Shown here: in pieces, positions 1-64,000 of the stretch | Numbering within the stretch: the stretch's first letter is position 1 | How the letters are laid out: each line of letters opens with the position of its first letter | Origin: a virus | IMG/VR virus record: IMGVR_UViG_3300025778_000010 | Coordinates: 44,357 to 108,356 of that record | Direction: 5' to 3' (one strand) | Length of the DNA: 64,000 nt | The notes under the pieces: model-generated | Database searches by the model: none | What the model was told of the DNA's origin: nothing | What the model saw: only the letters and a program-made list of their open reading frames with translations | Made by a program: the position numbers and the translations under genes

Positions 1-97
1 ACATTAATCTATCTTGTCTAACAATACGAGGAATTACAATCGTATTTGTTGCTGGATTAAAGGTGTAGTATACCTTTTCAATCATTCTTCTTGCCAT
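1..97 (-). CDS. 5' part of a phage structural protein, cut by window edge
   Basis: The reading frame starts at position 97 (ATG) behind a strong ribosome binding site, AAGGAGAT, and is open to base 1. The 32 visible residues begin MARRMIEKVYYTFNPATNT and continue with a basic, beta-rich stretch. It lies immediately downstream of the collagen-like fibre gene on the same strand, so it is probably another baseplate or fibre component. The opening resembles short N-termini of baseplate/fibre proteins in other phages, but too little is visible to assign a family. Confidence 0.6.
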   Translation of the reverse strand, partial: MARRMIEKVYYTFNPATNTIVIPRIVRQDRLM

Positions 98-109
98 TTT
101 ATATCTCCT

Positions 110-727
110 TTAAAATAAGTAGCTGCTTGCTGCAAACTTACTTGTTAATTGTGATTGTGTTAAGGTACTTGTGTATTTTGGATACCAAATTCCTAAATTT
201 AATTGTGCATCATTTGCATACAACTGCATTGCTGCATATGTTGAGTTTGCTAATGCACTTCCTGAAGGTCCCGTTGGGCCAGTCGCACCAGTTGCACCTT
301 GTGAACCTGTTGGTCCTTTAAGATTTCCCTGCAATGTCCATGTAGGTGTAGGTGTTGCACTATATTGAAAATAATTTCCTGTTGTTGTATTTAAATATGT
401 ATCTAATGCTGCTGGCGATGCTGGATTTGTTCCAACTACTGGGTCAGCGATTCCTGTATAAGCATATGAGCCACGTTGTCCCGCAACACCCTGTGGTCCT
501 TGTGAACCAGCTGCACCCGCTGGAATTGAAAAATTAAGAACTGCAGCTGAAGCAGTTCCAGAGTTTGTGACTGATGCATTTTGTCCTGATGCAAGAGTTG
601 TTGTTGTTCCAATTGCAATTGTTGCAGAGGAACCCGCTGGTCCTGTTGGACCTGTTGGGCCTTGTGCACCTGGTTGTGAGCCAGCAACGACTACCCAAGC
701 ACTACCGTTCCAATATTTTAAAGACAT
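110..727 (-). CDS. collagen-like tail fibre protein
   Basis: 205 residues. Three blocks of Gly-X-Y triplets are visible: GAQGPTGPTGPAG near residue 20, GAAGSQGPQGVAG near residue 90, and GPTGSQGATGATGPTGPSG near residue 140. They are separated by beta-rich segments, including a SVTNSGTASAAVLNFSIPAG motif typical of phage collagen-like fibre proteins. Such repeats form triple helices in phage fibres and appendages. The C-terminal 60 residues are a non-collagen knob-like part. It sits in the minus-strand fibre operon behind an AAAGGAG site. A 2OG-Fe(II) oxygenase encoded at 59558 could in principle hydroxylate it; that link is inference. Confidence 0.85.
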   Translation of the reverse strand: MSLKYWNGSAWVVVAGSQPGAQGPTGPTGPAGSSATIAIGTTTTLASGQNASVTNSGTASAAVLNFSIPAGAAGSQGPQGVAGQRGSYAYTGIADPVVGTNPASPAALDTYLNTTTGNYFQYSATPTPTWTLQGNLKGPTGSQGATGATGPTGPSGSALANSTYAAMQLYANDAQLNLGIWYPKYTSTLTQSQLTSKFAASSYLF

Positions 728-751
728 TTATTACATCACACTCCTTTTAGA

Positions 752-760
752 ATTATATCA
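752..760 (-). promoter_or_regulatory. extended -10 promoter candidate (TGATATAAT)
   Basis: Read on the minus strand this is TGATATAAT, 24 nt upstream of the collagen-like gene with an AAAGGAG site in between. A weak -35, TAGGTT, lies 16 nt further upstream. The same TGATATAAT word recurs upstream of several other minus-strand genes. Prediction only. Confidence 0.4.
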
Positions 761-782
761 CCTTAAGCTTAAAAACCTAATA

Positions 783-1586
783 TTATACTAAACCTGCTGA
801 CATCCATTCTAATGCTGAATTATCTAAGTTTTTTAAACTTAGGTTATATGCAAAATTTGCTGTTTGATTAACTGAATCTAACAAGTAGTTAGCGTCAGAA
901 ATTGTTGAAAGTCCCACCCAGTTTCCATTATATGCATAATAAACTTTTCCAAACTGTGCTTCTTGAACAATTCTGCCAGGGACTGTTGAAGGGTCTGGAA
1001 AATTAGAAAATGTTGTATAAATCTGAGCATATTGAGCTACATTAGTTGTATCTGTTGGATCTGCCCAAAACTCATAAATAGTAGGATCTGGAGCAGTTGT
1101 AGCAATAGTAACAGCATTATTGCTTGTAATATCATTACTTGCCCAAAACTCTCCAACATATGGATTTGTTGGTGCAACCGATGAAGTATAAAATAATGCT
1201 CCACCATAATCTGATGGGTCTGCCCACAATTGATATTGTGTTGGGTCTGGAGCAGATCCTGCTCCTTGATACAAAAGGTTTGGTGGGATTGTAGATTGAT
1301 CATCTGTAACAATCCACATATCTCCAACAAGAGGTTGAGCTGGAGCATTTGTTTTTGACCCTATAACAAAATATTGATTATTAACAATTGAATTACCTTG
1401 ATAATTAACAAATATTTGTCCAGTTCCACCGCCACCGCCTGAACCTGAACCTAAATCTTGCCAATATGTTGTATACCCACGAAATTTATTTGTAGTTGTA
1501 TTAAAATAAACTTGACCAGGAAGTCCCACAGATGGATCGGTAGTTAAACGAGCTACTTGCAAAGCTGTTAAATATGATTTAGCCAA
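783..1586 (-). CDS. tail fibre / receptor-binding structural protein
   Basis: 267 residues. The N-terminus (MAKSYLTALQVARL, then PGQVYFNTTTNKFRGY) resembles the start of the next upstream gene at 4015 (MAKTFLTNINL, AGQLYFSTTANNNRG). This suggests a shared N-terminal module that anchors both proteins to the virion. A Gly-rich linker (GSGSGGGGGTG) near residue 50 leads into repeated segments ending in PTIYEFWADPTD or PTQYQLWADPSD, an internal repeat of about 30 residues. No enzymatic motif is seen. Function as a fibre comes from context and composition. Confidence 0.75.
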   Translation of the reverse strand: MAKSYLTALQVARLTTDPSVGLPGQVYFNTTTNKFRGYTTYWQDLGSGSGGGGGTGQIFVNYQGNSIVNNQYFVIGSKTNAPAQPLVGDMWIVTDDQSTIPPNLLYQGAGSAPDPTQYQLWADPSDYGGALFYTSSVAPTNPYVGEFWASNDITSNNAVTIATTAPDPTIYEFWADPTDTTNVAQYAQIYTTFSNFPDPSTVPGRIVQEAQFGKVYYAYNGNWVGLSTISDANYLLDSVNQTANFAYNLSLKNLDNSALEWMSAGLV

Positions 1587-1600
1587 GTGGGACTCCTAAA

Positions 1601-4015
1601 TTATCCAGTAATTACTACGTTGTAAAGAATTCCTGTTGATGGAGCAGATGCAAATCCAATTGTTACCGTATTTGTATCTTTGTGAGTAATATCTACTTCA
1701 ACTTCAGCCCATTGAGTATCTGGTGATGCTGAAGCTTGATAAACAGCAACTGTAACATCTCTTGTTGATAAGTTATGAACAATATCAAAGCTAGATGCTG
1801 AGTTATTACCCGTAATTGTAGCAGATAGTTTTTGGATTCCATATGTTCTTGCTCCACCGCTAACACCTGTTGCAGTTTGTGAAACCGTATCAGATGAAAG
1901 AATAATGTTATTGCTTGAAATTGCAAGACCAGTTCCAACATTTACCTTTAATCCGCTATTTGTTGTTGACAAACCACCTGCGGGATTAAGATTTAATTGA
2001 AGTGTTCCGTTGTAAAGGGAAAGACCTGAATTACTTGTAGGTCCCGTGCTTGTTGTGTCAGAAGAAGAACCTAATGATACTGAAACTTGTGAACCAACAA
2101 CCAAAATACCATTTCCAGCTGTAATTGTTCCAGAACCAGAGAACTGTGTCCAGTTAATTGGATCAGTTCCAATAACAATAGATTGTTTGTTTCCTGTTCC
2201 TTGGGTGTTCATTACCCAACCAGTGTTATTTTGTGTTGGTACTGTTACATACTCGCTTGTGTTTACAGCAACGAATACTAAGTCTCCAGGTGCTACTTGT
2301 CCAGCAATATGGTTATCTGAATCTACTGCACGAGTAAGTACCCACTTGCTTGAAGAACTACCAGTATTTGTTACAACATAAATACCGTTCCATGTTGCAT
2401 TTGTTTCATTCTTAATAAGAACACGATCATATTGATCTGGTGTGTAATTATCAATTGTAAATACACCGTTAATTCCAGATGTAAGTGTTGCACCTACACC
2501 GTAACCTCCGCCATTATCAGCTGTTCCAGCAGTATAAACTACTGTTCCATAAGTTGATCCTAATGGTGCTGTGGTTGCTGCCTCTACTGCATCGTGTGAG
2601 TTAAATCCTGTTCCTAAGTTATCAACATATTGCTTTGTAGCAACTTGTAGAGCTTGACTTGGATCTGCAGAAACATATACTTGAGCAAATGTTGGTGTAG
2701 CTGTTGATCTAATATCTTGAGCTGTATCAAGAGTAATTGAACCGCTGCCATTTGTAATTGTTACGCCATTTGTTGCACCTTGTGAAAGTGTAGCAACTGC
2801 ATAAGTTCCATCTGCTTTACCGATTAAAATCTTTCCTGATGTAGGAGTTGTTGAGGTACCTGTGCCACCTTGTCCAACTGAAAGAGCTGTTGTTAAACCT
2901 GAAAGGCTTGTAATACTTGAGTTAGCTCCAGATTCTGCTGCACCCAAGTTAGTACGTGCACCAGCTGCTGTTGTTGCTCCAGTACCGCCATTTGTAACAC
3001 TAAGAGCATTTGTTAAGCTAAGTGTTGGAATTGTTACTGTTCCAGTAAATGTTGGAGATGCAAGTCTTGCAACAGATGCAGGAATATCAGCATCTACAAG
3101 AGACCTAAATGTTGGTGTTGCATCTGAACCAGTTGCTGGGCCAGCAAAAACTGTATTCTTTGCTTGAGTATTAAGTGTTGCTGTAAGTGTTCCAGTTGTT
3201 GTTACTGGTGAATTACTTACTGTAAAGATTGATGGGAGTGACAAAGCAACGCTTGTAACACCTGTATTAGCAATAGTTAATGTATCGCCAAGATTTGTTG
3301 TTACAGTTGATGTACCACCATTTACAGAAATTCCAGTTCCTGGGGTTACTGTAATTGAAGGGTGTACAAGTGCTGAGTTAGGAATATTTGTAAATGTATT
3401 TGTTGATCCTGACAAAGATTTATTTGTAAATGTTTGTGTTGAATCAAGATCAGCAATTGTATGTGTTCCTGAGTTGTAATAAGCCTTAAATCCTGCTGTT
3501 GAATCTAACCAAATATCACCAGCTACTGGTGCAGTTGGTGCAGATGTTGCAACTGGAATATTAATTGATGCTCCACCTGTAGTTGAAGCAGTAAATGTTG
3601 ACTTACCGCCTGTTACAGTAAGAGTTCCGCCCAATGTTGTTGCTGAACCGTTTGGTACAGCCAATGATCCTGGTAATGTAAGAGCAGAGGCAAGAGAAAT
3701 AGTAACTGTATTTGTGGCATTAGATACAACTACTTGATTGCTTGTTCCTGCTACTGTTACGGCTCCAGTAAAGTTGTTTACAGAGCTTACTGTATTGTAG
3801 GTAGAGCTAATTTGCTCCCAAGCATAAGTTGCTGGGGTTGTTGGGTAGTTTGACCAATATGATTGGTAAAGGGCACCACGATTGTTGTTTGCGGTGGTGC
3901 TAAAGTATAGTTGACCTGCATTATAAATTGATGGTGCAGATGATGCTGAATGGATTACAGCATTTAATAGCTGATTTCCTTTAAGATTAATATTTGTTAA
4001 AAACGTTTTTGCCAT
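1601..4015 (-). CDS. long tail fibre protein
   Basis: 804 residues, Ser/Thr/Gly/Asn-rich and almost free of charge, with the low-complexity beta-helix composition of phage side fibres. It carries the MAKTFLTNINL plus AGQLYFSTTANN N-terminal module also found in the 783-1586 product. Repeats of the form LTNALSVTNGGTGATTAAGARTNL near residue 340 (the GGTGATTAA motif common in tail fibres) are followed by a GQGGTGTSTTPTSGKILIG block. The middle (residues 470-640) has a more ordered beta domain with LATKQYVDN. The C-terminal 70 residues (HNLSTRDVTVAVYQ) look like a receptor-side beta-sandwich domain. Confidence 0.85.
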   Translation of the reverse strand: MAKTFLTNINLKGNQLLNAVIHSASSAPSIYNAGQLYFSTTANNNRGALYQSYWSNYPTTPATYAWEQISSTYNTVSSVNNFTGAVTVAGTSNQVVVSNATNTVTISLASALTLPGSLAVPNGSATTLGGTLTVTGGKSTFTASTTGGASINIPVATSAPTAPVAGDIWLDSTAGFKAYYNSGTHTIADLDSTQTFTNKSLSGSTNTFTNIPNSALVHPSITVTPGTGISVNGGTSTVTTNLGDTLTIANTGVTSVALSLPSIFTVSNSPVTTTGTLTATLNTQAKNTVFAGPATGSDATPTFRSLVDADIPASVARLASPTFTGTVTIPTLSLTNALSVTNGGTGATTAAGARTNLGAAESGANSSITSLSGLTTALSVGQGGTGTSTTPTSGKILIGKADGTYAVATLSQGATNGVTITNGSGSITLDTAQDIRSTATPTFAQVYVSADPSQALQVATKQYVDNLGTGFNSHDAVEAATTAPLGSTYGTVVYTAGTADNGGGYGVGATLTSGINGVFTIDNYTPDQYDRVLIKNETNATWNGIYVVTNTGSSSSKWVLTRAVDSDNHIAGQVAPGDLVFVAVNTSEYVTVPTQNNTGWVMNTQGTGNKQSIVIGTDPINWTQFSGSGTITAGNGILVVGSQVSVSLGSSSDTTSTGPTSNSGLSLYNGTLQLNLNPAGGLSTTNSGLKVNVGTGLAISSNNIILSSDTVSQTATGVSGGARTYGIQKLSATITGNNSASSFDIVHNLSTRDVTVAVYQASASPDTQWAEVEVDITHKDTNTVTIGFASAPSTGILYNVVITG

Positions 4016-4037
4016 GTTTTGTTACTCTCCCTTTTGA

Positions 4038-4592
4038 TTATGATAAATACGCATAGCCTGATACAGGTGTATTGAAATCTAATTCAATATTATTTGCATC
4101 AATTTGCGTGATATCACATTCTAAATTATTCTGACCATAATCCGTGACTTGCACATTTGGGCGATAATGCAGGTTATGGTTTATATGCCAGGTCGTGCTG
4201 TTTGTTTGCTGCTCGTAAATATAAGAAAAATTTGATGGATTTACAAGAACTTGTCCTGCATTCCATGAGTCACCTAGTTTTGTATAAACAGTATTGTTTG
4301 ACGAATCAATAAAAATATCACTAGGATATCCTATTGTGTTTGATGGTGTAGTTGTTCCAATGTAGATCTGTTGTCCACCAATTGGAAAATTTGGTGTTCC
4401 CCAGCCATTTTGGGTTTTTGGCCCATAAAATTGTTTTGAAGCAGAATCAATATAGTAATCACCAACAACTCCTAAAGTTGAGCTTGGTGTACCAACATTA
4501 CTATAAATAATGCTTCCACGAGGACCTTGGACTCCTGTAGAAGAAATGTTAGCAATGTTATCTTGTTTGATAACTGTTACATTTTCTGCCAT
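4038..4592 (-). CDS. tail fibre-associated protein
   Basis: 184 residues. The N-terminal 30 residues contain a short GVQGPRGS collagen-like start. Repeated beta units follow (SSTLGVVGDYYIDSASKQFYG and SNTIGYPSDIFIDSSNNTVYT), the form seen in phage fibre shafts where each unit describes a trimeric beta-prism turn. The C-terminal region (WHINHNLHYRPNVQVTDYG) matches the usual end domain of small fibre proteins. Its stop overlaps nothing, and its start is adjacent to the stop of the 4592-4948 gene, so the two are translationally coupled. Confidence 0.7.
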   Translation of the reverse strand: MAENVTVIKQDNIANISSTGVQGPRGSIIYSNVGTPSSTLGVVGDYYIDSASKQFYGPKTQNGWGTPNFPIGGQQIYIGTTTPSNTIGYPSDIFIDSSNNTVYTKLGDSWNAGQVLVNPSNFSYIYEQQTNSTTWHINHNLHYRPNVQVTDYGQNNLECDITQIDANNIELDFNTPVSGYAYLS

Positions 4593-4948
4593 TACATAAT
4601 CACCCCTGGTTCAACTAAAAGCCAACCTTGAAGAATTGTTTGAGCAATTCCACCACTGCTGGTAAGTTGTATTTGATAAGCACTTCTTGGAAGAACAAAG
4701 TTTTTTGTCATTGAAGGTGGTAGATTAATTTGAATGATACCTGATTGAAGATTTGGAATTGTAATTCCACTTCCAATTATTCCCGTTGCACAAACAATTT
4801 TACCGCCTGGCTTATCTCTTACTTCAATAGTTGCGGTATATCCAGTTAAATCAATAGGAATATTATTTGAGTCTGTATAGGTAATACTCAAAGTGAATGA
4901 ATCACCCTGAATAACATTATAGTTGACTTCTTTTTGATTCACGGACAC
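4592..4948 (-). CDS. baseplate upper-protein-like immunoglobulin-fold protein
   Basis: 118 residues. The pattern (IQGDSFTLSITYTDSNNIPIDLTGYTATIEVRD, then a Gly-rich turn and a second beta sheet ending QGWLLVEPGVIM) fits the N-terminal BppU/immunoglobulin-like baseplate domain of Gram-positive phages. In those phages it links the baseplate to receptor-binding proteins. It is the first gene of the fibre group, directly followed by the fibre-associated gene with a 1-nt overlap. Family assignment is by pattern only. Confidence 0.65.
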   Translation of the reverse strand: MSVNQKEVNYNVIQGDSFTLSITYTDSNNIPIDLTGYTATIEVRDKPGGKIVCATGIIGSGITIPNLQSGIIQINLPPSMTKNFVLPRSAYQIQLTSSGGIAQTILQGWLLVEPGVIM

Positions 4949-5009
4949 ACCTCTATATTAAAGTATTTCAGTATTGATTATAGCATTTTAATTTGTTAAT
5001 TCATAGAAA

Positions 5010-5045
5010 AACCCCTGCCACGTATTCGCCGTAGAAACAGGGGTT
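5010..5045 (-). terminator. rho-independent terminator after the ribonucleotide reductase gene
   Basis: 8-bp stem (AACCCCTG at 5038-5045 read on minus, CAGGGGTT at 5010-5017) with a 20-nt loop, followed on the minus strand by TTTTCTATG. It sits 16 nt past the stop of the reductase gene and upstream of the fibre operon, so it separates the two transcription units. Confidence 0.8.
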
Positions 5046-5061
5046 CTTAAATTAAATTATA

Positions 5062-6996
5062 TCAGTTTTGACCAATATCAACAATTTCACATTCTCCAGA
5101 TACGCAAGCTAATGCTTGTGTCCCTGTAGTACTATCTTCAAGTTCATACATTGACAAAGCAGCCCAATTAATTGATTTTGGCATCTTTGCAACCATTTCT
5201 TCATATGCAGCCTTATTAACTTCTTGATAAGGAGCTTGTACATAAGTATGTTCTGAATATGGCAAAAATGAAATTCCTGAGCATTCATCAAAATGCTTGT
5301 ACACCCAAGCACCTACTTCCATCCACTCATCTTCTTTTACAGAAATTGTTACAGATGGCTTATGTTCGCACCAATGGCGTTGGTAAACAAGCCAAATTTC
5401 AAGTTGTTCTAATGCTGAAACTTTATCTCTTGTAATAGCATTTTTTGGTGCTTTTACTGGAAATGAAAATACAGTAGTAGCGTCTGGTTTCATTACATCA
5501 TCTTCTGCAGGAATACCTGAATCTTGTAAGAACTGGGTGATAGGATCTTTCTTGTCACCACGAACTGTGCGAATATAATACTCTGAATGCCATGCATGCA
5601 TTCCTGAAGACACCCCGACCAATTGAGATACTGTGCCCGAAGGCTTAACGCAAGTAATTGCTGCTGAGGCGGGAATCCCAATTTTCTCTGCCTCTTCAAT
5701 ATTTGTTGTAACTGCATATTCACGAAGTCTGCTTAAAACATCTCCGAGTTTATCTAATCCTTCTTGTCCAGAAAAGAACTTATGTCCAAACTGTCCAGTA
5801 AGAGAAACTCCTAATAAACGCTCTTCTTCTGTATTGTCTTTCCAAATTTTACGAATGTACTTAAAGTCTGTAAGAGTTGATTGCCATGTCCCAAGAATTG
5901 TTGCAAGACGGACTTTATTAGCAACATCTTCAACTGTATCTTTTTCACGAAGTACGACTTCTGAAAGATTACAAAACTGGTAAGGACGTAAAATAATTTC
6001 TGAGCAAGGGTTAGTTCCATAGTGAATATCTGCACTACGTCTTCCGTACTTTGCTGCTTGAGCTTGGGCTGCTGCCACATTGTAGATACCTCTTTCGCCC
6101 GACTTTGAATCATATAAAGACTTCCATTCTGAAATAAATTGTGCCATCTCTGGTTTGCGAGAATAAGCAACAGAGTTATTTGATAAAGCACGTTGGGCAT
6201 TTGATTCCCACCAGTTACCAGCTTTTGCTGCTGCCATTTCAATATCATTAATATTAGAAAGAGAAATTAATGCTGAACGACGAACTCCTCCAACAACTAC
6301 AACTTCTCCAATTTTACACATTATGTCATGAGCTTCAATTGGCTTAAGTTGACGACCAAGTGCTCCTTTAAAAACTTTAATTGTAAAATCAAAAAGATTA
6401 ACTAATGGTTGTGGTCCTGAAGATCTTCCTCCCATTGTCTTTAAGCGAGCACCTGAAGGACGAACTTTACTTATATCAACTTGAGGAATATGTCCTGCCC
6501 ATAAAAGTCCAAGGAGTTCACGATAAGCTTTAGCCCAACCTTCTTTTGAATCACTAACAATAATTGTTGTGTTTGATTTGTCTAATGTTTCTGGAAGAAC
6601 GGGGAGTTTATTAACATATTTATATTCAACAGAAAAACCAACACCAGTGCCACACATAAGAATATACATTGCTTCATCAAATGATCTAGGATTATCAACT
6701 GGAATAAATGAACAATTATATCCAGCAACATTTTCTCTTTCTAGTGCTGGACCAGCAGTCATAATAGAACGCATAGATGGCATTACATTACGATTAAATA
6801 CTGCATCACGTAACTCTGCAACAATCTTTGGGTCAGGAGAATAATTATTATTTTCTTTTAACTTTGAGACCATAAAGTTAAAGTAACGATCTACTGTTTC
6901 ACCCCATGTCTCACGACGATTTTCGTGTTCTAACCATCTTGCATATCGAGATAAAGCAATAAAATTTTCATATGGATTTTCGATAGTATTAGACAT
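5062..6996 (-). CDS. nrdJ: adenosylcobalamin-dependent (class II) ribonucleotide reductase
   Basis: 644 residues, of the compact monomeric ribonucleoside-triphosphate reductase type. It reduces ribonucleotides to deoxyribonucleotides using coenzyme B12 as radical source. Visible key residues: Cys95 (GYNCSF) as the first redox cysteine, the NPCSEI motif with Cys331 as the thiyl-radical site, Cys342 (FCNLSE) as redox partner, and a C-terminal Cys631-x4-Cys636 pair that shuttles electrons from thioredoxin. A thioredoxin gene is present at 31216. A B12 enzyme makes the phage independent of oxygen-sensitive or iron-dependent host reductases but dependent on cobalamin. Start chosen by the AGGAGAACC site 6 nt upstream. 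Confidence 0.93.
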   Translation of the reverse strand: MSNTIENPYENFIALSRYARWLEHENRRETWGETVDRYFNFMVSKLKENNNYSPDPKIVAELRDAVFNRNVMPSMRSIMTAGPALERENVAGYNCSFIPVDNPRSFDEAMYILMCGTGVGFSVEYKYVNKLPVLPETLDKSNTTIIVSDSKEGWAKAYRELLGLLWAGHIPQVDISKVRPSGARLKTMGGRSSGPQPLVNLFDFTIKVFKGALGRQLKPIEAHDIMCKIGEVVVVGGVRRSALISLSNINDIEMAAAKAGNWWESNAQRALSNNSVAYSRKPEMAQFISEWKSLYDSKSGERGIYNVAAAQAQAAKYGRRSADIHYGTNPCSEIILRPYQFCNLSEVVLREKDTVEDVANKVRLATILGTWQSTLTDFKYIRKIWKDNTEEERLLGVSLTGQFGHKFFSGQEGLDKLGDVLSRLREYAVTTNIEEAEKIGIPASAAITCVKPSGTVSQLVGVSSGMHAWHSEYYIRTVRGDKKDPITQFLQDSGIPAEDDVMKPDATTVFSFPVKAPKNAITRDKVSALEQLEIWLVYQRHWCEHKPSVTISVKEDEWMEVGAWVYKHFDECSGISFLPYSEHTYVQAPYQEVNKAAYEEMVAKMPKSINWAALSMYELEDSTTGTQALACVSGECEIVDIGQN

Positions 6997-7020
6997 TGGT
7001 TCTCCTAGTTAGATTGAATT

Positions 7021-7045
7021 TAGAACTTAATTGTAGCACATTTTT
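7021..7045 (-). promoter_or_regulatory. promoter candidate with AAATGTGCTACAAT motif
   Basis: On the minus strand AAATGTGCTACAAT places an extended -10 (TGCTACAAT, hexamer at 7030-7035) 33 nt upstream of the reductase ATG. The identical 14-mer stands in front of the cupin-like gene at 11870. The -35 is weak. Confidence 0.5.
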
Positions 7046-8050
7046 TTAATTGAAATATTGCTTTTCAATTTCTTGAAGCCTTTTAATAGCTGGCTTAGAA
7101 ACTTTTTCCCAGTTGTAATCTTTATGAATTAAAAATGCATTTTTATAAGTTTGTTCTGCATATTTTTCATAATTTTTTACAACATCTTTCATGTAAAATT
7201 TTAAATCATCATATTTTGGTTTTAACATAGAGCCAGGGTGAGTTTGTTGCCAAGGAGATGGGTGCCAATCTGAATCTAATGGCATAATGATAAATCTTTT
7301 ATATGTTGCCCAGCCTTCGGTGCAGATAGTTGGCATTCCTGAAGCCATTGATTGTAAAGGGTTAAAACCAAAACCTTCTCCCCAAGATGGATAAACAAAT
7401 ACATCACATAAATCGTATAGACCTTTCATTTGTTCTACCGATAAAAATGATTCAATAATTTTAATATTTTTATAAAATGCATTTGGTGAACCAATTACTG
7501 CTTTTGTAACTGGGTCAAAAATTTTTGTTGTATTTAAATTGCTGCATTTTAAAACAAGCTCGTAATTTGGATCATCGCCATATAGTTCAATAAAAGCGTT
7601 GACTACTGATTGAGCATCTTTTCGAACTGCTGGCTCACCAATATGTAAAAATCTAAAAGGGCGGGAAGGATCTAAAACTCTTTTCTTAGGAATCCATTCA
7701 TCTTCAATACCATGCTCATATACAAATACAGGAGTTGTAGTTTTAGATCTATATATTTGAGCTACCCATTCAGATGTTGCCCAAATTTCATTACACACTT
7801 TATTAAAAATATGATCCCAGCCAACATAAAGATCTGTTGATTCCCATGGGGTGTATCCGATTTTAAATTGATTTAATCCAAATTTATAATCTTGTGGTTG
7901 AGAAAATGCTATACCAATATTTGGTTTTGCAGAATTAATTAAACATTCAATTCCATTTTTAGTAAATTCATTATATACGTGAAATGATGCTTCACCATAG
8001 CCTACATTGCGATCCATATACTCTGGAGCACCAGTAAAAGATACTTTCAT
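7046..8050 (-). CDS. glycosyltransferase family 1-like (GT-B)
   Basis: 334 residues from the ATG at 8050, chosen because CAGGAAA lies just upstream; an in-frame alternative start at 8083 would add 11 residues inside the divergent promoter. The C-terminal half has the GT-B signature: FRFLHIGEPAVRKDAQSVVNAF, then IIESFLSVEQMKGLYDLCDVFVYPSWGEGFGFNPLQSMASG, containing the E-x7-E nucleotide-sugar binding motif (EGFGFNPLQ). It probably transfers a sugar to a phage structural protein, to DNA or to the host surface. A second glycosyltransferase and an epimerase occur at 43.2-44.9 kb. Acceptor unknown. Confidence 0.85.
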   Translation of the reverse strand: MKVSFTGAPEYMDRNVGYGEASFHVYNEFTKNGIECLINSAKPNIGIAFSQPQDYKFGLNQFKIGYTPWESTDLYVGWDHIFNKVCNEIWATSEWVAQIYRSKTTTPVFVYEHGIEDEWIPKKRVLDPSRPFRFLHIGEPAVRKDAQSVVNAFIELYGDDPNYELVLKCSNLNTTKIFDPVTKAVIGSPNAFYKNIKIIESFLSVEQMKGLYDLCDVFVYPSWGEGFGFNPLQSMASGMPTICTEGWATYKRFIIMPLDSDWHPSPWQQTHPGSMLKPKYDDLKFYMKDVVKNYEKYAEQTYKNAFLIHKDYNWEKVSKPAIKRLQEIEKQYFN

Positions 8051-8062
8051 TGATTTCCTGAC

Positions 8063-8091
8063 TTGTTTTTCCCAGTATATCATGATACGAT
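8063..8091 (+). promoter_or_regulatory. promoter candidate for the lysis-like gene
   Basis: TTGTTT at 8063-8068, 17-nt spacer, then TACGAT at 8086-8091 preceded by TGA, an extended -10. It lies in the 75-nt divergent region between the glycosyltransferase and the lysozyme-like gene. Confidence 0.5.
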
Positions 8092-8125
8092 AGATTTTAC
8101 TACTCTTTCCTCAAGGAGGTTCAAA

Positions 8126-8809
8126 ATGAACAATGAGAACAAAACAAGGATAAGAACAGCATGGGTAATGATTGGTGTGAGTATTATCACAATGATTTTT
8201 GGCATCAATCCCGCACATGCAGCACAAATGCAAGAAGCAATAGTGTATAATAAAAATATATTATATATTAATAAATATACTAATTTAGTTAATATTAAAA
8301 ATATTATTAATATAGATATATTAAATAATAATAAAGAAAAAAACAGTAACACAGATTATTTAATTAATGATCTGTCTTCTGGAAAAACTTTTTTAATGCC
8401 CGCTTATAGCATCAAGCTAAATTTAAATCAAAGAGTAGATCAGCGAGTAATAATTTCAAGACTAGCAAATGCAATCAAGTCAGTGGAAACTGGCGGGGTT
8501 AACGCATATTATCGCAAGTCTTATTCCAGTAGTGCATGTGGTGCCTATCAGTACATGCAAGATACGTGGAACAACTTTATGGGATATAAGAGTGCATGCG
8601 ATGCACCAGAATGGGTACAGGATCAACGTATGATTGCCGAACTAAAATCGTCATATAAAACTTACGGTTCTTGGCCCGCTGCCGTCGCAGCCCATCTTTG
8701 CCCATCAAGGGCGGGCAATGTAAAGACTTGGTTCAAACCAGTACCAGGCAATCCTACTGTCTTCCAATACGTCTCAAGTATTTTTCAACAGGCAAATATC
8801 GCATTCTGA
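8126..8809 (+). CDS. secreted lysozyme-like (transglycosylase) protein
   Basis: 227 residues starting at the ATG 8 nt after AAGGAGG. An N-terminal signal peptide is clear: basic start, hydrophobic VMIGVSIITMIFGI at 14-27, and cleavage after PAHA near residue 32. Residues 40-75 are Asn/Ile/Lys-rich, encoded by extremely AT-rich DNA, and look like a disordered linker. The C-terminal domain begins with AIKSVETGG (candidate catalytic Glu121) and continues ACGAYQYMQDTWNNF, the SLT/resuscitation-factor-like fold that cuts peptidoglycan glycan strands. As a secreted muralytic enzyme it could serve host lysis or virion entry. Cleavage specificity is unknown. Confidence 0.85.
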   Translation: MNNENKTRIRTAWVMIGVSIITMIFGINPAHAAQMQEAIVYNKNILYINKYTNLVNIKNIINIDILNNNKEKNSNTDYLINDLSSGKTFLMPAYSIKLNLNQRVDQRVIISRLANAIKSVETGGVNAYYRKSYSSSACGAYQYMQDTWNNFMGYKSACDAPEWVQDQRMIAELKSSYKTYGSWPAAVAAHLCPSRAGNVKTWFKPVPGNPTVFQYVSSIFQQANIAF

Positions 8810-9045
8810 TGAAGATACAAGTCTTTTCTCAGTATTACAATTTGGCTAGGGCAGGCAAAGTTAAACCTTTGTACTGCCCTAATCATCAAAGTGAGTATGC
8901 TCACAACGATGGGTACCTTTATTGGCTAGTTCACAAAATGGTAAGTGAAGATATCGTGTTATACTGTACAGCATGTGGGTATGAACAAAAAGCAGGCCTA
9001 CAACTTTACGAAAACATTTTAAAGGAGATAGTCAATGTCACATGA
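8809..9045 (+). CDS. small zinc-ribbon-like protein
   Basis: 78 residues. The ATG at 8809 shares its A with the stop of the lysis gene (TGATG), so translation is coupled. Two cysteine sites are visible: CPNH near residue 21 and CTAC near residue 51. They may bind zinc; no family is recognised. The end overlaps the next gene by 11 nt. Confidence 0.7.
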   Translation: MKIQVFSQYYNLARAGKVKPLYCPNHQSEYAHNDGYLYWLVHKMVSEDIVLYCTACGYEQKAGLQLYENILKEIVNVT

Positions 9046-9514
9046 ACCAGTTGTTGGAGATTACTTTGTAGTACATACTACAGGTTGGGCAGCAAAGTTA
9101 ATTCAATTAGGTACATGGTCTAAATGGAATCATGCTGGAATCTATATTGGCGATGGCAAAATTATTGAGGCCCGTCCGACGGGAGTTTCAATTCAAAATC
9201 TTTCAAAGTATGATGGCAAGCCACTTATGTGGAGCGATGAACCATCTTTAACAGAAGATCAAAGACATAATATTGTAGAATTTGCAAAACATTTTGAACA
9301 TTTTAAATATGGCGTTTGGTCAATTATTGCTCTTGGCTTTAAGTGCCTTGGAATTAGCTTATTTCCTGCTGTAAAGAGAGCTGAAGCTGAGAATAGCGTT
9401 ATCTGCTCACAACTAGTAGCCTGGACCTATTCGCACGTAGGAATTAAGCTTTCAGTTAAACAACATGCTTTAGTAACACCTAAAGATTTGGCCGAACGAT
9501 TGAGCCGAAAGTAG
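9035..9514 (+). CDS. permuted NlpC/P60-like (YiiX type) cysteine hydrolase
   Basis: 159 residues. The arrangement fits circularly permuted papain-like amidases of the YiiX/YebB group: GDYFVVHTTGW at the start, WNHAGIYIGDGKIIEA (candidate catalytic His near residue 36 and an acidic residue following), then SVICSQLVAWTY with the candidate nucleophile Cys near residue 128. Such enzymes cut amide bonds in peptidoglycan peptides or lipids. Its position after a secreted glycan hydrolase suggests a joint role in lysis. No signal peptide is seen, so it may rely on a holin or act in the cytoplasm. Confidence 0.75.
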   Translation: MSHEPVVGDYFVVHTTGWAAKLIQLGTWSKWNHAGIYIGDGKIIEARPTGVSIQNLSKYDGKPLMWSDEPSLTEDQRHNIVEFAKHFEHFKYGVWSIIALGFKCLGISLFPAVKRAEAENSVICSQLVAWTYSHVGIKLSVKQHALVTPKDLAERLSRK

Positions 9515-9520
9515 GATCTC

Positions 9521-10033
9521 ATGGATTTTCTACCTATAGTTGAAGGTAGGTCCTGCGGGGACTGTACAAAATGCTGTGAAGGGCATTTGAGGGCTGATAT
9601 CAACCTAAAAGATGGAACCCCTACAGTCTGGATGGGTATAGATGAGGTTGGTCGTAAACCTTGTGCATTTGTAAAAGTTGGAGAAGGATGCACAGTATAT
9701 GAAAAGCGTCCTGATAGCCCTTGTGCAATATTTAGATGCGACTGGTTAACAAATCCCGATATGCCTGAATCATTTAAACCGTCAAGAAGTAATTCTATAT
9801 TTACTACTCGGTCAGTACGTGGAGTTCAATACACAAAATTGATTGAGGCGGGACGGAAACTGGATTCAGAAGTACTATCTTGGGCATTTGAGTATTATAT
9901 GGGCAATGCACTCAATTTTTCTTGGAATGTGCTCGAAAATATTTTTTGGCTCGGATCAGAAGAATTTAATAATATGATGGAAGAAGATTATCCTTTGCTG
10001 GCTAATCCTGGACATGGCAAAGATTCGCATTGA
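9521..10033 (+). CDS. YkgJ-family cysteine-cluster protein
   Basis: 170 residues. The N-terminal half has the YkgJ/UPF0153 pattern: CGDCTKCCEGH at residues 12-22, KPCAFV, GCTVYEKRPDSPCAIFRC. These eight or so cysteines coordinate zinc or iron. The biochemical role of the family is not established. The C-terminal half (residues 85-170) is unlike the family core and helical. It overlaps the next gene by 20 nt in another frame. Confidence 0.85.
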   Translation: MDFLPIVEGRSCGDCTKCCEGHLRADINLKDGTPTVWMGIDEVGRKPCAFVKVGEGCTVYEKRPDSPCAIFRCDWLTNPDMPESFKPSRSNSIFTTRSVRGVQYTKLIEAGRKLDSEVLSWAFEYYMGNALNFSWNVLENIFWLGSEEFNNMMEEDYPLLANPGHGKDSH

Positions 10034-10259
10034 AAGAGCTTATATCGAGCCTCATGACAAGTATGAAGATAATTTTGCCATTACTTTAGAGATAAAAGAT
10101 GGAAAAGATTTAATTTTGGTGGGGAAGATAGATTTGGATAATCCCAAGCCTTGGCTATATACTATGAATAACGAAGATAATGATCTAGTGATCAATAATT
10201 CGGCGGGAATGGAAGCCAACAAATGGGATTATATAACCAAGGAGATATTAGGTGGGTAA
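10014..10259 (+). CDS. hypothetical protein
   Basis: 81 residues, acidic, with a beta-rich core (NFAITLEIKDGKDLILVGKIDL). Not recognised. The gene is kept because it is packed between two overlapping genes and ends over the GTG start of the next one. Confidence 0.6.
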   Translation: MAKIRIERAYIEPHDKYEDNFAITLEIKDGKDLILVGKIDLDNPKPWLYTMNNEDNDLVINNSAGMEANKWDYITKEILGG

Positions 10260-10485
10260 TTTGGGGGAAGAGATTATAAACCAGGAAGCCTTTGATATAT
10301 TAGTTAATATGAGAGAGCTATTAGGGGCTATATTTATTCAAAGCCAGAGGAATTATGATATGTTGTCCATTATTGCTGATAAGCTAGGTGCTGATGCTAC
10401 TGCTTTGACTAAATTGCACGAATCTGGACAGATTCTAGCTCCCGCCCCATCTTTTGTATTTGAAGAAGATGAAGAAAATGCCTAA
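10252..10485 (+). CDS. hypothetical protein with GTG start
   Basis: 77 residues. The GTG start at 10252 follows AAGGAG at 8-nt distance; a TTG at 10261 is the alternative. The product is helical, then Pro/acid-rich at the end (APAPSFVFEEDEENA), like small helical phage proteins that oligomerise. No known domain. It overlaps neighbours by 8 nt on both sides. Confidence 0.65.
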   Translation: MGNLGEEIINQEAFDILVNMRELLGAIFIQSQRNYDMLSIIADKLGADATALTKLHESGQILAPAPSFVFEEDEENA

Positions 10486-10600
10486 AAGATATTTTTTAAA
10501 ACACGCTAAGCAGATACACTATCGTGATCTGCCTCGTTTTCAGAAGATCTCATCTTTTGAACGCATGATAAACAAAATCGCAAAGTTTTTCCATCTTTAA
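10478..10600 (+). CDS. small basic peptide
   Basis: 40 residues (starts MPKRYFLKHAKQIHYRDL, ends IAKFFHL), strongly basic, beginning inside the last codons of the preceding gene (ATGCCTAA overlap). The upstream gene's GAAGAAGATGAAG can serve as ribosome binding site. Plausible small DNA- or membrane-binding peptide; unrecognised. Confidence 0.5.
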   Translation: MPKRYFLKHAKQIHYRDLPRFQKISSFERMINKIAKFFHL

Positions 10601-10641
10601 TACTTAAAAATCTAGCTTTAAAATAACCACATCTGTTACAA

Positions 10642-11310
10642 TTATTTGTTTCTTGAGATAAAGTCATTTAAGATAGCCTCCGTTGCTGTTAATCCAAATC
10701 TTGTAGCTCCTGCATCATATAATTCTAGTAAATAATCTAAACTTCTGATCTTCCCCGCAGCTTTTACCTCTACTTTTTCAGATACCGACTCTTTCATGAG
10801 CTTAATATGCTCAACTTTAGCACCTTCAGGAGCATATCCTGTTGAAGTTTTCACAAAATTAGCTCCAGCTTGCTCAGATAACCAGCATCCTTGCTCAATT
10901 TCTTCATCTGTAAGGTATGCAGTCTCTAAAATTACCTTTAAAGGTCTCATTTCTACTGCTTGCTTTACAGTTTCAATGTCTTTTACCACCACATCATACT
11001 GTTTTGACTTCAATGCAGCGATATTTAAGACCATATCAAACTCATCTGCTCCATGCATTACCGCAATTTTAGCTTCTAACATCTTTACTTCATGAGTATT
11101 ATAGCCAAAAGGAAATCCAATGACTGTTCCAATTTGTAAACTACTCGATTGACTGAGATTTTTTGCAAATTGTACATGTGTTGGTCTTACCATTGCTAAT
11201 TTTACACCATATCTTAAGGCCAAATTAATGCCTTCTGCAATTTCATACTCAGTTAAAGTAGGTTGTAGCAATGAATGGTCAATCATATTTGCTAATTGTG
11301 TGTAATTCAA
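10642..11310 (-). CDS. deoC: deoxyribose-phosphate aldolase
   Basis: 222 residues, full length for the family. It converts 2-deoxyribose-5-phosphate to glyceraldehyde-3-phosphate and acetaldehyde. Class I aldolase residues are visible: Asp92 (DEFDMVLN), Lys154 in FVKTSTGY (Schiff base) and Lys183 in EVKAAGKIR. In a phage it probably recycles sugar from degraded host deoxynucleosides for energy. It starts directly after the stop of the cupin-like gene, with no spacer, so the two form an operon. Confidence 0.93.
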   Translation of the reverse strand: MNYTQLANMIDHSLLQPTLTEYEIAEGINLALRYGVKLAMVRPTHVQFAKNLSQSSSLQIGTVIGFPFGYNTHEVKMLEAKIAVMHGADEFDMVLNIAALKSKQYDVVVKDIETVKQAVEMRPLKVILETAYLTDEEIEQGCWLSEQAGANFVKTSTGYAPEGAKVEHIKLMKESVSEKVEVKAAGKIRSLDYLLELYDAGATRFGLTATEAILNDFISRNK

Positions 11311-11862
11311 TTAATATCTTTCTAATGTAGTAGGATTTAAGTTCTTAATTTGGTCATTTGACCAACCAGTATAAATCATACCAGCTCGGGGAGCTTCTAA
11401 TGTAATAACTCCATGTTTCCATCCTTCAGGAATATAGATTACATCTCCTGGTTCCATAATATACTTAACTTCCTTGCCATTTTCTATAACTGTCCATAAT
11501 GCTTTTCCTATGCAATTCCAGTGAATTTGCTTACCAGGATCAACATGCATAAAAAGTCCCGACCCATGCTCTGTTGTTTGAGAATAGATCATTACTGGTT
11601 CGTTCCAAAGATAGAGTCCAAAAGCTTTGAGCATTGCATCCTCAAATTCTTTAAACCCATTAAAGGCATAAAGCATAGGAAGCTTTTCTCCAGTGTAGTA
11701 AATTGTCAAAAATTCATTTTCTTTTCTAAGCTTACTTTTTGGTACCATCTGACTGCTTTTTACAAAAGTTTCAAAATTAGGCACAACAGGAAAAGCGTTC
11801 TTAAAATGAACAACTTTGTCGTCTTCTAATCTTGCTTGTTTCATTCTTTCTATAAAACTCAT
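11311..11862 (-). CDS. cupin/JmjC-like oxygenase-fold protein
   Basis: 183 residues. The core HGSGLFMHVDPGKQIHWNCIGKALWTVI, then EPGDVIYIPEGWKHGVI, is the cupin_8/JmjC-like fold. A His-x-Asp pair (HVD near residues 106-108) and a distal His (KHGV) could hold Fe(II). Family members are 2-oxoglutarate-dependent hydroxylases or related metal enzymes. Substrate unknown. The -10 element lies only 7 nt before the ATG, so the mRNA is probably leaderless. Paired with deoC. Confidence 0.7.
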   Translation of the reverse strand: MSFIERMKQARLEDDKVVHFKNAFPVVPNFETFVKSSQMVPKSKLRKENEFLTIYYTGEKLPMLYAFNGFKEFEDAMLKAFGLYLWNEPVMIYSQTTEHGSGLFMHVDPGKQIHWNCIGKALWTVIENGKEVKYIMEPGDVIYIPEGWKHGVITLEAPRAGMIYTGWSNDQIKNLNPTTLERY

Positions 11863-11884
11863 ATGCTATATTGTAGCACATTTC
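11863..11884 (-). promoter_or_regulatory. promoter of the cupin-deoC unit, probably leaderless
   Basis: Minus-strand AAATGTGCTACAAT puts the -10 (TACAAT, 11870-11875) 7 nt before the start codon at 11862. A TTGTAA -35-like word lies about 19 nt further up. Same 14-mer as at the reductase promoter (7030). Confidence 0.55.
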
Positions 11885-12098
11885 CACCAATTTTTTACAA
11901 TGTAACGTGTATCACACTAAATTAGATTTGATCAAAATGTTAATGGATTTTTAAAATGCATGATTCACTTTTAAAAACAAAAAATCAAATTTGAATAGTG
12001 CGCCCGAAATGTCCAAATTGCCCTGGTATGTACCCTAAAGATGTGGTCTATCTCACAAAGTTTTTTTAAAAGATGTCCGATTTGTACGCATTTTGGAG
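11885..12098. other. divergent regulatory region without a gene
   Basis: Part of a 320-nt gap between the cupin gene (minus) and the first early gene (plus). It holds two CRP/GlxR-like sites: TGTAACGTGTATCACA at 11901-11916, and TGTGG-N6-TCACA at 12042-12057, one mismatch from TGTGA-N6-TCACA. It also has two ATGTCC words near 12008 and 12073. No open frame with a ribosome binding site was found. Confidence 0.6.
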
Positions 12099-12127
12099 TT
12101 GAAAATGTCAGTGGTGTGTGTTATAGT
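12099..12127 (+). promoter_or_regulatory. early promoter with ATGTCAG spacer element
   Basis: TTGAAA at 12099-12104, 17-nt spacer beginning ATGTCAGTGG, then TATAGT at 12122-12127 preceded by TGT. First of a series of similar promoters on this strand. Confidence 0.65.
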
Positions 12128-12183
12128 TACACTATAAGAAATTAACAAAGGTTGTTAGTTTAACTTAAAGAAAGGAAGTCAAA

Positions 12184-12408
12184 ATGACTTCACTAAATAA
12201 CTACTATAATGAAATCCGTATGGATATTGCTAAAGATTTTGGTCTAGAGGCAGGTGGCTATGCTCCCCGCCCTAAGTTAATGCCTATCACTATCGCTCAG
12301 CGTATTAACGCTAAGTATCCTAGTGTAGATAATGGCTCTCGTTGGGGTCAGCCTAATCCAAAGGCTATCCTAATCGCTAAGCGTTATCACGCTCTGTTTG
12401 TGGCGTAA
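12184..12408 (+). CDS. small early protein, unknown
   Basis: 74 residues behind AAAGAAAGGAAG. Begins MTSLNNYYNEIRMDIAKDFG; the centre (PRPKLMPITIAQRINAKYP) is basic and could bind nucleic acid. First gene of the early plus-strand region. Not recognised. Confidence 0.75.
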   Translation: MTSLNNYYNEIRMDIAKDFGLEAGGYAPRPKLMPITIAQRINAKYPSVDNGSRWGQPNPKAILIAKRYHALFVA

Positions 12409-12423
12409 GTCACAATCACGGCA

Positions 12424-12464
12424 CGGCGTGTCGAGTTGATTTTGTCAGCCCTATCTGATAGACT
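12424..12464 (+). promoter_or_regulatory. cassette repeat copy with promoter
   Basis: CGGCGTGTCGAGTTGAT (12424-12440) is a copy of the dispersed repeat and supplies the -35 TTGATT (12436-12441). A 17-nt spacer containing TTGTCAGCCCTATCTGA leads to TAGACT at 12459-12464. Confidence 0.65.
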
Positions 12465-12509
12465 TCCAGTCATACAAATTAAATAAAGAAAAATCCTAGT
12501 TGAGCCTCT

Positions 12510-12561
12510 GAGCCTTAGCAAATAATCCGAAAGGTGAGCCTAAGCAAATAAGAGCAAATAA
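12510..12561 (+). repeat. leader direct repeats GAGCCTWAGCAAATAA
   Basis: Two copies of GAGCCTWAGCAAATAA (12510-12525, 12536-12551) and a truncated third, GAGCAAATAA (12552-12561), in the 5' leader of the next gene. They are followed by a 9-bp inverted repeat (ATAGATAAA/TTTATCTAT, 12578-12598). May be a regulator or RNA-protein site. Confidence 0.55.
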
Positions 12562-12619
12562 CACTAGGCAAGGAAAGATAGATAAAAGGTTTATCTATAA
12601 AAAAAGAAAGGTGACTAAT

Positions 12620-12766
12620 ATGTCATACTCATTCGATAATAATAATAAAGACCGTTGGTCAGAACTAGCAGACAATTATCAATCAATGCTAGATGAACTA
12701 GCAGAATCAGAATCAGAATCTGTATTTATCCCCGTACCTGCGTTTGATGTAGACGAGGTGCTCTAA
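12620..12766 (+). CDS. small acidic protein
   Basis: 48 residues (MSYSFDNNNKDRWSELADNY at the start), acidic, behind AAAGAAAGGTGACT. Its stop overlaps the next ATG (TAATG). Unrecognised. Confidence 0.65.
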   Translation: MSYSFDNNNKDRWSELADNYQSMLDELAESESESVFIPVPAFDVDEVL

Positions 12767-12870
12767 TGACTATAAATAGTTTAACTCTCATTTCACTATT
12801 GCTAGTGTCGTACCTATCTGCTAAACTACTAACCGATAAAGAATGGGGAAAGAATAAAAATGAAAACTAA
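12766..12870 (+). CDS. small single-pass membrane peptide
   Basis: 34 residues with a hydrophobic segment LTLISLLLVSYLSAKLL followed by a charged tail. Start and stop overlap its neighbours (TAATG before, 11 nt after). May be a short membrane effector; unrecognised. Confidence 0.55.
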   Translation: MTINSLTLISLLLVSYLSAKLLTDKEWGKNKNEN

Positions 12871-13066
12871 GATTATCGTACTAGGATTAGCACTCGCTCT
12901 AATTCCCGCCGTTGCTAACGCTCGTGGCACAAGCCATCATTCTTATAGCCTGTCTAGTGTAGGTCGCTACACTTATCACTATCACAAGCCTAGCCATATC
13001 TATTGCCCATATCAAGGCTGTAAAAAATCGTTCTCTAGTTTCACTAGCACTAGTGGCGGAAACTAA
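12860..13066 (+). CDS. small secreted protein
   Basis: 68 residues. Clear Sec signal (MKTKIIVLGLALALIPAVANA), then a short His/Tyr/Ser-rich mature part with a CPYQGCKKSF pair of cysteines. Exported, possibly metal binding. Start site GGGGAAAGAATAAAA. No family recognised; a secreted early phage protein could alter the cell envelope. Confidence 0.7.
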   Translation: MKTKIIVLGLALALIPAVANARGTSHHSYSLSSVGRYTYHYHKPSHIYCPYQGCKKSFSSFTSTSGGN

Positions 13067-13088
13067 TGTCAGTGGTCTATGGTAGACT
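13060..13088 (+). promoter_or_regulatory. early promoter, weak -35, ATGTCAGTGG spacer
   Basis: ATGTCAGTGG at 13066, then TAGACT at 13083-13088 at the same 11-nt distance as in the sister promoters. It overlaps the stop codon of the secreted-protein gene. Confidence 0.55.
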
Positions 13089-13123
13089 ACTATTAACAAC
13101 AACAAGAAAAGGAAAATAAATAA

Positions 13124-13288
13124 ATGACAATCGAAAATCGTACTTACCAAATCGGTGACCTATTCACCACACAACGCTCAAAGGTAACAGGAACAATTAA
13201 GGAAATTGTAAATGTAAAGCCTAACCAATCTCGTGTGAAGTTGGAAGTTGACGGCAAAGACCGCTGGACAACTGTCACAATCAAGTAA
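13124..13288 (+). CDS. small beta-barrel-like protein, paralogue A
   Basis: 54 residues. Shares TYQIGDLFTT and KVTGTI with the next gene, so the two are a tandem duplication. The pattern fits a small SH3-like or KOW-like barrel (G-D-x-F-T-T, then V-T-G-x-I). Starts behind AAGAAAAGGAAA. Confidence 0.65.
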   Translation: MTIENRTYQIGDLFTTQRSKVTGTIKEIVNVKPNQSRVKLEVDGKDRWTTVTIK

Positions 13289-13289
13289 A

Positions 13290-13308
13290 GTTTAGCAAAT
13301 CGCTAAAC
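13290..13308 (+). other. intergenic hairpin
   Basis: GTTTAGC-AAATC-GCTAAAC, a perfect 7-bp stem directly after the stop codon, followed by a second small hairpin (CGAC/GTCG). No U-run, so more likely mRNA stabiliser or attenuator than terminator. Confidence 0.5.
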
Positions 13309-13367
13309 GACCTGAGCAAGTCGGAAAAAGGCTCAACTAATACCCAACAAAGAAAAGGAAAAAAAGA

Positions 13368-13538
13368 ATGACACTACACGGATACACTTATCAAATCGGA
13401 GATTTATTCACCACATCAAAGACAGGCGTAACTGGACGAATTAACTCGTTCTCTCCTGTATCAAATAAAGTAACTCGTGTTGGTCTAACTTTAGCAAATG
13501 GCTCAAAGCGTATTGCTATGGTAAAGACAACGAAGTAA
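13368..13538 (+). CDS. small beta-barrel-like protein, paralogue B
   Basis: 56 residues; YTYQIGDLFTT at residues 6-16 and GVTGRI at 20-25 match paralogue A. It is basic (ends MVKTTK). Same leader sequence AACAAAGAAAAGGAA. Unknown function. Confidence 0.65.
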   Translation: MTLHGYTYQIGDLFTTSKTGVTGRINSFSPVSNKVTRVGLTLANGSKRIAMVKTTK

Positions 13539-13551
13539 AAATAAAATAAGT

Positions 13552-13591
13552 TTAGGCGGGACTGCACACTAATAACGACACTCCCGCCTAA
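13552..13591 (+). terminator. long-loop hairpin
   Basis: TTAGGCGGGA (13552-13561) pairs perfectly with TCCCGCCTAA (13582-13591) across a 20-nt loop, followed by TTCACAAAA. Lies between the paralogue B gene and the next gene; weak terminator or attenuator. Confidence 0.5.
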
Positions 13592-13619
13592 TTCACAAAA
13601 CACGAAAGGAAAACTAATT

Positions 13620-13802
13620 ATGTCAATGTCACGCAAGGACTATGTTTCAACCGCTGAAATTATTAATTCTTATGCTTCAGAAATTAAACTCGAAGTGCTA
13701 GAAGATCTAGTAAATGATTTCATCGAAATGTTCGCATCAGATAACGAGCGATTCAATAGCGATAGATTTTGGGACGAGTGTTTTAAAAACACAAATCACT
13801 AA
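13620..13802 (+). CDS. small acidic helical protein
   Basis: 60 residues, mostly acidic helix (EIINSYASEIKLEVLEDLVNDF). Of a general type common as early gene in actinophages; function unknown. Last gene before a strong terminator. Confidence 0.65.
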   Translation: MSMSRKDYVSTAEIINSYASEIKLEVLEDLVNDFIEMFASDNERFNSDRFWDECFKNTNH

Positions 13803-13816
13803 ATAAAAATAAAAGC

Positions 13817-13851
13817 TTAGGCGTAGCAAAATTGCTACGCCTAATTTTATT
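13817..13851 (+). terminator. strong rho-independent terminator
   Basis: 13-bp perfect stem TTAGGCGTAGCAA/TTGCTACGCCTAA followed by TTTTATT. Ends the first early unit and isolates the region with the DnaA boxes. Confidence 0.9.
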
Positions 13852-13869
13852 AAAAAATAAAAAAAAATA

Positions 13870-13910
13870 ACGGCGTGTCGGCTTGACAAAGCCGAGCCGA
13901 GGGGCTGGCC
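13870..13910 (+). repeat. cassette repeat copy
   Basis: CGGCGTGTCGGCTTGACA (13870-13887) followed by GGGCTGGCCC (13901-13910). Member of the dispersed repeat family of the 12-20 kb region. Confidence 0.75.
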
Positions 13911-13958
13911 CAAAAAATCGGACATTTACGGCATTTAAGACATTCGATATACACAGAT

Positions 13959-13979
13959 TTATCCACAAGCTGTGGATTA
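13959..13979. other. inverted DnaA boxes, candidate origin element
   Basis: TTATCCACA at 13959-13967 is an exact bacterial DnaA box. After 3 nt comes TGTGGATTA (13971-13979), the inverse of a one-mismatch box. Flanked by AT-rich DNA. Confidence 0.6.
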
Positions 13980-14008
13980 TTGTTCATCTTAAATTAACCT
14001 AAAACTTA

Positions 14009-14048
14009 CGGCGTGTCGCTTGATTTTTTCGATTTTATCTGATAAACT
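14009..14048 (+). promoter_or_regulatory. cassette repeat with promoter
   Basis: CGGCGTGTCGCTTGATT carries the -35 TTGATT (14020-14025); a 17-nt spacer ending TTTTATCTGA leads to TAAACT at 14043-14048. Confidence 0.6.
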
Positions 14049-14081
14049 TCCAGTTATAAAATTAAATAAAGATATAAAAAA

Positions 14082-14097
14082 TGTGATGTACTTCACA
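14082..14097. promoter_or_regulatory. CRP/GlxR-type operator
   Basis: TGTGATGTACTTCACA is a perfect match to TGTGA-N6-TCACA (GlxR form TGTGANNTANNTCACA). It lies about 34 nt downstream of the 14043 -10 element and upstream of the 14207 gene. Confidence 0.65.
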
Positions 14098-14206
14098 AAG
14101 TACACGCTCCAAATATTGAGACTACTCCCCAGTATACTCGATAGTAGCGAAAAAGTATGTTAAACTAGCGATAGTTAAACAGTTAAAAAAGAAAGGTGGT
14201 CATAAA

Positions 14207-14506
14207 ATGGCTACACTAGAAGTAAAAGTAAATGATAGTTTTGTTCCGCTTGAGTATGCTCCAAGCGATGTAAAGATTTCTCTTGAGTGGGCGTTAATGA
14301 ATAATGCTCCAATGGTAGTAAAATCCACTACCCCCGCCGTTGTTCGTGTTTGCAAAGTTTGCGAATATGCACACGAAGGTTTGTATTGCACAAATTGTTT
14401 CACGGGTGAGCGTGTAAATTGCTCCCCTGCTGGCAAGTTTAATAAATGGTCAAAAGTGATGCGAATCACACCAACTACTTGCAACAAATCTCGGCGTGTC
14501 GCCTAG
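14207..14506 (+). CDS. zinc-binding early protein
   Basis: 99 residues. C-terminal half has CKVCEYAHEGLYCTNC and another Cys (VNCSP), a probable zinc knuckle. The last codons (KSRRVA) are formed by a copy of the dispersed GGCGTGTCG repeat, so the repeat has been absorbed into coding sequence. Strong site AAAGAAAGGTGG. Unknown function. Confidence 0.75.
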   Translation: MATLEVKVNDSFVPLEYAPSDVKISLEWALMNNAPMVVKSTTPAVVRVCKVCEYAHEGLYCTNCFTGERVNCSPAGKFNKWSKVMRITPTTCNKSRRVA

Positions 14507-14532
14507 ATAATGTCAGTATAATCTGATATAAT
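14492..14532 (+). promoter_or_regulatory. cassette repeat with promoter
   Basis: CGGCGTGTCG directly followed by TAGATA (-35, 14504-14509), ATGTCAG spacer of 17 nt, TATAAT at 14527-14532 preceded by TGA. Overlaps the end of the 14207 gene. Confidence 0.7.
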
Positions 14533-14566
14533 TCCAACTATCAACAAAAAGAAAGGTGGCAACTTA

Positions 14567-14791
14567 ATGCTAATCTCAGAAGCCTTAGAAGGCAAATATG
14601 TAAAGTCCTCAAAAGGACAAGGCATAATCCAATATGCAGATTTCCGAAAGGATATGCACCACTCTACCCCTGAGGGTTATCTTGCTTATGCTTGCAAGGT
14701 TCGCCCTACTTATAACCCTGAAGTGCATAAGTTTATTCCAGAAGATTTCTGGACAACAATTTATGTCGGATTGGATAGTGAATTACTATGA
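14567..14791 (+). CDS. small early protein, unknown
   Basis: 74 residues, AAAGAAAGGTGGC upstream. The start MLISEALEGKYVKSSKGQGIIQ suggests a small barrel. Ends in a 4-nt overlap with the next start. Not recognised. Confidence 0.7.
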   Translation: MLISEALEGKYVKSSKGQGIIQYADFRKDMHHSTPEGYLAYACKVRPTYNPEVHKFIPEDFWTTIYVGLDSELL

Positions 14792-14994
14792 CAATTAAAA
14801 TTGGTGGGCTAGGGCAGACAATTTCTGCCTATTGCCCAGTATGCTCTCAAAAGATGACCCATATGTGTATCGCTACACTTGGAACGGGTAAAACAATTCG
14901 CTATGAGTGGCAATGCCAGCCTTGCGAATTATCTCTAAAGTCTGACTCAACAGGCTATGCTCATCTACTCACAGAAATGGCTTACTATGTCTGA
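14788..14994 (+). CDS. zinc-ribbon early protein
   Basis: 68 residues with CPVC near residue 16 and CQPC near residue 47, a classic two-knuckle zinc ribbon. Overlaps both neighbours. May be an adaptor for host polymerase or nuclease; no direct evidence. Confidence 0.7.
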   Translation: MTIKIGGLGQTISAYCPVCSQKMTHMCIATLGTGKTIRYEWQCQPCELSLKSDSTGYAHLLTEMAYYV

Positions 14995-15103
14995 TAAAAT
15001 TTTCATATGTGATGAATGTGATACCCTTGCCACAATGTCAGTGCAAGGTGATACAATAACTATAAATAAATGTAAGTGCTTAACTTTAGAATGGAGCAAC
15101 TAA
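14987..15103 (+). CDS. mini zinc-ribbon with embedded promoter
   Basis: 38 residues: CDEC near residue 8 and CKC near residue 29. The ATGTCAGTG promoter element at 15035 lies inside the frame. Starts 8 nt before the end of the previous gene and ends TAATG into the next. Confidence 0.55.
   Translation: MSDKIFICDECDTLATMSVQGDTITINKCKCLTLEWSN
15029..15057 (+). promoter_or_regulatory. embedded early promoter
   Basis: ATGTCAGTGCAAGGTGA then TACAAT (15052-15057), same spacing as sister promoters. It would transcribe the 15103 gene from inside the mini zinc-ribbon gene. Confidence 0.5.
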
Positions 15104-15309
15104 TGTACAAAATTACAACAACCTATGACGGAAATCCCGTCCCACACTCTATTCACTCTTATGCTGATGCACTTGATGCGTTTGACTCGTTTGGTCGTTG
15201 CACCGATTGGGGATTTGCAGATGAATATGCAACCTACAATTTAACTTTACCTGATGGAAAAATGTACACAAAGATTTTTTATCGTAGCGGAAAAGTTGGT
15301 GGAAAGTAA
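15103..15309 (+). CDS. small early protein, unknown
   Basis: 68 residues starting MYKITTTYDGNPVP; the ATG shares a base with the upstream stop (TAATG). Alternative upstream starts at 15091 or 15076 lack a ribosome binding site. The product is beta-rich with a Tyr/Asp-rich middle. Confidence 0.65.
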   Translation: MYKITTTYDGNPVPHSIHSYADALDAFDSFGRCTDWGFADEYATYNLTLPDGKMYTKIFYRSGKVGGK

Positions 15310-15389
15310 TGGCAACAACAATTCACCTTGGCGGAATAGAATCAGAATGTGAGAAGTGTCGTGAAATTGCGGGAGAAAATAATGAATAA
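15309..15389 (+). CDS. mini peptide with CxxC
   Basis: 26 residues with CEKC near the centre, coupled to both neighbours (TAATG before, 8-nt overlap after). Probably translated because of the coupling; function unknown. Confidence 0.45.
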   Translation: MATTIHLGGIESECEKCREIAGENNE

Positions 15390-15492
15390 AGTAAATCGTG
15401 TTCAAGAGTTGCGGAGATCAAATGCTGCAACTCCAATTCGTAACAAGAAAAAATATACACGTAAAAATAAATATAAAAATAAATTTGAATAA
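15382..15492 (+). CDS. very basic small peptide
   Basis: 36 residues, with Lys/Arg/Asn-rich second half. Likely binds nucleic acid or ribosomes. Overlaps the end of the mini CxxC gene. Last gene before a cassette repeat. Confidence 0.5.
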   Translation: MNKVNRVQELRRSNAATPIRNKKKYTRKNKYKNKFE

Positions 15493-15516
15493 ATATTTAT
15501 AACATTGCATAGCTAT

Positions 15517-15561
15517 GCGACACGCCCGAGTGCGGCTGGCCCCTGTCAACTCGACACGCCG
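15517..15561. repeat. cassette repeat, inverted arrangement
   Basis: GCGACACGCC (15517), CGGCTGGCCCC (15533-15543), then TGTCAACTCGACACGCCG (15544-15561), the reverse complement of the usual GGCGTGTCGAGTTGACA unit. Followed by ATTACGGGG and a TGTGATTTTAATC half-operator (15571). Confidence 0.75.
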
Positions 15562-15606
15562 ATTACGGGGTGTGATTTTAATCTCCCAAATACTGGCGGG
15601 TACAAC

Positions 15607-15635
15607 TAGATAATGTCAGTGGGTTCTGCTATACT
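15607..15635 (+). promoter_or_regulatory. early promoter
   Basis: TAGATA (15607-15612), 17-nt spacer ATGTCAGTGGGTTCTGC, TATACT (15630-15635) with TGC extension. Confidence 0.7.
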
Positions 15636-15665
15636 TCCGATATCAAGAAAAGAAAGGGGCATTAA

Positions 15666-15893
15666 ATGTCTACTGTTGCCACATATTGCAAAGATTGCAA
15701 TAAGCGTTTATCTGATATTTCAGTATATGACGCTCCCTATACTTCCGATTCTACTTGCTGGGAGTGTATCTTCAAGTCCTGCGATAACTGCTATGGTCAA
15801 GGAATTACTGGATGGGTATCTCCAGATGGTGATTTTGATTTTGATTATTGCGAGTGCAACCCACTTTGCCTAACACTAGAAGAGGTCAAATAA
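15666..15893 (+). CDS. cysteine-rich zinc-binding early protein
   Basis: 75 residues with YCKDCNK, TCWEC, SCDNCYGQG and YCECNP: a DnaJ-like CxxCxGxG-type zinc finger array. Start site AAGAAAGGGGC. The central CDNCYGQG motif suggests protein or RNA binding. Shares a base with the next start. Confidence 0.75.
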   Translation: MSTVATYCKDCNKRLSDISVYDAPYTSDSTCWECIFKSCDNCYGQGITGWVSPDGDFDFDYCECNPLCLTLEEVK

Positions 15894-16084
15894 TGACTAA
15901 TGAAACTATTTTTGAAGTAGCCTGCCTATACTATGAAGTATGCGGTACAAGCGAAGTATTCTACTCTGAAGAAGAGTATGATATCTATGGCGATGATTAT
16001 GTCTGCCCTGAGTGCTATTATCAGATGGCGGAAATGGAGTCTGATTCCTTCCCGCTATCTTTAGAATATGATGAGGGGGAATAA
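15893..16084 (+). CDS. small acidic cysteine-containing protein
   Basis: 63 residues beginning MTNETIFEVACLYYEVCG; very acidic, with CPEC near residue 43. The ATG overlaps the upstream stop. Probable zinc ribbon, function unknown. Confidence 0.65.
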   Translation: MTNETIFEVACLYYEVCGTSEVFYSEEEYDIYGDDYVCPECYYQMAEMESDSFPLSLEYDEGE

Positions 16085-16218
16085 TGTCTGACAAGTCTGC
16101 TCAAGATCTATTTAATGAAATGGATACCCTTTGGGATAATTTCAAGAAAGCCACATGGCAAATGTCAGTGGTGCCTGCTACAATAACATCCTTAACCCAA
16201 CCAAAGAATGGAAACTAA
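16084..16218 (+). CDS. small early peptide with embedded promoter
   Basis: 44 residues (MSDKSAQDLFNEMDTLWDNF at the start). The second half is read from the ATGTCAGTGG promoter element. Coupled to the upstream gene by TAATG. May be only a carrier of the promoter. Confidence 0.5.
   Translation: MSDKSAQDLFNEMDTLWDNFKKATWQMSVVPATITSLTQPKNGN
16156..16184 (+). promoter_or_regulatory. embedded early promoter
   Basis: TGGCAA (16156-16161), ATGTCAGTGGTGCCTGC spacer, TACAAT (16179-16184). Confidence 0.55.
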
Positions 16219-16219
16219 C

Positions 16220-16693
16220 ATGACAACAACCCTAACCCGTGGCGAAGCCAAAGATACAATTGATTTCGCAATTGAACAATTTATCAACGAGATTGAAGTC
16301 TCTGATGATATGCTATTAACGATTACCTATGCCGTAAATAATGACTTGCAGATTCGTGATTACTTCCTTGGGCTCCCGTCCGATTATGGTATGCAGGTAT
16401 GCGTTGATTTTGTCAACTATCTTTCACGAGTAACTAATGCACGAGAAGGATATGCATATGACACAATTTCTGCAATGTATCATATTGAACAAGGCAACAC
16501 AGACTTGGCTAAGTCTCTGCTAGAAATTGCAGAAAAAAATAATCCTGATTATAATCTCATGAAACTTGCGAAGAGAATTCTTTCAGCAGGTTGGCCAGGT
16601 TCCGAATTAACTAGAATGCGTAATGAATTGCATTCTTCAGTTGTGGATACTATCACCGAAGAGCCAAATATTTTAATTGAAGAGGTGGCGTAA
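16220..16693 (+). CDS. DUF4192-like C-terminal domain protein
   Basis: 157 residues from ATG 16220 (GGAAAC upstream); an alternative start 12 nt earlier exists. Helical, with a pattern like the C-terminal part of the actinobacterial DUF4192 family: AMYHIEQGNTDLAKSLLEIAEKNNPDYNL, then LAKRILSAGWPG. The N-terminal DUF4192 core is absent. This relationship is tentative and the function is unknown even for the family. Confidence 0.65.
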   Translation: MTTTLTRGEAKDTIDFAIEQFINEIEVSDDMLLTITYAVNNDLQIRDYFLGLPSDYGMQVCVDFVNYLSRVTNAREGYAYDTISAMYHIEQGNTDLAKSLLEIAEKNNPDYNLMKLAKRILSAGWPGSELTRMRNELHSSVVDTITEEPNILIEEVA

Positions 16694-16851
16694 TGTCAGC
16701 ACCATATGCAACAATTAACGGCGTTGAGGTTCATGAGGACCTCAACGGCTATGCCGTGGTCATGAAGAATGGCAAGGTAATTAAAAAGTATACCAACTCA
16801 AGAGAAGACGCATTAGGCAAAGCAATGCACTATGCACAGGAGATTAAATAA
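16693..16851 (+). CDS. small early protein
   Basis: 52 residues (MSAPYATINGVEVHEDLNGY at the start), one-base overlaps or abutment on both sides. A beta-hairpin then helix; unrecognised. Confidence 0.6.
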   Translation: MSAPYATINGVEVHEDLNGYAVVMKNGKVIKKYTNSREDALGKAMHYAQEIK

Positions 16852-17067
16852 ATGGCAAAGCATCCACCAGTCAACAGTGCACAATGGCATTCTGTATTTG
16901 CAGATGATCAATGCAAAATTTATCAAGACGGTAACGATGATATTTTTTTCAAGGTCATGATCAAGGGCCAACGTGTTAAATATTTTTATAATGAAACAGC
17001 TCATAGCGACGTTGCACGTTACTGCAGCGACGAGCTTGGAATTAGCTATTGGTCCGTATTAAATTAA
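16852..17067 (+). CDS. small early protein
   Basis: 71 residues, basic and aromatic (WHSVFADDQCKIYQDG). Directly follows the previous gene. Unrecognised. Confidence 0.65.
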   Translation: MAKHPPVNSAQWHSVFADDQCKIYQDGNDDIFFKVMIKGQRVKYFYNETAHSDVARYCSDELGISYWSVLN

Positions 17068-17089
17068 TTTAACTTGGGTGGGGAATAAA

Positions 17090-17179
17090 ATGCAAGCGGT
17101 AGCATATGTATTGGTCTATGGATCTGCATTCGCTATCGCATGCATTTTTTATTTTATATTTTCTAAAAAAGATTTTTAA
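17090..17179 (+). CDS. 29-residue membrane peptide
   Basis: MQAVAYVLVYGSAFAIACIF, a single hydrophobic span with a short KKDF tail, after GGTGGGGAATAAA. Possible membrane effector; too short for family assignment. Confidence 0.5.
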   Translation: MQAVAYVLVYGSAFAIACIFYFIFSKKDF

Positions 17180-17181
17180 AT

Positions 17182-17240
17182 GCGGTGTGTCGAGTTGACA
17201 ACCGTTGATTTTTGGGCTGGCCCGTCAAGCCGACACGCCG
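17182..17240. repeat. cassette repeat, full palindromic copy
   Basis: GCGGTGTGTCGAGTTGACA on the left, GGGCTGGCCC in the middle, and GTCAAGCCGACACGCCG on the right form an imperfect palindrome with about 17-nt arms. The most complete copy of the family. Confidence 0.8.
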
Positions 17241-17249
17241 TTTACGGGG

Positions 17250-17265
17250 CGTGATTTTAATCACA
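17250..17265. promoter_or_regulatory. CRP/GlxR-type operator
   Basis: CGTGATTTTAATCACA, a near-perfect palindrome (GTGATT/AATCAC), next to TTTACGGGG and 64 nt upstream of the DUF932 gene's -35. Confidence 0.55.
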
Positions 17266-17328
17266 TGGAATGGGCGGGGACAAAACGGACATATCAGACA
17301 AATCATTATTTAACTTAGGCTTTACGGG

Positions 17329-17358
17329 TAGACAGATGTCAGCCTTATCTGCTAGAAT
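17329..17358 (+). promoter_or_regulatory. promoter of the DUF932 gene
   Basis: TAGACA (17329-17334), 18-nt spacer with ATGTCAGCCTTATCTGC, TAGAAT (17353-17358). Confidence 0.65.
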
Positions 17359-17389
17359 AGGCATACATTAACAGAAAGAAGGAAAAAAT

Positions 17390-18430
17390 ATGACTAACCC
17401 AATGTCACAGGTTCATCGCTCAGAAGTTGAGGATGGTTCTGTATCTCTTGCTGTATCACTTCGCACAAATCCTGCATGGCACTCTTTTGCTAACAAGGTA
17501 TTTGCTAAGGATGAGCAAGTCACAACCGCACAAATGCTAGATGCTGCTAAACTCTCAAATTGGAATGTTTCTCTTGAGTCTGTTTCAGATTTATTGCCAG
17601 ACAACTATGATTCTGTTAGCGAGAATTTTTTGGTTGTTCGTGATAACCCTTACACAGCAGGACAAAAAGATGTTCTCTCAGTTGTAGGCTCACGCTATAA
17701 GGCTGTTCAGAATGAAGAACTCTTTTCTTTTGCAGATAACCTACATGATGGAAACCCTGATGTAAATTGGGAAAGTGCAGGTTCTCTAAAGAATGGTCGT
17801 GTTGTATTTGGCACAATGTCAATTCCCCGCACTATGGTTCTTGACCCTAATGGTGCTAATGACACTACCAATCTTTATCTCGTAGTTTACACTTCACACG
17901 ATGGTTCAGTTGCGGTTCAATCTGCAATTACCCCTGTTCGTGTTATGTGTCAAAACACTCTTAATTTCGCTATGCGTAAGGCTAAGCAATCTTTCAAGAT
18001 TCGCCACACTCAGACAGTAGATGGAAAAATTGCTGCTGCTCGTGAGACTCTAGGTCTAACTCTTGCGTACATGGATGAATTCGAAACACAAGCAAAAGAA
18101 CTTTTCTCTCGTGAAGTGACAAATGCTAAGTTTAGCGAAATCATTAACAAGATGTATCCTAAGCCAGAGGCAGATGTTAAGGGTTCAATCAAGAAGTGGG
18201 AAAACAAGGTTGTTCTGCTTGATGACCTTTACCATAACTCTCCTACTAATGCTAATATCAAGGGTACAGCATGGGGCGTTGTAAATGCTCTAACCGAACG
18301 CCTTGATTACTATCGCACAGCCCGCAAGGGAAACAGCGATTCGCTAATGGCAGGTGCAAGCGGATTTGACCCTGTTATCACAGCAGAAAAAAATAAAATT
18401 GTTAAGCAGGTTCTTGCACTTACCGCTTAA
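17390..18430 (+). CDS. DUF932 family phage/plasmid protein
   Basis: 346 residues, the largest early protein. Typical DUF932 features: PAWHSFANKVF (the conserved W-H region), ENFLVVRDNPYT, VVGSRYKAVQNEELFSFADNL, and TPVRVMCQNTLNFAM, followed by a helical C-terminal half. Members are abundant in phages and plasmids, sometimes near replication or recombination genes; the biochemical function is unknown. Single-gene unit with its own promoter, followed by a hairpin and tRNA-Asp. Probably highly expressed given its cassette. Confidence 0.9.
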   Translation: MTNPMSQVHRSEVEDGSVSLAVSLRTNPAWHSFANKVFAKDEQVTTAQMLDAAKLSNWNVSLESVSDLLPDNYDSVSENFLVVRDNPYTAGQKDVLSVVGSRYKAVQNEELFSFADNLHDGNPDVNWESAGSLKNGRVVFGTMSIPRTMVLDPNGANDTTNLYLVVYTSHDGSVAVQSAITPVRVMCQNTLNFAMRKAKQSFKIRHTQTVDGKIAAARETLGLTLAYMDEFETQAKELFSREVTNAKFSEIINKMYPKPEADVKGSIKKWENKVVLLDDLYHNSPTNANIKGTAWGVVNALTERLDYYRTARKGNSDSLMAGASGFDPVITAEKNKIVKQVLALTA

Positions 18431-18436
18431 TAAATT

Positions 18437-18458
18437 GTGAGGGGCGAAAGCCCCTCAC
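18437..18458 (+). terminator. hairpin after the DUF932 gene
   Basis: GTGAGGGGC-GAAA-GCCCCTCAC, 9-bp stem with a GNRA tetraloop, ending 7 nt before the tRNA. Little U-run follows (CTCTCTT), so it may be a processing or attenuation signal allowing tRNA read-through. Confidence 0.65.
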
Positions 18459-18465
18459 CTCTCTT

Positions 18466-18539
18466 GATTCCATAGATCAATTGGTTAGATCGCTACCCTG
18501 TCACGGTAGAGGTTGCGGGTTCAAGTCCCGTTGGAATCG
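18466..18539 (+). tRNA. tRNA-Asp (GTC)
   Basis: 74 nt, complete cloverleaf: acceptor GATTCCA/TGGAATC, anticodon loop CTGTCAC with GTC at 18500-18502, T-arm GCGGG-TTCAAGT-CCCGT. Only tRNA on the plus strand and set apart from the other five. Confidence 0.95.
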
Positions 18540-18559
18540 CAAAGTTTAAATGGTCATCA

Positions 18560-18601
18560 CGGCGTGTCGAGTTGACAAAACAGCTGGGGCGGGCTGGCCC
18601 C
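18560..18601 (+). repeat. cassette repeat copy
   Basis: CGGCGTGTCGAGTTGACA (18560-18577) and GGGCTGGCCCC (18591-18601). Followed by TTTACGG and a TGTGATTATAAACACA operator-like site (18632-18647). Confidence 0.8.
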
Positions 18602-18631
18602 ATAAAATCCATAATGTCAAGTCTTTACGGA

Positions 18632-18647
18632 TGTGATTATAAACACA
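18632..18647. promoter_or_regulatory. CRP/GlxR-like site
   Basis: TGTGATTATAAACACA, one mismatch from TGTGA-N6-TCACA, flanked by TTTACGGA on both sides. Confidence 0.5.
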
Positions 18648-18689
18648 TTTACGGATGACCGATATGTCCGATTTGTCTGCGTGTCTAAA

Positions 18690-18718
18690 TTGATTACTCA
18701 TGGGTAACTTGCTATAAT
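18690..18718 (+). promoter_or_regulatory. promoter, probably leaderless
   Basis: TTGATT (18690-18695), 17-nt spacer, TGC-TATAAT (18713-18718), only 8 nt before the ATG at 18727; no ribosome binding site. Confidence 0.7.
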
Positions 18719-18726
18719 ACTCACCT

Positions 18727-19368
18727 ATGGAAAATGTAAAAGAAACTTGGTTCAAATGGGATTATGTATGCCCAAATTGCGATGCACATATTGAGATGAC
18801 TATTAAATCTAATGGTCATCCACATAGCGAGATTTGTTCTAAATGCTATGAGCGTCTAACTCTGATGTCAGTGGTAGATGCTACAATATACCCAACTCAA
18901 AAGAAAGAAGAACAAACTATGGAAACAACAATCGCTGAACTTTATAACCCAAATATGTTGGTTACATATAAGAAGATTACTGATGGTAATACTGAATATA
19001 TTACTGATAAGGTAACTGATATTGAGTGGGCTCTTGCTCAATCCCGCCGTAACTATGAGAGCCTTACAGAGCAACAAAATAATTGGTATCTCAAAGAGTC
19101 AAAACTACGCACTTTGCTAAATGATGTATTTCACGATTCAGAAGACCAAGACACACTTGAAAAAATTGCTGATATTTTTGATGTTCCACTAACTAAGGAA
19201 ATCGAAGTAACCGCTTGGGTCAATGTCAATATGACTATCGAAGTTGATATGCGTGAAGGCGAATATGATGTTGAAGACCTTGTTCGCAATAATCTCACAG
19301 TAGATGCCTATGGTGGAGAAATCACAGTTCACGACTTTGATGTAGACCGAGTAGAGGAGCAATACTAA
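18727..19368 (+). CDS. zinc-ribbon fused to acidic domain
   Basis: 213 residues. Residues 15-40 form a zinc ribbon (CPNC, CSKC). A promoter element (ATGTCAGTGG, 18865) sits inside the frame, and Met65 (18919) follows AAAGAAAGAAG, so two products are likely: full length and a 149-residue C-terminal form (METTIAELYNPNM). The latter ends in a beta domain with alternating acidic residues (ITVHDFDVDRVEEQY). In sister units the zinc-ribbon gene and the following gene are separate, so this may be an in-frame fusion. Confidence 0.7.
   Translation: MENVKETWFKWDYVCPNCDAHIEMTIKSNGHPHSEICSKCYERLTLMSVVDATIYPTQKKEEQTMETTIAELYNPNMLVTYKKITDGNTEYITDKVTDIEWALAQSRRNYESLTEQQNNWYLKESKLRTLLNDVFHDSEDQDTLEKIADIFDVPLTKEIEVTAWVNVNMTIEVDMREGEYDVEDLVRNNLTVDAYGGEITVHDFDVDRVEEQY
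18859..18887 (+). promoter_or_regulatory. promoter inside the fused gene
   Basis: ATGTCAGTGGTAGATGC spacer then TACAAT (18882-18887); drives translation from Met65 of the fusion. Confidence 0.55.
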
Positions 19369-19640
19369 TGGCAGTAGCAGTTATTGAAGTCCCGTCCCCT
19401 GCTCGTATGGCGAACGGGATTAGCAAATGCCTAACCGCTGGAATTGAATATGAGATGCTGGGTGGGATGCAGGTAGAGATTACTTGTGCTGATGAGATGA
19501 AGTTAGCTAGAATAATTACAGCCTTTGGCGGTAAAATCCTAAGTGCTTTTAATCATAAACCAATCACACCAGATGCCCCTAAGCACGAAGTCCAATATGC
19601 TAGGACACATAGACCAATTCAGACACGCCGAAAGAATTGA
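19368..19640 (+). CDS. small early protein
   Basis: 90 residues (MAVAVIEVPSPARMANGISK), coupled to the previous gene. The last residues (IQTRRKN) again derive from a degenerate GACACGCCG repeat half (19622-19630). Unrecognised. Confidence 0.65.
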   Translation: MAVAVIEVPSPARMANGISKCLTAGIEYEMLGGMQVEITCADEMKLARIITAFGGKILSAFNHKPITPDAPKHEVQYARTHRPIQTRRKN

Positions 19641-19666
19641 CATAAGCACCCCGCTTGTGTTAGAAT
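19637..19666 (+). promoter_or_regulatory. promoter
   Basis: TTGACA (19637-19642), 18-nt spacer, TAGAAT (19661-19666). Lacks the ATGTCAG element. Confidence 0.75.
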
Positions 19667-19705
19667 ACAACCTCAACCCCTAACAAAGAAAAGGAAAACC
19701 CAACA

Positions 19706-20122
19706 ATGGCAAAAGCAATCTCAGTTAAAGTAGCAACACCAAAGGTAATCGCCGCTTTGGAAACAAAGTTGGAAACAATAAAAACAACTAAGGCAAATGA
19801 AAAGCAATTAGAGGCTGCTTTCCAAGAAGAACTAAAGGCTTGGAATAAGGCTTTGTTTGATTATGCTCTATCAAAGTTTGACTCTGCTACAAATATCCGC
19901 ACCAATTATCGTAGTTGGTCAAACTCTCTTAACATTGACTTTGATGTTGATACACAAGGCAAGGATTTTCCTGCTCAACCTACTCGTCAATTTGAGCAAC
20001 TTCACGACCACAACTATCGTGAAATTGTTGATGAAATTGAGAACGCAATTCGTATTCTCAAAATGACAGATGAGGAAACAGTTAATGCTTCCACATTTAA
20101 GTCAATCGCACAGTATCTCTAA
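19706..20122 (+). CDS. Lys-rich early protein
   Basis: 138 residues, helical N-terminal half (LETKLETIKTTKANEKQLEAAF), then a Tyr/Arg segment and an acidic helix. Coiled-coil potential; no family recognised. Leader AACAAAGAAAAGGAAA. Confidence 0.7.
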   Translation: MAKAISVKVATPKVIAALETKLETIKTTKANEKQLEAAFQEELKAWNKALFDYALSKFDSATNIRTNYRSWSNSLNIDFDVDTQGKDFPAQPTRQFEQLHDHNYREIVDEIENAIRILKMTDEETVNASTFKSIAQYL

Positions 20123-20136
20123 TTAGTTAATCACTT

Positions 20137-20177
20137 GGGAGGGAAGTCTTGACTTCCCTCCCCTTATCTGATAGGAT
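20137..20177 (+). promoter_or_regulatory. terminator-like hairpin overlapping a promoter
   Basis: GGGAGGGAAGTC-TT-GACTTCCCTCCC is a perfect 12-bp hairpin (20137-20162). Its loop and 3' arm contain the -35 TTGACT (20149-20154) of a promoter with TAGGAT at 20172-20177. Confidence 0.65.
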
Positions 20178-20183
20178 ACGCAA

Positions 20184-20252
20184 ATGGCAATCATATTTTT
20201 ATTAGGCACAATTTTTGTAATCGCAGTAATAGCACTAGGAGGAATACTATAA
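20184..20252 (+). CDS. 22-residue hydrophobic peptide, leaderless
   Basis: MAIIFLLGTIFVIAVIALGG, all membrane segment. Its ATG lies 6 nt after the -10 element, and the stop overlaps the next ATG (TAATG). Probably a leader or membrane micro-protein coupled to the next gene. Confidence 0.5.
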   Translation: MAIIFLLGTIFVIAVIALGGIL

Positions 20253-20620
20253 TGGGAGCACGAGTTAATTTTGTTTTCAAGACCGAGGAAGACAAGCCAA
20301 AGATTGTTTTGTATAGTCATTGGGGAGAATACTCATGGCGTGAAGATTTGGCTAATGCCTTAGATAAGGCAACACCTAGATTAAAAATGGGTGATAGTTC
20401 ATATGCTCTCCGTATTATCATTGACCAACTAACAAAAGAAGGTCGGGATGAAGAAACAGGCTTCGGTCTTTATATTGCGGATGAAGACCAAATGTATTGG
20501 GATACCACAGTTGAAGTAGACCTTACAACTCAACAGGTAAATGATGAAGGAAACTGGCATTCATTTTCATCATTCATTGAATATCAAGGTGAGGTGTTAG
20601 AGTATCATGTTGGGGTATAA
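20252..20620 (+). CDS. early protein, unknown
   Basis: 122 residues (MGARVNFVFKTEEDKPKIVL), acidic, beta-rich with a WGEYSWREDLANAL segment. GGAGG precedes the ATG. Not recognised. Confidence 0.65.
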   Translation: MGARVNFVFKTEEDKPKIVLYSHWGEYSWREDLANALDKATPRLKMGDSSYALRIIIDQLTKEGRDEETGFGLYIADEDQMYWDTTVEVDLTTQQVNDEGNWHSFSSFIEYQGEVLEYHVGV

Positions 20621-20762
20621 ATTAGAGGATTTGAATAAGATGATTGATGCTACTTATTTAGCTTTAAATTATCTTCCCCCCGCACAAACAGATCTTGCAG
20701 ATAATCTAGCCAAAGCAAATGATTTTCTCCAGGGTCTTTGGGCAGAGGGCTACTTTGAGTAG
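20607..20762 (+). CDS. small helical protein
   Basis: 51 residues (MLGYKLEDLNKMIDATYLAL, ending FLQGLWAEGYFE), overlapping the previous gene by 14 nt. Well-formed helical protein; unrecognised. Confidence 0.6.
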   Translation: MLGYKLEDLNKMIDATYLALNYLPPAQTDLADNLAKANDFLQGLWAEGYFE

Positions 20763-20783
20763 CCTGAGCCTGACCAGTAATTT

Positions 20784-20812
20784 GGACATTTACGACATTA
20801 CGGACATTACGG
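20784..20812 (+). repeat. tandem GACATTACG units
   Basis: GGACATTTAC-GACATTAC-GGACATTACGG: three consecutive near-copies. The unit recurs singly at 13919, 22941, 23036, 23129 and 23265. Confidence 0.65.
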
Positions 20813-20841
20813 AGGATCGCTTGAACACATTTACGAGGGGC

Positions 20842-20871
20842 TTGACAAAACCTTTTACGATAGGATAAAAT
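20842..20871 (+). promoter_or_regulatory. promoter, leaderless
   Basis: TTGACA, 18-nt spacer, TAAAAT; 6 nt before the ATG at 20878. Confidence 0.75.
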
Positions 20872-20877
20872 AGGGCT

Positions 20878-21063
20878 ATGAAAGAATACGAGATACTAGC
20901 AACCCAATCAATTTACCTATCAAAGAAGGTAATGGCTGAAACAGAGGCAGAAGCAAATGCTATTGCTGCAAACACACCAGTAGATGAGTGGACAACTGAT
21001 TCTACTGAATTAATTATTGATTTCCTACGCACAGAACCTGTGCAGTTACGACTTGACATCTGA
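20878..21063 (+). CDS. small early protein, leaderless
   Basis: 61 residues (MKEYEILATQSIYLSKKVMA), an alpha/beta fold start; the middle repeats AETEAEANAIAA. No ribosome binding site, consistent with a leaderless transcript. The next gene's promoter overlaps its end. Confidence 0.65.
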   Translation: MKEYEILATQSIYLSKKVMAETEAEANAIAANTPVDEWTTDSTELIIDFLRTEPVQLRLDI

Positions 21064-21082
21064 TATCTTGATGTAGTAGAAT
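21053..21082 (+). promoter_or_regulatory. promoter
   Basis: TTGACA (21053-21058), 18-nt spacer, TAGAAT (21077-21082). Confidence 0.75.
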
Positions 21083-21116
21083 ACCCATACTGACCAACTA
21101 GTAGAAAGAATGACAA

Positions 21117-21839
21117 ATGCCAAACTGGGTGTATAACGGATTAACCATTGAAGGTAGTCCTGAATCTGTAGATAAACTTGTATCTCAACTTAATCAACCA
21201 TTTACTGTGATGCACGAAACATGGGATATTTCTACCAATTCTTTTATTAAGAAAAATACTCTTTATTCAAACCCTGTTTTTGCATTTTGGAATATAGTTA
21301 AACCAACAGACATGGATGCATATTATGGTCCAAGTCCAAAAGTTGATTTAAATAAGCCTATTAGATTTGATTCAAATCATTGGTACGACTGGAATGTGCG
21401 TAACTGGGGAACAAAATGGGATGTAGCCATATCTGTAACTGAAAGCCATCCAGAAACATATATGGAAGGCCCTATTAATAACGGTGATAATAAAGTAGTT
21501 TATTATAACTTTAATACTGCTTGGAGTTATCCTGAGCCTGCTATTAAGAATCTTTCTTTACAGTTCTCCGACCTTTTATTTACGTTAGGCTACGAAGAAG
21601 AAACAGGCTGGGGTGGCGAAGCAGAATTCCTTAGAGGCGAAATAATTAGTCATAATCAATATGACTACAAATGTAAAGACTGTGAATATGCAACTAGTGA
21701 TGCATTAGAGTTTTGCGAAGACTGCTCAGATTATCCTTGTCCGCAATGTGGTTGGGCGAGTGCAGTTGACGAATGCCCTGTCCATAGTGTAGAATACGAC
21801 CAGAAACAAACCCAACTACAGGAGGCAAATAATGTCTGA
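21117..21839 (+). CDS. Api92/DUF1281-like protein with zinc ribbon
   Basis: 240 residues. The N-terminal MPNWVYNGLTIEGSPESVDKL, then the Trp-rich middle (NHWYDWNVRNWGTKWD) and TGWGGEAEF, fit the Api92/DUF1281 ferredoxin-like phage family (NWxxNxLxIxG, W-N-V-x-x-W-G-T-K-W). It adds a C-terminal zinc module: CKDCEY, FCEDC, CPQCGW, CPVH. Function of the family unknown. It contains the next unit's promoter at its end. Confidence 0.85.
   Translation: MPNWVYNGLTIEGSPESVDKLVSQLNQPFTVMHETWDISTNSFIKKNTLYSNPVFAFWNIVKPTDMDAYYGPSPKVDLNKPIRFDSNHWYDWNVRNWGTKWDVAISVTESHPETYMEGPINNGDNKVVYYNFNTAWSYPEPAIKNLSLQFSDLLFTLGYEEETGWGGEAEFLRGEIISHNQYDYKCKDCEYATSDALEFCEDCSDYPCPQCGWASAVDECPVHSVEYDQKQTQLQEANNV
21766..21795 (+). 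promoter_or_regulatory. promoter inside the Api92-like gene
   Basis: TTGACG, 18-nt spacer, TAGAAT; drives the 21832 gene. Confidence 0.65.
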
Positions 21840-22092
21840 CCAATTAACTTTAGACCCATATCTACAACGTATGGTTGAAGCAGGTATGGACGGTGCGGAT
21901 ATCATGCACGGTCATCTTAAGGTCCTAATGGCACGTGCAGAGAGTGCATTAGCAGACGCCATAGAGGACGAAGAGGCTTCGGGTGAGGCCATGGATAGCA
22001 TGGAGCGACGGTACTGGGAGGGTGTGGAAGAAGCATACTCAGAACTGTATAAATTAACTTATGCTATTGCATTTGCAAAGGCGGGTAAGTAA
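21832..22092 (+). CDS. acidic helical protein
   Basis: 86 residues, acidic, all-helical (ESALADAIEDEEASGEAMDSM). Overlaps upstream by 8 nt and downstream by 1 nt. Acidic composition could mimic DNA; unproven. Confidence 0.65.
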   Translation: MSDQLTLDPYLQRMVEAGMDGADIMHGHLKVLMARAESALADAIEDEEASGEAMDSMERRYWEGVEEAYSELYKLTYAIAFAKAGK

Positions 22093-22217
22093 TGAAGACT
22101 TATCGTATCACTTTTATCTGTGATGAAAAATGGTTAGAAGCCATTAATAAATTTACAGATGTAGATGTATATGACAACGAAATATTATACATAGAGCACT
22201 TTGAGGAGATCAACTAA
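22092..22217 (+). CDS. small early protein
   Basis: 41 residues (MKTYRITFICDEKWLEAINK), coupled on both sides by TAATG. Compact beta-alpha-beta; unrecognised. Confidence 0.6.
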   Translation: MKTYRITFICDEKWLEAINKFTDVDVYDNEILYIEHFEEIN

Positions 22218-22531
22218 TGTCATCATCAATGTTTGTACAAACCAATTCATATCTAGATAATCTAAAATGGGAGTTTCCTAATCATGCCCCGTTGGTCCTA
22301 TTGTACATGTGGGACATCACCCGTGATGTCTTTCAAGATATTGAATTATCTGACGGGGATTCTTCTTGGGGAGAACTTATCCCAGTTCCTGGAACTACTT
22401 TAGAGGATGTATGGAATAAGTTTATTAAAGATCCTTGGGGCGGATTTGACGTAGAAGAATATGATGTAGTACAATGGTTGTCCCGTGAAGACTTTATCCA
22501 AGACTATGAGGGCGAGGAAGTAGATGAATAA
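22217..22531 (+). CDS. acidic early protein
   Basis: 104 residues, strongly acidic with many Trp/Asp (WGELIPVPGTTLEDVWNKF). Acidic tail EGEEVDE. Coupled to the preceding gene. Unrecognised. Confidence 0.65.
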   Translation: MSSSMFVQTNSYLDNLKWEFPNHAPLVLLYMWDITRDVFQDIELSDGDSSWGELIPVPGTTLEDVWNKFIKDPWGGFDVEEYDVVQWLSREDFIQDYEGEEVDE

Positions 22532-22820
22532 ACTAGAAGAGCGTACATATAAAAAGCTTGTAGAAGGCCTTGGACACAACGATGTCTCACCTGCAGCAAT
22601 GGCAAGACATATGTTAAATGAATCTCGTTATGTTAACGAATCGTTCATCCAATTGTTTACAAACTACATAATCCAAATGGGCACCGCACATACGGTCCCA
22701 CTATATCTAAAAGAATCACACGATTTGTGCAAGTACATGCTTACCACCCTGCAGGAGTTGGGCCTAATGGGAGAATATGGAAGAATGGAACTTGACACAA
22801 ACGAATACCTGTCGGTATAA
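22524..22820 (+). CDS. helical early protein
   Basis: 98 residues, helical, ends in a 9-bp hairpin sequence (CGAATACCT/AGGTATTCG, 22802-22830). Last gene of the plus-strand block. Unrecognised. Confidence 0.65.
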   Translation: MNKLEERTYKKLVEGLGHNDVSPAAMARHMLNESRYVNESFIQLFTNYIIQMGTAHTVPLYLKESHDLCKYMLTTLQELGLMGEYGRMELDTNEYLSV

Positions 22821-22875
22821 TAGGTATTCGAACAAAATCCTAGCGTTCAGGTGTCAGCCAAGTTAGGTATACAAG

Positions 22876-22916
22876 GGCAGTTCACGAGTCATTCCGTGAA
22901 CTGCCTTTCTCTTTTC
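22876..22916 (+). terminator. strong terminator ending the early block
   Basis: GGCAGTTCACG/CGTGAACTGCC, 11-bp stem, 8-nt loop, then TTTCTCTTTT. Confidence 0.9.
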
Positions 22917-23458
22917 CCAGAGCCAGAGATCTAAAAACCCAGACATTACGAAGGGGCTTAAAATTCACGGGGAGTTTGCTGGTTTAAACTAACACATTAA
23001 TAAAAATATATCAAAGCCAGTATAAGAAATATACCAGACATTACGAAGGCATATACGGTAACATTTGTCAAGAGATATCTGTGTGATCTTGATCATATAT
23101 TTATATAAAATGTATAATAAAATAAAAACATTACGATTTCGATCAAAATTCACACGATATTCTATACATTTAGATCAAAATTGTCTAATATTATATCAAA
23201 ATTGTCAAAAATGTGTGCAAAATCACCCATATTTTTATGTGATATATATCATATCGCACGGATTTGACATTACGAAGGGCATTATGGTATGCTCTATAAC
23301 TTGATACAATCTATCTATATATACTAACTGAGTTTATTTAACATAATACTGTGTATATTCTCCACTTTGCTCCACAATGCTCCACATATAGCCCATAAAA
23401 AGGGCGGAAACGAGCGTTAGCGAGTCTACTTTATATAGCCAGATAGCAACCTATAGCC
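22917..23458. other. AT-rich convergent junction, no convincing gene
   Basis: 540 nt with three AGACATTACGAAGG-type words (22941, 23036, 23265), two TGTGA-N6-TCATA half-palindromes (23082-23097, 23238-23253), three ATCAAAATT words (23143-23200) and three CTCCAC words near 23360. A 79-codon plus-strand frame at 23065 has no ribosome binding site and unusual composition. Plus-strand genes end before this region and minus-strand genes end on its right edge. Confidence 0.6.
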
Positions 23459-23623
23459 CTATAGATTAAATTTCTTTCCATATCTATTCTGCTCTAATCT
23501 CATCCATGCCTTGACCATATTGTTGATATCATGATCCTTCTGGATAATAGATGCTCCATCTGGAAATGTGATCTTACATGATTCTTGGTCATATTGTTCT
23601 ATCTTGATATTCTTCTTACCCAT
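23459..23623 (-). CDS. small hypothetical protein
   Basis: 54 residues from ATG 23623, chosen for AAGGA 8 nt upstream (a longer form from 23659 lacks one). Starts MGKKNIKIEQYDQESCKITF; Lys-rich, compact beta sheet then helix. Last gene of the minus-strand block. Confidence 0.6.
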   Translation of the reverse strand: MGKKNIKIEQYDQESCKITFPDGASIIQKDHDINNMVKAWMRLEQNRYGKKFNL

Positions 23624-23714
23624 TATATTATCCTTATCTATTATAGCTATTATAGGCACGTATTTGGACGAGATCCTTTAGGGATTCCCGCCTAATTTTC
23701 TCCTACTTTTCCGC

Positions 23715-23807
23715 TCATTTTACTTCGTATATTTGACCACAATAATCGCACTTCATTTGCTGTGCAACTAGTGTCCATTTATGCTTACATTCTTCTTTAT
23801 TCTTCAA
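23715..23807 (-). CDS. 30-residue zinc knuckle peptide, TTG start
   Basis: Has CKH near residue 7 and CDYC near residue 20. The TTG start follows GGAG inside the end of the next upstream gene. Kept because the cysteine pattern and the overlap match neighbouring mini genes. Confidence 0.4.
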   Translation of the reverse strand: MKNKEECKHKWTLVAQQMKCDYCGQIYEVK

Positions 23808-24288
23808 AATTCTCCATAGATTCAAATAGGTCTGGTTGATTATCTATATCCAGTGTAGTCTTAATTGATCTTTCTTCTGCTGGAAATACATTATTGGCAA
23901 TCCCCGCCCATTGTGAAGATTCATATTGAATTGGCATGGCATTGCGAAGGGCAGAATTTTCCGTCTTTAATGCCTTAACCTGAGCTTTTAAGGCCTGATT
24001 ATCCACATCTAGGATTTCGTTGATCTCCAACTGATAATGTATGGCACTATGCTCTGATTCATAGGCATTTTCATATAAACCTGCCTTATCCTCTGCTTTT
24101 CTCGCTAGATCGTTATATTGACTGGCAAGTTCAGATACATTACAATATGCGTTATATGTCTCAATAAAATCTTCTTCTAACTCTTTATAATCTATATTTA
24201 ATTTGGTAACCTTATCTTCATAATAGTATAATAAACCTATTGTAAATAAGGCTTCAAATCCCATTGTTGTAAGTATTAAGGCTATCAC
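23797..24288 (-). CDS. membrane-anchored coiled-coil protein
   Basis: 163 residues, GTG start overlapping the upstream stop (GTGA). N-terminal membrane span (MIALILTTMGFEALFTIGLL), then a long heptad-rich coiled coil to residue 120, acidic tail. Spanin- or scaffold-like architecture, but far from the lysis genes, so no assignment. Confidence 0.65.
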   Translation of the reverse strand: MIALILTTMGFEALFTIGLLYYYEDKVTKLNIDYKELEEDFIETYNAYCNVSELASQYNDLARKAEDKAGLYENAYESEHSAIHYQLEINEILDVDNQALKAQVKALKTENSALRNAMPIQYESSQWAGIANNVFPAEERSIKTTLDIDNQPDLFESMENFEE

Positions 24289-24458
24289 TTTTGCTCTTCC
24301 GCTGCCTTATTTTGAGCTTCTACCATTGCTTGCATAGCCTTGACTCTATATGCAAGGTCATTAAACTTCTTAAGTTCCTCAGATCGTTTCTTTCGTGCCA
24401 CATTCTTCATATGACGCTTATGTCCACGTGCTGAAACTTCCTTATTATTCTTTCTCAT
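24285..24458 (-). CDS. basic small helical protein
   Basis: 57 residues (MRKNNKEVSARGHKRHMKNV), very basic N-terminal half, helix with Gln/Glu end. Starts 14 nt before the previous gene's end. Possible nucleic-acid binder. Confidence 0.55.
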   Translation of the reverse strand: MRKNNKEVSARGHKRHMKNVARKKRSEELKKFNDLAYRVKAMQAMVEAQNKAAEEQK

Positions 24459-24633
24459 TTTTCCCCCTTTTTTGCCTCAATATCTCGTGCGTTTCATAAC
24501 ACTGATTACATGCATAATGCAATATTGCACCATCTGCTACCAACTGCGTTTTACCCTTTTTCTTACAGTAATAACAGGTAGATTGTTTAATCTTATTTAT
24601 TTCTCTAAAGGCTTCTTTATATATCTCTGACAT
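24445..24633 (-). CDS. zinc-finger mini protein
   Basis: 62 residues: CYYC near residue 20 and ACNQC near residue 42 form a zinc ribbon within a Lys-rich protein. Confidence 0.65.
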   Translation of the reverse strand: MSEIYKEAFREINKIKQSTCYYCKKKGKTQLVADGAILHYACNQCYETHEILRQKRGKNEKE

Positions 24634-24757
24634 CTGTTAGCCTTTTTAATTGCTCCCGCAAATTATCATTAATCTGTTTTTCTTGTCTAAGTTCAAATTG
24701 CTCCAGCTTTAATCTAAAGAATAAGATTAAACATAATGGAATAAGACAGTAAATCAA
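24617..24757 (-). CDS. membrane-anchored helix peptide, TTG start
   Basis: 46 residues: LIYCLIPLCLILFF membrane span then a charged amphipathic helix. TTG overlaps the previous stop. Not certain to be translated. Confidence 0.4.
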   Translation of the reverse strand: MIYCLIPLCLILFFRLKLEQFELRQEKQINDNLREQLKRLTDVRDI

Positions 24758-25044
24758 ACTTGTGCCTGCTTCCACTCATCCGCATCTTTGTATCCTAATA
24801 ATAATTGATCTTCGTCTAGTTCAAACCTGTAATCTTCTTTTTCTGGCTTGTACTTTGAGATGATGTTTGTAATCTCTTTAAACTGAGATAGATAGGCAAA
24901 TGCTTTTGCTTCCGCCTCTTCAACTGTACGTGCTTCGCCTTGATCAATATTGCCATTGAACTCTGCCCAGTACAGCCACGCTGTTGAACCCTCTGTAAAC
25001 TTATCTAAAGAGAATAATGCTACTGCTTCTGTGTTACTTGTCAT
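24754..25044 (-). CDS. hypothetical protein
   Basis: 96 residues from ATG 25044 (GCGGATAGC upstream); an in-frame ATG at 25077 is the alternative. Starts MTSNTEAVALFSLDKF; alpha/beta, acidic. The segment ARTVEEAEAKAFAYL resembles dsRBD-like helices. Unrecognised. Confidence 0.6.
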   Translation of the reverse strand: MTSNTEAVALFSLDKFTEGSTAWLYWAEFNGNIDQGEARTVEEAEAKAFAYLSQFKEITNIISKYKPEKEDYRFELDEDQLLLGYKDADEWKQAQV

Positions 25045-25057
25045 CTTTGCTATCCGC

Positions 25058-25420
25058 CTAACTTGCGACTTGCTCATAGTTATATGGTACCATTTTTCCG
25101 CCTTTTAGTCTATAGAAATCCATATCTAAGGCTTGTGCTACTATTGCTTCTAACTTTGCCCCTCTTGATTCCCGCCAACCATCCAACAATAAAATGCTAT
25201 CAGCCATCATAAGCATTTTTAAATCTTCACGCATATACTTGCCCCAAGAATGACCACTGATTTTAGCGTGTTTAACTGCTTCTTCAAGAGTATAACCATC
25301 TTGCCATGCTGGGTTCAATGCTACGTAACCCAAGCTTCTTATAAATTCCTCTGCATCAAAGAATGCTTTAAAGTTGTAGTTTGTATGCCCTGTCATTGGA
25401 CCTGAAATATAGATTTTCAC
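25058..25420 (-). CDS. DUF4406 / nucleoside deoxyribosyltransferase-like protein
   Basis: 120 residues, GTG start (overlap GTGA). The N-terminal KIYISGPMTGHTNYNFKAF and the C-terminal ADSILLLDGWRESRGAKLEAIVAQAL match the DUF4406/2'-deoxyribosyltransferase-like Rossmann fold, in which Gly-Pro-Met and Ser-x-Gly-x3-Glu surround the nucleoside. May salvage or modify nucleosides. A likely partner in dNTP metabolism with nrdJ and deoC. Confidence 0.8.
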   Translation of the reverse strand: MKIYISGPMTGHTNYNFKAFFDAEEFIRSLGYVALNPAWQDGYTLEEAVKHAKISGHSWGKYMREDLKMLMMADSILLLDGWRESRGAKLEAIVAQALDMDFYRLKGGKMVPYNYEQVAS

Positions 25421-25578
25421 TCTGGGTTGTATCCTGGACCTTTATAGTTTCCAAACAATACATTTACAAAAAAATTAAAATCTTCATCTGTTACAGGTTC
25501 ATATGTAATGCCTTTTTGCTGATCCAGCAACTCTTGCATCTTTTGCTTATCCTGTTTTTCGCTCAATTTTGTTACCAT
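25417..25578 (-). CDS. small hypothetical protein
   Basis: 53 residues (MVTKLSEKQDKQKMQELLDQ), helical start, ending YKGPGYNPE. Overlaps both neighbours by 4-7 nt. Confidence 0.6.
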   Translation of the reverse strand: MVTKLSEKQDKQKMQELLDQQKGITYEPVTDEDFNFFVNVLFGNYKGPGYNPE

Positions 25579-25946
25579 AACTGCTTTCTTTTTGGTAGGG
25601 GTATTCTAGGAAAGTTTATTTTAATAAACTTCATAAACTGAAAGTGCCAACATAGCCACCATTTTTTGTTTTCATCCCACATATAAGTACGATAAAAGCC
25701 TATTCGCCTATCTTCTTTTTTACGCCAATCTTTTGCAAAGTTAGCCAAATCTGTGTCACATATCTCGCAGGACATATCACCAATTTTAGAGTCTGCACAA
25801 TCGCAAAAATCTTCTTTCATAATGTCTTCAAGTGATAAGTTAAATCTTTCAAGTGTTTTAACGTATACAAGCCCCACCAAAAAAGCAATATAACCTAAAA
25901 CTGTTGCAGATATGATTATAACCAAGAGAATGTAAGCAAAGATCAT
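25572..25946 (-). CDS. membrane protein with cysteine cluster
   Basis: 124 residues: two adjoining membrane stretches (residues 1-30), then CDCADSKIGDMSCEIC, a Cys cluster on the cytoplasmic side, and a basic Trp-rich end. Unrecognised. Confidence 0.6.
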   Translation of the reverse strand: MIFAYILLVIIISATVLGYIAFLVGLVYVKTLERFNLSLEDIMKEDFCDCADSKIGDMSCEICDTDLANFAKDWRKKEDRRIGFYRTYMWDENKKWWLCWHFQFMKFIKINFPRIPLPKRKQLW

Positions 25947-26107
25947 TTGCGTTTAGATTCCTTTAACTTTTTATTTCTGTTAGACCAAGCAAGCTTTTGT
26001 AGTTTTTCAAGCTTTCTATACTCATCTAATGGTGGACATTCATTACACCAGTGAAAACTAGTTGCTTGCCAATGCCCCCGCTTTACCGCACACATTTCAT
26101 AAGTCAT
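25943..26107 (-). CDS. basic protein with a CNEC knuckle
   Basis: 54 residues: C6 and CNEC (near 21) suggest a zinc site; the second half is a Lys-rich helix. Overlaps next gene by ATGA. Confidence 0.55.
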   Translation of the reverse strand: MTYEMCAVKRGHWQATSFHWCNECPPLDEYRKLEKLQKLAWSNRNKKLKESKRK

Positions 26108-26211
26108 TACTTATGCTCCTTTGATATATGATTATTTAAAGTATGATGTGCAAACCCAGAGCGTACTTCTACCTCCCGTTTGCATTCAGGACATATTACT
26201 ATCCTAGCCAT
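26107..26211 (-). CDS. C2H2-type mini zinc finger
   Basis: 34 residues: CPEC near residue 7, then a helix HHTLNNHISKEH, giving a C2H2-like finger. Coupled by TAATG to the next gene. Unusual as a free single finger. Confidence 0.55.
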   Translation of the reverse strand: MARIVICPECKREVEVRSGFAHHTLNNHISKEHK

Positions 26212-26347
26212 TTTCTTTTTGCTCCTTTACCCAAGCATCTCCTGCCATCTCTTCATAGCAATCGCCACATATCTTTTGATCACCCAGCATCATATAACGC
26301 TTTCTGAGGCTTTTGCAATATGGGCATCTATTATAAGTCCCGCTCAT
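26204..26347 (-). CDS. zinc-ribbon mini protein
   Basis: 47 residues: CPYC near residue 8 and CGDC near residue 27. Overlaps both neighbours. Confidence 0.6.
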   Translation of the reverse strand: MSGTYNRCPYCKSLRKRYMMLGDQKICGDCYEEMAGDAWVKEQKENG

Positions 26348-26475
26348 TTTTTAGTCGCTATCGCCCAAATTGCAGTAGCAATCATTGCAATTACTCCAGT
26401 TCCCCAAATTCCAAGAACAATTCTATACCACACAATTCCTTGCAGGAACCCTTTATCTCTTGTGTCGTAACCCAT
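26344..26475 (-). CDS. small membrane protein
   Basis: 43 residues: polar start then VLGIWGTGVIAMIATAIWAI membrane segment ending TKK. Overlaps neighbours. Confidence 0.55.
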   Translation of the reverse strand: MGYDTRDKGFLQGIVWYRIVLGIWGTGVIAMIATAIWAIATKK

Positions 26476-26693
26476 TAGTAACCACCTAAACAATTAATAG
26501 ATTTAGTATGTCTTGTGTATTGCATCAGATATTCTGATTTACTTGGAGCATAAAAGTCTTTACCACAAGCCCCGCAATTACCTGACCATTCTTCTTCAAA
26601 GAAGTTATATGTCATGATCTTAATGCGTGGATTTGTAGTTACTGGCGATGTCTTTTTTTGTTTCCGTATTTGTTCTCTACGTCTTGTTTGCAT
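26475..26693 (-). CDS. basic zinc-finger protein
   Basis: 72 residues, basic N-terminus (MQTRRREQIRKQKKTSP), then CGACGKDFYAPSKSE and Cys near the end (TKSINCLGG), C2HC-like. An alternative start at 26615 removes the basic arm, which would otherwise overlap the previous gene. Confidence 0.55.
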   Translation of the reverse strand: MQTRRREQIRKQKKTSPVTTNPRIKIMTYNFFEEEWSGNCGACGKDFYAPSKSEYLMQYTRHTKSINCLGGY

Positions 26694-26788
26694 TTGTCTA
26701 CAATCGCTTTCGTTAGTAGTTCAATACGACGGGAAGATTCAAGAGCACGTATATCATCCCAGTCCATAGGATCTTCTTGTTGGTTCAT
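26639..26788 (-). CDS. small acidic/basic helical protein, leaderless
   Basis: 49 residues (MNQQEDPMDWDDIRALESSR). Its start lies 5 nt after a perfect -10, so it is leaderless; overlaps the zinc-finger gene by 55 nt. Confidence 0.6.
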   Translation of the reverse strand: MNQQEDPMDWDDIRALESSRRIELLTKAIVDKCKQDVENKYGNKKRHRQ

Positions 26789-26793
26789 ACTGT

Positions 26794-26823
26794 ATTATAT
26801 CAATCAGTGTTGTGTTTTGTCAA
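26794..26823 (-). promoter_or_regulatory. strong promoter (minus block)
   Basis: TTGACA, 18-nt spacer, TGA-TATAAT, 5 nt before the 26788 ATG. Drives the downstream cluster of mini genes. Confidence 0.85.
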
Positions 26824-26859
26824 TAGGGTATTCATCATCAAACTCTTTTTCATTTATCA

Positions 26860-27294
26860 TTAATTAATCCATTCATCAAACAATGTATATTCTACATCAT
26901 CATCTTCTAATTGTAAATATCTAATTTCATCAATAAAATTATATTTTAAAGCAGCTTTTAACATTTTGTCTGACGAGCTACCTTCAACTGGATAAGATGA
27001 AAAATAAACAATGTAATATGCGTTAGCGTTTACTTTTTTTAATAATGCTCCATTAGCAATTGCTTTTTTAACATTATCTGTTCTCTTAGCCCCTGGACGC
27101 TTTTTATCGCCTTCTGCCCCGCCTTTTGCTTCAATATAATGGCCATAGTCGCCAAAAAAATCAACTTGAATGCCAATTTCAGGAATATCAAAATTCTTTT
27201 TTAAATCAATATATTCACGATTAATTAAATCTTTATATACTAAGTCTTCAAACTTATCGCCAGATCTTTTAGATTCGGCTTGAAAGTCAATCAT
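26860..27294 (-). CDS. PD-(D/E)xK nuclease-like protein
   Basis: 144 residues from ATG 27294 (GGGAGAAGA upstream; the longer form has no site). Conserved core: GIQVDFFGDYGHYIEAKGG, with Asp and Glu-x-Lys spaced as in Holliday-junction or restriction-like nucleases, followed by GDKKRPGAKRTDNVKKAIANG. Likely DNA nuclease; role not shown. Confidence 0.7.
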   Translation of the reverse strand: MIDFQAESKRSGDKFEDLVYKDLINREYIDLKKNFDIPEIGIQVDFFGDYGHYIEAKGGAEGDKKRPGAKRTDNVKKAIANGALLKKVNANAYYIVYFSSYPVEGSSSDKMLKAALKYNFIDEIRYLQLEDDDVEYTLFDEWIN

Positions 27295-27592
27295 TCTTCT
27301 CCCAGTAAGGTATCCCGTTTTCATCATAATCAGAACCAAGTTTATCAAACAATTCTGCATTTTCGTACATTACTTTTTGTATACTAGCTTTCATTAAATC
27401 CATTTTTTTAATATGCCAATTATCCTCAACTGGAGGCTTAGGGTATATTTTTGGGTTGATTTCATATAGTAACTGCCATAGTACTAAACAATCGTCGTGC
27501 TTCCACCATAAGTCGCAGGTGTAATCTTTAATCTGTGGACACAACAAATATCTGTCCAAAATTAACTGAACAATATCTTCTTGATCTTTCAT
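27287..27592 (-). CDS. acidic helical protein, leaderless
   Basis: 101 residues, Trp-rich and acidic (DLWWKHDDCLVLWQLL). Start 6 nt after TAGGAT, so leaderless. Unrecognised. Overlaps the nuclease gene by 8 nt. Confidence 0.6.
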   Translation of the reverse strand: MKDQEDIVQLILDRYLLCPQIKDYTCDLWWKHDDCLVLWQLLYEINPKIYPKPPVEDNWHIKKMDLMKASIQKVMYENAELFDKLGSDYDENGIPYWEKND

Positions 27593-27598
27593 TAGGCT

Positions 27599-27628
27599 AT
27601 CCTATCAGATAGGTGACAATTTTGTCAA
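27599..27628 (-). promoter_or_regulatory. promoter with CTATCTGATAGGAT element
   Basis: TTGACA, 18-nt spacer ending TTGTCACCTATCTGA, TAGGAT (27599-27604). The spacer is the same as in several plus-strand early promoters, showing the module works in both strands. Confidence 0.75.
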
Positions 27629-27715
27629 TTATTTCTTATGTTTATTAGCATTATGACATTTAAAAGATAAAGCCATAATAACAAGCATACTAAAATACAT
27701 TAATAAGCATTGCAT
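27629..27715 (-). CDS. 28-residue membrane peptide
   Basis: MQCLLMYFSMLVIMALSFKC then a Lys/His tail. TAATG coupling to the DUF1003 gene. The next gene's promoter starts within its stop. Confidence 0.45.
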   Translation of the reverse strand: MQCLLMYFSMLVIMALSFKCHNANKHKK

Positions 27716-28089
27716 TAGATTTCCCCCTCATCTTCTTCTTTGAGGACTCTAATGTCTTCTCGAAGATCCCTTACGGCTTCTAGAATTTCTTCCGTCATCC
27801 AGTTGGTCTCTTTTGTATTGCTTAATGTTTTTCTAGATATTTTCTTTTCTGCTTCGCCTTCACGATTACTTGAAGACAAAATAAGTGCTGACAATATAAT
27901 AGCTTCTAAACTTAAAATCATAGTTAAAAGCCCATATGGAAAGGGTTCTACTTTAAACCCTATCCAACAACCCCACCAAACAGCGTGAATAATAAGAAAC
28001 CAAGGGCTTGCGGACGTTTCTGCTGTCCAGTCTGCCAGTTCCTCTATTCTTTTTTCAAATATTCTAAAAGAGTGCTTGATTTTTTTCAT
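27715..28089 (-). CDS. DUF1003-like membrane protein
   Basis: 124 residues: WFLIIHAVWWGCWIGFKVEPFPYGLLTMILSLEAIILSALILSSSNR matches the DUF1003 core (two membrane helices, PFPYGLLT, SLEAI, S-x-N-R), followed by a coiled-coil tail. Its function in bacteria is unknown. A -10 (ATGATATAATTG) lies just before the start. Confidence 0.8.
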   Translation of the reverse strand: MKKIKHSFRIFEKRIEELADWTAETSASPWFLIIHAVWWGCWIGFKVEPFPYGLLTMILSLEAIILSALILSSSNREGEAEKKISRKTLSNTKETNWMTEEILEAVRDLREDIRVLKEEDEGEI

Positions 28090-28118
28090 GATATAGCAAT
28101 TATATCATGTTTAGTTAA

Positions 28119-28850
28119 TTAATTATAATTCTTTTTGTTCCAAAAACTTTTTTTATAATTATCTTCAGTTAATTTTGTTGCTTCATACCCCGATGAATCG
28201 TACTGACTATATTCTCTTGTAACAGATTTCCAATCTTTTCTTTTAAACGGAATGATTTGTATAAGAGGTGTACCAATTTCAAGCTTACCAGTAAATCCTT
28301 TTTTCATTAAAAATGGAAAATTGATTGGCATAGGATGAGTATCAGTATCAACAACTCCCGACATAGTTGTAAATGGCAAATCAAATCTATTTAATGGATG
28401 TGTAAATAAACAAGACCACCCAGGAGCTGTACGAATTATATTTAAATTACGCCATTTATAAGCCATTGGAACATACTCTGGTCCTGCTGCAAATCCTTGA
28501 ACTTGTCTACCATCATGACCTTGGATCATATCAATATCTGAGTTATGGCCAAATGTAAAGGTTTCTTCATCATAAGCTAATTCAATAGGAAGAGAGTAAA
28601 TATAACCAACACTCAATGCATCTAAAACTGGAATACACTTTTTAATTGTACCCATCGGCACTGAATTTAATTTAGGGCTTTTTTGTTTTTCTTCTTGAGT
28701 CACATCCACATTTCTAGCAATATTTTTATACCACTCGGGAATACTTTTTACTGCTGGTTTTGGTTGAGAATCAGAAAAAAAAGATGAAGGTGCAATTGGC
28801 TGAAAATGAATTTCGCCTTCTTTAATTTTATTTTGTTTGAATTTGAACAT
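28119..28850 (-). CDS. conserved phage protein, DUF6065-like
   Basis: 243 residues. Signature PGWSCLFTHPLNRFDLPFTTMSGVVDTDTHPMPINFPF resembles the DUF6065 family (FDLPFTxxxGVVDTD). Near the N-terminus a SIPEWYKNI segment. The family's function is not known to me; a structural or DNA-modification role is possible. Overlaps the next upstream gene by 23 nt. Confidence 0.6.
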   Translation of the reverse strand: MFKFKQNKIKEGEIHFQPIAPSSFFSDSQPKPAVKSIPEWYKNIARNVDVTQEEKQKSPKLNSVPMGTIKKCIPVLDALSVGYIYSLPIELAYDEETFTFGHNSDIDMIQGHDGRQVQGFAAGPEYVPMAYKWRNLNIIRTAPGWSCLFTHPLNRFDLPFTTMSGVVDTDTHPMPINFPFLMKKGFTGKLEIGTPLIQIIPFKRKDWKSVTREYSQYDSSGYEATKLTEDNYKKSFWNKKNYN

Positions 28851-29070
28851 TGCTCTTTGCTGATTCCGCTAGTGCAACTAATTCATTAAATTTAATCATG
28901 TATGCATTAATAACATATACTGTGTCATCAATAGCATTTTGAGCAGCCTTATCTTGCTCTGCTTCTTCGTAACGACCATTAATTGCCCAATGCTCTAAAA
29001 GCTCACCTGCAACCTGTGTTACTAAATCTTCTAATTGTTTAAAATGTAATGGAACTGAACCGTCTGACAT
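28828..29070 (-). CDS. acidic helical protein
   Basis: 80 residues (HFKQLEDLVTQVAGELLEHW), helical. Coupled by abutting ends to 29070-29351. Confidence 0.6.
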   Translation of the reverse strand: MSDGSVPLHFKQLEDLVTQVAGELLEHWAINGRYEEAEQDKAAQNAIDDTVYVINAYMIKFNELVALAESAKSNVQIQTK

Positions 29071-29351
29071 TATTTACTCTTTCTATAATTATGGAATGGG
29101 TTAAATGTAAACATGCTTTTAACCCTTGCTTTCTTTTCATCTGATAGCCATTTATTTATATTTAATGAATAAACTGCAATATAAATTGTTGATCCAAAAA
29201 TAAATCCCCATTGCTTAGTGTTAATAGAATATGCTACCCATGCACACTCGTTTGCAATTCCCACCGCAAATCCGTACCATTTCTTTTTACCTGTAAGCCA
29301 AATTCCAATAACACCTAATATTGAAAGTGCCCACGATACCCACCATGCCAT
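29070..29351 (-). CDS. small PnuC-like membrane protein
   Basis: 93 residues with three membrane segments (WALSILGVIGIWLTG, FAVGIANECAWVAYS, GFIFGSTIYIAVYSL). The pattern W-x-x-Y-x-x-x-T-x-x-x-G resembles the small, PnuC-type nicotinamide riboside transporter core. Substrate not shown. Own promoter at 29368-29397. Confidence 0.7.
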   Translation of the reverse strand: MAWWVSWALSILGVIGIWLTGKKKWYGFAVGIANECAWVAYSINTKQWGFIFGSTIYIAVYSLNINKWLSDEKKARVKSMFTFNPFHNYRKSK

Positions 29352-29367
29352 TTATATCACCTATTCT

Positions 29368-29401
29368 ATTATACCAAAGAGGGTAGACTTTTGTCTACCC
29401 T
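29368..29401 (-). promoter_or_regulatory. hairpin-promoter overlap
   Basis: AGGGTAGAC/GTCTACCCT hairpin (29380-29401) is the probable terminator of the adhesin gene. Its arm contains the -35 TAGACA, 18 nt before TATAAT (29368-29373). Same arrangement as at 20137. Confidence 0.7.
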
Positions 29402-29416
29402 CCCCAGTTGTAATAC

Positions 29417-30445
29417 TTACTTAGTAAGTAATGGCTGACGAAAACGCTTAGCCAAAACATTATACTTGGCAAAAAGTGCCTTGTATGACTTATTTACTGC
29501 AGCAATTGCTGCGGTGTTTGTAGCATTATCTGCAGCGTGTGCTGCCTTTTCAACTGTAAGTGCAGTTGTTGCTGCATCCGACGCAGACTTTGCTGATTCA
29601 ATCTGTGCATTAAGTGATGCAATTTGTGCATTCAAAAATGTAATCTGACCACTTAAATCTGATACTGAAAATGTTGCAATAGCAGACTTAACTGCTGTTG
29701 GTAGGCCAACAGATGTTGCTGCAATTGATGAATCAGTTGCAAGGACTGTAACTGTACCCGCTGCTACTGCAGAAAGTGTACCTGTTGCTGAACCAAGAAC
29801 TGTTACTGGTGTTACACCTGCTGCAGAAGTAACTGCAGAAGTTGTAAGAGTCTTTGTGATTGATGCATCAGAGAAAGTTGCACCAACAAGTGTTACAGAA
29901 ATGGCCTCAGACGCTACTGGATTACCAAATACGTCAGTTGCTAAAACTGAAATTGTAGGAGCAGTATTAACTGCTGCCGATGCTGGAACTGAAACTGCAA
30001 CGTTTGCTGCAACTCCTGCTGTTCCTTGAATATAGACAATTGTTGAATATGAACCGTTTGTAATGGTTACTGATCCAACAGTTGTGCTTGTTGTATAAGC
30101 ATATACTGTTACGGCAACACCTTGAGATGTTAGTGAAAGTGATGATACCCCAGATGCTGAATTTACTGGAGCATTTGTTGTGTTAAGTGCTGAAACAAGC
30201 TTAACGCCTGAAGCAACATATGTTACAACAGTACCTGTATCTGCTGTAGAAGCAAGTGCTACTGTATTTGACGAATCAATTACATTTGATACTGGAACTG
30301 CTACTGTCTTTGGTGCTGCAGAAGTTGTTACGTTTGTTACTCCTGCTACTGTTACCGCAAGCGGTGTAGCGTGAGCAACGGTTGATACGCCTACGATTGC
30401 AAGGGCTGCAGCAGTTGCAATAGCGATCTTCTTTGTTACCTTCAT
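29417..30445 (-). CDS. secreted Ig-like adhesin protein with coiled-coil end
   Basis: 342 residues. Signal peptide MKVTKKIAIATAAALAIVGV, cleavage near residue 26. Four to five Ig-like (bacterial Big/invasin type) segments rich in Ala/Thr/Val follow, such as TVTVLATDSSIAATSVG. Residues 265-325 form a coiled coil (ISFLNAQIASLNAQI pattern) and the end KYNVLAKRFRQPLLTK is basic. Exported, cell-surface or virion-decoration protein. Composition is close to those of low-GC actinobacterial surface proteins, consistent with transfer from a host. Confidence 0.8.
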   Translation of the reverse strand: MKVTKKIAIATAAALAIVGVSTVAHATPLAVTVAGVTNVTTSAAPKTVAVPVSNVIDSSNTVALASTADTGTVVTYVASGVKLVSALNTTNAPVNSASGVSSLSLTSQGVAVTVYAYTTSTTVGSVTITNGSYSTIVYIQGTAGVAANVAVSVPASAAVNTAPTISVLATDVFGNPVASEAISVTLVGATFSDASITKTLTTSAVTSAAGVTPVTVLGSATGTLSAVAAGTVTVLATDSSIAATSVGLPTAVKSAIATFSVSDLSGQITFLNAQIASLNAQIESAKSASDAATTALTVEKAAHAADNATNTAAIAAVNKSYKALFAKYNVLAKRFRQPLLTK

Positions 30446-30478
30446 GTTTTTCCTATCTATTTAGTATCCCTGTACAGG

Positions 30479-30522
30479 ATAATGGTTGATTATACAACCA
30501 ATTCTATTTGTCAATTGGAGTG
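30479..30522 (-). promoter_or_regulatory. promoter with palindrome over the -10
   Basis: Minus TTGACA is at 30510-30515. GGTTG-TATAAT-CAACC (30484-30499) is a perfect palindrome around the -10, with a short 14-nt spacer. Suggests repressor control of the adhesin gene. Confidence 0.5.
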
Positions 30523-30677
30523 GGTGCTGTTAATAAAGTGCCACACTCTGAGCACTGTGCACTTAGCTTATAGAATACCAGCTCGTAAGTATCCTTGTCA
30601 AATTTTGCAGTAATATTAAATAAATCTGAAGAACATTCTGGACATTCTGCAGTTGGTATTCCTCTAACATCTAGCAT
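30504..30677 (-). CDS. zinc-ribbon protein
   Basis: 57 residues: CPEC near residue 12, CSEC near 42; end overlaps the promoter of the adhesin gene. Coupled to the upstream Ntn hydrolase by TAATG. Confidence 0.6.
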   Translation of the reverse strand: MLDVRGIPTAECPECSSDLFNITAKFDKDTYELVFYKLSAQCSECGTLLTAPTPIDK

Positions 30678-31219
30678 TATTTTTTAACTTGTTTCTGTTG
30701 TTTAACAATCTGAAAAGGTCCAGACGTATAAATATCATTGTTAGCAGCAATTTCTAGAGCTTTTTCTACACTTGCTCCAGCGTACAACGCACCAATAGCG
30801 ATTTGTGAACCTGATCCTACACCATAAATGCCGTCGCTATTCAGCAAAACACTAAAATCATTTCCTATATCAAATATCTCTCCGTCAAATGCAAAGAGCA
30901 TATTAAACCCTGAATCTTTTTCTTCTTTATCTTCTTTCCACCCGTACTCTTCTAAGCATTCTTTCATGGCTGGAATAAATTTAACAACCATAAAACGATA
31001 AAGATTTTCTCTTTCCTTTACGGTAGGAACTGGTGGTACAAAAACATGTTGCAATATATCACAAGGTTGTGAGTCACCGCTACCAGCAATCATCCAACCA
31101 TTATTTTTGGTAATCTTCTGCATGCTGGCATGCATATTTGGACGGGCACCATCGGTAACTTGAGAGTCAGCTCCCATTGTGACATTACCATTTTTACATA
31201 CTGCAACAATAGTTGTCAT
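30677..31219 (-). CDS. HslV/proteasome-like Ntn-hydrolase
   Basis: 180 residues. After Met1, Thr2-Thr3 then IVAVCKNGNVTMGADSQVTDG matches the start of HslV/beta-type proteasome subunits (TTIVAVxxxGxxxxGADSQVT). Here the N-terminal Thr is the nucleophile once Met is removed, with GADSQ, KI (Lys near residue 36) and GSGD loops. Later VGSGSQIAIGALYAG corresponds to the G-S-G motif. Probably forms a self-compartmentalising peptidase. No HslU is encoded near it, so it may use host ATPase or act alone. Confidence 0.8.
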   Translation of the reverse strand: MTTIVAVCKNGNVTMGADSQVTDGARPNMHASMQKITKNNGWMIAGSGDSQPCDILQHVFVPPVPTVKERENLYRFMVVKFIPAMKECLEEYGWKEDKEEKDSGFNMLFAFDGEIFDIGNDFSVLLNSDGIYGVGSGSQIAIGALYAGASVEKALEIAANNDIYTSGPFQIVKQQKQVKK

Positions 31220-31512
31220 TTACCTAGCTCCTCCAAAATTGCTTCAGCAGTACGTGATTCAATACGATCAACAATCTCTCCTCGCTTCATTGTAAAAATT
31301 TGAGGAATACTCTTGATTCCATAATATTCTACAGTAGATGAGTCAATTTTGTCAACATCTACCAAATAATAATTAGTTTCAGCATCAATTACGGATACTT
31401 TGCCGTAATGTGGTTTTAACTGTTTGCAGGGATTACACCAGTCTGCTGTAAAATAAACTACACATTCATCTTCAGCAATAAATTCGTTTACATCATTTGT
31501 AATTTTAAGCAA
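31216..31512 (-). CDS. thioredoxin
   Basis: 98 residues, WCNPC at 25-29 (variant of WCGPC), TADW before it, SIPQIF (cis-Pro) near residue 69. Reduces disulphides, and is the natural electron donor for the class II ribonucleotide reductase at 5062. Confidence 0.92.
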   Translation of the reverse strand: MLKITNDVNEFIAEDECVVYFTADWCNPCKQLKPHYGKVSVIDAETNYYLVDVDKIDSSTVEYYGIKSIPQIFTMKRGEIVDRIESRTAEAILEELGK

Positions 31513-31735
31513 TTAATTCCTCCGCTGAAATTGTTTTACCAACATAACGATGCTTAAGTATATAATCTCTTACAGACTCAGGACCATTTTGTCTTCCGCC
31601 AAGGATAATAACCCATCGTGGCTCAAATTTTTGATCAATACAGACCTGACACATATAGAGCATTACTCCATTAATTATATCGGATTTTTGTGGATGTAGC
31701 TCATTTTTTGATTTTCCACAGCTAAAGCACAGCAT
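31505..31735 (-). CDS. zinc-ribbon protein
   Basis: 76 residues: CFSC near residue 3 and CQVC near residue 29. Overlaps thioredoxin and the next gene. Central DIINGVMLYMC. Confidence 0.65.
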   Translation of the reverse strand: MLCFSCGKSKNELHPQKSDIINGVMLYMCQVCIDQKFEPRWVIILGGRQNGPESVRDYILKHRYVGKTISAEELIA

Positions 31736-31959
31736 TATAGACCTTCCGTCTCATCAATATAACCTATTCCTATTTCATCTACTATATTAAACTCATCATT
31801 TGGCACTTCTACCAAATATTGAACACCGCCTTCAAAATATTCAATTAAAGATACCCAAGCACCATGTCTTTTTACAGTTCCATAGACATCTTCGTATGGA
31901 AGATATACGTAGGTGATTGAATCTTCAGCGTTGTCCCCGTCTTGCCCTTGCTTGCTCAT
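31735..31959 (-). CDS. acidic beta protein
   Basis: 74 residues, acidic start (MSKQGQDGDNAEDSI), short barrel-like core VYGTVKRHGAWVSLI. Overlaps the next upstream gene by 35 nt. Confidence 0.55.
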   Translation of the reverse strand: MSKQGQDGDNAEDSITYVYLPYEDVYGTVKRHGAWVSLIEYFEGGVQYLVEVPNDEFNIVDEIGIGYIDETEGL

Positions 31960-32203
31960 CAGTGTATTTCATCCCTTCTATTTCGCATGGAGTCCCAAAT
32001 GCTTGAATTAATTCACGAACATGAAGTAAGTATTCCATGATCTGCATTCTTTGACTTTCGTTGTATTCCATAACATTACTTTCATAAACAGTTAAAGCAA
32101 GGTAGTTTGGTCTTGCTCTGACATCTAATATAAGATTTTTAACAGGACATTTAATTGCCCTAATCCTTTTAGCCATTTCAACTGTGTAAGATATTTTTGC
32201 CAT
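31925..32203 (-). CDS. hypothetical protein
   Basis: 92 residues: basic N-terminus (MAKISYTVEMAKRIRAIKCP), helix-rich end. Overlaps WhiB gene by 26 nt. Confidence 0.6.
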   Translation of the reverse strand: MAKISYTVEMAKRIRAIKCPVKNLILDVRARPNYLALTVYESNVMEYNESQRMQIMEYLLHVRELIQAFGTPCEIEGMKYTDEQARARRGQR

Positions 32204-32504
32204 GAATTTTCTTTAACTGACTCCATATTTCTGGGTCTTTGTGTGAGTTATTTTGTTTATCTATACGACCTAAGTCCATAAAAATACCGCCTCGTACACC
32301 AAACTCTTTATTTGCTACACCTTCTTTATGACATTGTTTAATTACTGGACAATGTAAACAAACTTGATCAATTTGTTTGGCAAGCTCTTTATCTGATTCA
32401 TAATCATCATAAAACCAATTAATTGACATATTTGTGCATGCTGCAAGGTGATACCATTTGATATCAACTTCATCAATTCCTAAATGACTAAATAAACCTG
32501 GCAT
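32178..32504 (-). CDS. WhiB-like Fe-S regulator
   Basis: 108 residues from ATG 32504 (GGTTAGCGATAAG upstream; a GTG at 32531 adds 9 residues). WhiB core: CTN, then CLHCPVIKQC, with CxxC-x5-C and the preceding Cys making four cysteines for a [4Fe-4S] cluster, and GVRGGIFM, the tryptophan/Gly turn equivalent. The family is restricted to Actinobacteria and their phages. Phage WhiB proteins can modulate host WhiB-dependent transcription or superinfection exclusion. Confidence 0.9.
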   Translation of the reverse strand: MPGLFSHLGIDEVDIKWYHLAACTNMSINWFYDDYESDKELAKQIDQVCLHCPVIKQCHKEGVANKEFGVRGGIFMDLGRIDKQNNSHKDPEIWSQLKKIHGKNILHS

Positions 32505-32718
32505 ACTTATCGCTAACCTTCCAAGTACCACGGTTAGTCATTTTATAATAAGTTGCGTATCCCCACTTACCTTTTCTAAACAAACCATTTGTTGCCATGT
32601 AACCATCAGGGTTTTGATTCCACTTTACTAAAGTATAACCGTCCCAAAAAAAATTGTTTTTAATATTTTTTTCTACAAAAGCATGTGCTTCTTCGTAGTT
32701 TAATTCAAAAGATGGCAT
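32488..32718 (-). CDS. small hypothetical protein
   Basis: 76 residues, aromatic rich (FFWDGYTLVKWNQNPDG), beta sheet. Overlaps WhiB start by 17 nt. Confidence 0.6.
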   Translation of the reverse strand: MPSFELNYEEAHAFVEKNIKNNFFWDGYTLVKWNQNPDGYMATNGLFRKGKWGYATYYKMTNRGTWKVSDKYARFI

Positions 32719-33026
32719 TAGTTGTTTTCCTTTACAACTCCAAGGAGATTTCTCCAGTTAATAAATTGATATTTTTCGCTATCATCATCTTCAACTTCTG
32801 TTGCATGATTATGAGAATAAATTACAGTGTCGCCTGGCTGTAAAGGGATATCATAATGATTGCCTGCATTATCATTATCCCCTGGACCTACTTTAACAAC
32901 TACGCCACGAGACAAATTTGATTCAGCTACAGTTGCAGCAATAACCAAACCTGATTTTGTTGTTCTATCTTCTTGTTTGTTTTCTTTGACAAGTACGAGA
33001 CTACCTAGCGGTTGAATCTGTGTCAT
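32718..33026 (-). CDS. GroES-like co-chaperonin
   Basis: 102 residues. QPLGSLVLVKENKQEDRTTKSGLVIA and GVVVKVGPG, DIPLQPGDTVIYS follow the GroES beta-barrel: the mobile loop (EDRTTKSGLVIA) and a base forming the heptamer. Likely replaces or modulates host GroES during capsid folding. Own strong promoter. Confidence 0.85.
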   Translation of the reverse strand: MTQIQPLGSLVLVKENKQEDRTTKSGLVIAATVAESNLSRGVVVKVGPGDNDNAGNHYDIPLQPGDTVIYSHNHATEVEDDDSEKYQFINWRNLLGVVKENN

Positions 33027-33058
33027 ATTTTTCCTTTGTTAGTAGGGACCTTATATTT

Positions 33059-33088
33059 ATTGTATCATTTATAAAGATGGTTTGTCAA
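33059..33088 (-). promoter_or_regulatory. promoter of the GroES-WhiB-HslV unit
   Basis: TTGACA (33083-33088 read on minus), 18-nt spacer, TGA-TACAAT (33059-33064). Confidence 0.85.
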
Positions 33089-33090
33089 GC

Positions 33091-33459
33091 CTATTCTTTA
33101 ATAAATCTATAGGGAATTGCATATTCTTTTAAAAATTTTTCACACGTGTAAGTTCTTTCTGATGTTCCAAAAAGCAATACAAAATCAGCACCTTTTTCAA
33201 TTAATGTTAAATCATTTAAAGATGATTTAAGTTTAACTAATTCTTCTTTAATTGAATAACCTTTTTGACGCATGTATTTTTCTACTTTACCGATATACTC
33301 AGTAACCATGTTATCAGCACCTTGATGCCCGCCATGAACAAAAACGTGGGACTTATCATCTGGATAAAAATGTTTACGATCATCAAGCAATACTGTTATT
33401 TGACGCATTAGCTCGTTATAATCTGTATAGTTTTTACTACCAAATACTATTACTTTCAT
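33091..33459 (-). CDS. DUF2493 / SLOG-like protein
   Basis: 122 residues: KVIVFGSKNYTDY at the N-terminus, VHGGHQGADNMVTEYIG in the middle, and ADFVLLFGTSE near the end, the Rossmann-like SLOG/DUF2493 pattern with GGxxGAD loop. Nucleotide-sensing or -processing family in phages and conflict systems. Confidence 0.8.
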   Translation of the reverse strand: MKVIVFGSKNYTDYNELMRQITVLLDDRKHFYPDDKSHVFVHGGHQGADNMVTEYIGKVEKYMRQKGYSIKEELVKLKSSLNDLTLIEKGADFVLLFGTSERTYTCEKFLKEYAIPYRFIKE

Positions 33460-33480
33460 AATCTACCTTTCTGAAACACA

Positions 33481-33502
33481 CAAGGACGGTTTCCCGTCCT
33501 TG
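33481..33502 (-). terminator. terminator after the DUF6582-like gene
   Basis: CAAGGACGG/CCGTCCTTG, 9-bp stem with 4-nt loop, then TGTGTTTC on minus. Confidence 0.7.
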
Positions 33503-33527
33503 TTTGAATATATACGTATATATTAGT

Positions 33528-34358
33528 TTACTTTGTAAATGGGCTAAATGCTCCACCCCAAAGTGATTTCTTCATTTCAGCCTTCTCATCTGCAGCAGTT
33601 TCCTTGGAATCTTCTTCCTTAGACTCTACTTCATCTGCAGCCTTTGTTACAGCTTGATCATCAGCATTATCTTCTGTGACCTCATCTGCTGATGCAGCCT
33701 TTTCGACCTTATCATCTTCTTCTGAAGCGTCAGCTTTGTCCATGTTGCACATATGAACTGCAGGCTTACCGCAATCTGGGCACATATCAGCCTTGTAGAC
33801 TCCTGCTCCGCCTGTTGAAACATCTGGGTTGATGTGTTCAGCTGCTGATGGGGTTACATCGCCTTCTGGACGTGTTTCTTGTGCAATTGTTGTAACTGCA
33901 TCTGGACGTGTTGCATTAGGAAGATCCTTTTGTACAGCGATATCGCCTTGTGGATCTGGTTCTGTTGTATTTGACACTATATTACCTCCTGTCCCATTAG
34001 TAGGGGTGTTTGTATTAAAATTCCCTCTAACATAATTTTCGACAGATCTTTCATCTGCCTCTTGATTTGCTGAAGATGATGTTCCAATTGCTTTTTCAAT
34101 AGCATCTTTAACATCATCAATAAACTTGGTTACCTTCCAATCTTTTGGAAGTAACTTTGCTGCATTTAATGCTTTAGCCCTGGCAATGATATGCTTTTTA
34201 GCTTCAGCATAATTTGATGCACGACCTATAGACTGGATAGCATTATGAAGATCGGTAGTATTTTCGATTGGAAAAGAACCGTCTGGAAGTGCATGACCTT
34301 TGTCTGCCAATTCCTTACGCTTCTTATCAGAGAATTCTCTTTTTTCTACTAATTCCAT
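33528..34358 (-). CDS. head-associated protein, DUF6582-like N-terminus
   Basis: 276 residues from ATG 34358, which overlaps the upstream stop region. Residues 8-65 match the DUF6582 pattern: KKRKELADKGHALPDGSFPI, then NAIQSIGRASNYAEAKKHI. The middle is disordered, with CPDCGKPAVHMC (zinc). The C-terminal third is very acidic/Lys-rich, and ends KKSLWGGAFSPF. Such domains occur in capsid maturation regions. The final motif resembles SFSFWSGSFAPV in the 36602 product. Confidence 0.7.
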   Translation of the reverse strand: MELVEKREFSDKKRKELADKGHALPDGSFPIENTTDLHNAIQSIGRASNYAEAKKHIIARAKALNAAKLLPKDWKVTKFIDDVKDAIEKAIGTSSSANQEADERSVENYVRGNFNTNTPTNGTGGNIVSNTTEPDPQGDIAVQKDLPNATRPDAVTTIAQETRPEGDVTPSAAEHINPDVSTGGAGVYKADMCPDCGKPAVHMCNMDKADASEEDDKVEKAASADEVTEDNADDQAVTKAADEVESKEEDSKETAADEKAEMKKSLWGGAFSPFTK

Positions 34359-34359
34359 T

Positions 34360-34596
34360 TTACTTTGATCCCGCCTCTGTTGTGGTGATGTTTCCTCCAG
34401 CATACTGTGGAGTGGTCATTGAAACATCACTTCCCTTAAAAGGAGATGCTACGCTCATAGAGCCAGGGTTATTAACTCCGAGATCTGTTTTTGCATCTGA
34501 ACGAAGGCCTGCCTCTGGACCTGCCTGCTCTGTAACTGGTGTTGCTGCAGCAGGTTGCTGCACTCCACCTTCCTTACCTTGTTGATTGTTATCCAT
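34360..34596 (-). CDS. disordered structural-region protein
   Basis: 78 residues (MDNNQQGKEGGVQQPAAATP), Pro/Gly/Asn-rich, disordered. Start AAGGTGGTG. Possibly a scaffold- or decoration-related factor because of its position. Confidence 0.55.
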   Translation of the reverse strand: MDNNQQGKEGGVQQPAAATPVTEQAGPEAGLRSDAKTDLGVNNPGSMSVASPFKGSDVSMTTPQYAGGNITTTEAGSK

Positions 34597-34618
34597 ATTT
34601 AAATCACCACCTTATAGG

Positions 34619-34945
34619 TTAATTGTCTGGAATTTCTTCTTCATCAAAAGAAAATCCTTGTCTAATTAATTCCTCTTTAGCTTTTTCTGTTAAGCTAAAT
34701 TGGGCATTTAGATTTTCATCATAAGATACTTCTAGTAAATCTCTTTGATATAAATCAATTAATGTTTGATCCATATCATCCATCATTACTTGGTGTAGTT
34801 CTGGCATAACTTCTTCCAAAACATCCATGTCAAACTTATAAAATGGCTCACCGTCTTCATCAATTCCGTCAATTTCTGCAGCACCTTCTGAAACAAGGTA
34901 CTCCATAATCTCTACGTGATCTTCATCAGATGGATCGTATTCCAT
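34619..34945 (-). CDS. acidic protein
   Basis: 108 residues from ATG 34945 (GAGGAAG upstream). Extremely acidic (net charge strongly negative, e.g. MMDDMDQTLIDLY), helical. May mimic DNA or be a head-completion helper; unrecognised. Confidence 0.65.
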   Translation of the reverse strand: MEYDPSDEDHVEIMEYLVSEGAAEIDGIDEDGEPFYKFDMDVLEEVMPELHQVMMDDMDQTLIDLYQRDLLEVSYDENLNAQFSLTEKAKEELIRQGFSFDEEEIPDN

Positions 34946-34995
34946 TTTCACTTCCTCATAACCTATTATACCTTATTTATTATTTATTACTTACG

Positions 34996-35068
34996 TGCCC
35001 TTGGCAGGAATCGAACCTGCGACGCAGACCTTAGAAGAGTCTCGCTCTATCCCCTGAGCTACAAAGGC
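34996..35068 (-). tRNA. tRNA-Arg (TCT)
   Basis: 73 nt. Acceptor GCCTTTG/CAAGGGC, anticodon loop CTTCTAA (anticodon TCT), T-arm GCAGG-TTCGATT-CCTGC. Reads AGA/AGG, common in AT-rich genes. Confidence 0.95.
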
Positions 35069-35069
35069 G

Positions 35070-35142
35070 TACCCCAAGACAGATTCGAACTGTCGCTGTA
35101 TGGATTTTAAGTCCACTATCTCTACCGCTGGATTACTGGGGC
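35070..35142 (-). tRNA. tRNA-Leu (TAA), unusually short variable arm
   Basis: 73 nt: acceptor GCCCCAG with TTGGGGT (two wobble pairs), D-arm with weak pairs, anticodon stem GTGGA/TCCAT, loop CTTAAAA with TAA, 5-nt variable loop, T-arm GACAG-TTCGAAT-CTGTC. Leu tRNAs normally have a long variable arm; this one does not. Confidence 0.8.
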
Positions 35143-35148
35143 AAATAG

Positions 35149-35174
35149 AAAAGGACCTATTTCTAGATCCTTTT
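35149..35174 (-). terminator. hairpin after dps
   Basis: AAAAGGA/TCCTTTT, followed on minus by CTATTT. Between the ferritin-like gene and tRNA-Leu; weak terminator. Confidence 0.5.
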
Positions 35175-35216
35175 GTAACATTTTTACGAAAGAAAAGAGA
35201 TGAAAGACCTTTGTAG

Positions 35217-35678
35217 TTACATTATAGTAGGCTTTAAAGTGCTTGTCAACTGCCATTGCCAGAATTTGTGTGCTTCTTGTCTTCCTGCAATAAAATTACA
35301 AATACCTTGCTCATCTAATTCATTTGCTACATCATATGTATGTTTAAGTTGGTCCATAACAATAATGTTTGTGTTAACTAATTCTTGAAGCATTTCACGA
35401 GCATTAAGATCAATTGAATCATTAATTTCTAATTCAGGGCTTAATTCTGTCCATGACTTTAATCCAAATGGAGCTTTTGCACCCAGCTTACGAATATTTT
35501 CTGCAATAGGATCAATTGACTCATATAAATCTTCATAAATCTTTAAGAAAAACTTATGATATTGTGGAAAGTTTGATCCTTCTACATTCCAATGATAACC
35601 GTGGGCTTGCACATAATGCTTAACCACCATTGATTTTAAAATTTTTAGTTCTTTAATTAAATCTTCATTAGTTGCCAT
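35217..35678 (-). CDS. dps: Dps / ferritin-like DNA-protection protein
   Basis: 153 residues from ATG 35678 (AAAGGATGG upstream). The four-helix core is evident: HGYHWNVEGSNFPQYHKFF (His and Trp ligands), then YEDLYESIDPIAENIRKLG (Asp, Glu ligands). The C-terminal helix is GRQEAHKFWQWQLTS. It oxidises Fe(II) and protects DNA against oxidative damage during infection. Overlaps the upstream gene by 11 nt. Confidence 0.9.
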   Translation of the reverse strand: MATNEDLIKELKILKSMVVKHYVQAHGYHWNVEGSNFPQYHKFFLKIYEDLYESIDPIAENIRKLGAKAPFGLKSWTELSPELEINDSIDLNAREMLQELVNTNIIVMDQLKHTYDVANELDEQGICNFIAGRQEAHKFWQWQLTSTLKPTIM

Positions 35679-35964
35679 GATTTCCATCCTTTTTATGTAA
35701 TTCTGCTACCATATCCAACAAAATATCAGCGTCTGGTTTTTCTTTGTCATTATCTGTATACAAAGCTTTCAAAGTCTTTTCATCTTCTTTTCTTTGTGAT
35801 CCCTCGCCCATCATAATAAGCAACATTGCAACTGGAATAAATAATCCAATTGGAAAACTTGCCCACATGTGCGATACATTAAGAATTATTGCTGACATAT
35901 ATCCAGACATTCTGGCTGGGTACTTGTCTACATAAAAAGATATATGGTTAATGACTTTTTTCAT
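35668..35964 (-). CDS. membrane protein of the stress group
   Basis: 98 residues: one or two membrane helices in residues 17-52 (SAIILNVSHMWASFPIGLFI, AMLLIMMGEG), then an acidic tail. Coupled to dps. Confidence 0.6.
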   Translation of the reverse strand: MKKVINHISFYVDKYPARMSGYMSAIILNVSHMWASFPIGLFIPVAMLLIMMGEGSQRKEDEKTLKALYTDNDKEKPDADILLDMVAELHKKDGNHGN

Positions 35965-36000
35965 ATATCTAATTATACATTAATATGAGCAGTTTTGAAA

Positions 36001-36055
36001 AGGACATGCTCAGGTCCTTACCCTGCGACTCCCCGATGAAAGGGTGCAGTGATTA
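36001..36055 (-). terminator. terminator and hairpin after hsp20
   Basis: Read on minus: AGGAC-CTGAGCAT-GTCCT (36001-36017) followed by TTTTC ends the chaperone unit. Just upstream an AGGGT/ACCCT pairing (36018-36045) forms a second, overlapping fold. Confidence 0.6.
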
Positions 36056-36066
36056 TTATTATATCA

Positions 36067-36525
36067 TTACTTAATTCGGATTGTTTTTGGTTTTGCTTCC
36101 TCTGGAACTTCCCGTTCAATCTTGACGGTTAAAATTCCATTTTCAAGTGAAGCAGATTTAACAATCATATACTCACCAAGAGTGAAGGTCTGTGTAAACT
36201 TGCGACCAGCGATTCCTCTGTAAAAGAATTCTGATTTGTCTTCATTTTCACGATCACTTTTGATAATTAATGTATCTTTATCTACAGTAATATCAAGATC
36301 TTCACGATCATATCCTGCAACAGCTAATTCAACAACATAAGTATCATCATCAATCTTCTTAACATTATATGGTGGAAATGAAGATGATGTTGTTTTATTT
36401 GTTGTCCAACGATGGAATTGATCACCAAATCCTAAGAAAAACGGATCATTAAATACCGTTTCTAATGTTGCAAATGGATTTTGAGTGTAGAGATAATTGC
36501 TATTTTGTGTTCTTAGATGTGTCAT
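36067..36525 (-). CDS. small heat-shock protein (Hsp20)
   Basis: 152 residues, full length. Alpha-crystallin domain: PPYNVKKIDDDTYVVELAVAGYDREDLDI, DTLIIKSDREN, ASLENGILTVKIEREVPEEAKPK. Family members hold misfolded proteins. T4-like phages of cyanobacteria and others carry hsp20 in late operons for virion assembly. Its promoter TGATATAAT lies 64 nt upstream. Confidence 0.92.
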   Translation of the reverse strand: MTHLRTQNSNYLYTQNPFATLETVFNDPFFLGFGDQFHRWTTNKTTSSSFPPYNVKKIDDDTYVVELAVAGYDREDLDITVDKDTLIIKSDRENEDKSEFFYRGIAGRKFTQTFTLGEYMIVKSASLENGILTVKIEREVPEEAKPKTIRIK

Positions 36526-36588
36526 TATTACTTGCTCCTTTTCAGCGAGTTAGTTAGATTTTTGAACCCCCAAAGGCAGTTCATATAT

Positions 36589-36617
36589 ATTATATCAGAT
36601 TTTATGAATTAGATCTA
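36589..36617 (-). promoter_or_regulatory. promoter of hsp20
   Basis: TAGATC, 17-nt spacer, TGA-TATAAT (36589-36594 read on minus), just after the 36602 gene's stop region. -35 like the early TAGATA form. Confidence 0.6.
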
Positions 36618-37492
36618 CCGTGTTTGTCTGATCGGTTTCCGTACCCCGCTGATGGCTTTCCATCTTTCTGTGGTGGGCTATTGTATGTCGAGTTGTATCT
36701 CGCATCTTGCATTACTGAACCCATCACGGGTGCAAAGGATCCTGACCAAAAACTAAACGAACCAATACCTTCTTGCTCATCTTGCTTTGTTTGATCAGAC
36801 TTAGTTAAATCTGGTTCATTTACTGCTATGGCGTCCATGGCTTCCTGTGCATGTTCTTTAGTTGTATAACAACCAATTACTTGTCCAGTTCCCGCCTTTG
36901 TAATGGCATAACCACCTAAACAATCTGGAACATTGTATTCTAATTTAAATCCTACACCACCAGAAATTCTTCCAGCACCTGCAGATTCTTTTTCAATTTT
37001 ATTTTCTTTATTTACAATGGCACGAGACCAAGCATATCCTGCATCCCCGCCCCAAGCATTCCACATAATTTTTCCGTGAGATGGCTTATCCCAATCTTTT
37101 CCTTGCTTATCAACTTCATGACGTGAGAAGAAAGAATACATACGCTTTACTGTATCAAGAGACATTGATCTTCCCGCAACGATATCACTTGCACGTCCCC
37201 AGCCAACTGGTGTACCTGCTCCGTTTGCTAATCCATCTTCTTTCCATTTTAACGCACGACGTGCTGCTGCTTTCATTCCTGCATTTGGCTGGTAACCATC
37301 TGATTTTTTGACGGGAACGCAATTAGGAACAGTCTTGCCATCTTTTTCTTTAGTTCCAGCATATTCGTAGCCATCCCAACATGGGCCTTGACCTTTATCA
37401 ATGCATGATGCACATTTTTCTGTATCTGAAATATAATGATGATCATTACCTAGATCATCACATCCGCAAGTCATGCATTTATTTGTTGACAT
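36602..37492 (-). CDS. head-associated Cys-rich/DUF protein
   Basis: 296 residues. N-terminal zinc region (CMTCGCDDLG, CASCIDKGQGPCWDG) near 5-40. Middle domain: AARRALKWKEDGLANGAG, RASDIVAGRSMSLDTVKRMYSFFSRHE, GKIMWNAWGGDAGYAWS, a domain found next to head proteases and portals in many phages. Residue 250 region SFSFWSGSFAPVMG is similar to the end of the 33528 product. Probable minor capsid or maturation component. Confidence 0.75.
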   Translation of the reverse strand: MSTNKCMTCGCDDLGNDHHYISDTEKCASCIDKGQGPCWDGYEYAGTKEKDGKTVPNCVPVKKSDGYQPNAGMKAAARRALKWKEDGLANGAGTPVGWGRASDIVAGRSMSLDTVKRMYSFFSRHEVDKQGKDWDKPSHGKIMWNAWGGDAGYAWSRAIVNKENKIEKESAGAGRISGGVGFKLEYNVPDCLGGYAITKAGTGQVIGCYTTKEHAQEAMDAIAVNEPDLTKSDQTKQDEQEGIGSFSFWSGSFAPVMGSVMQDARYNSTYNSPPQKDGKPSAGYGNRSDKHGRSNS

Positions 37493-37499
37493 TTTTATC

Positions 37500-37997
37500 C
37501 TATCCTACGTTATAAATTGTTAGATTAGCACTTGGTGATGCTGGTCTTGCTGGATTTGTTCCTGCTGCTGTAGCCAATAATGACATTCCCGCTGCACCTG
37601 ACCACCAGTGAAATTGAATATAATCTCCTGCATTAACAATAATTGGTGATTCAATATTTGCCAATACCTGTGAACCTTGAGCACTTGTAGTTGTAAATGT
37701 AAATGCGGATGAAGGTACATTTACTCCATTTTTAGAAAACCAAGTTGTAATATTGTAATTAGATGCTCCACCAGTAAAGTTAAATTGACCTAAAAAGTTA
37801 AGGTTGTATGTACCTGGAACTTGAAAAGTAATTTTTGTGGCATCAGTATTACTAATTGACATACCTTTTGAAAGATTTGTTGTGTCCCAAGTTATAACGT
37901 TATCTGTTGTTGTACCGCCAGATGACATATTTGTTGAACGTGCAAAGTTTCCGTAATAAAGAATTTGAGCGGGAACTGTTGAAACTTTAATGCTCAT
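37500..37997 (-). CDS. jelly-roll decoration/fibre-like structural protein
   Basis: 165 residues, beta-rich (C1q/TNF-like: PGTYNLNFLGQF, ANIESPIIVNAGDYIQFHWWSG). Likely surface decoration or spike in virion. Near-equal Ala/Ser/Thr composition; starts MSIKVSTVPAQ. Confidence 0.7.
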   Translation of the reverse strand: MSIKVSTVPAQILYYGNFARSTNMSSGGTTTDNVITWDTTNLSKGMSISNTDATKITFQVPGTYNLNFLGQFNFTGGASNYNITTWFSKNGVNVPSSAFTFTTTSAQGSQVLANIESPIIVNAGDYIQFHWWSGAAGMSLLATAAGTNPARPASPSANLTIYNVG

Positions 37998-37998
37998 A

Positions 37999-38286
37999 TT
38001 AAACCTCTGCTGCTAATACTGCGACATTTGGAGTTCCAGATGATGCAATAGCATAAAGTTGATCGGAAGCAAGAAGATCTACTGTGTATGTTTGACCTGC
38101 TAAAAGAGCAAAACCATAAGATGATGTAGTAACTAAAGAAGATCCTAGATATACAGTAATTACTGGATCTAAATTTTGAACAGAAAGTGAAACTCTGCTT
38201 TCATATACAGCTTCATTTGCTGATGGAATACTTACTAATGTTGCTGTAGAAGCATTAAGAGCTACTACTTGGTGTGTTATTGCCAT
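37999..38286 (-). CDS. structural beta protein
   Basis: 95 residues, beta-sandwich: MAITHQVVALNASTATLVSI, then YESRVSLSVQNLD. Small surface protein type; coupled with 37500 gene by 1-nt spacing. Confidence 0.65.
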   Translation of the reverse strand: MAITHQVVALNASTATLVSIPSANEAVYESRVSLSVQNLDPVITVYLGSSLVTTSSYGFALLAGQTYTVDLLASDQLYAIASSGTPNVAVLAAEV

Positions 38287-38785
38287 TTATTTCTCCTTGT
38301 TTTTCTTTATTTGTACTAATTATATCATTAATCTTGCGAGATTTCATTTTATTTGGATTTGCCACTACCTCTGCTGCTGGTAGTGTTCCATTTTTTCTAA
38401 ATCGCATGGTTTCCCATAAAGCGTGTGGGAGCGTATGAATACCGTAATGTGTTCTGTGATGGTTTGTACACAAAACCTCTAGATTTCCTGGACTCTCTAA
38501 CCATTGTTGAAATTCCCCGTCATCTTTAAAATTTAAACCAAAATAAGATTCTATCTTTTTAACATCAGCATTTGGTATTTGTGAGAATTCTACATGGGTA
38601 TGATGCAATTCTGGTTCTCCACCACATAAATCGTCATTAATGACACATCTCCACATACCCGCATCTTTAATTTTCTTTTTAGCAGCGATAAAATACTTGT
38701 AATTTGGATCGTGCTCTCGTGGGTCATGTTCTGGAATATGTGCCAAAATATGTAAAGTCATATTTTGATCGTGTTCATCTGTCAT
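38255..38785 (-). CDS. HNH-type endonuclease
   Basis: 176 residues. CVIND-DLCGG and ELHHTHVEFS, then LEVLCTNHHRTH, contain the HNH beta-beta-alpha metal site (HH near residue 67, CTNHH near residue 112). Position among head genes near terminase suggests a role in DNA packaging/end processing; alternatively homing. Confidence 0.75.
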   Translation of the reverse strand: MTDEHDQNMTLHILAHIPEHDPREHDPNYKYFIAAKKKIKDAGMWRCVINDDLCGGEPELHHTHVEFSQIPNADVKKIESYFGLNFKDDGEFQQWLESPGNLEVLCTNHHRTHYGIHTLPHALWETMRFRKNGTLPAAEVVANPNKMKSRKINDIISTNKEKQGEINGNNTPSSSS

Positions 38786-38809
38786 AATAGTTTAATTATA
38801 CATTGTTTG

Positions 38810-38880
38810 AGCGAATAGCGGGAATTGAACCCGCACATTAACCTTGGCAAGGTTACGCACTACCACTATGCAATATTCGC
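38810..38880 (-). tRNA. tRNA-Gly (GCC)
   Basis: 71 nt. Acceptor GCGAATA/TATTCGC, anticodon loop TTGCCAA with GCC, T-arm GCGGG-TTCAATT-CCCGC. Confidence 0.95.
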
Positions 38881-38887
38881 AAATAGG

Positions 38888-39002
38888 GGCTATATGTGAG
38901 TATTCCAGCACCGAATGACGCTGCCCTATCTCCCCGAACTCTTATACTCGGGTACATGTTTATGTGTAACTATATCCATACTAAGGTGTGTCACATATAG
39001 CC
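38888..39002 (-). ncRNA. structured non-coding RNA between two tRNAs
   Basis: 115 nt closed by a perfect 12-bp inverted repeat (GGCTATATGTGA at 38888-38899, TCACATATAGCC at 38991-39002). Inside, on the minus strand, AGTAT/ATACT extends the stem beyond an 8-nt bulge. Two hairpins follow: CCCGA...TCGGG (near 38934-38953) and CAGC...GCTG (near 38905-38922). No tRNA cloverleaf and no long frame. Lies between tRNA-Gly and tRNA-Gln; may be co-transcribed and processed with them. Confidence 0.65.
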
Positions 39003-39005
39003 TTG

Positions 39006-39076
39006 CTCTCAGACCTGGACTCGAACCAAGATACTTGCCTCCAAAGGGCAATGTCCTACCATTAGACGATCTGAGA
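39006..39076 (-). tRNA. tRNA-Gln (TTG)
   Basis: 71 nt. Acceptor TCTCAGA/TCTGAGA, D-arm GTC-TAATGGTAG-GAC, anticodon loop CTTTGGA with TTG, T-arm CTTGG-TTCGAGT-CCAGG. Confidence 0.92.
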
Positions 39077-39083
39077 AAAGTTA

Positions 39084-39671
39084 TTACCTCTTAGAAGTTT
39101 TTACCTTTTTTGCCTTTGTTATTTTTGTTGTAGAAGGAAATGAAAACGTATTTATAATGTTTTTAGGAATACCAGCTGAAAAATCAGGTAACAAGAACCC
39201 AGAAGGGGTTGGGGTTGGAGTATGCGTAACAGCAAAACCTGTTGGTTCAGTTGCAATCACATTTGAAGCTGTTGTAGCACTATTATCAGGAAGAACAACT
39301 GGAATTGATTGTGATGTCGTATTAATTGGAACAACATTGTTTTGAACAACTGGTGTAATCAAATTATTTACAACAGGAGTTACAATTTCAACTAAAGTTT
39401 GCTGAACAATTGTTGGTGAAATTGCTGGTGTTGGTTGCTGAACAATTGCTGGTGTTTCAACTGATACAGCAGGAACAGGCCTTCCATCAGCTGGAGGAAT
39501 AATAAAAGTTGGTGAAACTGAAGATGAAGCAGGTGGCAAAGTATATCCGTATTGAGCTGCGTTTGCTGCTGCTCTTGCTGCTACTTCTGCGGGGCTATCT
39601 GCTAATGCCGATGAAGTTGAATAAAATAATGATAATACGACAATTGGAAAGATCAATTTCTTGAGCTTCAT
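39084..39671 (-). CDS. secreted Pro/Thr/Val-rich protein
   Basis: 195 residues. Signal peptide MKLKKLIFPIVVLSLFYSTSSALA, then disordered Pro/Thr/Val repeats (PTPAISPTIVQQT, TPVVNNLITPVVQN) and a Lys-rich end (KITKAKKVKTSKR). Exported, may sit in the cell wall. Unrecognised. Confidence 0.65.
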   Translation of the reverse strand: MKLKKLIFPIVVLSLFYSTSSALADSPAEVAARAAANAAQYGYTLPPASSSVSPTFIIPPADGRPVPAVSVETPAIVQQPTPAISPTIVQQTLVEIVTPVVNNLITPVVQNNVVPINTTSQSIPVVLPDNSATTASNVIATEPTGFAVTHTPTPTPSGFLLPDFSAGIPKNIINTFSFPSTTKITKAKKVKTSKR

Positions 39672-39694
39672 TGTTTATCCTTTGTTAGTAGTTG

Positions 39695-39934
39695 TTAGTA
39701 TGATTTGCCAATTAGGCGATTTTCTTGAATTTTTTCCCGCTCATCAATTGTTTCATAAGCAAACTTTGATAAAGCAGATTCATTTTTAGCATAGTGATGA
39801 CCGCAAAACATAAGTTCTCCCGTCACACCCTTTACAATAACCAAAGCAGAAGCACTGCATTGATCACATCTATCATTAAGAGTAAGAATATATTCTTTTT
39901 TATCTTCTAAAACTTCTTCTTTAGTCATTATCAT
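39695..39934 (-). CDS. DUF7455-like actinobacterial protein
   Basis: 79 residues. DRCDQCSASALVIVKGVTGELMFCGHHY matches the short DUF7455 protein of Actinobacteria (DRCDxCGAxA, LLFCGHH), a zinc-binding domain. Function unknown. Either ATG (39934 or 39928) is possible. Confidence 0.85.
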   Translation of the reverse strand: MIMTKEEVLEDKKEYILTLNDRCDQCSASALVIVKGVTGELMFCGHHYAKNESALSKFAYETIDEREKIQENRLIGKSY

Positions 39935-39968
39935 AAGTATATCTCTTTCTCTAATTAGTTAATAATCG

Positions 39969-40041
39969 CTGCCCCAAGTGGACTCGAACCAATAACCTGC
40001 CGATTAACAGTCGGCTGCTCTGCCAATTGAGCTATGGGGCA
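39969..40041 (-). tRNA. tRNA-Asn (GTT)
   Basis: 73 nt. Acceptor TGCCCCA/TGGGGCA, anticodon stem GCCGA/TCGGC with loop CTGTTAA (GTT). T-stem has one mismatch (ATTGG/CCACT). Confidence 0.93.
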
Positions 40042-40047
40042 ATAGCG

Positions 40048-40335
40048 TTATTTTACATTACCAAATGGGTTTTTGTCAACCATCTTTAGTAAATCTTCTG
40101 GAGTATCAATCATGCGTCTTTGTGCTTCAAATTTACCAAGCTCAACCATTTCTTGAGCAATTGTAAACATCATGTCAACTAAACCAGCGGCGTAACGTTG
40201 GTCTTTAAGGTCAACACTTTCAATTTCTTTTCGCATGTTGATTGATGATTGTGTAAAATAATCACACAATGATGTTAAAGATATATAAATATCTTTTTCG
40301 TCTTCTATTGTTTTAATTGTTCCGTTTGCTATCAT
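40048..40335 (-). CDS. helical hypothetical protein
   Basis: 95 residues, helical with MVDKNPFGNV end. Immediately after terminase; unrecognised. Confidence 0.65.
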   Translation of the reverse strand: MIANGTIKTIEDEKDIYISLTSLCDYFTQSSINMRKEIESVDLKDQRYAAGLVDMMFTIAQEMVELGKFEAQRRMIDTPEDLLKMVDKNPFGNVK

Positions 40336-40347
40336 GTCTGTATTCTA

Positions 40348-42195
40348 TCAAAGTATTCTAAAGCTGTCAATACGCATTCGCTCATCATCTTCATCTTCTT
40401 CAATATTCATAAACTCTCTTAAGTTAGCTGGAATAGACTTTCTTTCTGGCATCTTAATTGTATGCTTAAGTCTTTCATCAGACTCTTTTCTTAATTGCTC
40501 TAACTCGTTTGCAAAAACTCCATCATAAGAATAAATTTCTACTTCCCTATCAAGATCAGGGGGAGTTAAAGCAATAGCGTTATAAATAGACCCACATACT
40601 GCATCTGAAAGGTCTTTTGATCCTTTTCTAGGGTGATCTACTTTGTCTTTAACAATTCTTAATTGTAATAACTCATCAACAAGCAATTGAATTCTTGGCC
40701 CGTGTAATCTTTCTTCAGTTAAAGTAAGAGACATATCTTCATAATGTTTTTTGGCTACTGAAAGAATTTCTGTTTTAATCCCGTGTACACCGAGTTGTTG
40801 CATCATGTCGTGTGAGTTCCATCGGTCAAATGTAACAAGTTTAAGATTAAACCCACGTTCTCTGACGCTTGTAATGTAGTCTTTAACTTCTGTAAAATCA
40901 ACAGATTTTGATGCGGTAGGTGTCCAATATCTTACTGCATCTACTACAACTCTAGGTGCTGCTTCCTTATATTGCTCACCAATTTTCATTGTTACCCAGC
41001 CTTCCACGTGAGCTAATGATACTGCACAGTGGTCATGTTTTTGTGCCAAGTCAACGTGCATAAAATATGTACGATCTGGGTTTGGCTTAAAATCATCATC
41101 AAATCTTCCATATGAATCTACATTTAATTTAGGATTACTAAATGCTTTTTCAATTACTGCACGATTTTTAAAGAATGCATCTGTTGCATCTGGAGGCATA
41201 CATGCAAAACGAGATAATGCATCTGTTGGGTCTGTGTAAAAATCAATTGTAAAATCTTCAATTTTACGTGTTGGATTTACGTCCCAAGTAGGTCTTTTTA
41301 ATGCAAATACTCTTGGTACTTTGTATGAAATAATATGATCTTCTTCCCACTCAATTTCAAATTCATTACCTTCAGTGCCGTCTGGCAGTTCTGGATCTAC
41401 TTTAAATCTACTATGTCTAAGAACAACTTCTTTTTCAGCAACAACTTCATTATATCTTTGTTGAATATAATCGTTTTTAAATCTTGGGAATGAAAGTAAA
41501 ATTACTTTACCAAAATCTGGAAAACGTGAGTTGACTGATGCACGATACATCTTGTAAATTGATGATGCAGTTTTAGCTTGATCATGCCCAGAGGTTGATT
41601 CAAGTTCAAAACCTGAGATCTCATCAAGAATAACTACAAGTACGTTATAACCTTCCCAAGCTTCTCTTTCTGAGTGGCCTGAGTGAACTGTTACACCTTT
41701 ATCAAATTCAACCATATTGGCTTTAGCAACATATCTTCCTTGAAACCAAGGTGACTTTTCAATACGTTGGTTAAAACCTTTAAAGAAAACTCGATTAGCT
41801 TGAATAGCGTTAATAGCAATATTGATAATATCAATTGCATCCCCTGGAGGTTTTCCAAAATATGCTGCTGGATCTTGTAAGCATAAAAGAAGATATACCA
41901 TGTAAGCACAAGCAATTGTAGAGGTATAATCTTTTCCAGAGCCTTTACCTAATTGCAAAATAACTTCATTACATGTTTGTTTAAATATCTTGTTACCCTC
42001 ATCTTCTCCGTAGATTTTGATGAGTGTTTCTTTTTTATAAATTTGAGTTGATGCACGGATCATCGTGTATTGATTTTCTGATAAAGGTGGCAATCCAAGA
42101 TACGCTTTATCTGTAACAAATTGTTCTAGTGTTACTGGAGTTTCTGAAAATTCATCCCCACTTAATGCATCTAAGAATACGTTAAAGTCACTCAT
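40348..42195 (-). CDS. terL: terminase large subunit
   Basis: 615 residues. ATPase N-terminal half: adenine/Walker A EVILQLGKGSGKDY (82-90), Walker B LVVILDEISGFE (Asp191-Glu192). C-terminal RNase-H-like nuclease: YFMHVDLAQKHDHCAVSLAHVE near residue 375 with Asp, and later DLSDAVCGSIYNAI as the third acidic site. It packages DNA through the portal and cuts genome units. Next to the small-subunit gene with 8-nt overlap. Sequence class not assigned. Confidence 0.93.
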   Translation of the reverse strand: MSDFNVFLDALSGDEFSETPVTLEQFVTDKAYLGLPPLSENQYTMIRASTQIYKKETLIKIYGEDEGNKIFKQTCNEVILQLGKGSGKDYTSTIACAYMVYLLLCLQDPAAYFGKPPGDAIDIINIAINAIQANRVFFKGFNQRIEKSPWFQGRYVAKANMVEFDKGVTVHSGHSEREAWEGYNVLVVILDEISGFELESTSGHDQAKTASSIYKMYRASVNSRFPDFGKVILLSFPRFKNDYIQQRYNEVVAEKEVVLRHSRFKVDPELPDGTEGNEFEIEWEEDHIISYKVPRVFALKRPTWDVNPTRKIEDFTIDFYTDPTDALSRFACMPPDATDAFFKNRAVIEKAFSNPKLNVDSYGRFDDDFKPNPDRTYFMHVDLAQKHDHCAVSLAHVEGWVTMKIGEQYKEAAPRVVVDAVRYWTPTASKSVDFTEVKDYITSVRERGFNLKLVTFDRWNSHDMMQQLGVHGIKTEILSVAKKHYEDMSLTLTEERLHGPRIQLLVDELLQLRIVKDKVDHPRKGSKDLSDAVCGSIYNAIALTPPDLDREVEIYSYDGVFANELEQLRKESDERLKHTIKMPERKSIPANLREFMNIEEDEDDERMRIDSFRIL

Positions 42196-42715
42196 TTACA
42201 ATTACAGCCTCAACTTGGCCAGTAACTTGAGATAGCCTTCTTGATACTTCCCACTTACAATGATCACAATTTGCTGTAACTTCTTTAAGAATCCCGACCA
42301 AAACTTCTTGTTTACGCTCTGATTCTAAAAGTTGATCCGTCATATCATTATTTTCAAGAACGCCAGCTTTGTTAAGCATTTCAATACGCTTTGCTTCAAT
42401 ATCAGCAATTAGCTTTAAAGATTGTGCTTTAACATTAAGTGCATCTTGCATGTCTGCTTGCTCTACTGTACGCCAAGCTTCTTTGATAAGCATGCTGTAA
42501 TGCTCATCTGCTCCCGCTAAAGCTTCTTTGGCTCTAGATTTAATTGCTGTATTGTCGTGCACTAAATCTTTCCAAGTATTAATATGTGCTTCAACCTGAA
42601 CACGTGTTAAATCTAAACTACGTGCGATTTGGGCGGAAGTATTACCTTTTAGTAATTCTTCAACCACCTTGTTCATTTGATCAAATTTTCCTGCAACTTC
42701 TAATTCATTATCCAT
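42188..42715 (-). CDS. terminase small subunit-like DNA-binding protein
   Basis: 175 residues. HTH: LLKGNTSAQIARSLDLTRVQVEAHINTWK at 17-46, then a helical oligomerisation region and a Cys pair (NCDHC). Position upstream of and overlapping the large subunit supports a small subunit that recognises the packaging site. Confidence 0.8.
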   Translation of the reverse strand: MDNELEVAGKFDQMNKVVEELLKGNTSAQIARSLDLTRVQVEAHINTWKDLVHDNTAIKSRAKEALAGADEHYSMLIKEAWRTVEQADMQDALNVKAQSLKLIADIEAKRIEMLNKAGVLENNDMTDQLLESERKQEVLVGILKEVTANCDHCKWEVSRRLSQVTGQVEAVIVNE

Positions 42716-42887
42716 TGTCTGTTTTATAAAACCCTGATCCTTTAAATTGAATGCCTGCAGGAGAATAAACCCTAGTCATTTTATAGCCACAACTTGAACA
42801 TGGGGGTACGTTTTCAGGTTCATTAAAGCCTCTGACTACATCTAGGCTTTCATCACATTCAATGCATGCATATTCATAAGTTGGCAT
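42708..42887 (-). CDS. FmdB-type zinc-ribbon protein
   Basis: 59 residues: MPTYEYACIECDESLDVV and CSSCGYKMTRVYSPAG form the FmdB-type CxxC-CxxC ribbon with the SPAG turn. Overlaps the terminase small-subunit start by 8 nt (ATGGATAA). Could assist DNA binding; function of the family uncertain. Confidence 0.85.
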   Translation of the reverse strand: MPTYEYACIECDESLDVVRGFNEPENVPPCSSCGYKMTRVYSPAGIQFKGSGFYKTDNG

Positions 42888-42908
42888 ACTTAATTATACC
42901 TCTTTATA

Positions 42909-43235
42909 TTACTTCTTGTCAATTGCAATTTTAAGTAAGATTAAATAACCAATCAAATCATCAATGTCGTTATCTCCAGCAAAACCTTGATTATTTTTTA
43001 CACGATTTAATTTATCATCAATTCTTACTTTCAACTGTTCAATATTGTCAGATTGTGCAAATATTCTGTTTGGCGATAAAGCTGAATCTCCATATGAAAT
43101 GTTTTTTTCTATAAGAAGTTGTGCAATTTCGTGGCAAGCATCCCAAATTCTTTTGCCAGAAGGGGCACTGGTTGAGTGTAAATATAAATCATTACAACTA
43201 AATTGTCTAACATCTTGAAATACTGGTTTAAGCAT
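42909..43235 (-). CDS. DUF1599-like nucleotide-associated protein
   Basis: 108 residues from ATG 43235 (TAATG coupling). LLIEKNISYGDSALSPNRIF, LKVRIDDKLNRVKN and DIDDLIGYLILLKIA fit the nucleotide-modification-associated DUF1599 pattern (Y-G-D-S, R-x-D-K-x-x-R, D-x-x-D-L). Possible nucleotide-metabolism role. Confidence 0.75.
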   Translation of the reverse strand: MLKPVFQDVRQFSCNDLYLHSTSAPSGKRIWDACHEIAQLLIEKNISYGDSALSPNRIFAQSDNIEQLKVRIDDKLNRVKNNQGFAGDNDIDDLIGYLILLKIAIDKK

Positions 43236-44239
43236 TACATTAACCTTTCTGACCAAGTTTTAGGAGTTTTTTCTGTAACAAACTCAAGTGGCAAATGATA
43301 ATCAAATGGCTTTGTACCCTTTATTTTAATCCATTCTACCAATTCTGTCAAGCCCTCATCAAGAGTTTTAGATGTTTTATAATTTAATAATTGTCTTGCT
43401 TTATCTGCAGAACAATTAGCATGTTTTACTTCTTGGGGTCTGCCTGGCATATACTTAATATTAAGATCAAATCCAATAATTTTAGCTAATTTTTGAGCCA
43501 ATTCATTGATTGTAATAAATTCTTCGTCTGGTCCAATATTAACAACTTGACCATCAACTACATCTGATTCACATGCAATCATTAATGGATTTGCTACATC
43601 TTCCCAAAAAGAAAAACAACGCATTTGATTTCCATCTCCATAAACTATAGGCTGTTCACCTTTAAGCATACGGTTAATCATAATTGATGCTACATTTCTA
43701 AATGGGTCGTCATATTTTTGACGTGGGCCAATAATATTATGAGGAACAAGAATAACATATTTCATTCCGTGTGTTTCACAAATGTTTTTAATTAAAAGCT
43801 CTGCCCCATATTTTGCAATGCCGTAAGGATCTTGAGGTTTTGGAATCATGTCTTCTTTAAATGGAACTGTATCTTGTGTGCCGTATCTAGCCATTGATGA
43901 CATATGAACAAATTTTTTAACCCCGCCCCTAATAGATGCTGAAAGAGCAACTGTTGTAATGTGTGAGGTGTTGCGAGTTACAAGTGCAGGACTAAACACT
44001 GATAAGCCTTCGTAAGCAGTGCATGCTGTATGAACAACTAAATCTATTCCTTTAAAATGTTCTTTAACGGAATCAAAATCTCCAAGATCTTTTGAATAAA
44101 ATTCAACACCAGTGGGTACATTTTCATAATAACCGCCAATTAAATTATCAATACCAACCACAGAATGTCCACGTTTTAAAAACTCATCAGCCAAATGGCT
44201 ACCCATAAATCCAGCAACGCCTGTGATTAAAACCTTCAT
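43235..44239 (-). CDS. NAD-dependent sugar epimerase (extended SDR)
   Basis: 334 residues. GVAGFMGSHLADEF (GxxGxxG, NAD), DLGDF, SSMARYG, and YGIAK (Tyr-x3-Lys catalytic, near residue 147), GRPQEVKHA at end. UDP-galactose/glucose-type 4-epimerase or dehydratase-like. Supplies activated sugars for the co-encoded glycosyltransferases. Operon with 44241. Confidence 0.88.
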   Translation of the reverse strand: MKVLITGVAGFMGSHLADEFLKRGHSVVGIDNLIGGYYENVPTGVEFYSKDLGDFDSVKEHFKGIDLVVHTACTAYEGLSVFSPALVTRNTSHITTVALSASIRGGVKKFVHMSSMARYGTQDTVPFKEDMIPKPQDPYGIAKYGAELLIKNICETHGMKYVILVPHNIIGPRQKYDDPFRNVASIMINRMLKGEQPIVYGDGNQMRCFSFWEDVANPLMIACESDVVDGQVVNIGPDEEFITINELAQKLAKIIGFDLNIKYMPGRPQEVKHANCSADKARQLLNYKTSKTLDEGLTELVEWIKIKGTKPFDYHLPLEFVTEKTPKTWSERLM

Positions 44240-44240
44240 G

Positions 44241-44894
44241 TTATCCTCTTAACCATTCATTTTCACGTCTTCTTGTAAGATCCCAGCCTTTAACTGTATA
44301 ATCGCCTGATCTTTTCTTTTCTCTGTAATATTCTCCATTTTTATTAAATGTTTCATGATTTCTATTCATTAATTTTGCATCGCTTTTAATTGTTTGTGAG
44401 CCACCGTGATCATCAACTTGTATTCCTGGACAAATAATACTGTCAGATAATCCTGATAATACCATCCTGTCATCATAATCGTTATCTTCAAAATAGGCTG
44501 GATAAATATATTCATCAAACAAACCAACTTTTGCCACTATGTTTTCTCCAATAGAAAAACAACTATAGTGTGCGTTGCTTTTTACAAACTTATTGGGGGA
44601 ACTAAACGAATGCATCTTTTCTAATTCACCAGATCTAAAACTTGTATCTGCAGAAGAAATAAGCCAATAAGGAACATGGGGGTAAAGCTTGATGCCTAAA
44701 TTCCATGAGCCTGCTATCCCTTGATTTGAAGGAAGATTTAAAACTCTAAAGTTTAAATCAAATCTTTTAGGAACGTATTCTTCAATTCCATTATTAATAA
44801 TTAATATCTCATTAATTGGATAATCAATTTCTTCAAGAGATTCATCAAGCAAATCATATCTGTTTAAAACAGGAATAATTAATACTGGTACCAC
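44241..44894 (-). CDS. glycosyltransferase family 2 (GT-A)
   Basis: 217 residues, GTG start 1 nt into the upstream stop (TAGTG). VLIIPVLNRYDLLDESLEEI, then NNG and NQGIAGSWNLGI, SSADTSF (DxD-like), YFEDNDYDDRM are GT2 elements. It transfers a sugar to an unknown acceptor. Confidence 0.85.
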   Translation of the reverse strand: MVPVLIIPVLNRYDLLDESLEEIDYPINEILIINNGIEEYVPKRFDLNFRVLNLPSNQGIAGSWNLGIKLYPHVPYWLISSADTSFRSGELEKMHSFSSPNKFVKSNAHYSCFSIGENIVAKVGLFDEYIYPAYFEDNDYDDRMVLSGLSDSIICPGIQVDDHGGSQTIKSDAKLMNRNHETFNKNGEYYREKKRSGDYTVKGWDLTRRRENEWLRG

Positions 44895-45067
44895 TACTTA
44901 GTCCACTTTCTAGGTTTCTTAATCAATTCAAATCTTTCTAAAGCCCGCTGAATTGTCATATGAGAGCATTTTGCTTCCATAGCCATATCCAAAACACTTT
45001 TCTTTTCAACTACGTATCTTTTGTATACCCAGTCTTTATTTTCCCAAGGTTTAAAATTTTTAGCCAT
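44894..45067 (-). CDS. small HTH DNA-binding protein
   Basis: 57 residues (MAKNFKPWENKDWVYKRYVV), HTH: SVLDMAMEAKCSHMTIQRALERF, homeodomain-like resolvase type. Coupled to the GT2 gene by TAGTG. May regulate the operon. Confidence 0.7.
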   Translation of the reverse strand: MAKNFKPWENKDWVYKRYVVEKKSVLDMAMEAKCSHMTIQRALERFELIKKPRKWTK

Positions 45068-45076
45068 TATACCTCC

Positions 45077-45634
45077 TCACACGATTTCGTTGATTGCATA
45101 CCAGGCGATCCCCGCAGCATCTGCAACATTGTCGGATTCAGTCTGGATGCCAAGCGTTCGCACAAAATCAATAGTACGCTGTTTTCTGCGTTCTCTGATT
45201 TTTCCTTTGATCCAGTTGTCGGATTTGTTTGGAAATTCAAGTTTGATAGCCTCTTTTTCAGCCTTAGTGTAGTTCTTGTTTCCAAGATATGATTGCCAAG
45301 TTATTGGATGAACTTCAACAACTTCCATATTATCACTAAGTAACTCTCCCATTATAGCACCAAATACGTAAGCCATCTTCATTCCCGTTGCTACGGATTT
45401 GACTGAAATAGCTGCTTCAATTACAACAAAATCTGCATCAAGTTCTTTTTTAAAAGATTTAATTTTTCTTTTGGCATCAAGAATTCTTTCGTATACGTCT
45501 GAGCCTTCAAAATTAATTTCTCCCCATTTAACAGCTTTATCATGATGCATAAGGCAAAATGCAAGACTATTTGTACTTGCATCAATACCCAATACTTTGT
45601 TAGATTTTGGTTTAACTAATTTTGCCAGAGACAC
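45077..45634 (-). CDS. RuvC-like Holliday junction resolvase
   Basis: 185 residues. GIDASTNSLAFCL (Asp18), VVIEAA (Glu ~72), NVADAAGIAWYA (last Asp pair) form the RNase-H-type catalytic carboxylates. It resolves branched DNA before packaging. Zinc-protein gene overlaps its start. Confidence 0.9.
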   Translation of the reverse strand: MSLAKLVKPKSNKVLGIDASTNSLAFCLMHHDKAVKWGEINFEGSDVYERILDAKRKIKSFKKELDADFVVIEAAISVKSVATGMKMAYVFGAIMGELLSDNMEVVEVHPITWQSYLGNKNYTKAEKEAIKLEFPNKSDNWIKGKIRERRKQRTIDFVRTLGIQTESDNVADAAGIAWYAINEIV

Positions 45635-45914
45635 TTTGTACCATTCTTAAAAGTTCTTGACGTTCTTTTTCTTTTTCTTCTCCTACGCATTTATCACAAA
45701 TATTTGTAGTATTGTATCTACTTAAAACAACATTGCAATTTTTATTTTTACAAATTCTTTTTGCTCCTGCAAGCCTAGCTTTTTTTTCGTAATATGCTTG
45801 TTTTAATTTTTCATTTGTTGCGATTCTACAACACTCATCAGAACAATATTTTTGATTATGTGTTTTAGGAGTAAAATTTATACCGCTTGTACATTTTTTA
45901 TAAGCACATTTCAT
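45612..45914 (-). CDS. zinc-finger protein
   Basis: 100 residues. Cys pairs: CAYKKC at residue 3, CSDEC near residue 24, CKNKNC, CDKC: two zinc sites in a Lys-rich, probably nucleic-acid-binding protein. Between RuvC and the Cas4-like nuclease. Confidence 0.75.
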   Translation of the reverse strand: MKCAYKKCTSGINFTPKTHNQKYCSDECCRIATNEKLKQAYYEKKARLAGAKRICKNKNCNVVLSRYNTTNICDKCVGEEKEKERQELLRMVQSVSGKIS

Positions 45915-46699
45915 TTTTCAAGTACCAAAGGTTCAATATAAACATCGCCTTCTTCTGCTTTCATATCTTTCCAACACACTGTTTTTACAGGACAACCTTT
46001 ACATGCCCACTGCGATTTTGTAAAAGTCCTCTCTGGCAAAGTACCTGATTCATAAGCAGCATAAACTTTACGCATCCAATCCCAAACGTCATTAATAAGC
46101 TTTGTATTACGCTCATCCATATTAATTGGAATAATTAAAAAGCTGTTATCATTTTTGTTTTCATAAAAGAAAAATCCTTGATCTGCACCACGGATCTTCA
46201 TGTATGTTAAAAGCTGTACTTTATGATAAGGGAGACCTTGCATCTCTGCTTGTCTAATTGCAAATACTTCTTCTTTAGCAGACTTGATTTCTCCTACTAC
46301 TTCTTTTCCATTCCATTCAATAAATGTGTCTGCAAAGCCTCGAATTGGTGGATCATCATGGGTAACTTCTGTTTCATTTGCTCTGAAGACTGATGTTTTA
46401 GCAAGGACTTTCTGAATGCGTTCATGAACATACGTACCGTTATCCATATTAACGACACCCATAGCATCGGTTTCATTTTCAAACTCAGCACCAGTAAAAG
46501 CAATGAACCAATATCTAGGGCAGTTACCATTACCATAGCCAATACTACTAGGACTAAAAGTTTTCTTTTGAGTAAATTCATTTGGTCTCTTTCCAGCTAA
46601 AACAGCTTCTTCATACATATTTGCAAAAGCAATTGGATCAAATCCTTCTGGGTTAGACATTTTTTGAAATCTTAAGTTAGCTATTAAATCTCTTCCCAT
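45911..46699 (-). CDS. Cas4/RecB-like PD-(D/E)xK exonuclease
   Basis: 262 residues. NCPRYWFIAFTGAEF near the N-terminus (first Cys), GFADTFIEWNGKEVVGEIKSA with Asp, Glu-x-Lys, and CKGCPVKTVCWKD at the end give four cysteines for an Fe-S cluster. Acts in end resection/recombination. Adjacent to RuvC and RecA genes. Confidence 0.88.
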   Translation of the reverse strand: MGRDLIANLRFQKMSNPEGFDPIAFANMYEEAVLAGKRPNEFTQKKTFSPSSIGYGNGNCPRYWFIAFTGAEFENETDAMGVVNMDNGTYVHERIQKVLAKTSVFRANETEVTHDDPPIRGFADTFIEWNGKEVVGEIKSAKEEVFAIRQAEMQGLPYHKVQLLTYMKIRGADQGFFFYENKNDNSFLIIPINMDERNTKLINDVWDWMRKVYAAYESGTLPERTFTKSQWACKGCPVKTVCWKDMKAEEGDVYIEPLVLEK

Positions 46700-47026
46700 T
46701 TATGCCCCATATCTTGCTGAATACTTTAACGCATCCACCAATCTGTTAATTGCTTCTTCTGCTGTGTAATATACATTTTTCTTTTTGCTATTCTCCCCAC
46801 CTTTTTCAAAGGTTGTGTAATAGCGTGACATTACTGCAAACTTAGCAGACAAAGCTTGCATCTTTACAATAAGGTCTGGAGCTTTAGATGACGGAACATC
46901 GGGCTTAGCAATAAGCTTAATGATTAGATCTAGGGCATAGTCAAGATCAGCATCATTCATATAAGCTTTAATATCATTAAACTCTGTTAGCTCACTGATT
47001 AATTCAATTACTGGTTTATCTGTCAT
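46700..47026 (-). CDS. helical replication-region protein
   Basis: 108 residues, helical (LIIKLIAKPDVPSSKAPDLIVKMQAL) with two aromatic helices near the end. Lies 1 nt before the Cas4-like gene; probably functions with it. Unrecognised. Confidence 0.65.
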   Translation of the reverse strand: MTDKPVIELISELTEFNDIKAYMNDADLDYALDLIIKLIAKPDVPSSKAPDLIVKMQALSAKFAVMSRYYTTFEKGGENSKKKNVYYTAEEAINRLVDALKYSARYGA

Positions 47027-47029
47027 TTA

Positions 47030-47497
47030 TTACCTTAGATTCTGTTCAATAAAAATCTCTAATTGCTCTGGCTTAATTTGTGGATTAAAGTTTAAAACAG
47101 AACCATCTTTTAAAATCAAAAATTTTTCAAAATTCCATTCTATATCAGCATTATTCTTTGAAACAGATTTTAAGTATTTATAGATTGGATGAGCATTTTC
47201 ACCATTAACTTCAATTTTAGAAGCAAGATCAAAAGTAATATTATAGTTCAAATTGCAAAAACTCTTAATATCTTCATCACTGCCTGGCTCTTGTTCATTA
47301 AACTGATTACATGGAAAACCTATAACCTCAAATCCCTGACTATTAAACTTTTTGTAAAGACTTTCTAGTCCAGCATATTGCGGAGTAAAACCACAATAAC
47401 TTGCTACGTTTACAATTAATAAAACTTTGTTTTTAAAATCAGACAAAGAGATTTCTTTGCCAGAGTTACTTAAATAACTATAATCATAAATATCCAT
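47030..47497 (-). CDS. glutathione peroxidase-like thiol peroxidase
   Basis: 155 residues. NVASYCGFTPQY (Cys35, replacing selenocysteine), FPCNQFNEQEPGS (resolving Cys and Gln), WNFEKFLI (Trp) are the catalytic tetrad surroundings. Reduces peroxides, usually with thioredoxin in Cys forms. Unusual in a replication block; probably counters oxidative stress. Confidence 0.92.
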   Translation of the reverse strand: MDIYDYSYLSNSGKEISLSDFKNKVLLIVNVASYCGFTPQYAGLESLYKKFNSQGFEVIGFPCNQFNEQEPGSDEDIKSFCNLNYNITFDLASKIEVNGENAHPIYKYLKSVSKNNADIEWNFEKFLILKDGSVLNFNPQIKPEQLEIFIEQNLR

Positions 47498-47680
47498 TTA
47501 TTCTAACTCCAGCACCTTAATGCAAAAAACACAAGGATCTCCGCCATCATCAAACTCTTGCATTTGCTCATCATTAAGCGGTGGGCCTTCATGAGTATCG
47601 CAGAACACATCACTAATCCAGCCCTGTTGGTAACCGTATTGCATCCATTCATTAAAATCTAAGTTCTTATATTTGCTCAT
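47498..47680 (-). CDS. small Cys-containing protein
   Basis: 60 residues (MSKYKNLDFNEWMQYGYQQG); DVFCDTHEGPP and PCVFC give Cys/His metal site. Found next to other metal-binding minis. Confidence 0.6.
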   Translation of the reverse strand: MSKYKNLDFNEWMQYGYQQGWISDVFCDTHEGPPLNDEQMQEFDDGGDPCVFCIKVLELE

Positions 47681-47981
47681 TATGTGTCTCCCAACACTCT
47701 ACTAATTGCTCTAATAACGCCCATTCGATAACAGCCAATCTAGTTTTTTGACCCTCTCCTCCAAGGATAAGCTTAAGAACTGGGTATTTATCCCTAGAGA
47801 CCTTAAACGTATCCGTGCAAATTTTAGCCCAAATTTCCTTACTAATTGAAATTGACTTTGCATACTCTTTATAGTCAACCACGAAATTATTCCAGATAGC
47901 ATCACCTTTTTGATAATCCCCACGCCCAGAATTTTTTTGTGCTTTAGCACCATCTCTTTTTACTTCTCCACGTTCTGACAT
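47667..47981 (-). CDS. small recombination-region protein
   Basis: 104 residues, basic N-terminus (RDGAKAQKNSGRGDYQKGD), then helix; ends in LAVIEWALLEQLVECWE. Possibly a DNA-binding or single-strand handling factor; unrecognised. Starts 1 nt after the 47981 gene. Confidence 0.65.
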   Translation of the reverse strand: MSERGEVKRDGAKAQKNSGRGDYQKGDAIWNNFVVDYKEYAKSISISKEIWAKICTDTFKVSRDKYPVLKLILGGEGQKTRLAVIEWALLEQLVECWETHNEQI

Positions 47982-48175
47982 TAAAGCTTAATCTCCGATT
48001 CATGATTTTTGCTACAATACCATACGACTGTATTTGTAACAACATCATACTTGGCTTCTAATACTATCTCCATACATTCGTCATTTTGACAAGTAAATGT
48101 TCCAGACATATTTTCAAGATCTGCAAGAATTCTTTTTCTTTTATGGCGATTTAAAAAATCATCAAGACTTGTCAT
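47981..48175 (-). CDS. zinc-ribbon mini protein
   Basis: 64 residues: TCQNDEC near residue 28, WYCSKNH near 53. Basic N-terminus. Overlaps recA stop region by 14 nt. Confidence 0.65.
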   Translation of the reverse strand: MTSLDDFLNRHKRKRILADLENMSGTFTCQNDECMEIVLEAKYDVVTNTVVWYCSKNHESEIKL

Positions 48176-49166
48176 AAATCTCCTGCTTAATTTTATTTGC
48201 TACATCTAAATTGTCACGCAAATATTCAACAGCTTTAGCACGACCTTGTAATCTTTCTTCATTTACTGTATACCAAGCTCCGCCTTTTTGAACAATACCC
48301 ATCATCTCCGCTGTATCTAGGATTTCTCCTATTGTATCAACTCCGATTTTATCCCCTTGGAAGTAAAAATCATATTGACCGCTGAGGCCCATTGGTCCAG
48401 TTTTATTGTAGTCAACGATCCAGTTAACGGGCCTGCCAACTTTTTGTTCAATGATCTTGTCACCAACTTGGACTCCAGACTTAATAGCATTTGCATCGGC
48501 TTCGGATGCCCAAAGCTTGATGACGGTGCTGGAGAAAAACTTAACTGCCATGCCCCCTGTCGGGATATGCGACGCATGCATAGAACCAAATTGGTTTCTC
48601 TGCTGAGAAATAAGAACGAGTAGCGTATTTTTGTTAGCGTAGTTAAGCATTTTGACTGCATGTGTCATGTCCTTTGCTTCTGCACCAATCTGTTTGGTGT
48701 CTTCTAGTTTCTTAAGGTCAGAGCTGTCTTTTTCAAAATAGATAGCGGGTAGTAGTGCTGAGATAGAATCTACAACAATAATATCTACTCCCGCTTCCAT
48801 TAATTGTTGTGCAACGTCCACCATATCATTAATTGATTTAGCTGGTGAATAGATAAGTGATTCTGAGTCAACACCTAAGCGAGCAGCCCACGCTGGATCA
48901 TATGAAGCTTCTGCATCAATCCATGCACATGTCTTGCCTTCTTTTTGTGCTTGACCAATCATTTGTAAGCAAAAAGACGATTTACCAGCAGACTTATTTC
49001 CCCAAATAAGAACTTGACGACCAAACCCCAAACCACCCTTAAGGCCCATTGTTAAACCAATGCTAGGAGTCTTTTGTTTTTCTACGTTTACTGTTGTTGC
49101 TAATTGCAGCCTTGCTCTTGTTTTTGGGTCTAGCTTCGCTAGAATTTCTTCTGTTACCATCGTCAT
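48162..49166 (-). CDS. recA: RecA-like recombinase
   Basis: 334 residues. Walker A WGNKSAGKSS (56-64), Walker B VDIIVVDSISALLP, then SQQRNQFG (loop L1/L2 surroundings) and TGGMAVKFFSS; the end resembles the short C-terminal part of UvsX/RecA. Strand exchange for recombination-dependent replication. Lies in a block with RuvC-like, Cas4-like and SSB genes. Confidence 0.93.
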   Translation of the reverse strand: MTMVTEEILAKLDPKTRARLQLATTVNVEKQKTPSIGLTMGLKGGLGFGRQVLIWGNKSAGKSSFCLQMIGQAQKEGKTCAWIDAEASYDPAWAARLGVDSESLIYSPAKSINDMVDVAQQLMEAGVDIIVVDSISALLPAIYFEKDSSDLKKLEDTKQIGAEAKDMTHAVKMLNYANKNTLLVLISQQRNQFGSMHASHIPTGGMAVKFFSSTVIKLWASEADANAIKSGVQVGDKIIEQKVGRPVNWIVDYNKTGPMGLSGQYDFYFQGDKIGVDTIGEILDTAEMMGIVQKGGAWYTVNEERLQGRAKAVEYLRDNLDVANKIKQEIYDKS

Positions 49167-49323
49167 GCAAACTCTTTTCTAATTCAATAGCAAGTTCTTG
49201 TATAAAAAGAACTTTACTTTCAGATAACTCATCAATAATTTTGTAGACTGATTTTTTATCTTCTATTCTAATCACAAGAAGATATTCATTTTCTGTTCCT
49301 GCCAGTATGTACGCTTGGGACAT
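49063..49323 (-). CDS. small protein overlapping recA
   Basis: 86 residues. Overlaps the recA start by 104 nt in another frame, making the Lys/Arg/Ser-rich C-terminus (residues 53-86) share DNA with recA. The N-terminal 50 residues (YILAGTENEYLLVIRIEDKKS) look like a real alpha/beta domain. No good ribosome binding site; a -10-like GGTATAATAG lies 10 nt upstream. Confidence 0.55.
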   Translation of the reverse strand: MSQAYILAGTENEYLLVIRIEDKKSVYKIIDELSESKVLFIQELAIELEKSLHDDGNRRNSSEARPKNKSKAAISNNSKRRKTKDS

Positions 49324-49344
49324 AATATATCTATTATACCTTGT

Positions 49345-49611
49345 TTAAGCGTTTTCTGCTGGAGTTTCAGTTGCTGGAAGGTCTACCAATGCAAAAACAA
49401 GAACATTCTTCTCATCATCATGCTGAATTTGGATTGTCTTTCCAGAATAATTCTTGAGAACGTCTGCTACTGGAATCTCAGTAGTGCCGATCTGGTTAAG
49501 AATTGATGCACAAATCTGCTCAAGAGTAATCTGAACGTTTGTTAACTCTTCATTTACTGTTGCAGCTGGTGTGCCTTCTGGTGCTGTACCTGTTACTTCT
49601 ACATCTGCCAT
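49345..49611 (-). CDS. small acidic helical protein
   Basis: 88 residues: acidic Ala/Glu/Pro ends, helix plus beta core (VQITLEQICASILNQI, GKTIQIQHDDEKNV). Directly upstream of recA and downstream of the polymerase. Unrecognised. Confidence 0.65.
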   Translation of the reverse strand: MADVEVTGTAPEGTPAATVNEELTNVQITLEQICASILNQIGTTEIPVADVLKNYSGKTIQIQHDDEKNVLVFALVDLPATETPAENA

Positions 49612-49612
49612 A

Positions 49613-52600
49613 TTAAATCACCTCCTTAACATATAGGGTTCCGTCGTCCATTCTCGCAATTGCTGGATCACAAACAGTTCCTGGTTTCATTTTACCAAGT
49701 GCTGTTGTGTACATTTTTGGGAATGCAATGACTCTTTCTAAATTCTTATCAGAATCAGAAAGAATAATGTGTGCCATCATCTTGTTGGCTTTTGTTTTAT
49801 AATGTGTAAAATCTAACACTAATCTTTTGCCACTATCTATCTTTAACTTATCTTTGTAAAGCCATGTAACAAATGGGTCATCTAACTTTTCAACCACTTC
49901 GTTAATTGTAACATACTTATGAATTCTATTGTCACCAACTAAAAAGAAATACATCATTCCTGTTTCAATTTCTGTATTTTCGGCATGGAATATACCAATA
50001 GACCCAGTATCATCTACAAGCTCTACACGGCTCCAACCTTGACCTTTTTTGATTGATTTAACCATAGCAAGCAATACGTAGCAACCTTCTTCTAAAAATT
50101 CTTCAAGCGGATTAACTTGAGATTTAATTGCGGGACTTAATTTACCTGTATCAAATTTTGGTATACCAAGATATTCGTAAAGATTTTCATTTTCATTTCC
50201 CTTGCGTTTGTTATCTGGAAATGCAGCAGCACCAATTGTGTTAAGGGAGTCAACAGCACGAGAATTAATACCGCTGCCTTTTTCCATAGCGTGAGAGAGG
50301 AAAGATTTATAGTCAGCATAAGGTCTTGCACCGATAATTTTGCTACCAATACCATCTGAAATATATTTAATATTAGATAAACCAAATCTTAATGCGTTTC
50401 CTTGTATGCTGAAGTCAAGGCTAGATTCATTAACATGAGGTAGCAATACTTTGATTCCCAATCGCTTAGCTTCAAGCAAATAGTCAGTACGTGCATCTTT
50501 ATCTTTTTCATTTTTAAGAATGGCAAACATAAATTCAATAGGGTAATAATGCTTAAGCCAAGCAGTATAATAACTGAGCATAGAATAAGCAATTGCGTGA
50601 GAACGGTTGAACGAATATCCCGCATGAGCTTCAAAGTCATGCCATAACTTTGTGGCATCCTCAACAGTAATATGTTGTGAAGCACCCGTGATAAATTGGT
50701 CTTTATACGCATCAAACTCACTCGCATCCTTTTTCTTTCCGATAATCTTTCTAACCTTATCAGCATCAGCCCATGACATCCCGCCCAAATACACACAAGC
50801 CTGCATAACCTGCTCTTGATAAATAATTACACCATAGGTACGCTTTGTAAACTCCTGCATAATTGGATGTGCATACGTAATCATTTCATCGCCACGCTTA
50901 CGCTTAATATACGAAGCACCTACAGTATTCATTGCACCTGGACGAACAAGAGCGTTAGATGCTGCAAGGTCTTCAAATGTACTGACACCCATCTTCATAA
51001 GTAGATTTGTGTATGGTGTTGCTTCTGCTTGGAATACACCCTTTGTAAAACCGCTTGATAAATCAGCAAATACATTCTTATCATCTAGCGGTATGTCTTT
51101 TAAAATTATATCTTTTTTCTTGTTTGTCTTAATAATATTAACTGCATCATCAATAACAGAAAGTGTTTTAAGACCAAGTACGTCAAGCTTAATTAGTCCC
51201 AGGTCAGCAGTCTGCTCCATATCATAAGCAACTACAGGTATACGTCCAGATACAGAGTCGTCTGGATCTTTGCGAGTTTCAATAGGGACATACTTGCTGA
51301 TATCATCTTTTGCAACTACAACTCCAGCTGCATGCATACCATTTCCACGAATTTTACCACGTAGCATAGAGGCATACTTAGTTACCTCTGGATATTTTGC
51401 TCTAAACTCTGATGTGCTTTGAGATGACTCATATTCCTCAAATGTTTCAACACCTTTTAGGGCTTTATTAACTTCTCCTAGCGGTATTAAAAATGCACGA
51501 GCAACGTCACGAATTACGCCCTTATCTTTAAAATATGTATATGTAGAAATAGAGGCAACATGCTTAAACTTTTTACGCAAATATTCTTTTACTTCTCCAC
51601 GACGACGGTCCATGAAGTCCGTATCAATATCTGGGAAGTCATTACGCTCTGGATTAATAAAGCGAAAAAACAATAGGTCAAATTTAATTGGGTCTACATC
51701 AGTAATACCCATTAAATAACATACTAGAGATCCAGCAGCGGATCCTCGTCCTGGTCCAACCATGATTTTGTTATCTTTTGCCCAGCCCACCATATCGCCA
51801 ACAATAAGGAAGTAACTAGCAAAGTTTTTGTCAGCAATGACTTGAAGCTCCTCTTGGAGTCTTTCTCTGTATGTCTCATTGTCCAAATCCTTTTCTATTA
51901 GAGACTTTTCACACATTTCTTTTAATGTTTTTAAAGCATTCTTTTTTGGTACAGGAAGTAAGTCTAGATTCTCATGAAAATCATAAGCTTCAATCTTACC
52001 CGCAATCTCTACCGATGATTCATAGATGTCTTTTCTTTCAAAGCCCGCCTTGATAAAATCCACTTCAATTTCAGAACGGGATTGAATATAAACGTTAATA
52101 TCAGCGAAACTAATAGGGCGGTCGGGATAAATATGATCAAAGCGATCAAGAGTATTAGATCGTTGACGACCGCTTGCATAATCGGCATCTTTATTTTGCG
52201 TAGGCTTGGTTGAGAGGATGAGGAGTAATTCTTCCAAATCCCTCTCCTCTTTCTTTGCAAAATGACAATCTCCTGTAGCAACTGGCTTCACCTCAAATTC
52301 ATCTGCCAGAGCAAGGAGGGCAGTATTTAAACTTTCAGGATTGTGTGCTTGAACTTCAATGTAAAAATCTTTTTTAAAACGATCTTTAAACGTTTTTACA
52401 TACTCTCTTGCTTTATCATTATCTCCACGCTCAATTGCCTTAGAAATAAGACCGTTCATACAGCCTGATACTACAATTATACCGTCACCAAACTCAAATA
52501 AAGCCTCCATGTCAATACGTGGCTTATTGTAATATCCCTCAGTCCATGCAATTTGAGAAAGCTTTTGTAAATTCTTTAATCCCTCATCATTTTTAGCAAG

Positions 52601-52888
52601 AAGGATAATGTGATTATACAAGGAAGTATTGTCATCTCTTTTGGCTACCGCTCTTTTATCAAAACGATCTGTTGCTGAGATATAAGCTTCAAGACCGAGT
52701 ATAGGCTTCATGCCTAATTCTTTGGCAGCGATTTGCATATCTCTGTGAGATGACAAAGTTCCATGGTCTGTAATAGCTAAACTAGTCTGACCTTGTTGTT
52801 TTGCAGCCTCAAGTAATTCATGAGGAGTATTAAGTCCGTCCATAAGGGAGTAATGGCTGTGGACATGCAGATGTACAAAGTCAGACAT
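49613..52888 (-). CDS. dnaE: DNA polymerase III alpha subunit (DnaE type)
   Basis: 1091 residues. PHP domain at the N-terminus (HLHVHSHYSLMDGL, DHGTLS). Family C catalytic sites: VGPGRGSAAGSLV (377-389) and PDIDTDF (419-425), then a thumb/finger region with GNGMHAAGVVVA, KLDVLGLKTLSVI. C-terminal region is an OB-like module (VELVDDTGSIGIFHAE). It is a replicative polymerase coded by the phage; no phage beta clamp or exonuclease subunit is seen in the window, so the host may supply it. Start next to SSB gene. Confidence 0.95.
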   Translation of the reverse strand: MSDFVHLHVHSHYSLMDGLNTPHELLEAAKQQGQTSLAITDHGTLSSHRDMQIAAKELGMKPILGLEAYISATDRFDKRAVAKRDDNTSLYNHIILLAKNDEGLKNLQKLSQIAWTEGYYNKPRIDMEALFEFGDGIIVVSGCMNGLISKAIERGDNDKAREYVKTFKDRFKKDFYIEVQAHNPESLNTALLALADEFEVKPVATGDCHFAKKEERDLEELLLILSTKPTQNKDADYASGRQRSNTLDRFDHIYPDRPISFADINVYIQSRSEIEVDFIKAGFERKDIYESSVEIAGKIEAYDFHENLDLLPVPKKNALKTLKEMCEKSLIEKDLDNETYRERLQEELQVIADKNFASYFLIVGDMVGWAKDNKIMVGPGRGSAAGSLVCYLMGITDVDPIKFDLLFFRFINPERNDFPDIDTDFMDRRRGEVKEYLRKKFKHVASISTYTYFKDKGVIRDVARAFLIPLGEVNKALKGVETFEEYESSQSTSEFRAKYPEVTKYASMLRGKIRGNGMHAAGVVVAKDDISKYVPIETRKDPDDSVSGRIPVVAYDMEQTADLGLIKLDVLGLKTLSVIDDAVNIIKTNKKKDIILKDIPLDDKNVFADLSSGFTKGVFQAEATPYTNLLMKMGVSTFEDLAASNALVRPGAMNTVGASYIKRKRGDEMITYAHPIMQEFTKRTYGVIIYQEQVMQACVYLGGMSWADADKVRKIIGKKKDASEFDAYKDQFITGASQHITVEDATKLWHDFEAHAGYSFNRSHAIAYSMLSYYTAWLKHYYPIEFMFAILKNEKDKDARTDYLLEAKRLGIKVLLPHVNESSLDFSIQGNALRFGLSNIKYISDGIGSKIIGARPYADYKSFLSHAMEKGSGINSRAVDSLNTIGAAAFPDNKRKGNENENLYEYLGIPKFDTGKLSPAIKSQVNPLEEFLEEGCYVLLAMVKSIKKGQGWSRVELVDDTGSIGIFHAENTEIETGMMYFFLVGDNRIHKYVTINEVVEKLDDPFVTWLYKDKLKIDSGKRLVLDFTHYKTKANKMMAHIILSDSDKNLERVIAFPKMYTTALGKMKPGTVCDPAIARMDDGTLYVKEVI

Positions 52889-52913
52889 GTTTATCTTTTC
52901 TATTAGTTGTTAA

Positions 52914-53594
52914 TTACCACTCAACGGCGGAGGAAGATGCCATTGCTGGCTCTGAAGATGAATCAGAAGTAATTCCAAAATAGAATCCTTCTTGATCTGC
53001 ATAAGGTACATCACGAACTGCTGTCTTTTCAAGATCAAACAGCTCATGCTTATCTAAATCAATTGGTCCAACATCTGCGGTTGGCAAAGGAATAATTGAA
53101 TAGTTTGTATCAGTTGCAGTACCTGTACGCTTTAACTTCCAGTTAAGATTTGAGATGCTTCCAGTCTCTCCTGCATAATTAATAATTTCAGGTGTTGCAG
53201 ACTTTGGGCCAGCACCCTGAGAGAAGATTGCAACATAAGGTTCCTCTTGACCATCATCAACAAGAACGTTTGCATAAAAACGTGAGCGACCCTTCCAACC
53301 AGCTTTTGGATCACGACGATGTTGTTCGCAGCCAAAGCAACGTCCTTGATCTTCAATTGTGCAAAGTGCTTTACGCTTATAATCTTTTGGATTTGTATGT
53401 TCAACTGCAATAAATGCTAGTCCTGCTTTTTCAACATAATTCTTTGAGTCTGCATCTAGTTCTTGCATGAAACGAATTTTTAAAGATTGACCATCTTTGA
53501 GTGATAGCCATCTACCCTTTTGTGTTTCACCACTATGTGATGACTTTGATTCCATTTGCTCTGTTAAAGCATTTAAACCTTTAACGATTCCCAT
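52914..53594 (-). CDS. single-stranded DNA-binding protein (gp32-like)
   Basis: 226 residues. Zinc site CTIEDQGRCFGCEQH at 78-92 and the OB-fold core (RWLSLKDGQSLKIRFM start, YFGITSDSS end), acidic/Ser-rich tail ending W, in the style of phage gp32-like SSBs. Promoter TAGACA-18-TATACT upstream. Confidence 0.8.
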   Translation of the reverse strand: MGIVKGLNALTEQMESKSSHSGETQKGRWLSLKDGQSLKIRFMQELDADSKNYVEKAGLAFIAVEHTNPKDYKRKALCTIEDQGRCFGCEQHRRDPKAGWKGRSRFYANVLVDDGQEEPYVAIFSQGAGPKSATPEIINYAGETGSISNLNWKLKRTGTATDTNYSIIPLPTADVGPIDLDKHELFDLEKTAVRDVPYADQEGFYFGITSDSSSEPAMASSSAVEW

Positions 53595-53640
53595 ATTTAT
53601 TTCTCCTTGTGTAAGGGGCTATATCATGCCCTGTAACTTT

Positions 53641-53670
53641 AGTATACCACGTGGGTATGACTTTTGTCTA
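53641..53670 (-). promoter_or_regulatory. promoter of the SSB-polymerase-recA unit
   Basis: TAGACA (53665-53670 read on minus), 18-nt spacer, TATACT (53641-53646). The spacer contains a near-palindrome around CACGTG. Resembles the hairpin-overlapped promoter at 29368. Confidence 0.7.
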
Positions 53671-54633
53671 CTAGATATTTGCATATTCAAAATGCGGAAT
53701 AGCATTTTTTATGCATGTTTTTATTTCTTCATCTGTGAGATCGCCCACATCTTTTGCATCATGAGGATATACTTTGTCATGGTCATATCTTGCCCACAAT
53801 ACATTTTTATTCTTTAATTTAGTAGCAATTGTATTACCAAGCGACCTGCCTGCTGCATCATTATCAATCATTAATACAACTGTTGATGCATATTTATTTA
53901 AATTATGTATATTAATATCTGATATGCTACCGCCTAATGTAGCTACAGCATTTGGAAATCCCGCTTGCCACAAACGAATGGCATCAAAACTAGATTCAAC
54001 AATAATAATTGTGCCACCTTCACGCTTTGCTTTATGCAAATTAAACATTGTTTTATTGCGTGGAAGATTATGACTATTTTTAAACCTTTTTCCTTCTATA
54101 GATCTGCCAATAATTCCTACTGGAATTCCGTCTGGTGAATGAAGAGGAACTGTTACCATGCCCTGTTTATATGAAAATCCAAGTTTAAAGTGTTCCATAG
54201 CTTCTTCGGTAATTTTGCGGGATAAAAAGTATTTTTTTCCATCTGTCATATATTGCATAAGATTGTTATGTAAAGTGTCAATCTCGCCTTGACTATACTC
54301 TACAAACTCTGGTTTATCATCAAGCAATTCTTTTAATTCTTCTTCTAGAACCTCTGCTGAAGTTAACTTATTAGCAGATATAAATCTAAGGGCTTCGTAA
54401 TCATTTCTTTCAGTTAATTTTTTAACTAAATCTAAAATTGTACCTGCAGCATTACACATTTGATTATAACAAATGTAAAGTCCTTTTGAATGGCTTACTG
54501 CAAATGCTGGCGAATCTGTATTGTGATGAAATGGACAAAGACACATAAAATCTGTACCCGCCAAATAAATAATTTCAATACCGCAAGCATGCAAAATAGA
54601 GCGGAGATCCGCTTTAGTGTATGCTTCTGTCAT
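53671..54633 (-). CDS. DnaG-like primase
   Basis: 320 residues, shorter than host DnaG. Zinc domain: CLCPFHHNTDSPAF, CYNQMCNAAG. TOPRIM: IIIVESSFDAIRLWQ (Glu), VLMIDNDAAGRSLG (Asp-x-Asp), and GGSISDINIHNL. The middle RNA-polymerase domain is abbreviated. Primes lagging-strand synthesis with DnaB. Confidence 0.9.
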   Translation of the reverse strand: MTEAYTKADLRSILHACGIEIIYLAGTDFMCLCPFHHNTDSPAFAVSHSKGLYICYNQMCNAAGTILDLVKKLTERNDYEALRFISANKLTSAEVLEEELKELLDDKPEFVEYSQGEIDTLHNNLMQYMTDGKKYFLSRKITEEAMEHFKLGFSYKQGMVTVPLHSPDGIPVGIIGRSIEGKRFKNSHNLPRNKTMFNLHKAKREGGTIIIVESSFDAIRLWQAGFPNAVATLGGSISDINIHNLNKYASTVVLMIDNDAAGRSLGNTIATKLKNKNVLWARYDHDKVYPHDAKDVGDLTDEEIKTCIKNAIPHFEYANI

Positions 54634-54918
54634 TTATTTTCCTTTAGATATTAAACTCTGACCAGAGAACCCTTCGTACTTTAAAGCTTTGGCTTTACCT
54701 AAGTAAATGCCGTACATTACAAGATTGAAAGTGTAGTGATCTTTGCTTTCATTATATTTTACATTAAATTGTGGTTGCATGTCAAGTACAGGAACATAAC
54801 CTTTGTCTCGCATTTGCTGGACCAAAAGTCTTTCATAGTTCTCCCTTGAGCTTTGGAATTTAGAATCATCTTTAATGGTTCCATTCATCCAAAAGTCATG
54901 TATCTTGCGTGGGTACAT
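54634..54918 (-). CDS. small replication-region protein
   Basis: 94 residues from ATG 54918. MYPRKIHDFWMNG start; KYNESKDHYTFNLVMYGIYLG beta sheet and Gly end. Directly between helicase and primase genes; possibly replisome adaptor. Unrecognised. Confidence 0.65.
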   Translation of the reverse strand: MYPRKIHDFWMNGTIKDDSKFQSSRENYERLLVQQMRDKGYVPVLDMQPQFNVKYNESKDHYTFNLVMYGIYLGKAKALKYEGFSGQSLISKGK

Positions 54919-54974
54919 GATCACCAATCTTTCTTGATAATTAATTATATCAAGTTAATCAGTGATTACATAAA

Positions 54975-56201
54975 TTAACCAATAGGTACGTCATAAACTT
55001 CTTTTACAATACCTCTGTTTAAGTCCCAATCTAAATACAATCCAAACTCAGTTCCGTGACGATTCTTTCTACTTACAATCTCCATAATATTTGAGTCTGG
55101 ATTTTTATGAATTGCCATAGCCATATCAGCATCATATTCAATTGCTTTAGACCAAGCTACCTGACTTAACATTGGTGGAGAATCATGATCTGCTACCTCT
55201 TCTGCAGTTGCAGCAGTAATATCAATAATTGGAATGTTGTTAGACATTGCCAACTTTTTAAATGATTTAGAAATATTCATATTACGTTCTGTAGGACCTT
55301 TTGAATTTTGATTGTCAGCAAACAATTGATGGTAATCAAGAATTACAATATCAGGCTTATATTGATCAATCTTTCCCTGAATAACATTTGGAGTAACTTC
55401 TCCCATGCCTTCGTTTGATACTAAAATAAATTGATTTTTATCAGCAAACTTTTTTGAACCCCAGTCATCAAATTGGTCCATATTGATGTCACCTCTAGCA
55501 AAATCTGAAGCTTTAAAAAGTCCCGAACCCATCATTGTATAAATACGATCACGCATATTTTCTGGTGTCATTTCAAGTGACACAATCATTGGCTTAAAGC
55601 CCTGTTCCCAAGCTTTGCAGGCTAAATAAGAGGAGAACCAAGTCTTACCCTTACCTGGCCAACCAATCATAACAATAAGGTGTCCTGGAGCCATTCCAGT
55701 AGGGTATGCGTAGTCAATAGCTTTAAACCCTGTCATAATTCCTGGGCTACCGCCCATTGCATCTGAACGATCTTTAATTGCTTGAAAATGTTTTTCTGCT
55801 TCTTTATAATCAGTTAAATCTACATCTCTTACGTTTGCTGTTAGTTTGCCAAGAGAACTGAGTTCTGATTGCATACTTGCAATAACTCTGCCAGAGGCTT
55901 CTGTTTTTAAACTTGCTCCAGAGGTAAGTAATAGGTTACGCAAACGTGAAGCAAGATATTCGTTGCGTAATTGATCTAGATAATATTCTGTTTGACCTTT
56001 TACTTTAACTGGCTCAAAATCTTTAAATTTTTCTGTTAAAACAGAGACATCTGGAACAGCCTTAAACTTTAAGTAATAAGATTTAAGACCTTCCCAAACA
56101 TCTCTATGAGAGGTAAAAATTTCATCAACATTGCTTGACATTACTGTTGAGATATCTTTGTTTTCACAAATTGCTGTAATTACGGCTGACTCAGTATTCA
56201 T
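54975..56201 (-). CDS. replicative DNA helicase (DnaB-like)
   Basis: 408 residues, with a short N-terminal domain. RecA-like motor: Walker A IGWPGKGKTW (180-188), Walker B DIVILDYHQLF, SLEMTPENMRDR, RKNRHG near the end (Arg-finger region). Unwinds DNA at the fork. Coupled to the 56191 gene by 11-nt overlap. Confidence 0.93.
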   Translation of the reverse strand: MNTESAVITAICENKDISTVMSSNVDEIFTSHRDVWEGLKSYYLKFKAVPDVSVLTEKFKDFEPVKVKGQTEYYLDQLRNEYLASRLRNLLLTSGASLKTEASGRVIASMQSELSSLGKLTANVRDVDLTDYKEAEKHFQAIKDRSDAMGGSPGIMTGFKAIDYAYPTGMAPGHLIVMIGWPGKGKTWFSSYLACKAWEQGFKPMIVSLEMTPENMRDRIYTMMGSGLFKASDFARGDINMDQFDDWGSKKFADKNQFILVSNEGMGEVTPNVIQGKIDQYKPDIVILDYHQLFADNQNSKGPTERNMNISKSFKKLAMSNNIPIIDITAATAEEVADHDSPPMLSQVAWSKAIEYDADMAMAIHKNPDSNIMEIVSRKNRHGTEFGLYLDWDLNRGIVKEVYDVPIG

Positions 56202-56523
56202 TGTCTCTTTCTTCTACCATAGCCTTGGTGCGGGACCTGATAAGCTCTCTGCGAGTTTTATCTTGTTCAACTTGTTGTAATGTTAAATCTAACTTTTCAA
56301 AATTATAAAAAAACCATTGCATTGTGTGAGGTGCTTTTGGCACCTTAAAATAATACTCAAGTAAAACCTTTGCCCTATCGTACCCTACGCTATCAATAAC
56401 ATCTTGCATAGCCCACTTTTCACGGTACTTGTTTACAACTGGAACCTTTTTATAATTTTCTTTGTACAAAGTACAATACAGCCCAACTAAGCCGTAGGCT
56501 AATTTTGCCTCATCTTTTGTCAC
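56191..56523 (-). CDS. helical protein upstream of helicase, possible loader
   Basis: 110 residues, helical. Ends basic-acidic (RRELIRSRTKAMVEERDNEY). Location immediately upstream and overlapping dnaB is typical of helicase loaders in phages, but no motif confirms it. Unrecognised. Confidence 0.65.
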   Translation of the reverse strand: MTKDEAKLAYGLVGLYCTLYKENYKKVPVVNKYREKWAMQDVIDSVGYDRAKVLLEYYFKVPKAPHTMQWFFYNFEKLDLTLQQVEQDKTRRELIRSRTKAMVEERDNEY

Positions 56524-56738
56524 TTTTTGCCCTTACTAGATTTAAGCTCATCTTCAATTTCACTTACTTTTTGCATTAATTTATTTTCAACAAATGCATA
56601 TACACGATCTGTTGCTTCATCAGTTGACTCACCTTCACGCTTAAAGTCTTCAATTCCAATACCAATCTTTAAGCTTTCATAATTACCTAAATTTTTGGTA
56701 AACTGCAATTCAACCCTAATGTTCGTCTGATTGCTCAT
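56520..56738 (-). CDS. small protein
   Basis: 72 residues from ATG 56738 (AAGGAAG upstream). MSNQTNIRVELQFTKNLG start, coiled-coil end. Overlaps helicase-adjacent gene. Unrecognised. Confidence 0.65.
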   Translation of the reverse strand: MSNQTNIRVELQFTKNLGNYESLKIGIGIEDFKREGESTDEATDRVYAFVENKLMQKVSEIEDELKSSKGKK

Positions 56739-56952
56739 TTGTTTCTTCCTTTTCAACTAATGAAAAACCTGGCTTAAACTTCTTAACATTACCTTCTGAT
56801 AAATGTTGATATAACATCATAAGCCTGTCTGATATAGCTATCATAGCATCAAGGTCTTCTTTTTGTCCAGCCAGCTCCATAGCGTATTCTAGTACTTTTA
56901 AAGATTGATTAAGAACATGTTTTGATTCTTTATTTAACTTTTGATTTACCAT
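56716..56952 (-). CDS. small helical protein
   Basis: 78 residues: helical (HVLNQSLKVLEYAMELAGQ), then an acidic end. Unrecognised. Overlaps both neighbours. Confidence 0.65.
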   Translation of the reverse strand: MVNQKLNKESKHVLNQSLKVLEYAMELAGQKEDLDAMIAISDRLMMLYQHLSEGNVKKFKPGFSLVEKEETNEQSDEH

Positions 56953-57461
56953 TCAGGTGCCTTCCAAACTGGGACAAATTCTCCCTCATTATTTTTAATA
57001 TATAAAATGTTTTCTTGTTTCATTAAAGCTTCTAATTCTGCTCTTGAAGGCATATCTCCTGGAGTAACCCCGCCATCAATTCTAGGTCTACCTCTATGAA
57101 CTGTTTTAAAAAAATCATGCATTGCTCTAATATCATCTTCACTCCAAAAATATTTTCCTGGAGTTTTATTACCGTTAAGCGAATAACATCTTTGAGGATA
57201 CTTTAAATCACCTCTGTACAAATGCATCTTAATTGTATCTTCATGTTTTCCAATGATTTTTACTACCTCTGATATAGGGTAAGCATGTTGCTTATTTTTA
57301 TTAACATCAGCTAAACTATAAGCAACACGCTTTCCCAATTGGTAGTCCCATGCGATCAATAGGTCTTCTGCCCTTGAACGTCTTAAAACTTTGTGAAGTT
57401 TATTGTTCAAGAAGAAATAGCGTAGCCGTGTTGAAGAATTTCCTCGTTTTTTGCCAGCCAT
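56946..57461 (-). CDS. DNA-binding HTH protein (MerR-like)
   Basis: 171 residues. N-terminal basic part with KVLRRSRAEDLLIAWDYQLGKRVAYSLAD, then HTH-like (YPISEVVKIIGKHEDTIKMHLYRG), RGRPRIDGG linker (AT-hook-like), and a C-terminal Trp-ending tail. Probably binds origin or promoter DNA at the start of the replication operon. Confidence 0.75.
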   Translation of the reverse strand: MAGKKRGNSSTRLRYFFLNNKLHKVLRRSRAEDLLIAWDYQLGKRVAYSLADVNKNKQHAYPISEVVKIIGKHEDTIKMHLYRGDLKYPQRCYSLNGNKTPGKYFWSEDDIRAMHDFFKTVHRGRPRIDGGVTPGDMPSRAELEALMKQENILYIKNNEGEFVPVWKAPEW

Positions 57462-57592
57462 GTTGCAAACCTATTTTCTCTTCTGACCATCCACCTTTTA
57501 CCGCACATAATGCAAAATAGCTCAACTCTAAGGCTCATAGCATAAACCCTATCAATGAATACTCTACCCTTGCACTTTTGACAATTAAGCAT
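57407..57592 (-). CDS. zinc-ribbon protein
   Basis: 61 residues: CQKC near residue 4, CIMC near residue 27. Overlaps the DNA-binding gene by 55 nt. Confidence 0.65.
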   Translation of the reverse strand: MLNCQKCKGRVFIDRVYAMSLRVELFCIMCGKRWMVRRENRFATWLAKNEEILQHGYAISS

Positions 57593-57612
57593 TATTAAGT
57601 TGTATCTATAGC

Positions 57613-57795
57613 TTACTTTGCTGCTGGAGTGTTGAAGTGGTCAACGGTAGCCTTAAGAACTGGACCAAGTACACCAACAAGTGCTGCCCATGCTACCTTC
57701 TTGACATCGTGATTTCCACCCTGCCAAATTGCCACTGCAGCTGCTGCAGTTGCATATACATAGTGCTCTACAAGAGCCTTACGCTTTGCGTTCAT
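57613..57795 (-). CDS. small holin-like membrane protein
   Basis: 60 residues: positively charged start (MNAKRKALVEHYV), two short hydrophobic segments (ATAAAAVAIW, AALVGVLGPVLKA). AGGAGAAAA upstream. Holin-like size and features, though it stands far from lysis genes. Confidence 0.55.
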   Translation of the reverse strand: MNAKRKALVEHYVYATAAAAVAIWQGGNHDVKKVAWAALVGVLGPVLKATVDHFNTPAAK

Positions 57796-57820
57796 TTTTT
57801 TTCTCCTATTAGTTAGTTGA

Positions 57821-57879
57821 CAGATGGGGCTTCACATGAAGCGGGATTTGAAACCCTCTTATATATAATTTTCCATCTG
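57821..57879 (-). other. structured leader RNA element
   Basis: CAGATGG (57821-57827) pairs with CCATCTG (57873-57879), enclosing GCTTCACATGAAGC (57829-57842), and a GGG..CCC pair (57843-57856): a three-way junction in the 5' leader of the holin-like gene, on either strand. Confidence 0.5.
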
Positions 57880-57888
57880 TTTCTCTGA

Positions 57889-58692
57889 TTAGACAGAGAA
57901 TAGTTTTCCATCTACTACACAAGTGTAGTTAGGTGAAATTTCCACAATCTGCACGTGAGGATGATTACCATTCTCAATAGTTGCGACTGCGAAACCCTTT
58001 TGCCAGTTATGGTTTTGAGTGTACTTCATGCCGTCACTCTTTTCATCACACATATGCCCAATTTCGTATCCTCGAATTGTTCTTCCGCCCGTTGCAACTG
58101 GCAACTCATATGTTTGGAAATGTGAAGCAATTCTGTGTGAATGTCCTCTGATCAATGAAATCTGTAAATCATCAATATCTTTTCTTACAGCACCTGTGTC
58201 TGCAATTGAAAGGCCATGATGTACGTGAATGTCTCCAAAACGATGTCTAGGCAACTCGTTATAATATATATAATCATACCCAAGTGAATCTAGTGACCAT
58301 AGGGATTCTGGTGTAATATCTTGAAGATACTCTGGTAGCTTTTTATCTAGGTAATCAAAAATTCTAATATCGTGGTTTCCTAATGCTGAAAATAATTGTG
58401 CATTAGGCAAAATCTCTCTAGTCTTAGTATAAAAATCTCTAGCACCCTTTGCTTCATGTCGCATCATAGGAACAATAAGATCTTTGCTATCATTTTTGTG
58501 AAGTTGAAGAAACTCTGCTGAACGTCCTTCGGTATATTTGCTGTAACACGCTTGGTCATCTGTATCGCCAAGATAATCTACAACGTCTGGCTTCATCCAT
58601 TTCATTACCTTAAACCAAAGTTCGATGGCCTTGTCATCTTGATACGGGAATTGCTGATCAGATGATAGCATCCATTTTAAATCGTTACTCAT
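57889..58692 (-). CDS. calcineurin-like metallophosphoesterase
   Basis: 267 residues. SSDQQFPYQ (first Asp), DYLGDTDDQ (GDxxD), GNHDIR (near residue 124), HVHHG, GHSHR are the classical metallophosphoesterase motifs, full set. Acts on phosphodiesters; substrates could be nucleic acid ends, cyclic nucleotides or sugar phosphates. Ends in the region with a terminator-like TTCTCTG/CAGAGAA hairpin. Confidence 0.9.
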   Translation of the reverse strand: MSNDLKWMLSSDQQFPYQDDKAIELWFKVMKWMKPDVVDYLGDTDDQACYSKYTEGRSAEFLQLHKNDSKDLIVPMMRHEAKGARDFYTKTREILPNAQLFSALGNHDIRIFDYLDKKLPEYLQDITPESLWSLDSLGYDYIYYNELPRHRFGDIHVHHGLSIADTGAVRKDIDDLQISLIRGHSHRIASHFQTYELPVATGGRTIRGYEIGHMCDEKSDGMKYTQNHNWQKGFAVATIENGNHPHVQIVEISPNYTCVVDGKLFSV

Positions 58693-58743
58693 ATAATCCT
58701 TTGTCTAGGTTTAGTTAATTGTATCGCAGGTTATTGTTTTTTG

Positions 58744-59004
58744 TCAAGCAGCGTGTGCTTTATTATGTTCAACTCTTGAACATAAAAAAAGATTGATTAA
58801 TCTATTATCAATCTTATTTTCATTAATATGATGGATTGTTTCCCAATCATTAATTATTCTATTTAATTCTTTTTCAATTATAAGGCGGTGTTCATAATAC
58901 CAGCCTTTAAAATTTTTTGGATGCTCTGGAACTTTAACTACAACATATCCTTCTTTAGTGACTTTCCTATCTCTCTTTGTCCAAGATTTGATAGGCGTAT
59001 ACAT
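58744..59004 (-). CDS. HNH homing endonuclease-like
   Basis: 86 residues. GYVVVKVPEHPKNFKGWYYEHRLIIEKELN, then WETIHHINENKIDNRLINLFLCSRVEHNKAH: HNH_3 family motif (HHxN, N-L, H). Stands alone between two unrelated genes, so a free-standing homing endonuclease is likely. Confidence 0.88.
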   Translation of the reverse strand: MYTPIKSWTKRDRKVTKEGYVVVKVPEHPKNFKGWYYEHRLIIEKELNRIINDWETIHHINENKIDNRLINLFLCSRVEHNKAHAA

Positions 59005-59005
59005 G

Positions 59006-59404
59006 TTATAGTTTTTCTCCTTCGTCGTGGACTAAAATTTCTTTTTGCCCAGTCTTAATGATTTCACTATCAAGCCATTCTAACACATCTGGATCTGTAA
59101 TATGTCTGCGTTTTGAATCGCTTATTAAATATATTTTACCATCTGAAATATCTTGTACCAAACTTCCATCACGAAAACCTAAAGTCCCCGCCGTAATGTA
59201 TGAAATCATAATTGATTCTTTTGTTGTTACAACTGGTAAATTCCAAGACAACATTGCTCTATCAGAAACAAATTTAAATCTTTTTTTACCTTTAATGTAA
59301 AAAAATCCTTTTTCTGTATGAGCAATTAATCCACTAGGCACTAGAGGATTATGGTTATGCGTTTGCTTGGGTTGTGATTTCTGAAAGACTTTGAGAATAT
59401 TCAT
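59006..59404 (-). CDS. beta-rich surface-related protein
   Basis: 132 residues. Motifs TEKGFFYIKGKKRFKFVSDRAM, DGSLVQDISDGKIYLIS, DSKRRHITDPDVLEWL, a repeated unit of about 30 residues with R-x-I/F-x-S-x-x-x, as in actinobacterial surface or wall-binding repeats. Overlaps 59355 by 50 nt. Confidence 0.65.
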   Translation of the reverse strand: MNILKVFQKSQPKQTHNHNPLVPSGLIAHTEKGFFYIKGKKRFKFVSDRAMLSWNLPVVTTKESIMISYITAGTLGFRDGSLVQDISDGKIYLISDSKRRHITDPDVLEWLDSEIIKTGQKEILVHDEGEKL

Positions 59405-59546
59405 CTGCTGCTTTCTGCTTATCTATTGATTCTTGAAATTTTGTTAGTTCTACTCTAAGTAATGCAATTTGCATTTCATAGTTAGAAACTAACTCGCCAA
59501 TACGTTGTTGTAAAGCCATAATTGTTAGCTCTGCTTCTCTTTCCAT
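59355..59546 (-). CDS. small coiled-coil protein
   Basis: 63 residues, coiled coil (ALQQRIGELVSNYEMQIALLRVELTKFQ). Part of a tail-like gene group with the two other coiled-coil genes at 60.2-60.7 kb. Confidence 0.65.
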   Translation of the reverse strand: MEREAELTIMALQQRIGELVSNYEMQIALLRVELTKFQESIDKQKAADEYSQSLSEITTQANA

Positions 59547-59557
59547 TTTTACCTTTT

Positions 59558-60178
59558 CTATTTAGTCCATGCAACAATGCAGTAACGAGTTCCTTTTGTT
59601 ACCGTGGATACTGAGTGATTGAATGTATAGCCTGCTGGAAATATAACCATGTCGTGTGCTTTTGGCTTAATTGATAGACCGTAGCGTGGAAAATTAATTT
59701 CCCCGCCCTCATAATCTTCATTTAAATACATAGAATACGAAATTCTTCTATGATACTTTAAGCAATCATCCATGTGGTTATTAAAGAACTGACCTTCACC
59801 ATATTTTAAAAATTGGTAGCTGTCTTGATCAACAAAATCTTCAATTCCATATTCTTTTCTATAATCATCCATACACTCTTTTAATGGTTCATAAACATAA
59901 TTATTAATTAATTTAACAAAAGCATCAAAGTCTTCTTCTGGGTCTGCGTCAAATTGTAATAGTTGATTAAAAAATGGTATTTGAAATGTATCTACATCTC
60001 TAATTTTTTCATCAGCAACATCAAACTTCATTCCATTTTTTTCTTTAACAACTGAGCCTTTTGCCCAAAAAAACATTTCTTTTGAGGCAGCATTTTCTAA
60101 TAACTTAATAATATTAGATGCTTGTGGCAAAACGTTTTTATACACCACAATTCCTGGTGCTAACACTGATTTATTCAT
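59558..60178 (-). CDS. 2OG-Fe(II) dioxygenase (prolyl-4-hydroxylase-like)
   Basis: 206 residues. QFLKYGEGQFFNNHMDD (His135-x-Asp137), later FNHSVSTVTKGTRYCIV (His188 and Arg198) form the Fe(II)/2-oxoglutarate triad in the P4H-type fold. Hydroxylates protein or nucleobase. The same genome has Gly-X-Y collagen-like fibres (110-727), a possible substrate. Confidence 0.88.
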   Translation of the reverse strand: MNKSVLAPGIVVYKNVLPQASNIIKLLENAASKEMFFWAKGSVVKEKNGMKFDVADEKIRDVDTFQIPFFNQLLQFDADPEEDFDAFVKLINNYVYEPLKECMDDYRKEYGIEDFVDQDSYQFLKYGEGQFFNNHMDDCLKYHRRISYSMYLNEDYEGGEINFPRYGLSIKPKAHDMVIFPAGYTFNHSVSTVTKGTRYCIVAWTK

Positions 60179-60192
60179 TTGATCCTGTTTCT

Positions 60193-60447
60193 TTATTTGG
60201 CTGTAGTTGCTGAATCTGCTGCTGCAATTGCTGCATTTTGTGCATCTACTTCAGCTTGAAGTGCAGCTTTTTGAGCAGCAATATCTTTTGCTTGTGCATT
60301 TAAAGAATCAATGTTTGATTGATTTGGAGTAGATGCAGCTTTAGCTTCAATTAAGCTAAGTTGAGCATTATATTCAGAAAATAAAACTGTCTTCATGTGT
60401 TGCTCGGCAATCTGCAACTTTTCTTCTGGTGATAAGTTAATAGTCAT
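60193..60447 (-). CDS. small coiled-coil protein
   Basis: 84 residues, Ala/Gln-rich coiled coil with a bend (STPNQSN). AAAGGAGG upstream, TGATATAAT promoter candidate at 60463-60468. Likely structural. Confidence 0.65.
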   Translation of the reverse strand: MTINLSPEEKLQIAEQHMKTVLFSEYNAQLSLIEAKAASTPNQSNIDSLNAQAKDIAAQKAALQAEVDAQNAAIAAADSATTAK

Positions 60448-60468
60448 TTTTCCTCCTTTTCTATTATA

Positions 60469-60699
60469 TCAATATTGATTAATATTGTCAATATTATTAT
60501 TTAAATCGTTTAAAATTTTTTGTAAAATATTTATATAATCTGTTAATTGAGATATTTGAGTGTCAATTACATCATTTTCTTGTTCTTGAGATGATTGTTT
60601 ATCTAAATTAAGATTGTATATTAATTTTTCTGTGCCTAAAAGTCTTTCTTGCACTAAACTCTTTTTATCTTCAATAGTTATAAACTGATAATTAGCCAT
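60469..60699 (-). CDS. small coiled-coil protein
   Basis: 76 residues: coiled coil with NNNIDNINQY end, Gln/Asn/Asp-rich. Starts behind AAAGGAGG. Its TGA stop is directly followed by TATAAT, forming the next promoter. Confidence 0.6.
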   Translation of the reverse strand: MANYQFITIEDKKSLVQERLLGTEKLIYNLNLDKQSSQEQENDVIDTQISQLTDYINILQKILNDLNNNIDNINQY

Positions 60700-60725
60700 T
60701 TTTCCTCCTTTTAAAGTATAACATA

Positions 60726-63700
60726 TTATGTGAATTGAACTCCAGTTGATGTGCTGACAGTACTACTTGTTCCGTAGGCATTTGATGCATACACAGAACA
60801 TTTAAAATATCCTGTAGAATTAACAGTAATAGAAGTTCCAGCAGTTGAACTTGATGAGTAGGTTGAGTATGTTCCATTTAAAGTTGTTGATTTGGTAACA
60901 ACAAAATAATATGTAATTGGAGCAGTACCAGTAGATGATGCTGTAAAGTAAAAGTGTCCTCCATGTGGGGATATATCATCGCTTCCGTATAATCCAGTAG
61001 GTGCTGATGGTTTGACTCCCGCTGCTGCCGTTGTAAAGCTATAATATCCCGTTGCGGTATCACCAGTTGTAGAATAAACAGTAACATATCCTGAGTATGC
61101 TGTACTTGAAGACAAGCCTGTTAAAGTTGTAGATGTGGCTAATCCTAAGTAAGTTGTTCCATTTAAATAATCATAAGAAGCATTAGTTTGAGACCAGCTT
61201 ATTACTGCACTGGTTGTTGTTATGCTGCTTACGCTTAATGTTGATGATATTGTAGGGTAAACATGAATATATGTCCACTGAGCATAAAGAGTTGTATTAG
61301 ATGATGGAGTATAAGAACCTCCGCCATTTACAATAAGCGATCCTCCTGAAGCAGCGTTATACCAACCATTAAAACTGTATCCTGAAAGAGTTGGAGTTGG
61401 CGCAGTAACTGAGCCACCTACCGTAGATTGCGTAGATGATGCAGGAGATACTGTTCCTCCATTTGCATTCCATGTCACAGTATAATAAACTGGAGCAGCA
61501 TTTGTAACAAAATACTGATATGTTGAACCTGAATACAGCATATCGTAGTTCATAGATCTCATATAAACATAATAACCAGTACTTGCAGATAAAGAAGATA
61601 TTGTAAAGCTAGTTGCATATACTTGATTCCAAGTTGCATTATCTAATGACCAATAGTTCCAATCAATTGTGTTTGACCCAGGATTGGAGGGGAAACTATA
61701 ATTTACAAGTGCACTGTTATAAGATGACCCTGTTCCTGGTGTAACTGAATTAATGCTTGGTGTAGAGGGATTTGATCCTGTAATATAATAGTAAACAAGA
61801 CTTCCCGAGCTTCCATAATCGCTATATGCTGCCGTACTTAAAGTTCTTGCTGCATCTCTTGCTCTTACTGTATATCTATAGTATCTATAATATGCAGCAG
61901 CATATGTATTTGAAGTTGTTGTTAAATATGGTGCACCAGCTAAAGATTGCAGCACTGTCCATGTAGAGTTATCATTACTTCCTTCATATTGAACTTCATA
62001 ATATGTGGCATTTGTTGATGCATTCCAAGAAGTTGTTAGCGTTCTATTTTGAGTAGGCTCTGAATAACTTTGTGTTGCCCCAGTAGGATAAGCTTTTGTT
62101 CCAGATATAGTTGTAAATGGTTGAGGACTTGGCGGAGTATAAGTTGTTGCATTACCCATTGATTGCCAACCCGAATAAGTTTCGGTATTTCTTCCACGAA
62201 TCCAATAATAATATGTTGTTGAACTAGATAAGCTTAATGTATCTGCATAAGATGAGCCTGTTAATCCTGTATAAGTTGGAGTAACAGAGTTTGCAGGAGT
62301 TGAACTAGATGTTGATCTATAAACTTCATATGAAGCATTGTTATTTCTATAAGTTACGTTATCTCCAGTATATGGAGAATATGTTTGCCAAGTAGCTGGT
62401 GTCCAGCTTAAATCTATTTCTAAGGCTGTTGTACTTGCAGAAACTGATTGATATGCAGTACCTATTGGAATTCCCGCATAAAATATTGTAGAGTTATTAA
62501 TTATTGAATAAGCACTTGTTGAGCCGTAGGAGTTTGTAGCAGTAACATATAAATAATAATATCCTGATGTTGGTATGCTGTAATACAACTTATTTGTTCC
62601 AGAGGAGTATGCGGTGTCATAAGTAATGGTTGTGCCCCAGCTTGAAGATCCCGACCTATAAACTGTTGCTGAAATACTTGTTGATTTATTTGCAGTAGCA
62701 GTTATTGTTCCGTTATATAAATTTTGTGAACCATAATCATAAGTAAATGTTGGGGCATCTGGAGGTGGAGTAGAGTTATAAGAAAATACTGGTCCATATA
62801 TTCCTACGCCATCTGCGTTATATGATATTACACTATAGTAATATGTGCCTGATGGAAGACCTGAATATGCTATTGCAGAACCCGACGTGTATTGAACTGA
62901 TCCAATTGGGGTCCAAGTACCAGAAGATGTTGTGCTAGATGTAGAATAGGTTAATTGATAATGATCAGAAGTATATAAACTGCTCCACGTTACGTTTGCT
63001 GCATTGTCAGAAGTCCAAGTCATAAGAACAATACTTTGAGCATTTGGCGTAGGATAAATTAATTGTGCATTTGTAGCAAAATCAGAAGAAGAGTTTGCTC
63101 CATTTCCGTTTTCTGCAGTTACAAAATATTCTAAATATTTACCTGCAGATCCCGTAGAACTTGTTACCAAACCTCCTAATGTAAAAGAAGTGTTTTGTCC
63201 TTGATATGAACTTTGAAAACCACCTTCTACTCCAGGTGATGTAACTACATTCCAACTACCTTGATTTGATAAAGATATATTGCTTGATGTTGAATATTTA
63301 AATGAAGAAATAATAGGATATGAGCCATTTGGAGTTGGACTCCAATATCCTGTATTTCCAGTAACTGTGGCTCCTACAGTAAATGAATTTTGATTTCCAA
63401 TATATCCCGATGGTGTTGTTGCGGTTAAAGTTGGATATGTTGTTGGAGTTGGAGAATTATTAATTGGCCCAACATAAGCAAATTTTATTGTTGGCCCTGT
63501 TGTTGCAAAATCAGTATTACTGTTATATTGATATTCAACTGCATAATAATAAGATCCTGAACTAATGGTATTTGGAATTAAAGTAGATGATGTTGAATAT
63601 ATTGTTCCATTATTGCTTGGATAAGGAGTATTAATTTGAGCTGTAGAAGATGTTAGTTGTGTTGCTCCCAAAACAATTGCAGAAGCAGATGTATAATAAT

Positions 63701-64000
63701 TTGGACTTACATACCAAACAATAAAGCTTCTTGTTGAGTCGGGTAAATAGTCTGATGTTCCATTCCAATAATTTGTATATGTGAATGAATTAGCACCTCT
63801 TACTGCTAAATCTCCACCCGATACAACAGTTTCAGTTGTTGTTGGACTTGATGAAATTGCAGGGGAATATCCTGAAGCTTCTGTAGGAGGATATTTTCTA
63901 CATACAAAATACCTGTAATTATTTGAATCTGTACTATCTGATCCAGTTACCCCAGTTGTTGTGGTATTTGCAGTAATTGTTCCAACAACATATAGTCCGT
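60726..64000 (-). CDS. giant fibronectin-III adhesin / tail fibre, cut by window edge
   Basis: At least 1,091 codons are open up to the right edge; the start lies outside. Multiple FnIII-like domains (repeated patterns LSWTPATWQTYSPYTGDNVTY, SYADTLSLSSSTTYYYWIRG). Near residues 750-820 of the internal frame there is an InlB/Listeria-Bacteroides repeat: YTVTWNANGGTVSP, then YSFNGWYNAASGG and LYAQW. These domains bind host surface carbohydrates or proteins. Low-charge, Ser/Thr/Tyr rich. Probably receptor binding, possibly acquired from a host surface gene. Confidence 0.85.
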   Translation of the reverse strand, partial: GLYVVGTITANTTTTGVTGSDSTDSNNYRYFVCRKYPPTEASGYSPAISSSPTTTETVVSGGDLAVRGANSFTYTNYWNGTSDYLPDSTRSFIVWYVSPNYYTSASAIVLGATQLTSSTAQINTPYPSNNGTIYSTSSTLIPNTISSGSYYYAVEYQYNSNTDFATTGPTIKFAYVGPINNSPTPTTYPTLTATTPSGYIGNQNSFTVGATVTGNTGYWSPTPNGSYPIISSFKYSTSSNISLSNQGSWNVVTSPGVEGGFQSSYQGQNTSFTLGGLVTSSTGSAGKYLEYFVTAENGNGANSSSDFATNAQLIYPTPNAQSIVLMTWTSDNAANVTWSSLYTSDHYQLTYSTSSTTSSGTWTPIGSVQYTSGSAIAYSGLPSGTYYYSVISYNADGVGIYGPVFSYNSTPPPDAPTFTYDYGSQNLYNGTITATANKSTSISATVYRSGSSSWGTTITYDTAYSSGTNKLYYSIPTSGYYYLYVTATNSYGSTSAYSIINNSTIFYAGIPIGTAYQSVSASTTALEIDLSWTPATWQTYSPYTGDNVTYRNNNASYEVYRSTSSSTPANSVTPTYTGLTGSSYADTLSLSSSTTYYYWIRGRNTETYSGWQSMGNATTYTPPSPQPFTTISGTKAYPTGATQSYSEPTQNRTLTTSWNASTNATYYEVQYEGSNDNSTWTVLQSLAGAPYLTTTSNTYAAAYYRYYRYTVRARDAARTLSTAAYSDYGSSGSLVYYYITGSNPSTPSINSVTPGTGSSYNSALVNYSFPSNPGSNTIDWNYWSLDNATWNQVYATSFTISSLSASTGYYVYMRSMNYDMLYSGSTYQYFVTNAAPVYYTVTWNANGGTVSPASSTQSTVGGSVTAPTPTLSGYSFNGWYNAASGGSLIVNGGGSYTPSSNTTLYAQWTYIHVYPTISSTLSVSSITTTSAVISWSQTNASYDYLNGTTYLGLATSTTLTGLSSSTAYSGYVTVYSTTGDTATGYYSFTTAAAGVKPSAPTGLYGSDDISPHGGHFYFTASSTGTAPITYYFVVTKSTTLNGTYSTYSSSSTAGTSITVNSTGYFKCSVYASNAYGTSSTVSTSTGVQFT

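Follow-up and report, generated by a model that had tools for sequence, protein, structure and literature searches.

A GC-rich repeat at promoters and in post-gene hairpins of uncultured freshwater phages: probable punctuation of early transcription units

Organization of the early region

A single 7-kb early region holds every copy of a GC-rich repeat in the 108-kb genome of an uncultured relative of the Streptomyces cluster BE phages (Stanwilliamsviridae); the region also contains a tRNA-Asp gene, a DUF932 gene and sites resembling those of DnaA and CRP/GlxR (Table 1). The window analyzed here comprises 64,000 nt of that genome. The core of the repeat is the 10-mer CGGCGTGTCG (the decamer), of pattern (C/G/A)GG(C/T)GTGTCG, usually followed two bases further on by TTGACA. 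Exact decamers start on the + strand at 12424, 13871, 14009, 14492, 17183 (a CGGT variant) and 18560, and lie on the − strand at 15518-15527, 15552-15561 and 17231-17240; an inverted copy matching 9 of the 10 letters is found at around 19621-19630. Searching the window with the 18-mer and up to three mismatches retrieved six matches, versus none in 100 dinucleotide shuffles, indicating that the dispersed family noticed in the preliminary description is real and not due to chance. The GGCGTGTCGNNTTGA form did not occur elsewhere in the 108-kb genome.

As had been described, the repeat is GC-rich in AT-rich DNA (36.4% G+C for the window) and its copies are intergenic or at gene ends, with two of them serving as coding tails: the stop codon of gene 14207-14506 falls inside the 14492 copy, and the partial 19622 copy overlaps the end of gene 19368-19640. 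Other details needed correction. TTGACA is exact in four copies only (13871, 15544 on the − strand, 17183 and 18560), with other hexamers elsewhere, such as TTGATT at 12424 and 14009 and TAGATA at 14492, all three followed by a −10 element after 17 bp. Likewise, the GGGCTGGCCC block is exact at 13902, 17214 and 18591 but has one mismatch at 15533, and of the two inverse arms thought to create long palindromes only the one in 17183-17240 does so; the decamers at 15518 and 15552, both on the − strand, are direct repeats of each other.

Table 1. Positions in the window of repeat copies and associated features
Feature	Position	Strand	Details
Short (promoter) form	12424..12464	+	decamer 12424-12433, −35 TTGATT 12436-12441, 17-bp spacer with TGTCAG 12443-12448, −10 TAGACT 12459-12464; spacing fits the family rule
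Long form	13871..13911	+	decamer 13871-13880, TTGACA 13883-13888, GGGCTGGCCC 13902-13911
Hairpin 1 arms of the 13871 copy	13879-13884/13889-13894	+	CGGCTT-GACA-AAGCCG
CGGACAT site	13919..13925	+	module recurring beside the repeat
DnaA-box-like inverted pair	13959..13977	+	TTATCCACA-AGC-TGTGGAT
Short (promoter) form	14009..14048	+	decamer 14009-14018, −35 TTGATT 14020-14025, −10 TAAACT 14043-14048
CRP/GlxR-like palindrome	14082..14097	+	TGTGATGTACTTCACA
Short (promoter) form	14492..14532	+	decamer 14492-14501, −35 TAGATA 14504-14509, −10 TATAAT 14527-14532
Long form on non-coding strand	15518..15561	−	CGGCGTGTCGAGTTGACA 15544-15561; second decamer GGGCGTGTCG 15518-15527; CGGCTGGCCC (top strand) 15533-15542
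CRP-like site	15571-15585	+	
Promoter	15607-15635	+	TAGATA-17-TATACT
Long form with both arms	17183..17240	+	fold −29.5 kcal/mol; CGGTGTGTCGAGTTGACA 17183-17200 (+), GGGCTGGCCC 17214-17223, CGGCGTGTCGGCTTGACG 17223-17240 (−)
CRP-like site	17250-17265	+	
CGGACAT site	17286-17292	+	
Promoter	17329-17358	+	TAGACA-18-TAGAAT; serves DUF932 gene 17390-18430
tRNA-Asp	18466..18540	+	precedes the 18560 copy
Long form	18560..18602	+	20 nt past the tRNA; decamer 18560-18569, TTGACA 18572-18577
GC hairpin of the 18560 copy	18586-18601	+	GGGGC-GGGCTG-GCCCC; GGGCTGGCCC 18591-18600
CRP-like site	18632-18647	+	
CGGACAT site, inverted	18664-18670	+	
Promoter	18690-18718	+	TTGATT-17-TATAAT
Partial inverted decamer (9/10)		+	end of gene 19368-19640
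Promoter	19637-19666	+	TTGACA-18-TAGAAT; follows the partial decamer
WhiB-like gene	32283..32456	−	G000:76639-76812; 37.6 bits, over cut-off

Distribution among related viruses

The decamer was found 719 times in 230 related loci, part of which had been retrieved using the motif itself, whereas 60 permutations of its letters averaged 1.7 occurrences and never exceeded 12. Among the 79 loci recruited only through the neighboring DUF932 protein there were 297 decamers (mean 1.0 and maximum 32 in the control), distributed in 78 of the 79, so that related genomes do carry the repeat. The carriers are a large group of uncultured freshwater viruses, and we infer that their hosts are probably actinobacteria. 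Direct DNA comparison of whole cassettes with cultured phages yielded short chance matches only, and the decamer is missing from the left ends of the cultured BE phages BillNye and Karimac. In a scan of chromosomes, matches to a 16-mer were mostly due to chance. The same scan met a separate repeat in Lentzea (GGGTGTCAACTCGAC..GTCGAGTTGACACCC) and a site upstream of NlpC/P60 genes in Propionibacteriales.

The short form places the decamer before the −35

The family splits into two main forms, a promoter form with the decamer at the −35 element and a longer hairpin form devoid of a −10 element; neither this division nor the RNA hairpins figured in the preliminary description. In the promoter form, represented by 97 distinct promoters, the decamer is immediately upstream of the −35 hexamer, and its distance to the promoter motif TGTCRG that follows is 18-19 nt for 91 of the 97 closest cases. 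The fixed spacing to both −35 and −10 expected for a sigma-70-type promoter element was seen in the short form only. The spacing to the −35, the intergenic location and the conservation in relatives support the regulatory element proposed earlier, while the accompanying idea of a mobile or recombination-spread element found no general support, as examined below.

The decamer could also be a host WhiA/WhiB site, with the phage borrowing the host WhiA or supplying WhiB. WhiA has the core GACAC and acts jointly with WhiB (PMC3781837, PMC4850268), and the decamer contains the reverse complement of this core, GTGTC, just upstream of the −35. The phage has a WhiB-like gene, whose product is a candidate partner of the promoter form, and NlpC/P60 genes of Kribbella and Nocardioidaceae repeatedly have the 16-mer TGTCAAGYCGACACGC upstream. 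Nevertheless, GACAC is very short, and the site at the NlpC/P60 genes points the other way. Furthermore, none of 121 small-genome actinobacteria belonging to one order, which may not be that of the host, contained CGGCGTGTCGNNTTGA, and GTGTCGNNTTGACA occurred three times, versus once for the control, in 101 genomes. We consider this explanation quite unlikely.

The long form folds into two hairpins with strand-specific covariation

The long form often begins right after a stop codon (within 15 nt for 41% of those on the coding strand; 4 nt past the stop of ORF 17078-17179 for the 17183 copy) and folds into two hairpins. Additionally, there are 223 promoter motifs 80-260 nt downstream of 220 long forms. 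The copies in the window belong to a divergent subtype whose second hairpin is weak, and GGGCTGGCCC is a weak local counterpart of the junction between hairpins 1 and 2.

The two free bases between decamer and TTGACA (NN) covary with downstream bases, exclusively in coding-strand elements. Both were paired in 104 of 151 coding-strand elements, versus 47.6 ± 4.4 after swapping the downstream parts, and in 48 of 82 (expected, 23.7 ± 3.4) of a non-redundant coding-strand set. About one fifth of the long forms are on the non-coding strand, and these show no excess of pairing (5 of 34 fully paired; expected, 6.7). The fold z-scores follow the same pattern, −1.95 for the coding strand (n = 76) versus −0.38 for antisense elements (n = 25). 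An alignment not selected for pairing gave a covariation score of 0.227, versus 0.142 ± 0.013, with slid structures reaching at most 0.100, and GC, CG and AU were all seen at one pair. With mixed loop lengths, MAFFT/RNAalifold recovered only the invariant TGTC...GACA pairs and no covariation because the 3′ arms of different loop classes misalign; covariation was therefore measured by anchored counts and within a single loop class. The restriction of NN covariation to the coding strand indicates that the RNA is under selection.

The hairpins are GC-rich and situated at gene 3′ ends, as in intrinsic (Rho-independent) terminators, but they lack the U tract: only 7 of 186 are followed by a run of T and, therefore, classical intrinsic termination is not demonstrated. 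The presence of two hairpins side by side, with covariation and a conserved 5′ arm in the first, could suggest an antitermination RNA (similar to HK022 put) or another structured regulatory RNA in place of a terminator. This is very unlikely, since the elements follow stop codons and precede the next promoter, outside of 5′ leaders, and in an Rfam covariance-model search of the region only the tRNA reached the gathering score.

A competing explanation, whose chances we place somewhat short of even, is that decamer-NN-TTGACA serves as operator for a DNA-binding protein of the phage, the hairpins being secondary. Bound to the TGTC-N5-GACA dyad, the protein would repress transcription or block it at many positions, in the manner of the stoperators of cluster A mycobacteriophages. 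This would account for the two blocks that are rigid while the 2 bp between them are free, the presence of copies on both strands, the invariant TGTC/GACA dyad of the long form and the frequent distance of 43 or 49 bp between same-strand copies. However, it leaves unexplained the coding-strand-only covariation of NN with downstream bases, and in promoter copies (TTGATA/TTGATT) only the first half of the dyad is left.

Turnover of the elements

Another possibility is a cassette that is mobile or spread by recombination, MITE-like or PeSL-like, in which the decamer would be a boundary for module exchange. Consistent with this, modules are gained and lost between conserved flanks, inverted decamers enclose units of about 110 bp, and one phage contains a nearly identical pair of copies (L020 and the overlapping locus L179). 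Conversely, copies are not significantly more alike within genomes than between them (0.695 versus 0.677 ± 0.013), indicating no overall homogenization; none of the flank-matched gaps listed is an empty site with the target duplication typical of MITEs and transposable elements; and orthologous elements diverge along with their flanks. Orthologous positions usually retain the element, the hairpin changing in place through compensating substitutions. Mobility seems unlikely to explain the family.

Proposed role in transcription

Since the decamer has a fixed position in front of promoters and is also part of the arm of post-gene hairpins, its most likely role is to mark the starts and ends of transcripts. 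We propose, with a probability of roughly 0.7, that the repeats form cassettes punctuating a series of small early transcription units, each cassette comprising a U-poor terminator, regulatory sites and a promoter. A typical cassette begins, after a stop codon or tRNA end, with decamer-NN-TTGACA, whose transcript forms the 5′ arm of hairpin 1, followed by the second, GC-rich hairpin; these hairpins most likely function as terminators poor in U, or as 3′ ends, and keep neighboring units insulated from each other. Next come sites similar to the host DnaA and CRP/GlxR sites, together with a phage-typical GGACAT site, and the cassette ends in an extended −10 promoter (TTGAYW-N17-TANNNT, the spacer containing TGTCRG). 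A subset of these promoters has the decamer again, two bases ahead of the −35. As DNA, the decamer is most likely bound by an activator or regulator acting beside sigma region 4.

A more speculative and rather doubtful extension is that a phage factor, e.g., the WhiB-like protein with sigma A, reads decamer-TTGACA DNA at both ends of the unit. At starts, next to the −35, the word would be a site for activation; at ends it would be a roadblock or cause pausing, and its RNA copy there would remain able to form the terminator hairpin. If so, a single word, acting both as DNA and as RNA, would signal starts as well as stops. Should the decamer-binding factor be a phage Wbl protein, the repeats would offer a native set of targets, present in multiple copies, for studying these poorly understood regulators.

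In this large, uncultured group of freshwater phages, the punctuation cassettes would provide a readable grammar of transcription units. They also exemplify a fixed DNA word constraining an RNA stem, with the result that covariation is confined to the free bases and is overlooked by ordinary repeat or terminator scans.

Comparison with known systems

PeSL cassettes belong to T4-like myoviruses, carry a T4-type early promoter, mediate module shuffling and spread between sites. The phage in the window is instead related to the Streptomyces BE siphophages (PMC5764925). As outlined in PMC4503421, which cites Arbiol 2010 and Comeau 2014, the PeSL (promoter early stem-loop) combines a terminator stem-loop with an early promoter and is repeated in intergenic positions; the succession of stem-loop and promoter in one intergenic gap, between small early genes, is thus common to both. 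Relative to that outline, our cassettes differ in that a single decamer is shared by hairpin arm and promoter, in the host phylum and in the additional DnaA- and CRP-like sites; as for spread, they show module turnover between flanks, yet their copies are not homogenized.

Among actinophages, the SAS/ESAS of cluster K mycobacteriophages (13-bp GGGATAGGAGCCC, at translation starts) are also short, conserved and dispersed, accompany a subset of genes and in some cases include inverted repeats; their sequence differs, and our elements are instead at the −35 and after stop codons (PMC3203893). Cluster O mycobacteriophages contain symmetric 17-bp dyad repeats, mostly not tied to promoters (PMC4351075), that resemble our repeats, as do cluster A stoperators, in being many dispersed and presumably protein-binding sites; the fixed −35 spacing and RNA covariation set ours apart from the cluster O repeats.

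The layout is shared by the cultured relative Karimac, a Streptomyces phage (MH590599), where most intergenic gaps of the terminal repeat contain a stop codon, a hairpin with a UUCG loop, GCCGCCCCGG and a promoter. Both systems comprise a stop, a GC hairpin, a conserved GC-rich decamer in either orientation and an extended −10 promoter, and GACAAATCGGACAT is common to Karimac and the repeat-carrying phages; besides the UUCG loop, Karimac differs in its decamer, which is GCCGCCCCGG and follows the hairpin, whereas ours is in the hairpin 5′ arm. This comparison suggests that the layout recurs, with other words, in cultured Streptomyces BE phages.

Reality and spread of the repeat

The preliminary description had claimed a dispersed repeat family, and the family is real: with up to three mismatches, the 18-mer CGGCGTGTCGAGTTGACA, which joins a GC-rich decamer, (C/G/A)GG(C/T)GTGTCG, to TTGACA through two free bases (NN), has six matches in the window versus none in shuffles. 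The decamer is the stable part of the repeat. A search of the whole record showed GGCGTGTCGNNTTGA to be absent elsewhere in the 108-kb genome, and in eight further long records (107–120 kb) the decamer is also restricted to a few kilobases. The exact 18-mer is present in 32 IMG/VR stretches, and its GC or CC variant in at least 120. Because these loci were selected by the motif, we also sampled 80 loci with the DUF932 protein as the sole criterion, 79 of them new. Related genomes do carry the repeat: CGGYGTGTCG occurs at least once in 78 of the 79 new loci and at least three times in 61, with a median of four. The enrichment of CGGCGTGTCG is strong, with 297 copies in these 79 loci versus a permutation mean of 1.0 and a maximum of 32 (40 permutations), and 719 copies in the pooled 230 loci, which include motif-selected stretches, versus a maximum of 12 (60 permutations).

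The window covers bases 44357–108356 of an IMG/VR phage record 108,356 bases long. It has 36.4% G+C, and the nearest relatives of the phage DNA polymerase are from Streptomyces cluster BE phages (57% identity to BillNye). The repeats occupy a block in which small genes surround a DUF932 gene, a relative of which sits in the direct terminal repeat of cultured BE phages, at two places per record and with the left copy in the first 2.7 kb of the genome among the records listed. The block is therefore probably the counterpart of the BE terminal repeat, which spans about 11 kb and 20–25 genes (PMC5764925), with one copy only in this record. Other gene families matched in the window were glutathione peroxidase, RecA, Hsp20, Cpn10, ferritin-like and NAD-dependent epimerase; a tRNA-like gene was also detected.

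Promoter form and hairpin form

In the short form, the decamer is followed, usually after two bases, by TTGAYW, 17 bases and TANNNT. Relatives contain 1,536 distinct instances of the promoter motif TGTCRG-N10-TANNNT, with the decamer at a fixed place in 97 and 25–250 bases upstream in 333; of the 97 decamers closest to a TGTCRG box, 91 show a distance of 18–19 to it. As a separate observation, early promoters of the window carry TGTCAG exactly 10 bp before the extended -10 TGNTANNNT, as a spacer motif next to the usual -35.

The long form, decamer-NN-TTGACA with no -10, often lies after stop codons and before promoters: in relatives it starts within 15 nt of a stop codon in 41% and within 60 nt in 50%, and 223 promoter motifs lie 80–260 nt downstream of 220 long forms. 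Two hairpins follow it in relatives. In hairpin 1, CGNNTT of the repeat pairs with a downstream AANNCG or AANNTG, and the free NN matches its partner (AC/GT, AG/CT, AT/AT, CC/GG, GC/GC); in close relatives that share their flanks, the pairing has changed in place (CC..GG in locus L003, GC..GC in L336, AC..GT in L324). Full pairing was found in 104 of 151 distinct coding-strand elements versus 47.6 ± 4.4 after downstream parts were exchanged between elements (200 swaps, maximum 60), and in 48 of 82 of a non-redundant coding-strand set versus 23.7 ± 3.4. Non-coding-strand elements gave no excess (5 of 34, 6.7 expected), nor did type B elements, which have a GGACAT site directly after them (17 of 35 versus 17.4); the latter result assigns the covariation to the two-hairpin type. 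An alignment of 32 sequences, selected by TTGACAAAA alone and not by pairing, gave a covariation of 0.227, versus 0.142 ± 0.013 in shuffled controls and no more than 0.100 for slid structures, and the fold z-score (-1.95 on the coding strand versus -0.38 antisense) agrees with strand-specific pairing. Since a DNA cruciform is indifferent to the coding strand, RNA is likely the level at which the pairing matters. Hairpin 2 of relatives is CCC...GGG with varied loops, and a T run follows the hairpins in only 7 of 186. The window sequence GGGCTGGCCC resembles the junction of hairpins 1 and 2 in relatives, AGCTGGCCC.

Positions of the repeat and other features (window coordinates unless a locus is named)
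Feature	Position	Remark
Short form	12424, 14009, 14492
Long form, coding strand	13871	hairpin 1 perfect
Long form, coding strand	17183	17183–17240 folds into one long palindrome
Long form, coding strand	18560	GGGGC/GCCCC stem
Long form, other strand	15561	with 17240
Early promoters	12106, 13067, 15036, 16163, 18866, others	TGTCAG
TTATCCACA and CRP/GlxR-like palindromes	13959, 14082, 17250, 18632; L276-L352
GACAAATCGGACAT	13919, 17286, 18664; Karimac L385:4499-4512	second shared regulatory site
DUF932 gene	17390–18430
tRNA-like gene	57832–57925 (-)	four-base anticodon (ctaa), no isotype assigned (ARAGORN)
ATTACA-N4-TGTRGTTTGTCAASYCGACACGC-like block	L039, L043, L044, L047, L052, L072, L088, L097, L105, L111, L126	Kribbella and Nocardioidaceae
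GGGTGTCAACTCGACGAAAAGCGTGTCGAGTTGACACCCC	L051, L053, L058, L062, L064, other Lentzea loci

Neighbouring sites in the cassettes

Within the intergenic cassettes of the DUF932-chosen set, the DnaA box TTATCCACA has 270 copies versus a permutation mean of 16.8, ATCGGACAT 135 versus 10.8 (one permutation reached 63) and TCGGGCGTGTCG 141 versus 0.0. The CRP/GlxR-like TGTGA-N6-TCACA has 366 versus 20.0, its permutation maximum being equal to the observed value as the identical motif was among the draws. The DnaA and CRP/GlxR-like sites suggest that these phages sense regulators of replication and catabolite control in the host. Both are strongly enriched in cassettes at the loci tabulated.

Function and mobility

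The hairpins would terminate or shield transcripts; in actinobacteria, U-poor hairpins have been a topic of discussion. The decamer, in turn, would be the binding site of a factor adjacent to sigma region 4, where the Wbl proteins WhiB7 and WhiB3 act (PMC10245118); the phage encodes a WhiB-like gene, whose product may be a candidate decamer binder. The WhiA core GACAC (PMC3781837) is the reverse complement of GTGTC, and the site was not enriched in one small-genome actinobacterial order, which may not contain the host.

The further proposal of a mobile or recombination-spread element was not supported in general. Many indels and module changes in flank-matched gaps indicate that module turnover is real, but elements at matched positions diverge together with their flanks, and copies from one genome do not clearly resemble each other more than copies from different genomes. 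Spread by recombination is possible.

In Kribbella and Nocardioidaceae, a conserved ATTACA-N4-TGTRGTTTGTCAASYCGACACGC-like block, possibly a cell-division regulator site, precedes RipA-like NlpC/P60 genes. A palindromic repeat with many copies on Lentzea chromosomes, GGGTGTCAACTCGACGAAAAGCGTGTCGAGTTGACACCCC plus a conserved tail, looks like a MITE-type family.

Comparison with known systems

The open-licence papers searched yielded no description of the decamer family. The PeSL cassette of T4-like phages is the nearest known kind (cited in PMC4503421), and the neighbours among actinophages are the SAS/ESAS repeats (PMC3203893) and the cluster O repeats (PMC4351075). The decamer is absent from the left end of the cultured relative Karimac (MH590599). 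In the terminal repeat of this phage, most intergenic gaps open on a UUCG-loop GC hairpin; next come GCCGCCCCGG or its reverse complement and an extended -10, for example TCTGTTAGACT. GACAAATCGGACAT occurs in Karimac at 4.5 kb and 123.8 kb, consistent with a single copy in each terminal repeat; the related freshwater loci contain it 83 times. Karimac has its layout in common with the freshwater cassettes, and the word is different.

Follow-up and report, generated by a model that had tools for sequence, protein, structure and literature searches.

The window analysed here, a stretch of 64,000 nucleotides, corresponds to positions 44357-108356 of an IMG/VR virus record of 108,356 bases (IMGVR_UViG_3300025778_000010). 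Its region from 12.1 to 20.9 kb contains small rightward genes, most of those individually scanned having no family match. The gene at 17390-18430 (forward strand), downstream of a cassette at 17182-17358, encodes a DUF932 protein (PF06067, E 5e-56). Neither a near match to the window in GenBank nor a close record in the phage collection was found. The DnaE-type polymerase shares 57% identity with that of Streptomyces phage BillNye, and the DUF932 protein 53% with those of Samistivirus phages, all of which belong to the Stanwilliamsviridae. Judging from these two identities, the record appears to represent a tailed phage related to this family. In Samisti12 the DUF932 gene (1210-2223 of its record) is located amid short genes with roomy gaps and, since the terminal repeats measure 10,666 bp (PMC5764925), inside these repeats. 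The region from 12.1 to 20.9 kb of the window is likely the counterpart of this DUF932 region. A gene at 10642-11310 encodes a protein taken for deoxyribose-phosphate aldolase (DeoC-like), and its nearest genome matches are distant and non-actinobacterial. In a search for known structured RNAs, tRNA alone was detected.

The gaps between the small genes carry recurring elements, designated here as the A box (GGCGTGTCG), the GC core (GGGCTGGCCC), the C palindrome (TGTGA-N6-TCACA) and the B promoter (AATGTCAG-N10-TAtAaT); strand-specific elements are on the forward strand unless stated otherwise. A C palindrome with one mismatch (TGTGGTCTATCTCACA, 12042-12057) is found 64 bp before the TGTCAG of a B promoter (TGTCAG...TGTTATAGT, 12106-12127) that precedes gene 12184. 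The end of this gene (12184-12408) is overlapped by a C-like palindrome (TGTGGCGTAAGTCACA, 12399-12414), 44 bp before the TGTCAG of the B promoter at 12443-12464, with an A box (12425-12433) 18 bp before the same TGTCAG. The cassette at 13870-14048 has a terminator-like hairpin just upstream (13817-13844, a consensus match only), and comprises an A box followed by GCTTGACA (13872-13880), a GC core GGGCTGGCCC (13902-13911), paired inverted DnaA-box-like sequences (TTATCCACA-AGC-TGTGGATTA, 13959-13978) and a second A box (14010-14018) ahead of a promoter without TGTCAG (TTGATT-17-TAAACT), after which comes a C palindrome (TGTGATGTACTTCACA, 14082-14097). Another C palindrome (AGTGATGCGAATCACA, 14455-14470) is followed by an A box and B promoter (14493-14532) before gene 14567, and further B promoters are located at 15036-15057 and, before gene 16220, at 16163-16184. 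In the cassette at 15517-15635, two inverted A boxes (reverse strand, 15518-15526 and 15552-15560) surround the core CGGCTGGCCC (15533-15542), and a degenerate C site (TGTGATTTTAATCTCC, 15571-15586) and a B promoter (15614-15635) lead to gene 15666. A GCATA-nn-TATGC palindrome adjoins this cassette (15507-15518), and similar, TGCATAAATATGC-like sequences occur upstream of cores in several relatives. The cassette at 17182-17358 contains an imperfect forward A box at 17184 (GGTGTGTCG), a core GGGCTGGCCC (17214-17223) and an inverted A box (17231-17239), followed by a C palindrome (CGTGATTTTAATCACA, 17250-17265) and a B promoter (17337-17358). Finally, the cassette at 18560-18718 has an A box followed by AGTTGACA (18561-18569), a core GGGCTGGCCC (18591-18600), a C palindrome (TGTGATTATAAACACA, 18632-18647) and a promoter without TGTCAG (TTGATT-17-TATAAT, 18690-18718).

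For comparison, a scan with the DUF932 protein yielded 80 loci, of which 67 were kept once duplicates were removed; genes in these relatives were called with a simple script, and the boundaries of their intergenic regions are approximate. The repeated cassette described in the first-pass annotation is real, as GGCTGGCCC is present once in each of the four cassettes at 13870, 15517, 17182 and 18560 (4 exact copies versus 0.08 expected). Much as proposed there, the A box and GC core are followed by (A/T)TTACGG, a TGTGA-type site, a promoter and a gene at 15517-15635, 17182-17358 and 18560-18718, and this order is broadly conserved across the relatives; at 13870-14048 the elements are present, but the DnaA-box pair, the second A box and the promoter precede the TGTGA palindrome (14082). 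Within the window, the TTTACGG element shows no enrichment (7 copies versus 4.4 expected, a number reached in 12 of 100 shuffles), but its forward copies show moderate enrichment between the genes of relatives (57 versus 11.4). Likewise, a ribosome binding site AAAGAAAGG was found before genes 14207 and 15666 only, and not before genes 17390, which is preceded by AGAAAGAAGG instead, and 18727. The mRNA of the latter gene seems to be leaderless, since its ATG is located 8 nt past the TATAAT of the -10 element (18713-18729), and some relatives look similar. Within its reading frame (18727-19368) lies a strict TGTCAG promoter (18866-18887); a ribosome-binding-like site and, at 18919, an in-frame ATG come next (18866-18921), and a shorter second product may start there. 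As a terminator-like hairpin stands just upstream of the 13870 cassette, it is plausible that the cassettes are separately started early units.

The promoter that had been reported in each cassette could be confirmed, but its TGTCAG element between the -35 and -10 regions had been overlooked. With the strict definition TGTCAG, 7-8 bp, TGnTAnnnT, nine sites were identified in the record, all within the 7-kb early region. The pattern recurs in the 67 relatives, where 355 strict intergenic sites point forward and 1 points in reverse, and TGTCAG occupies positions -28 to -23 when the -10 hexamer is taken as -12 to -7. The A box occurs at 11 sites with at most one mismatch versus 1.6 expected. All eight exact copies lie at 12.4-18.6 kb and none elsewhere in the 108-kb record, and together with the nine strict promoters they occupy a single stretch of 7 kb whose early genes are mostly small. 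Reverse A boxes, at 15518, 15552 and 17231, are found in two of the four named cassettes. Between the genes of the 67 relatives, 228 forward and 82 reverse A boxes were counted (versus 0.2 in shuffled sequence), and another intergenic count gave 235 forward and 85 reverse; there are 4-9 per locus, in either orientation and in the early region only. In addition, at least 120 viral-contig stretches with CGGCGTGTCGNNTTGACA were found among the matches listed, often with 2-4 copies each. Of 43 near A boxes, 39 stand exactly 18 bp ahead of TGTCAG, at -46 to -38 on the same scale. In a tally of 623 B promoters, which precede 81 gene families, forward boxes at this place occur in 15 gene families and 36 genomes and reverse boxes in 12 families. 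The earlier observation that a module with its own promoter stands before different genes is thus well founded, as B promoters were found upstream of 81 gene families and A boxes upstream of 33 in the closer clade.

The C palindrome is present in 192 intergenic copies in the 67 relatives (versus 0.2 in shuffled sequence), albeit degenerate or missing at many B promoters. Its centres fall preferentially at -64.5, -74.5, -84.5 and -96.5, following a period of 10.5 bp (R=0.62, versus 0.10 for a period of 8 and 0.14 for a period of 13); each combination of gene family and distance was counted once, and the nominal p of 2e-19 ignores relatedness and is descriptive. A smaller group, at -69.5, does not fit this phase. 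Such phasing would be expected of an activator that works from one face of the helix, and the palindrome qualifies as CRP-type in standing at helically phased distances from the promoter. TGTGA-N6-TCACA is identical to the well-known CRP/GlxR consensus, and its centres stand about 3 bp away from the canonical class I positions of E. coli. Neither a Crp HTH domain nor a sigma-factor domain was detected in the 108-kb record, which is possibly incomplete, and the host probably supplies both; host factors are the simplest readers of the C and B elements. Two CRP-type palindromes were also observed within coding sequence just ahead of the early region (8176-8191 and 8890-8905). The phage itself encodes a WhiB-type regulator (32283-32456), possibly a partner of host factors and a candidate for changing promoter choice.

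The GC core behaves differently. GGGCTGGCCC was rejected as a family-wide motif, with 0 matches on the forward strand and 1 on the reverse strand between the genes of the 67 relatives; it is found solely in this record and two near-identical loci. At a similar place the relatives have a GC-rich core written in other letters (GGGTCGACCC, GGGCCGACCC, GGGCGCGCCC, CTGCGCCCCG and others). A conserved palindrome could not be recognized in the core either, as its stem length (3.1) is not above that in shuffles (2.9). Within a genome, the cores in cassettes of different genes share a mean identity of 0.774, versus 0.640 when genome labels are shuffled within gene slots, and none of the 2000 permutations reached the observed value, although p-values are descriptive for related sequences such as these. 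Flanks within a genome show no such excess likeness, their observed value being reached in 372 (upstream) and 176 (downstream) of the 2000 permutations, and a looser comparison of flank similarity, with clades pooled, gave no clear difference. In the close pair of loci L023 and L025, five cassettes were compared and the core is unlike in each, whereas two of them have upstream flanks with identities of 0.83 and 0.90; the cores of one genome hence tend to change together. This is a clear case of a set of regulatory sites altering sequence together between close relatives. The rate of core change is not uniform, since a more distant clade (L050 onward) retains one core type across many genomes.

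These comparisons do not support the duplication of a complete control module, as had been suggested initially, because the flanks are not shared. Cassettes within a genome have a core of about 20 nt and short motifs in common, with flanks at the permuted level, and in the half next to the promoter they are similar to what other phages have at the corresponding position. A better picture would be that the promoter halves are inherited in place and that the cores evolve in concert.

Recurrence, fixed spacing, helical phase and within-genome likeness of the cores are direct observations. Our preferred reading, to which we assign a probability of about 0.6, is that the cassettes are early-promoter regions served by the RNA polymerase of the host, by a CRP-type activator and by a phage-specific regulator at the A box and core. 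Host RNA polymerase would read each cassette, mostly at the phage-type promoter (AATGTCAG, about 10 bp, TAtAaT). TGTGA-N6-TCACA would probably be bound by a host CRP/GlxR-type dimer, on the same helical face as the polymerase, which it would recruit; early output would in this way depend on host state. The GGCGTGTCG(nnTTGACA) box, which stands immediately before the -35 region or beside the GC core further up, would with this core probably be the site of a phage-specific regulator with a drifting sequence preference, so that all cores of one genome would change together. Such drift of a cognate regulator would explain the concerted cores and has precedents in stoperators (PMC6550527) and in ESAS (PMC3203893). 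The binding proteins, their activating or repressing action and the separate transcription of each unit are what we infer from this arrangement.

A possible but rather unlikely alternative is that A box and core are sites for a phage repressor that blocks early transcription in the manner of stoperators, and not sites for an activator. The boxes are indeed repeated and dispersed between early genes, some overlap the -35 region, and the sequence is genome-specific, as in stoperators (PMC6550527). They occur, however, in both orientations and are confined to the early region, and no match to Phage_integrase or HTH_3 was found in the record, although it is possibly incomplete and cognate repressors need not match HTH_3.

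We consider it unlikely that the cores were merely copied among the cassettes of one genome by phage recombination, with no cognate protein involved and with the promoter and C elements still serving as ordinary promoters. Such neutral homogenization would be consistent with a core tract that is short, sharply bounded and free to differ in sequence between phages, and with the presence of a RecA/UvsX-type recombinase encoded by the phage. However, recombination would hardly be expected to homogenize tracts as short as about 20 nt that lack homologous flanks, and both the A box beside the core, family-wide, and the position of the core in the cassette are retained. For the C palindrome, it is equally doubtful that a phage-encoded regulator of another fold takes the place of host CRP: many small proteins of unknown function are encoded in the record, but the palindrome has the well-known CRP/GlxR consensus, and the record shows no Crp HTH. 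Finally, a primary role of the repeats in DNA replication (origin, DnaA loading), with their place before genes being secondary, is very improbable, since A, C and B keep a fixed spacing to the -10 element and to each other before many gene families and most window cassettes are without DnaA boxes, even though the pair at 13959-13978 is possibly an origin or a DnaA-controlled promoter and TTATCCACA is enriched between the genes of the 67 relatives (100 versus 1.8 expected).

Building on the preferred reading of early promoters under a host CRP-type activator and a phage-specific regulator, a speculative and on balance improbable extension is that the GC core would be a private regulatory address of each phage, read by its own factor, such that close relatives sharing a cell would not cross-regulate, with the host CRP-type activator setting overall early output.

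Class I CRP/GlxR-dependent promoters resemble the cassettes in that TGTGA-N6-TCACA precedes the -10 element at distances stepped by 10.5 bp, but here the arrangement is in a phage and includes TGTCAG between the -35 and -10 regions. In T4-type phages, mobile regulatory cassettes have reportedly been described (Arbiol, in 2010), with a module reused before different genes; in our case, the module does not bring its flanks along, and nothing resembling a mobile unit was observed. A similar layout is found in the early region of Samistivirus (cluster BE Streptomyces phages), which also has a DUF932 gene with many short genes, several of them preceded by a GC-rich palindrome and a promoter. This palindrome, which stands ahead of several early promoters, is of a different, TGTC-N7-GACA type, suggesting an old layout with a different sequence; TGTGAN6TCACA was not found in Samisti12.

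Regulatory repeats dispersed in front of many genes are known from mycobacteriophages of cluster A (PMC6550527) and cluster K (PMC3203893), so the principle, possibly undescribed in the first-pass view, is not a new one. In cluster K, SAS elements are located at start codons, where they are proposed to act in translation, and the associated ESAS is a 17-bp inverted repeat with a consensus that differs between genomes (PMC3203893). As in our phages, the repeats are found upstream of many different gene families, but the elements described here are tied to promoters 50-300 bp upstream, and no word such as the SAS sequence GGGATAGGAGCCC was among the most enriched intergenic words of the relatives. 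Inverted A arms with a genome-specific core are found at 17184-17239, and many cassettes have a single A box. The stoperators of cluster A phages such as L5 and Bxb1 have a motif that differs between genomes and matches the cognate protein there (PMC6550527). They resemble the A boxes as short asymmetric motifs repeated between genes, with some copies at promoters. Stoperators have one predominant orientation, whereas A boxes point both ways, with inverted copies in two of the four window cassettes. A boxes are also limited to the early region, where they are combined at fixed distances with a promoter and a CRP-type palindrome. This analysis offers a sequence-level account of how early genes may be controlled in a phage family that is widespread but largely uncultured. 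It predicts that early transcription of the phage is governed by a CRP-type regulator of the host, which could feasibly be tested in cultured Samistivirus phages with a similar layout.
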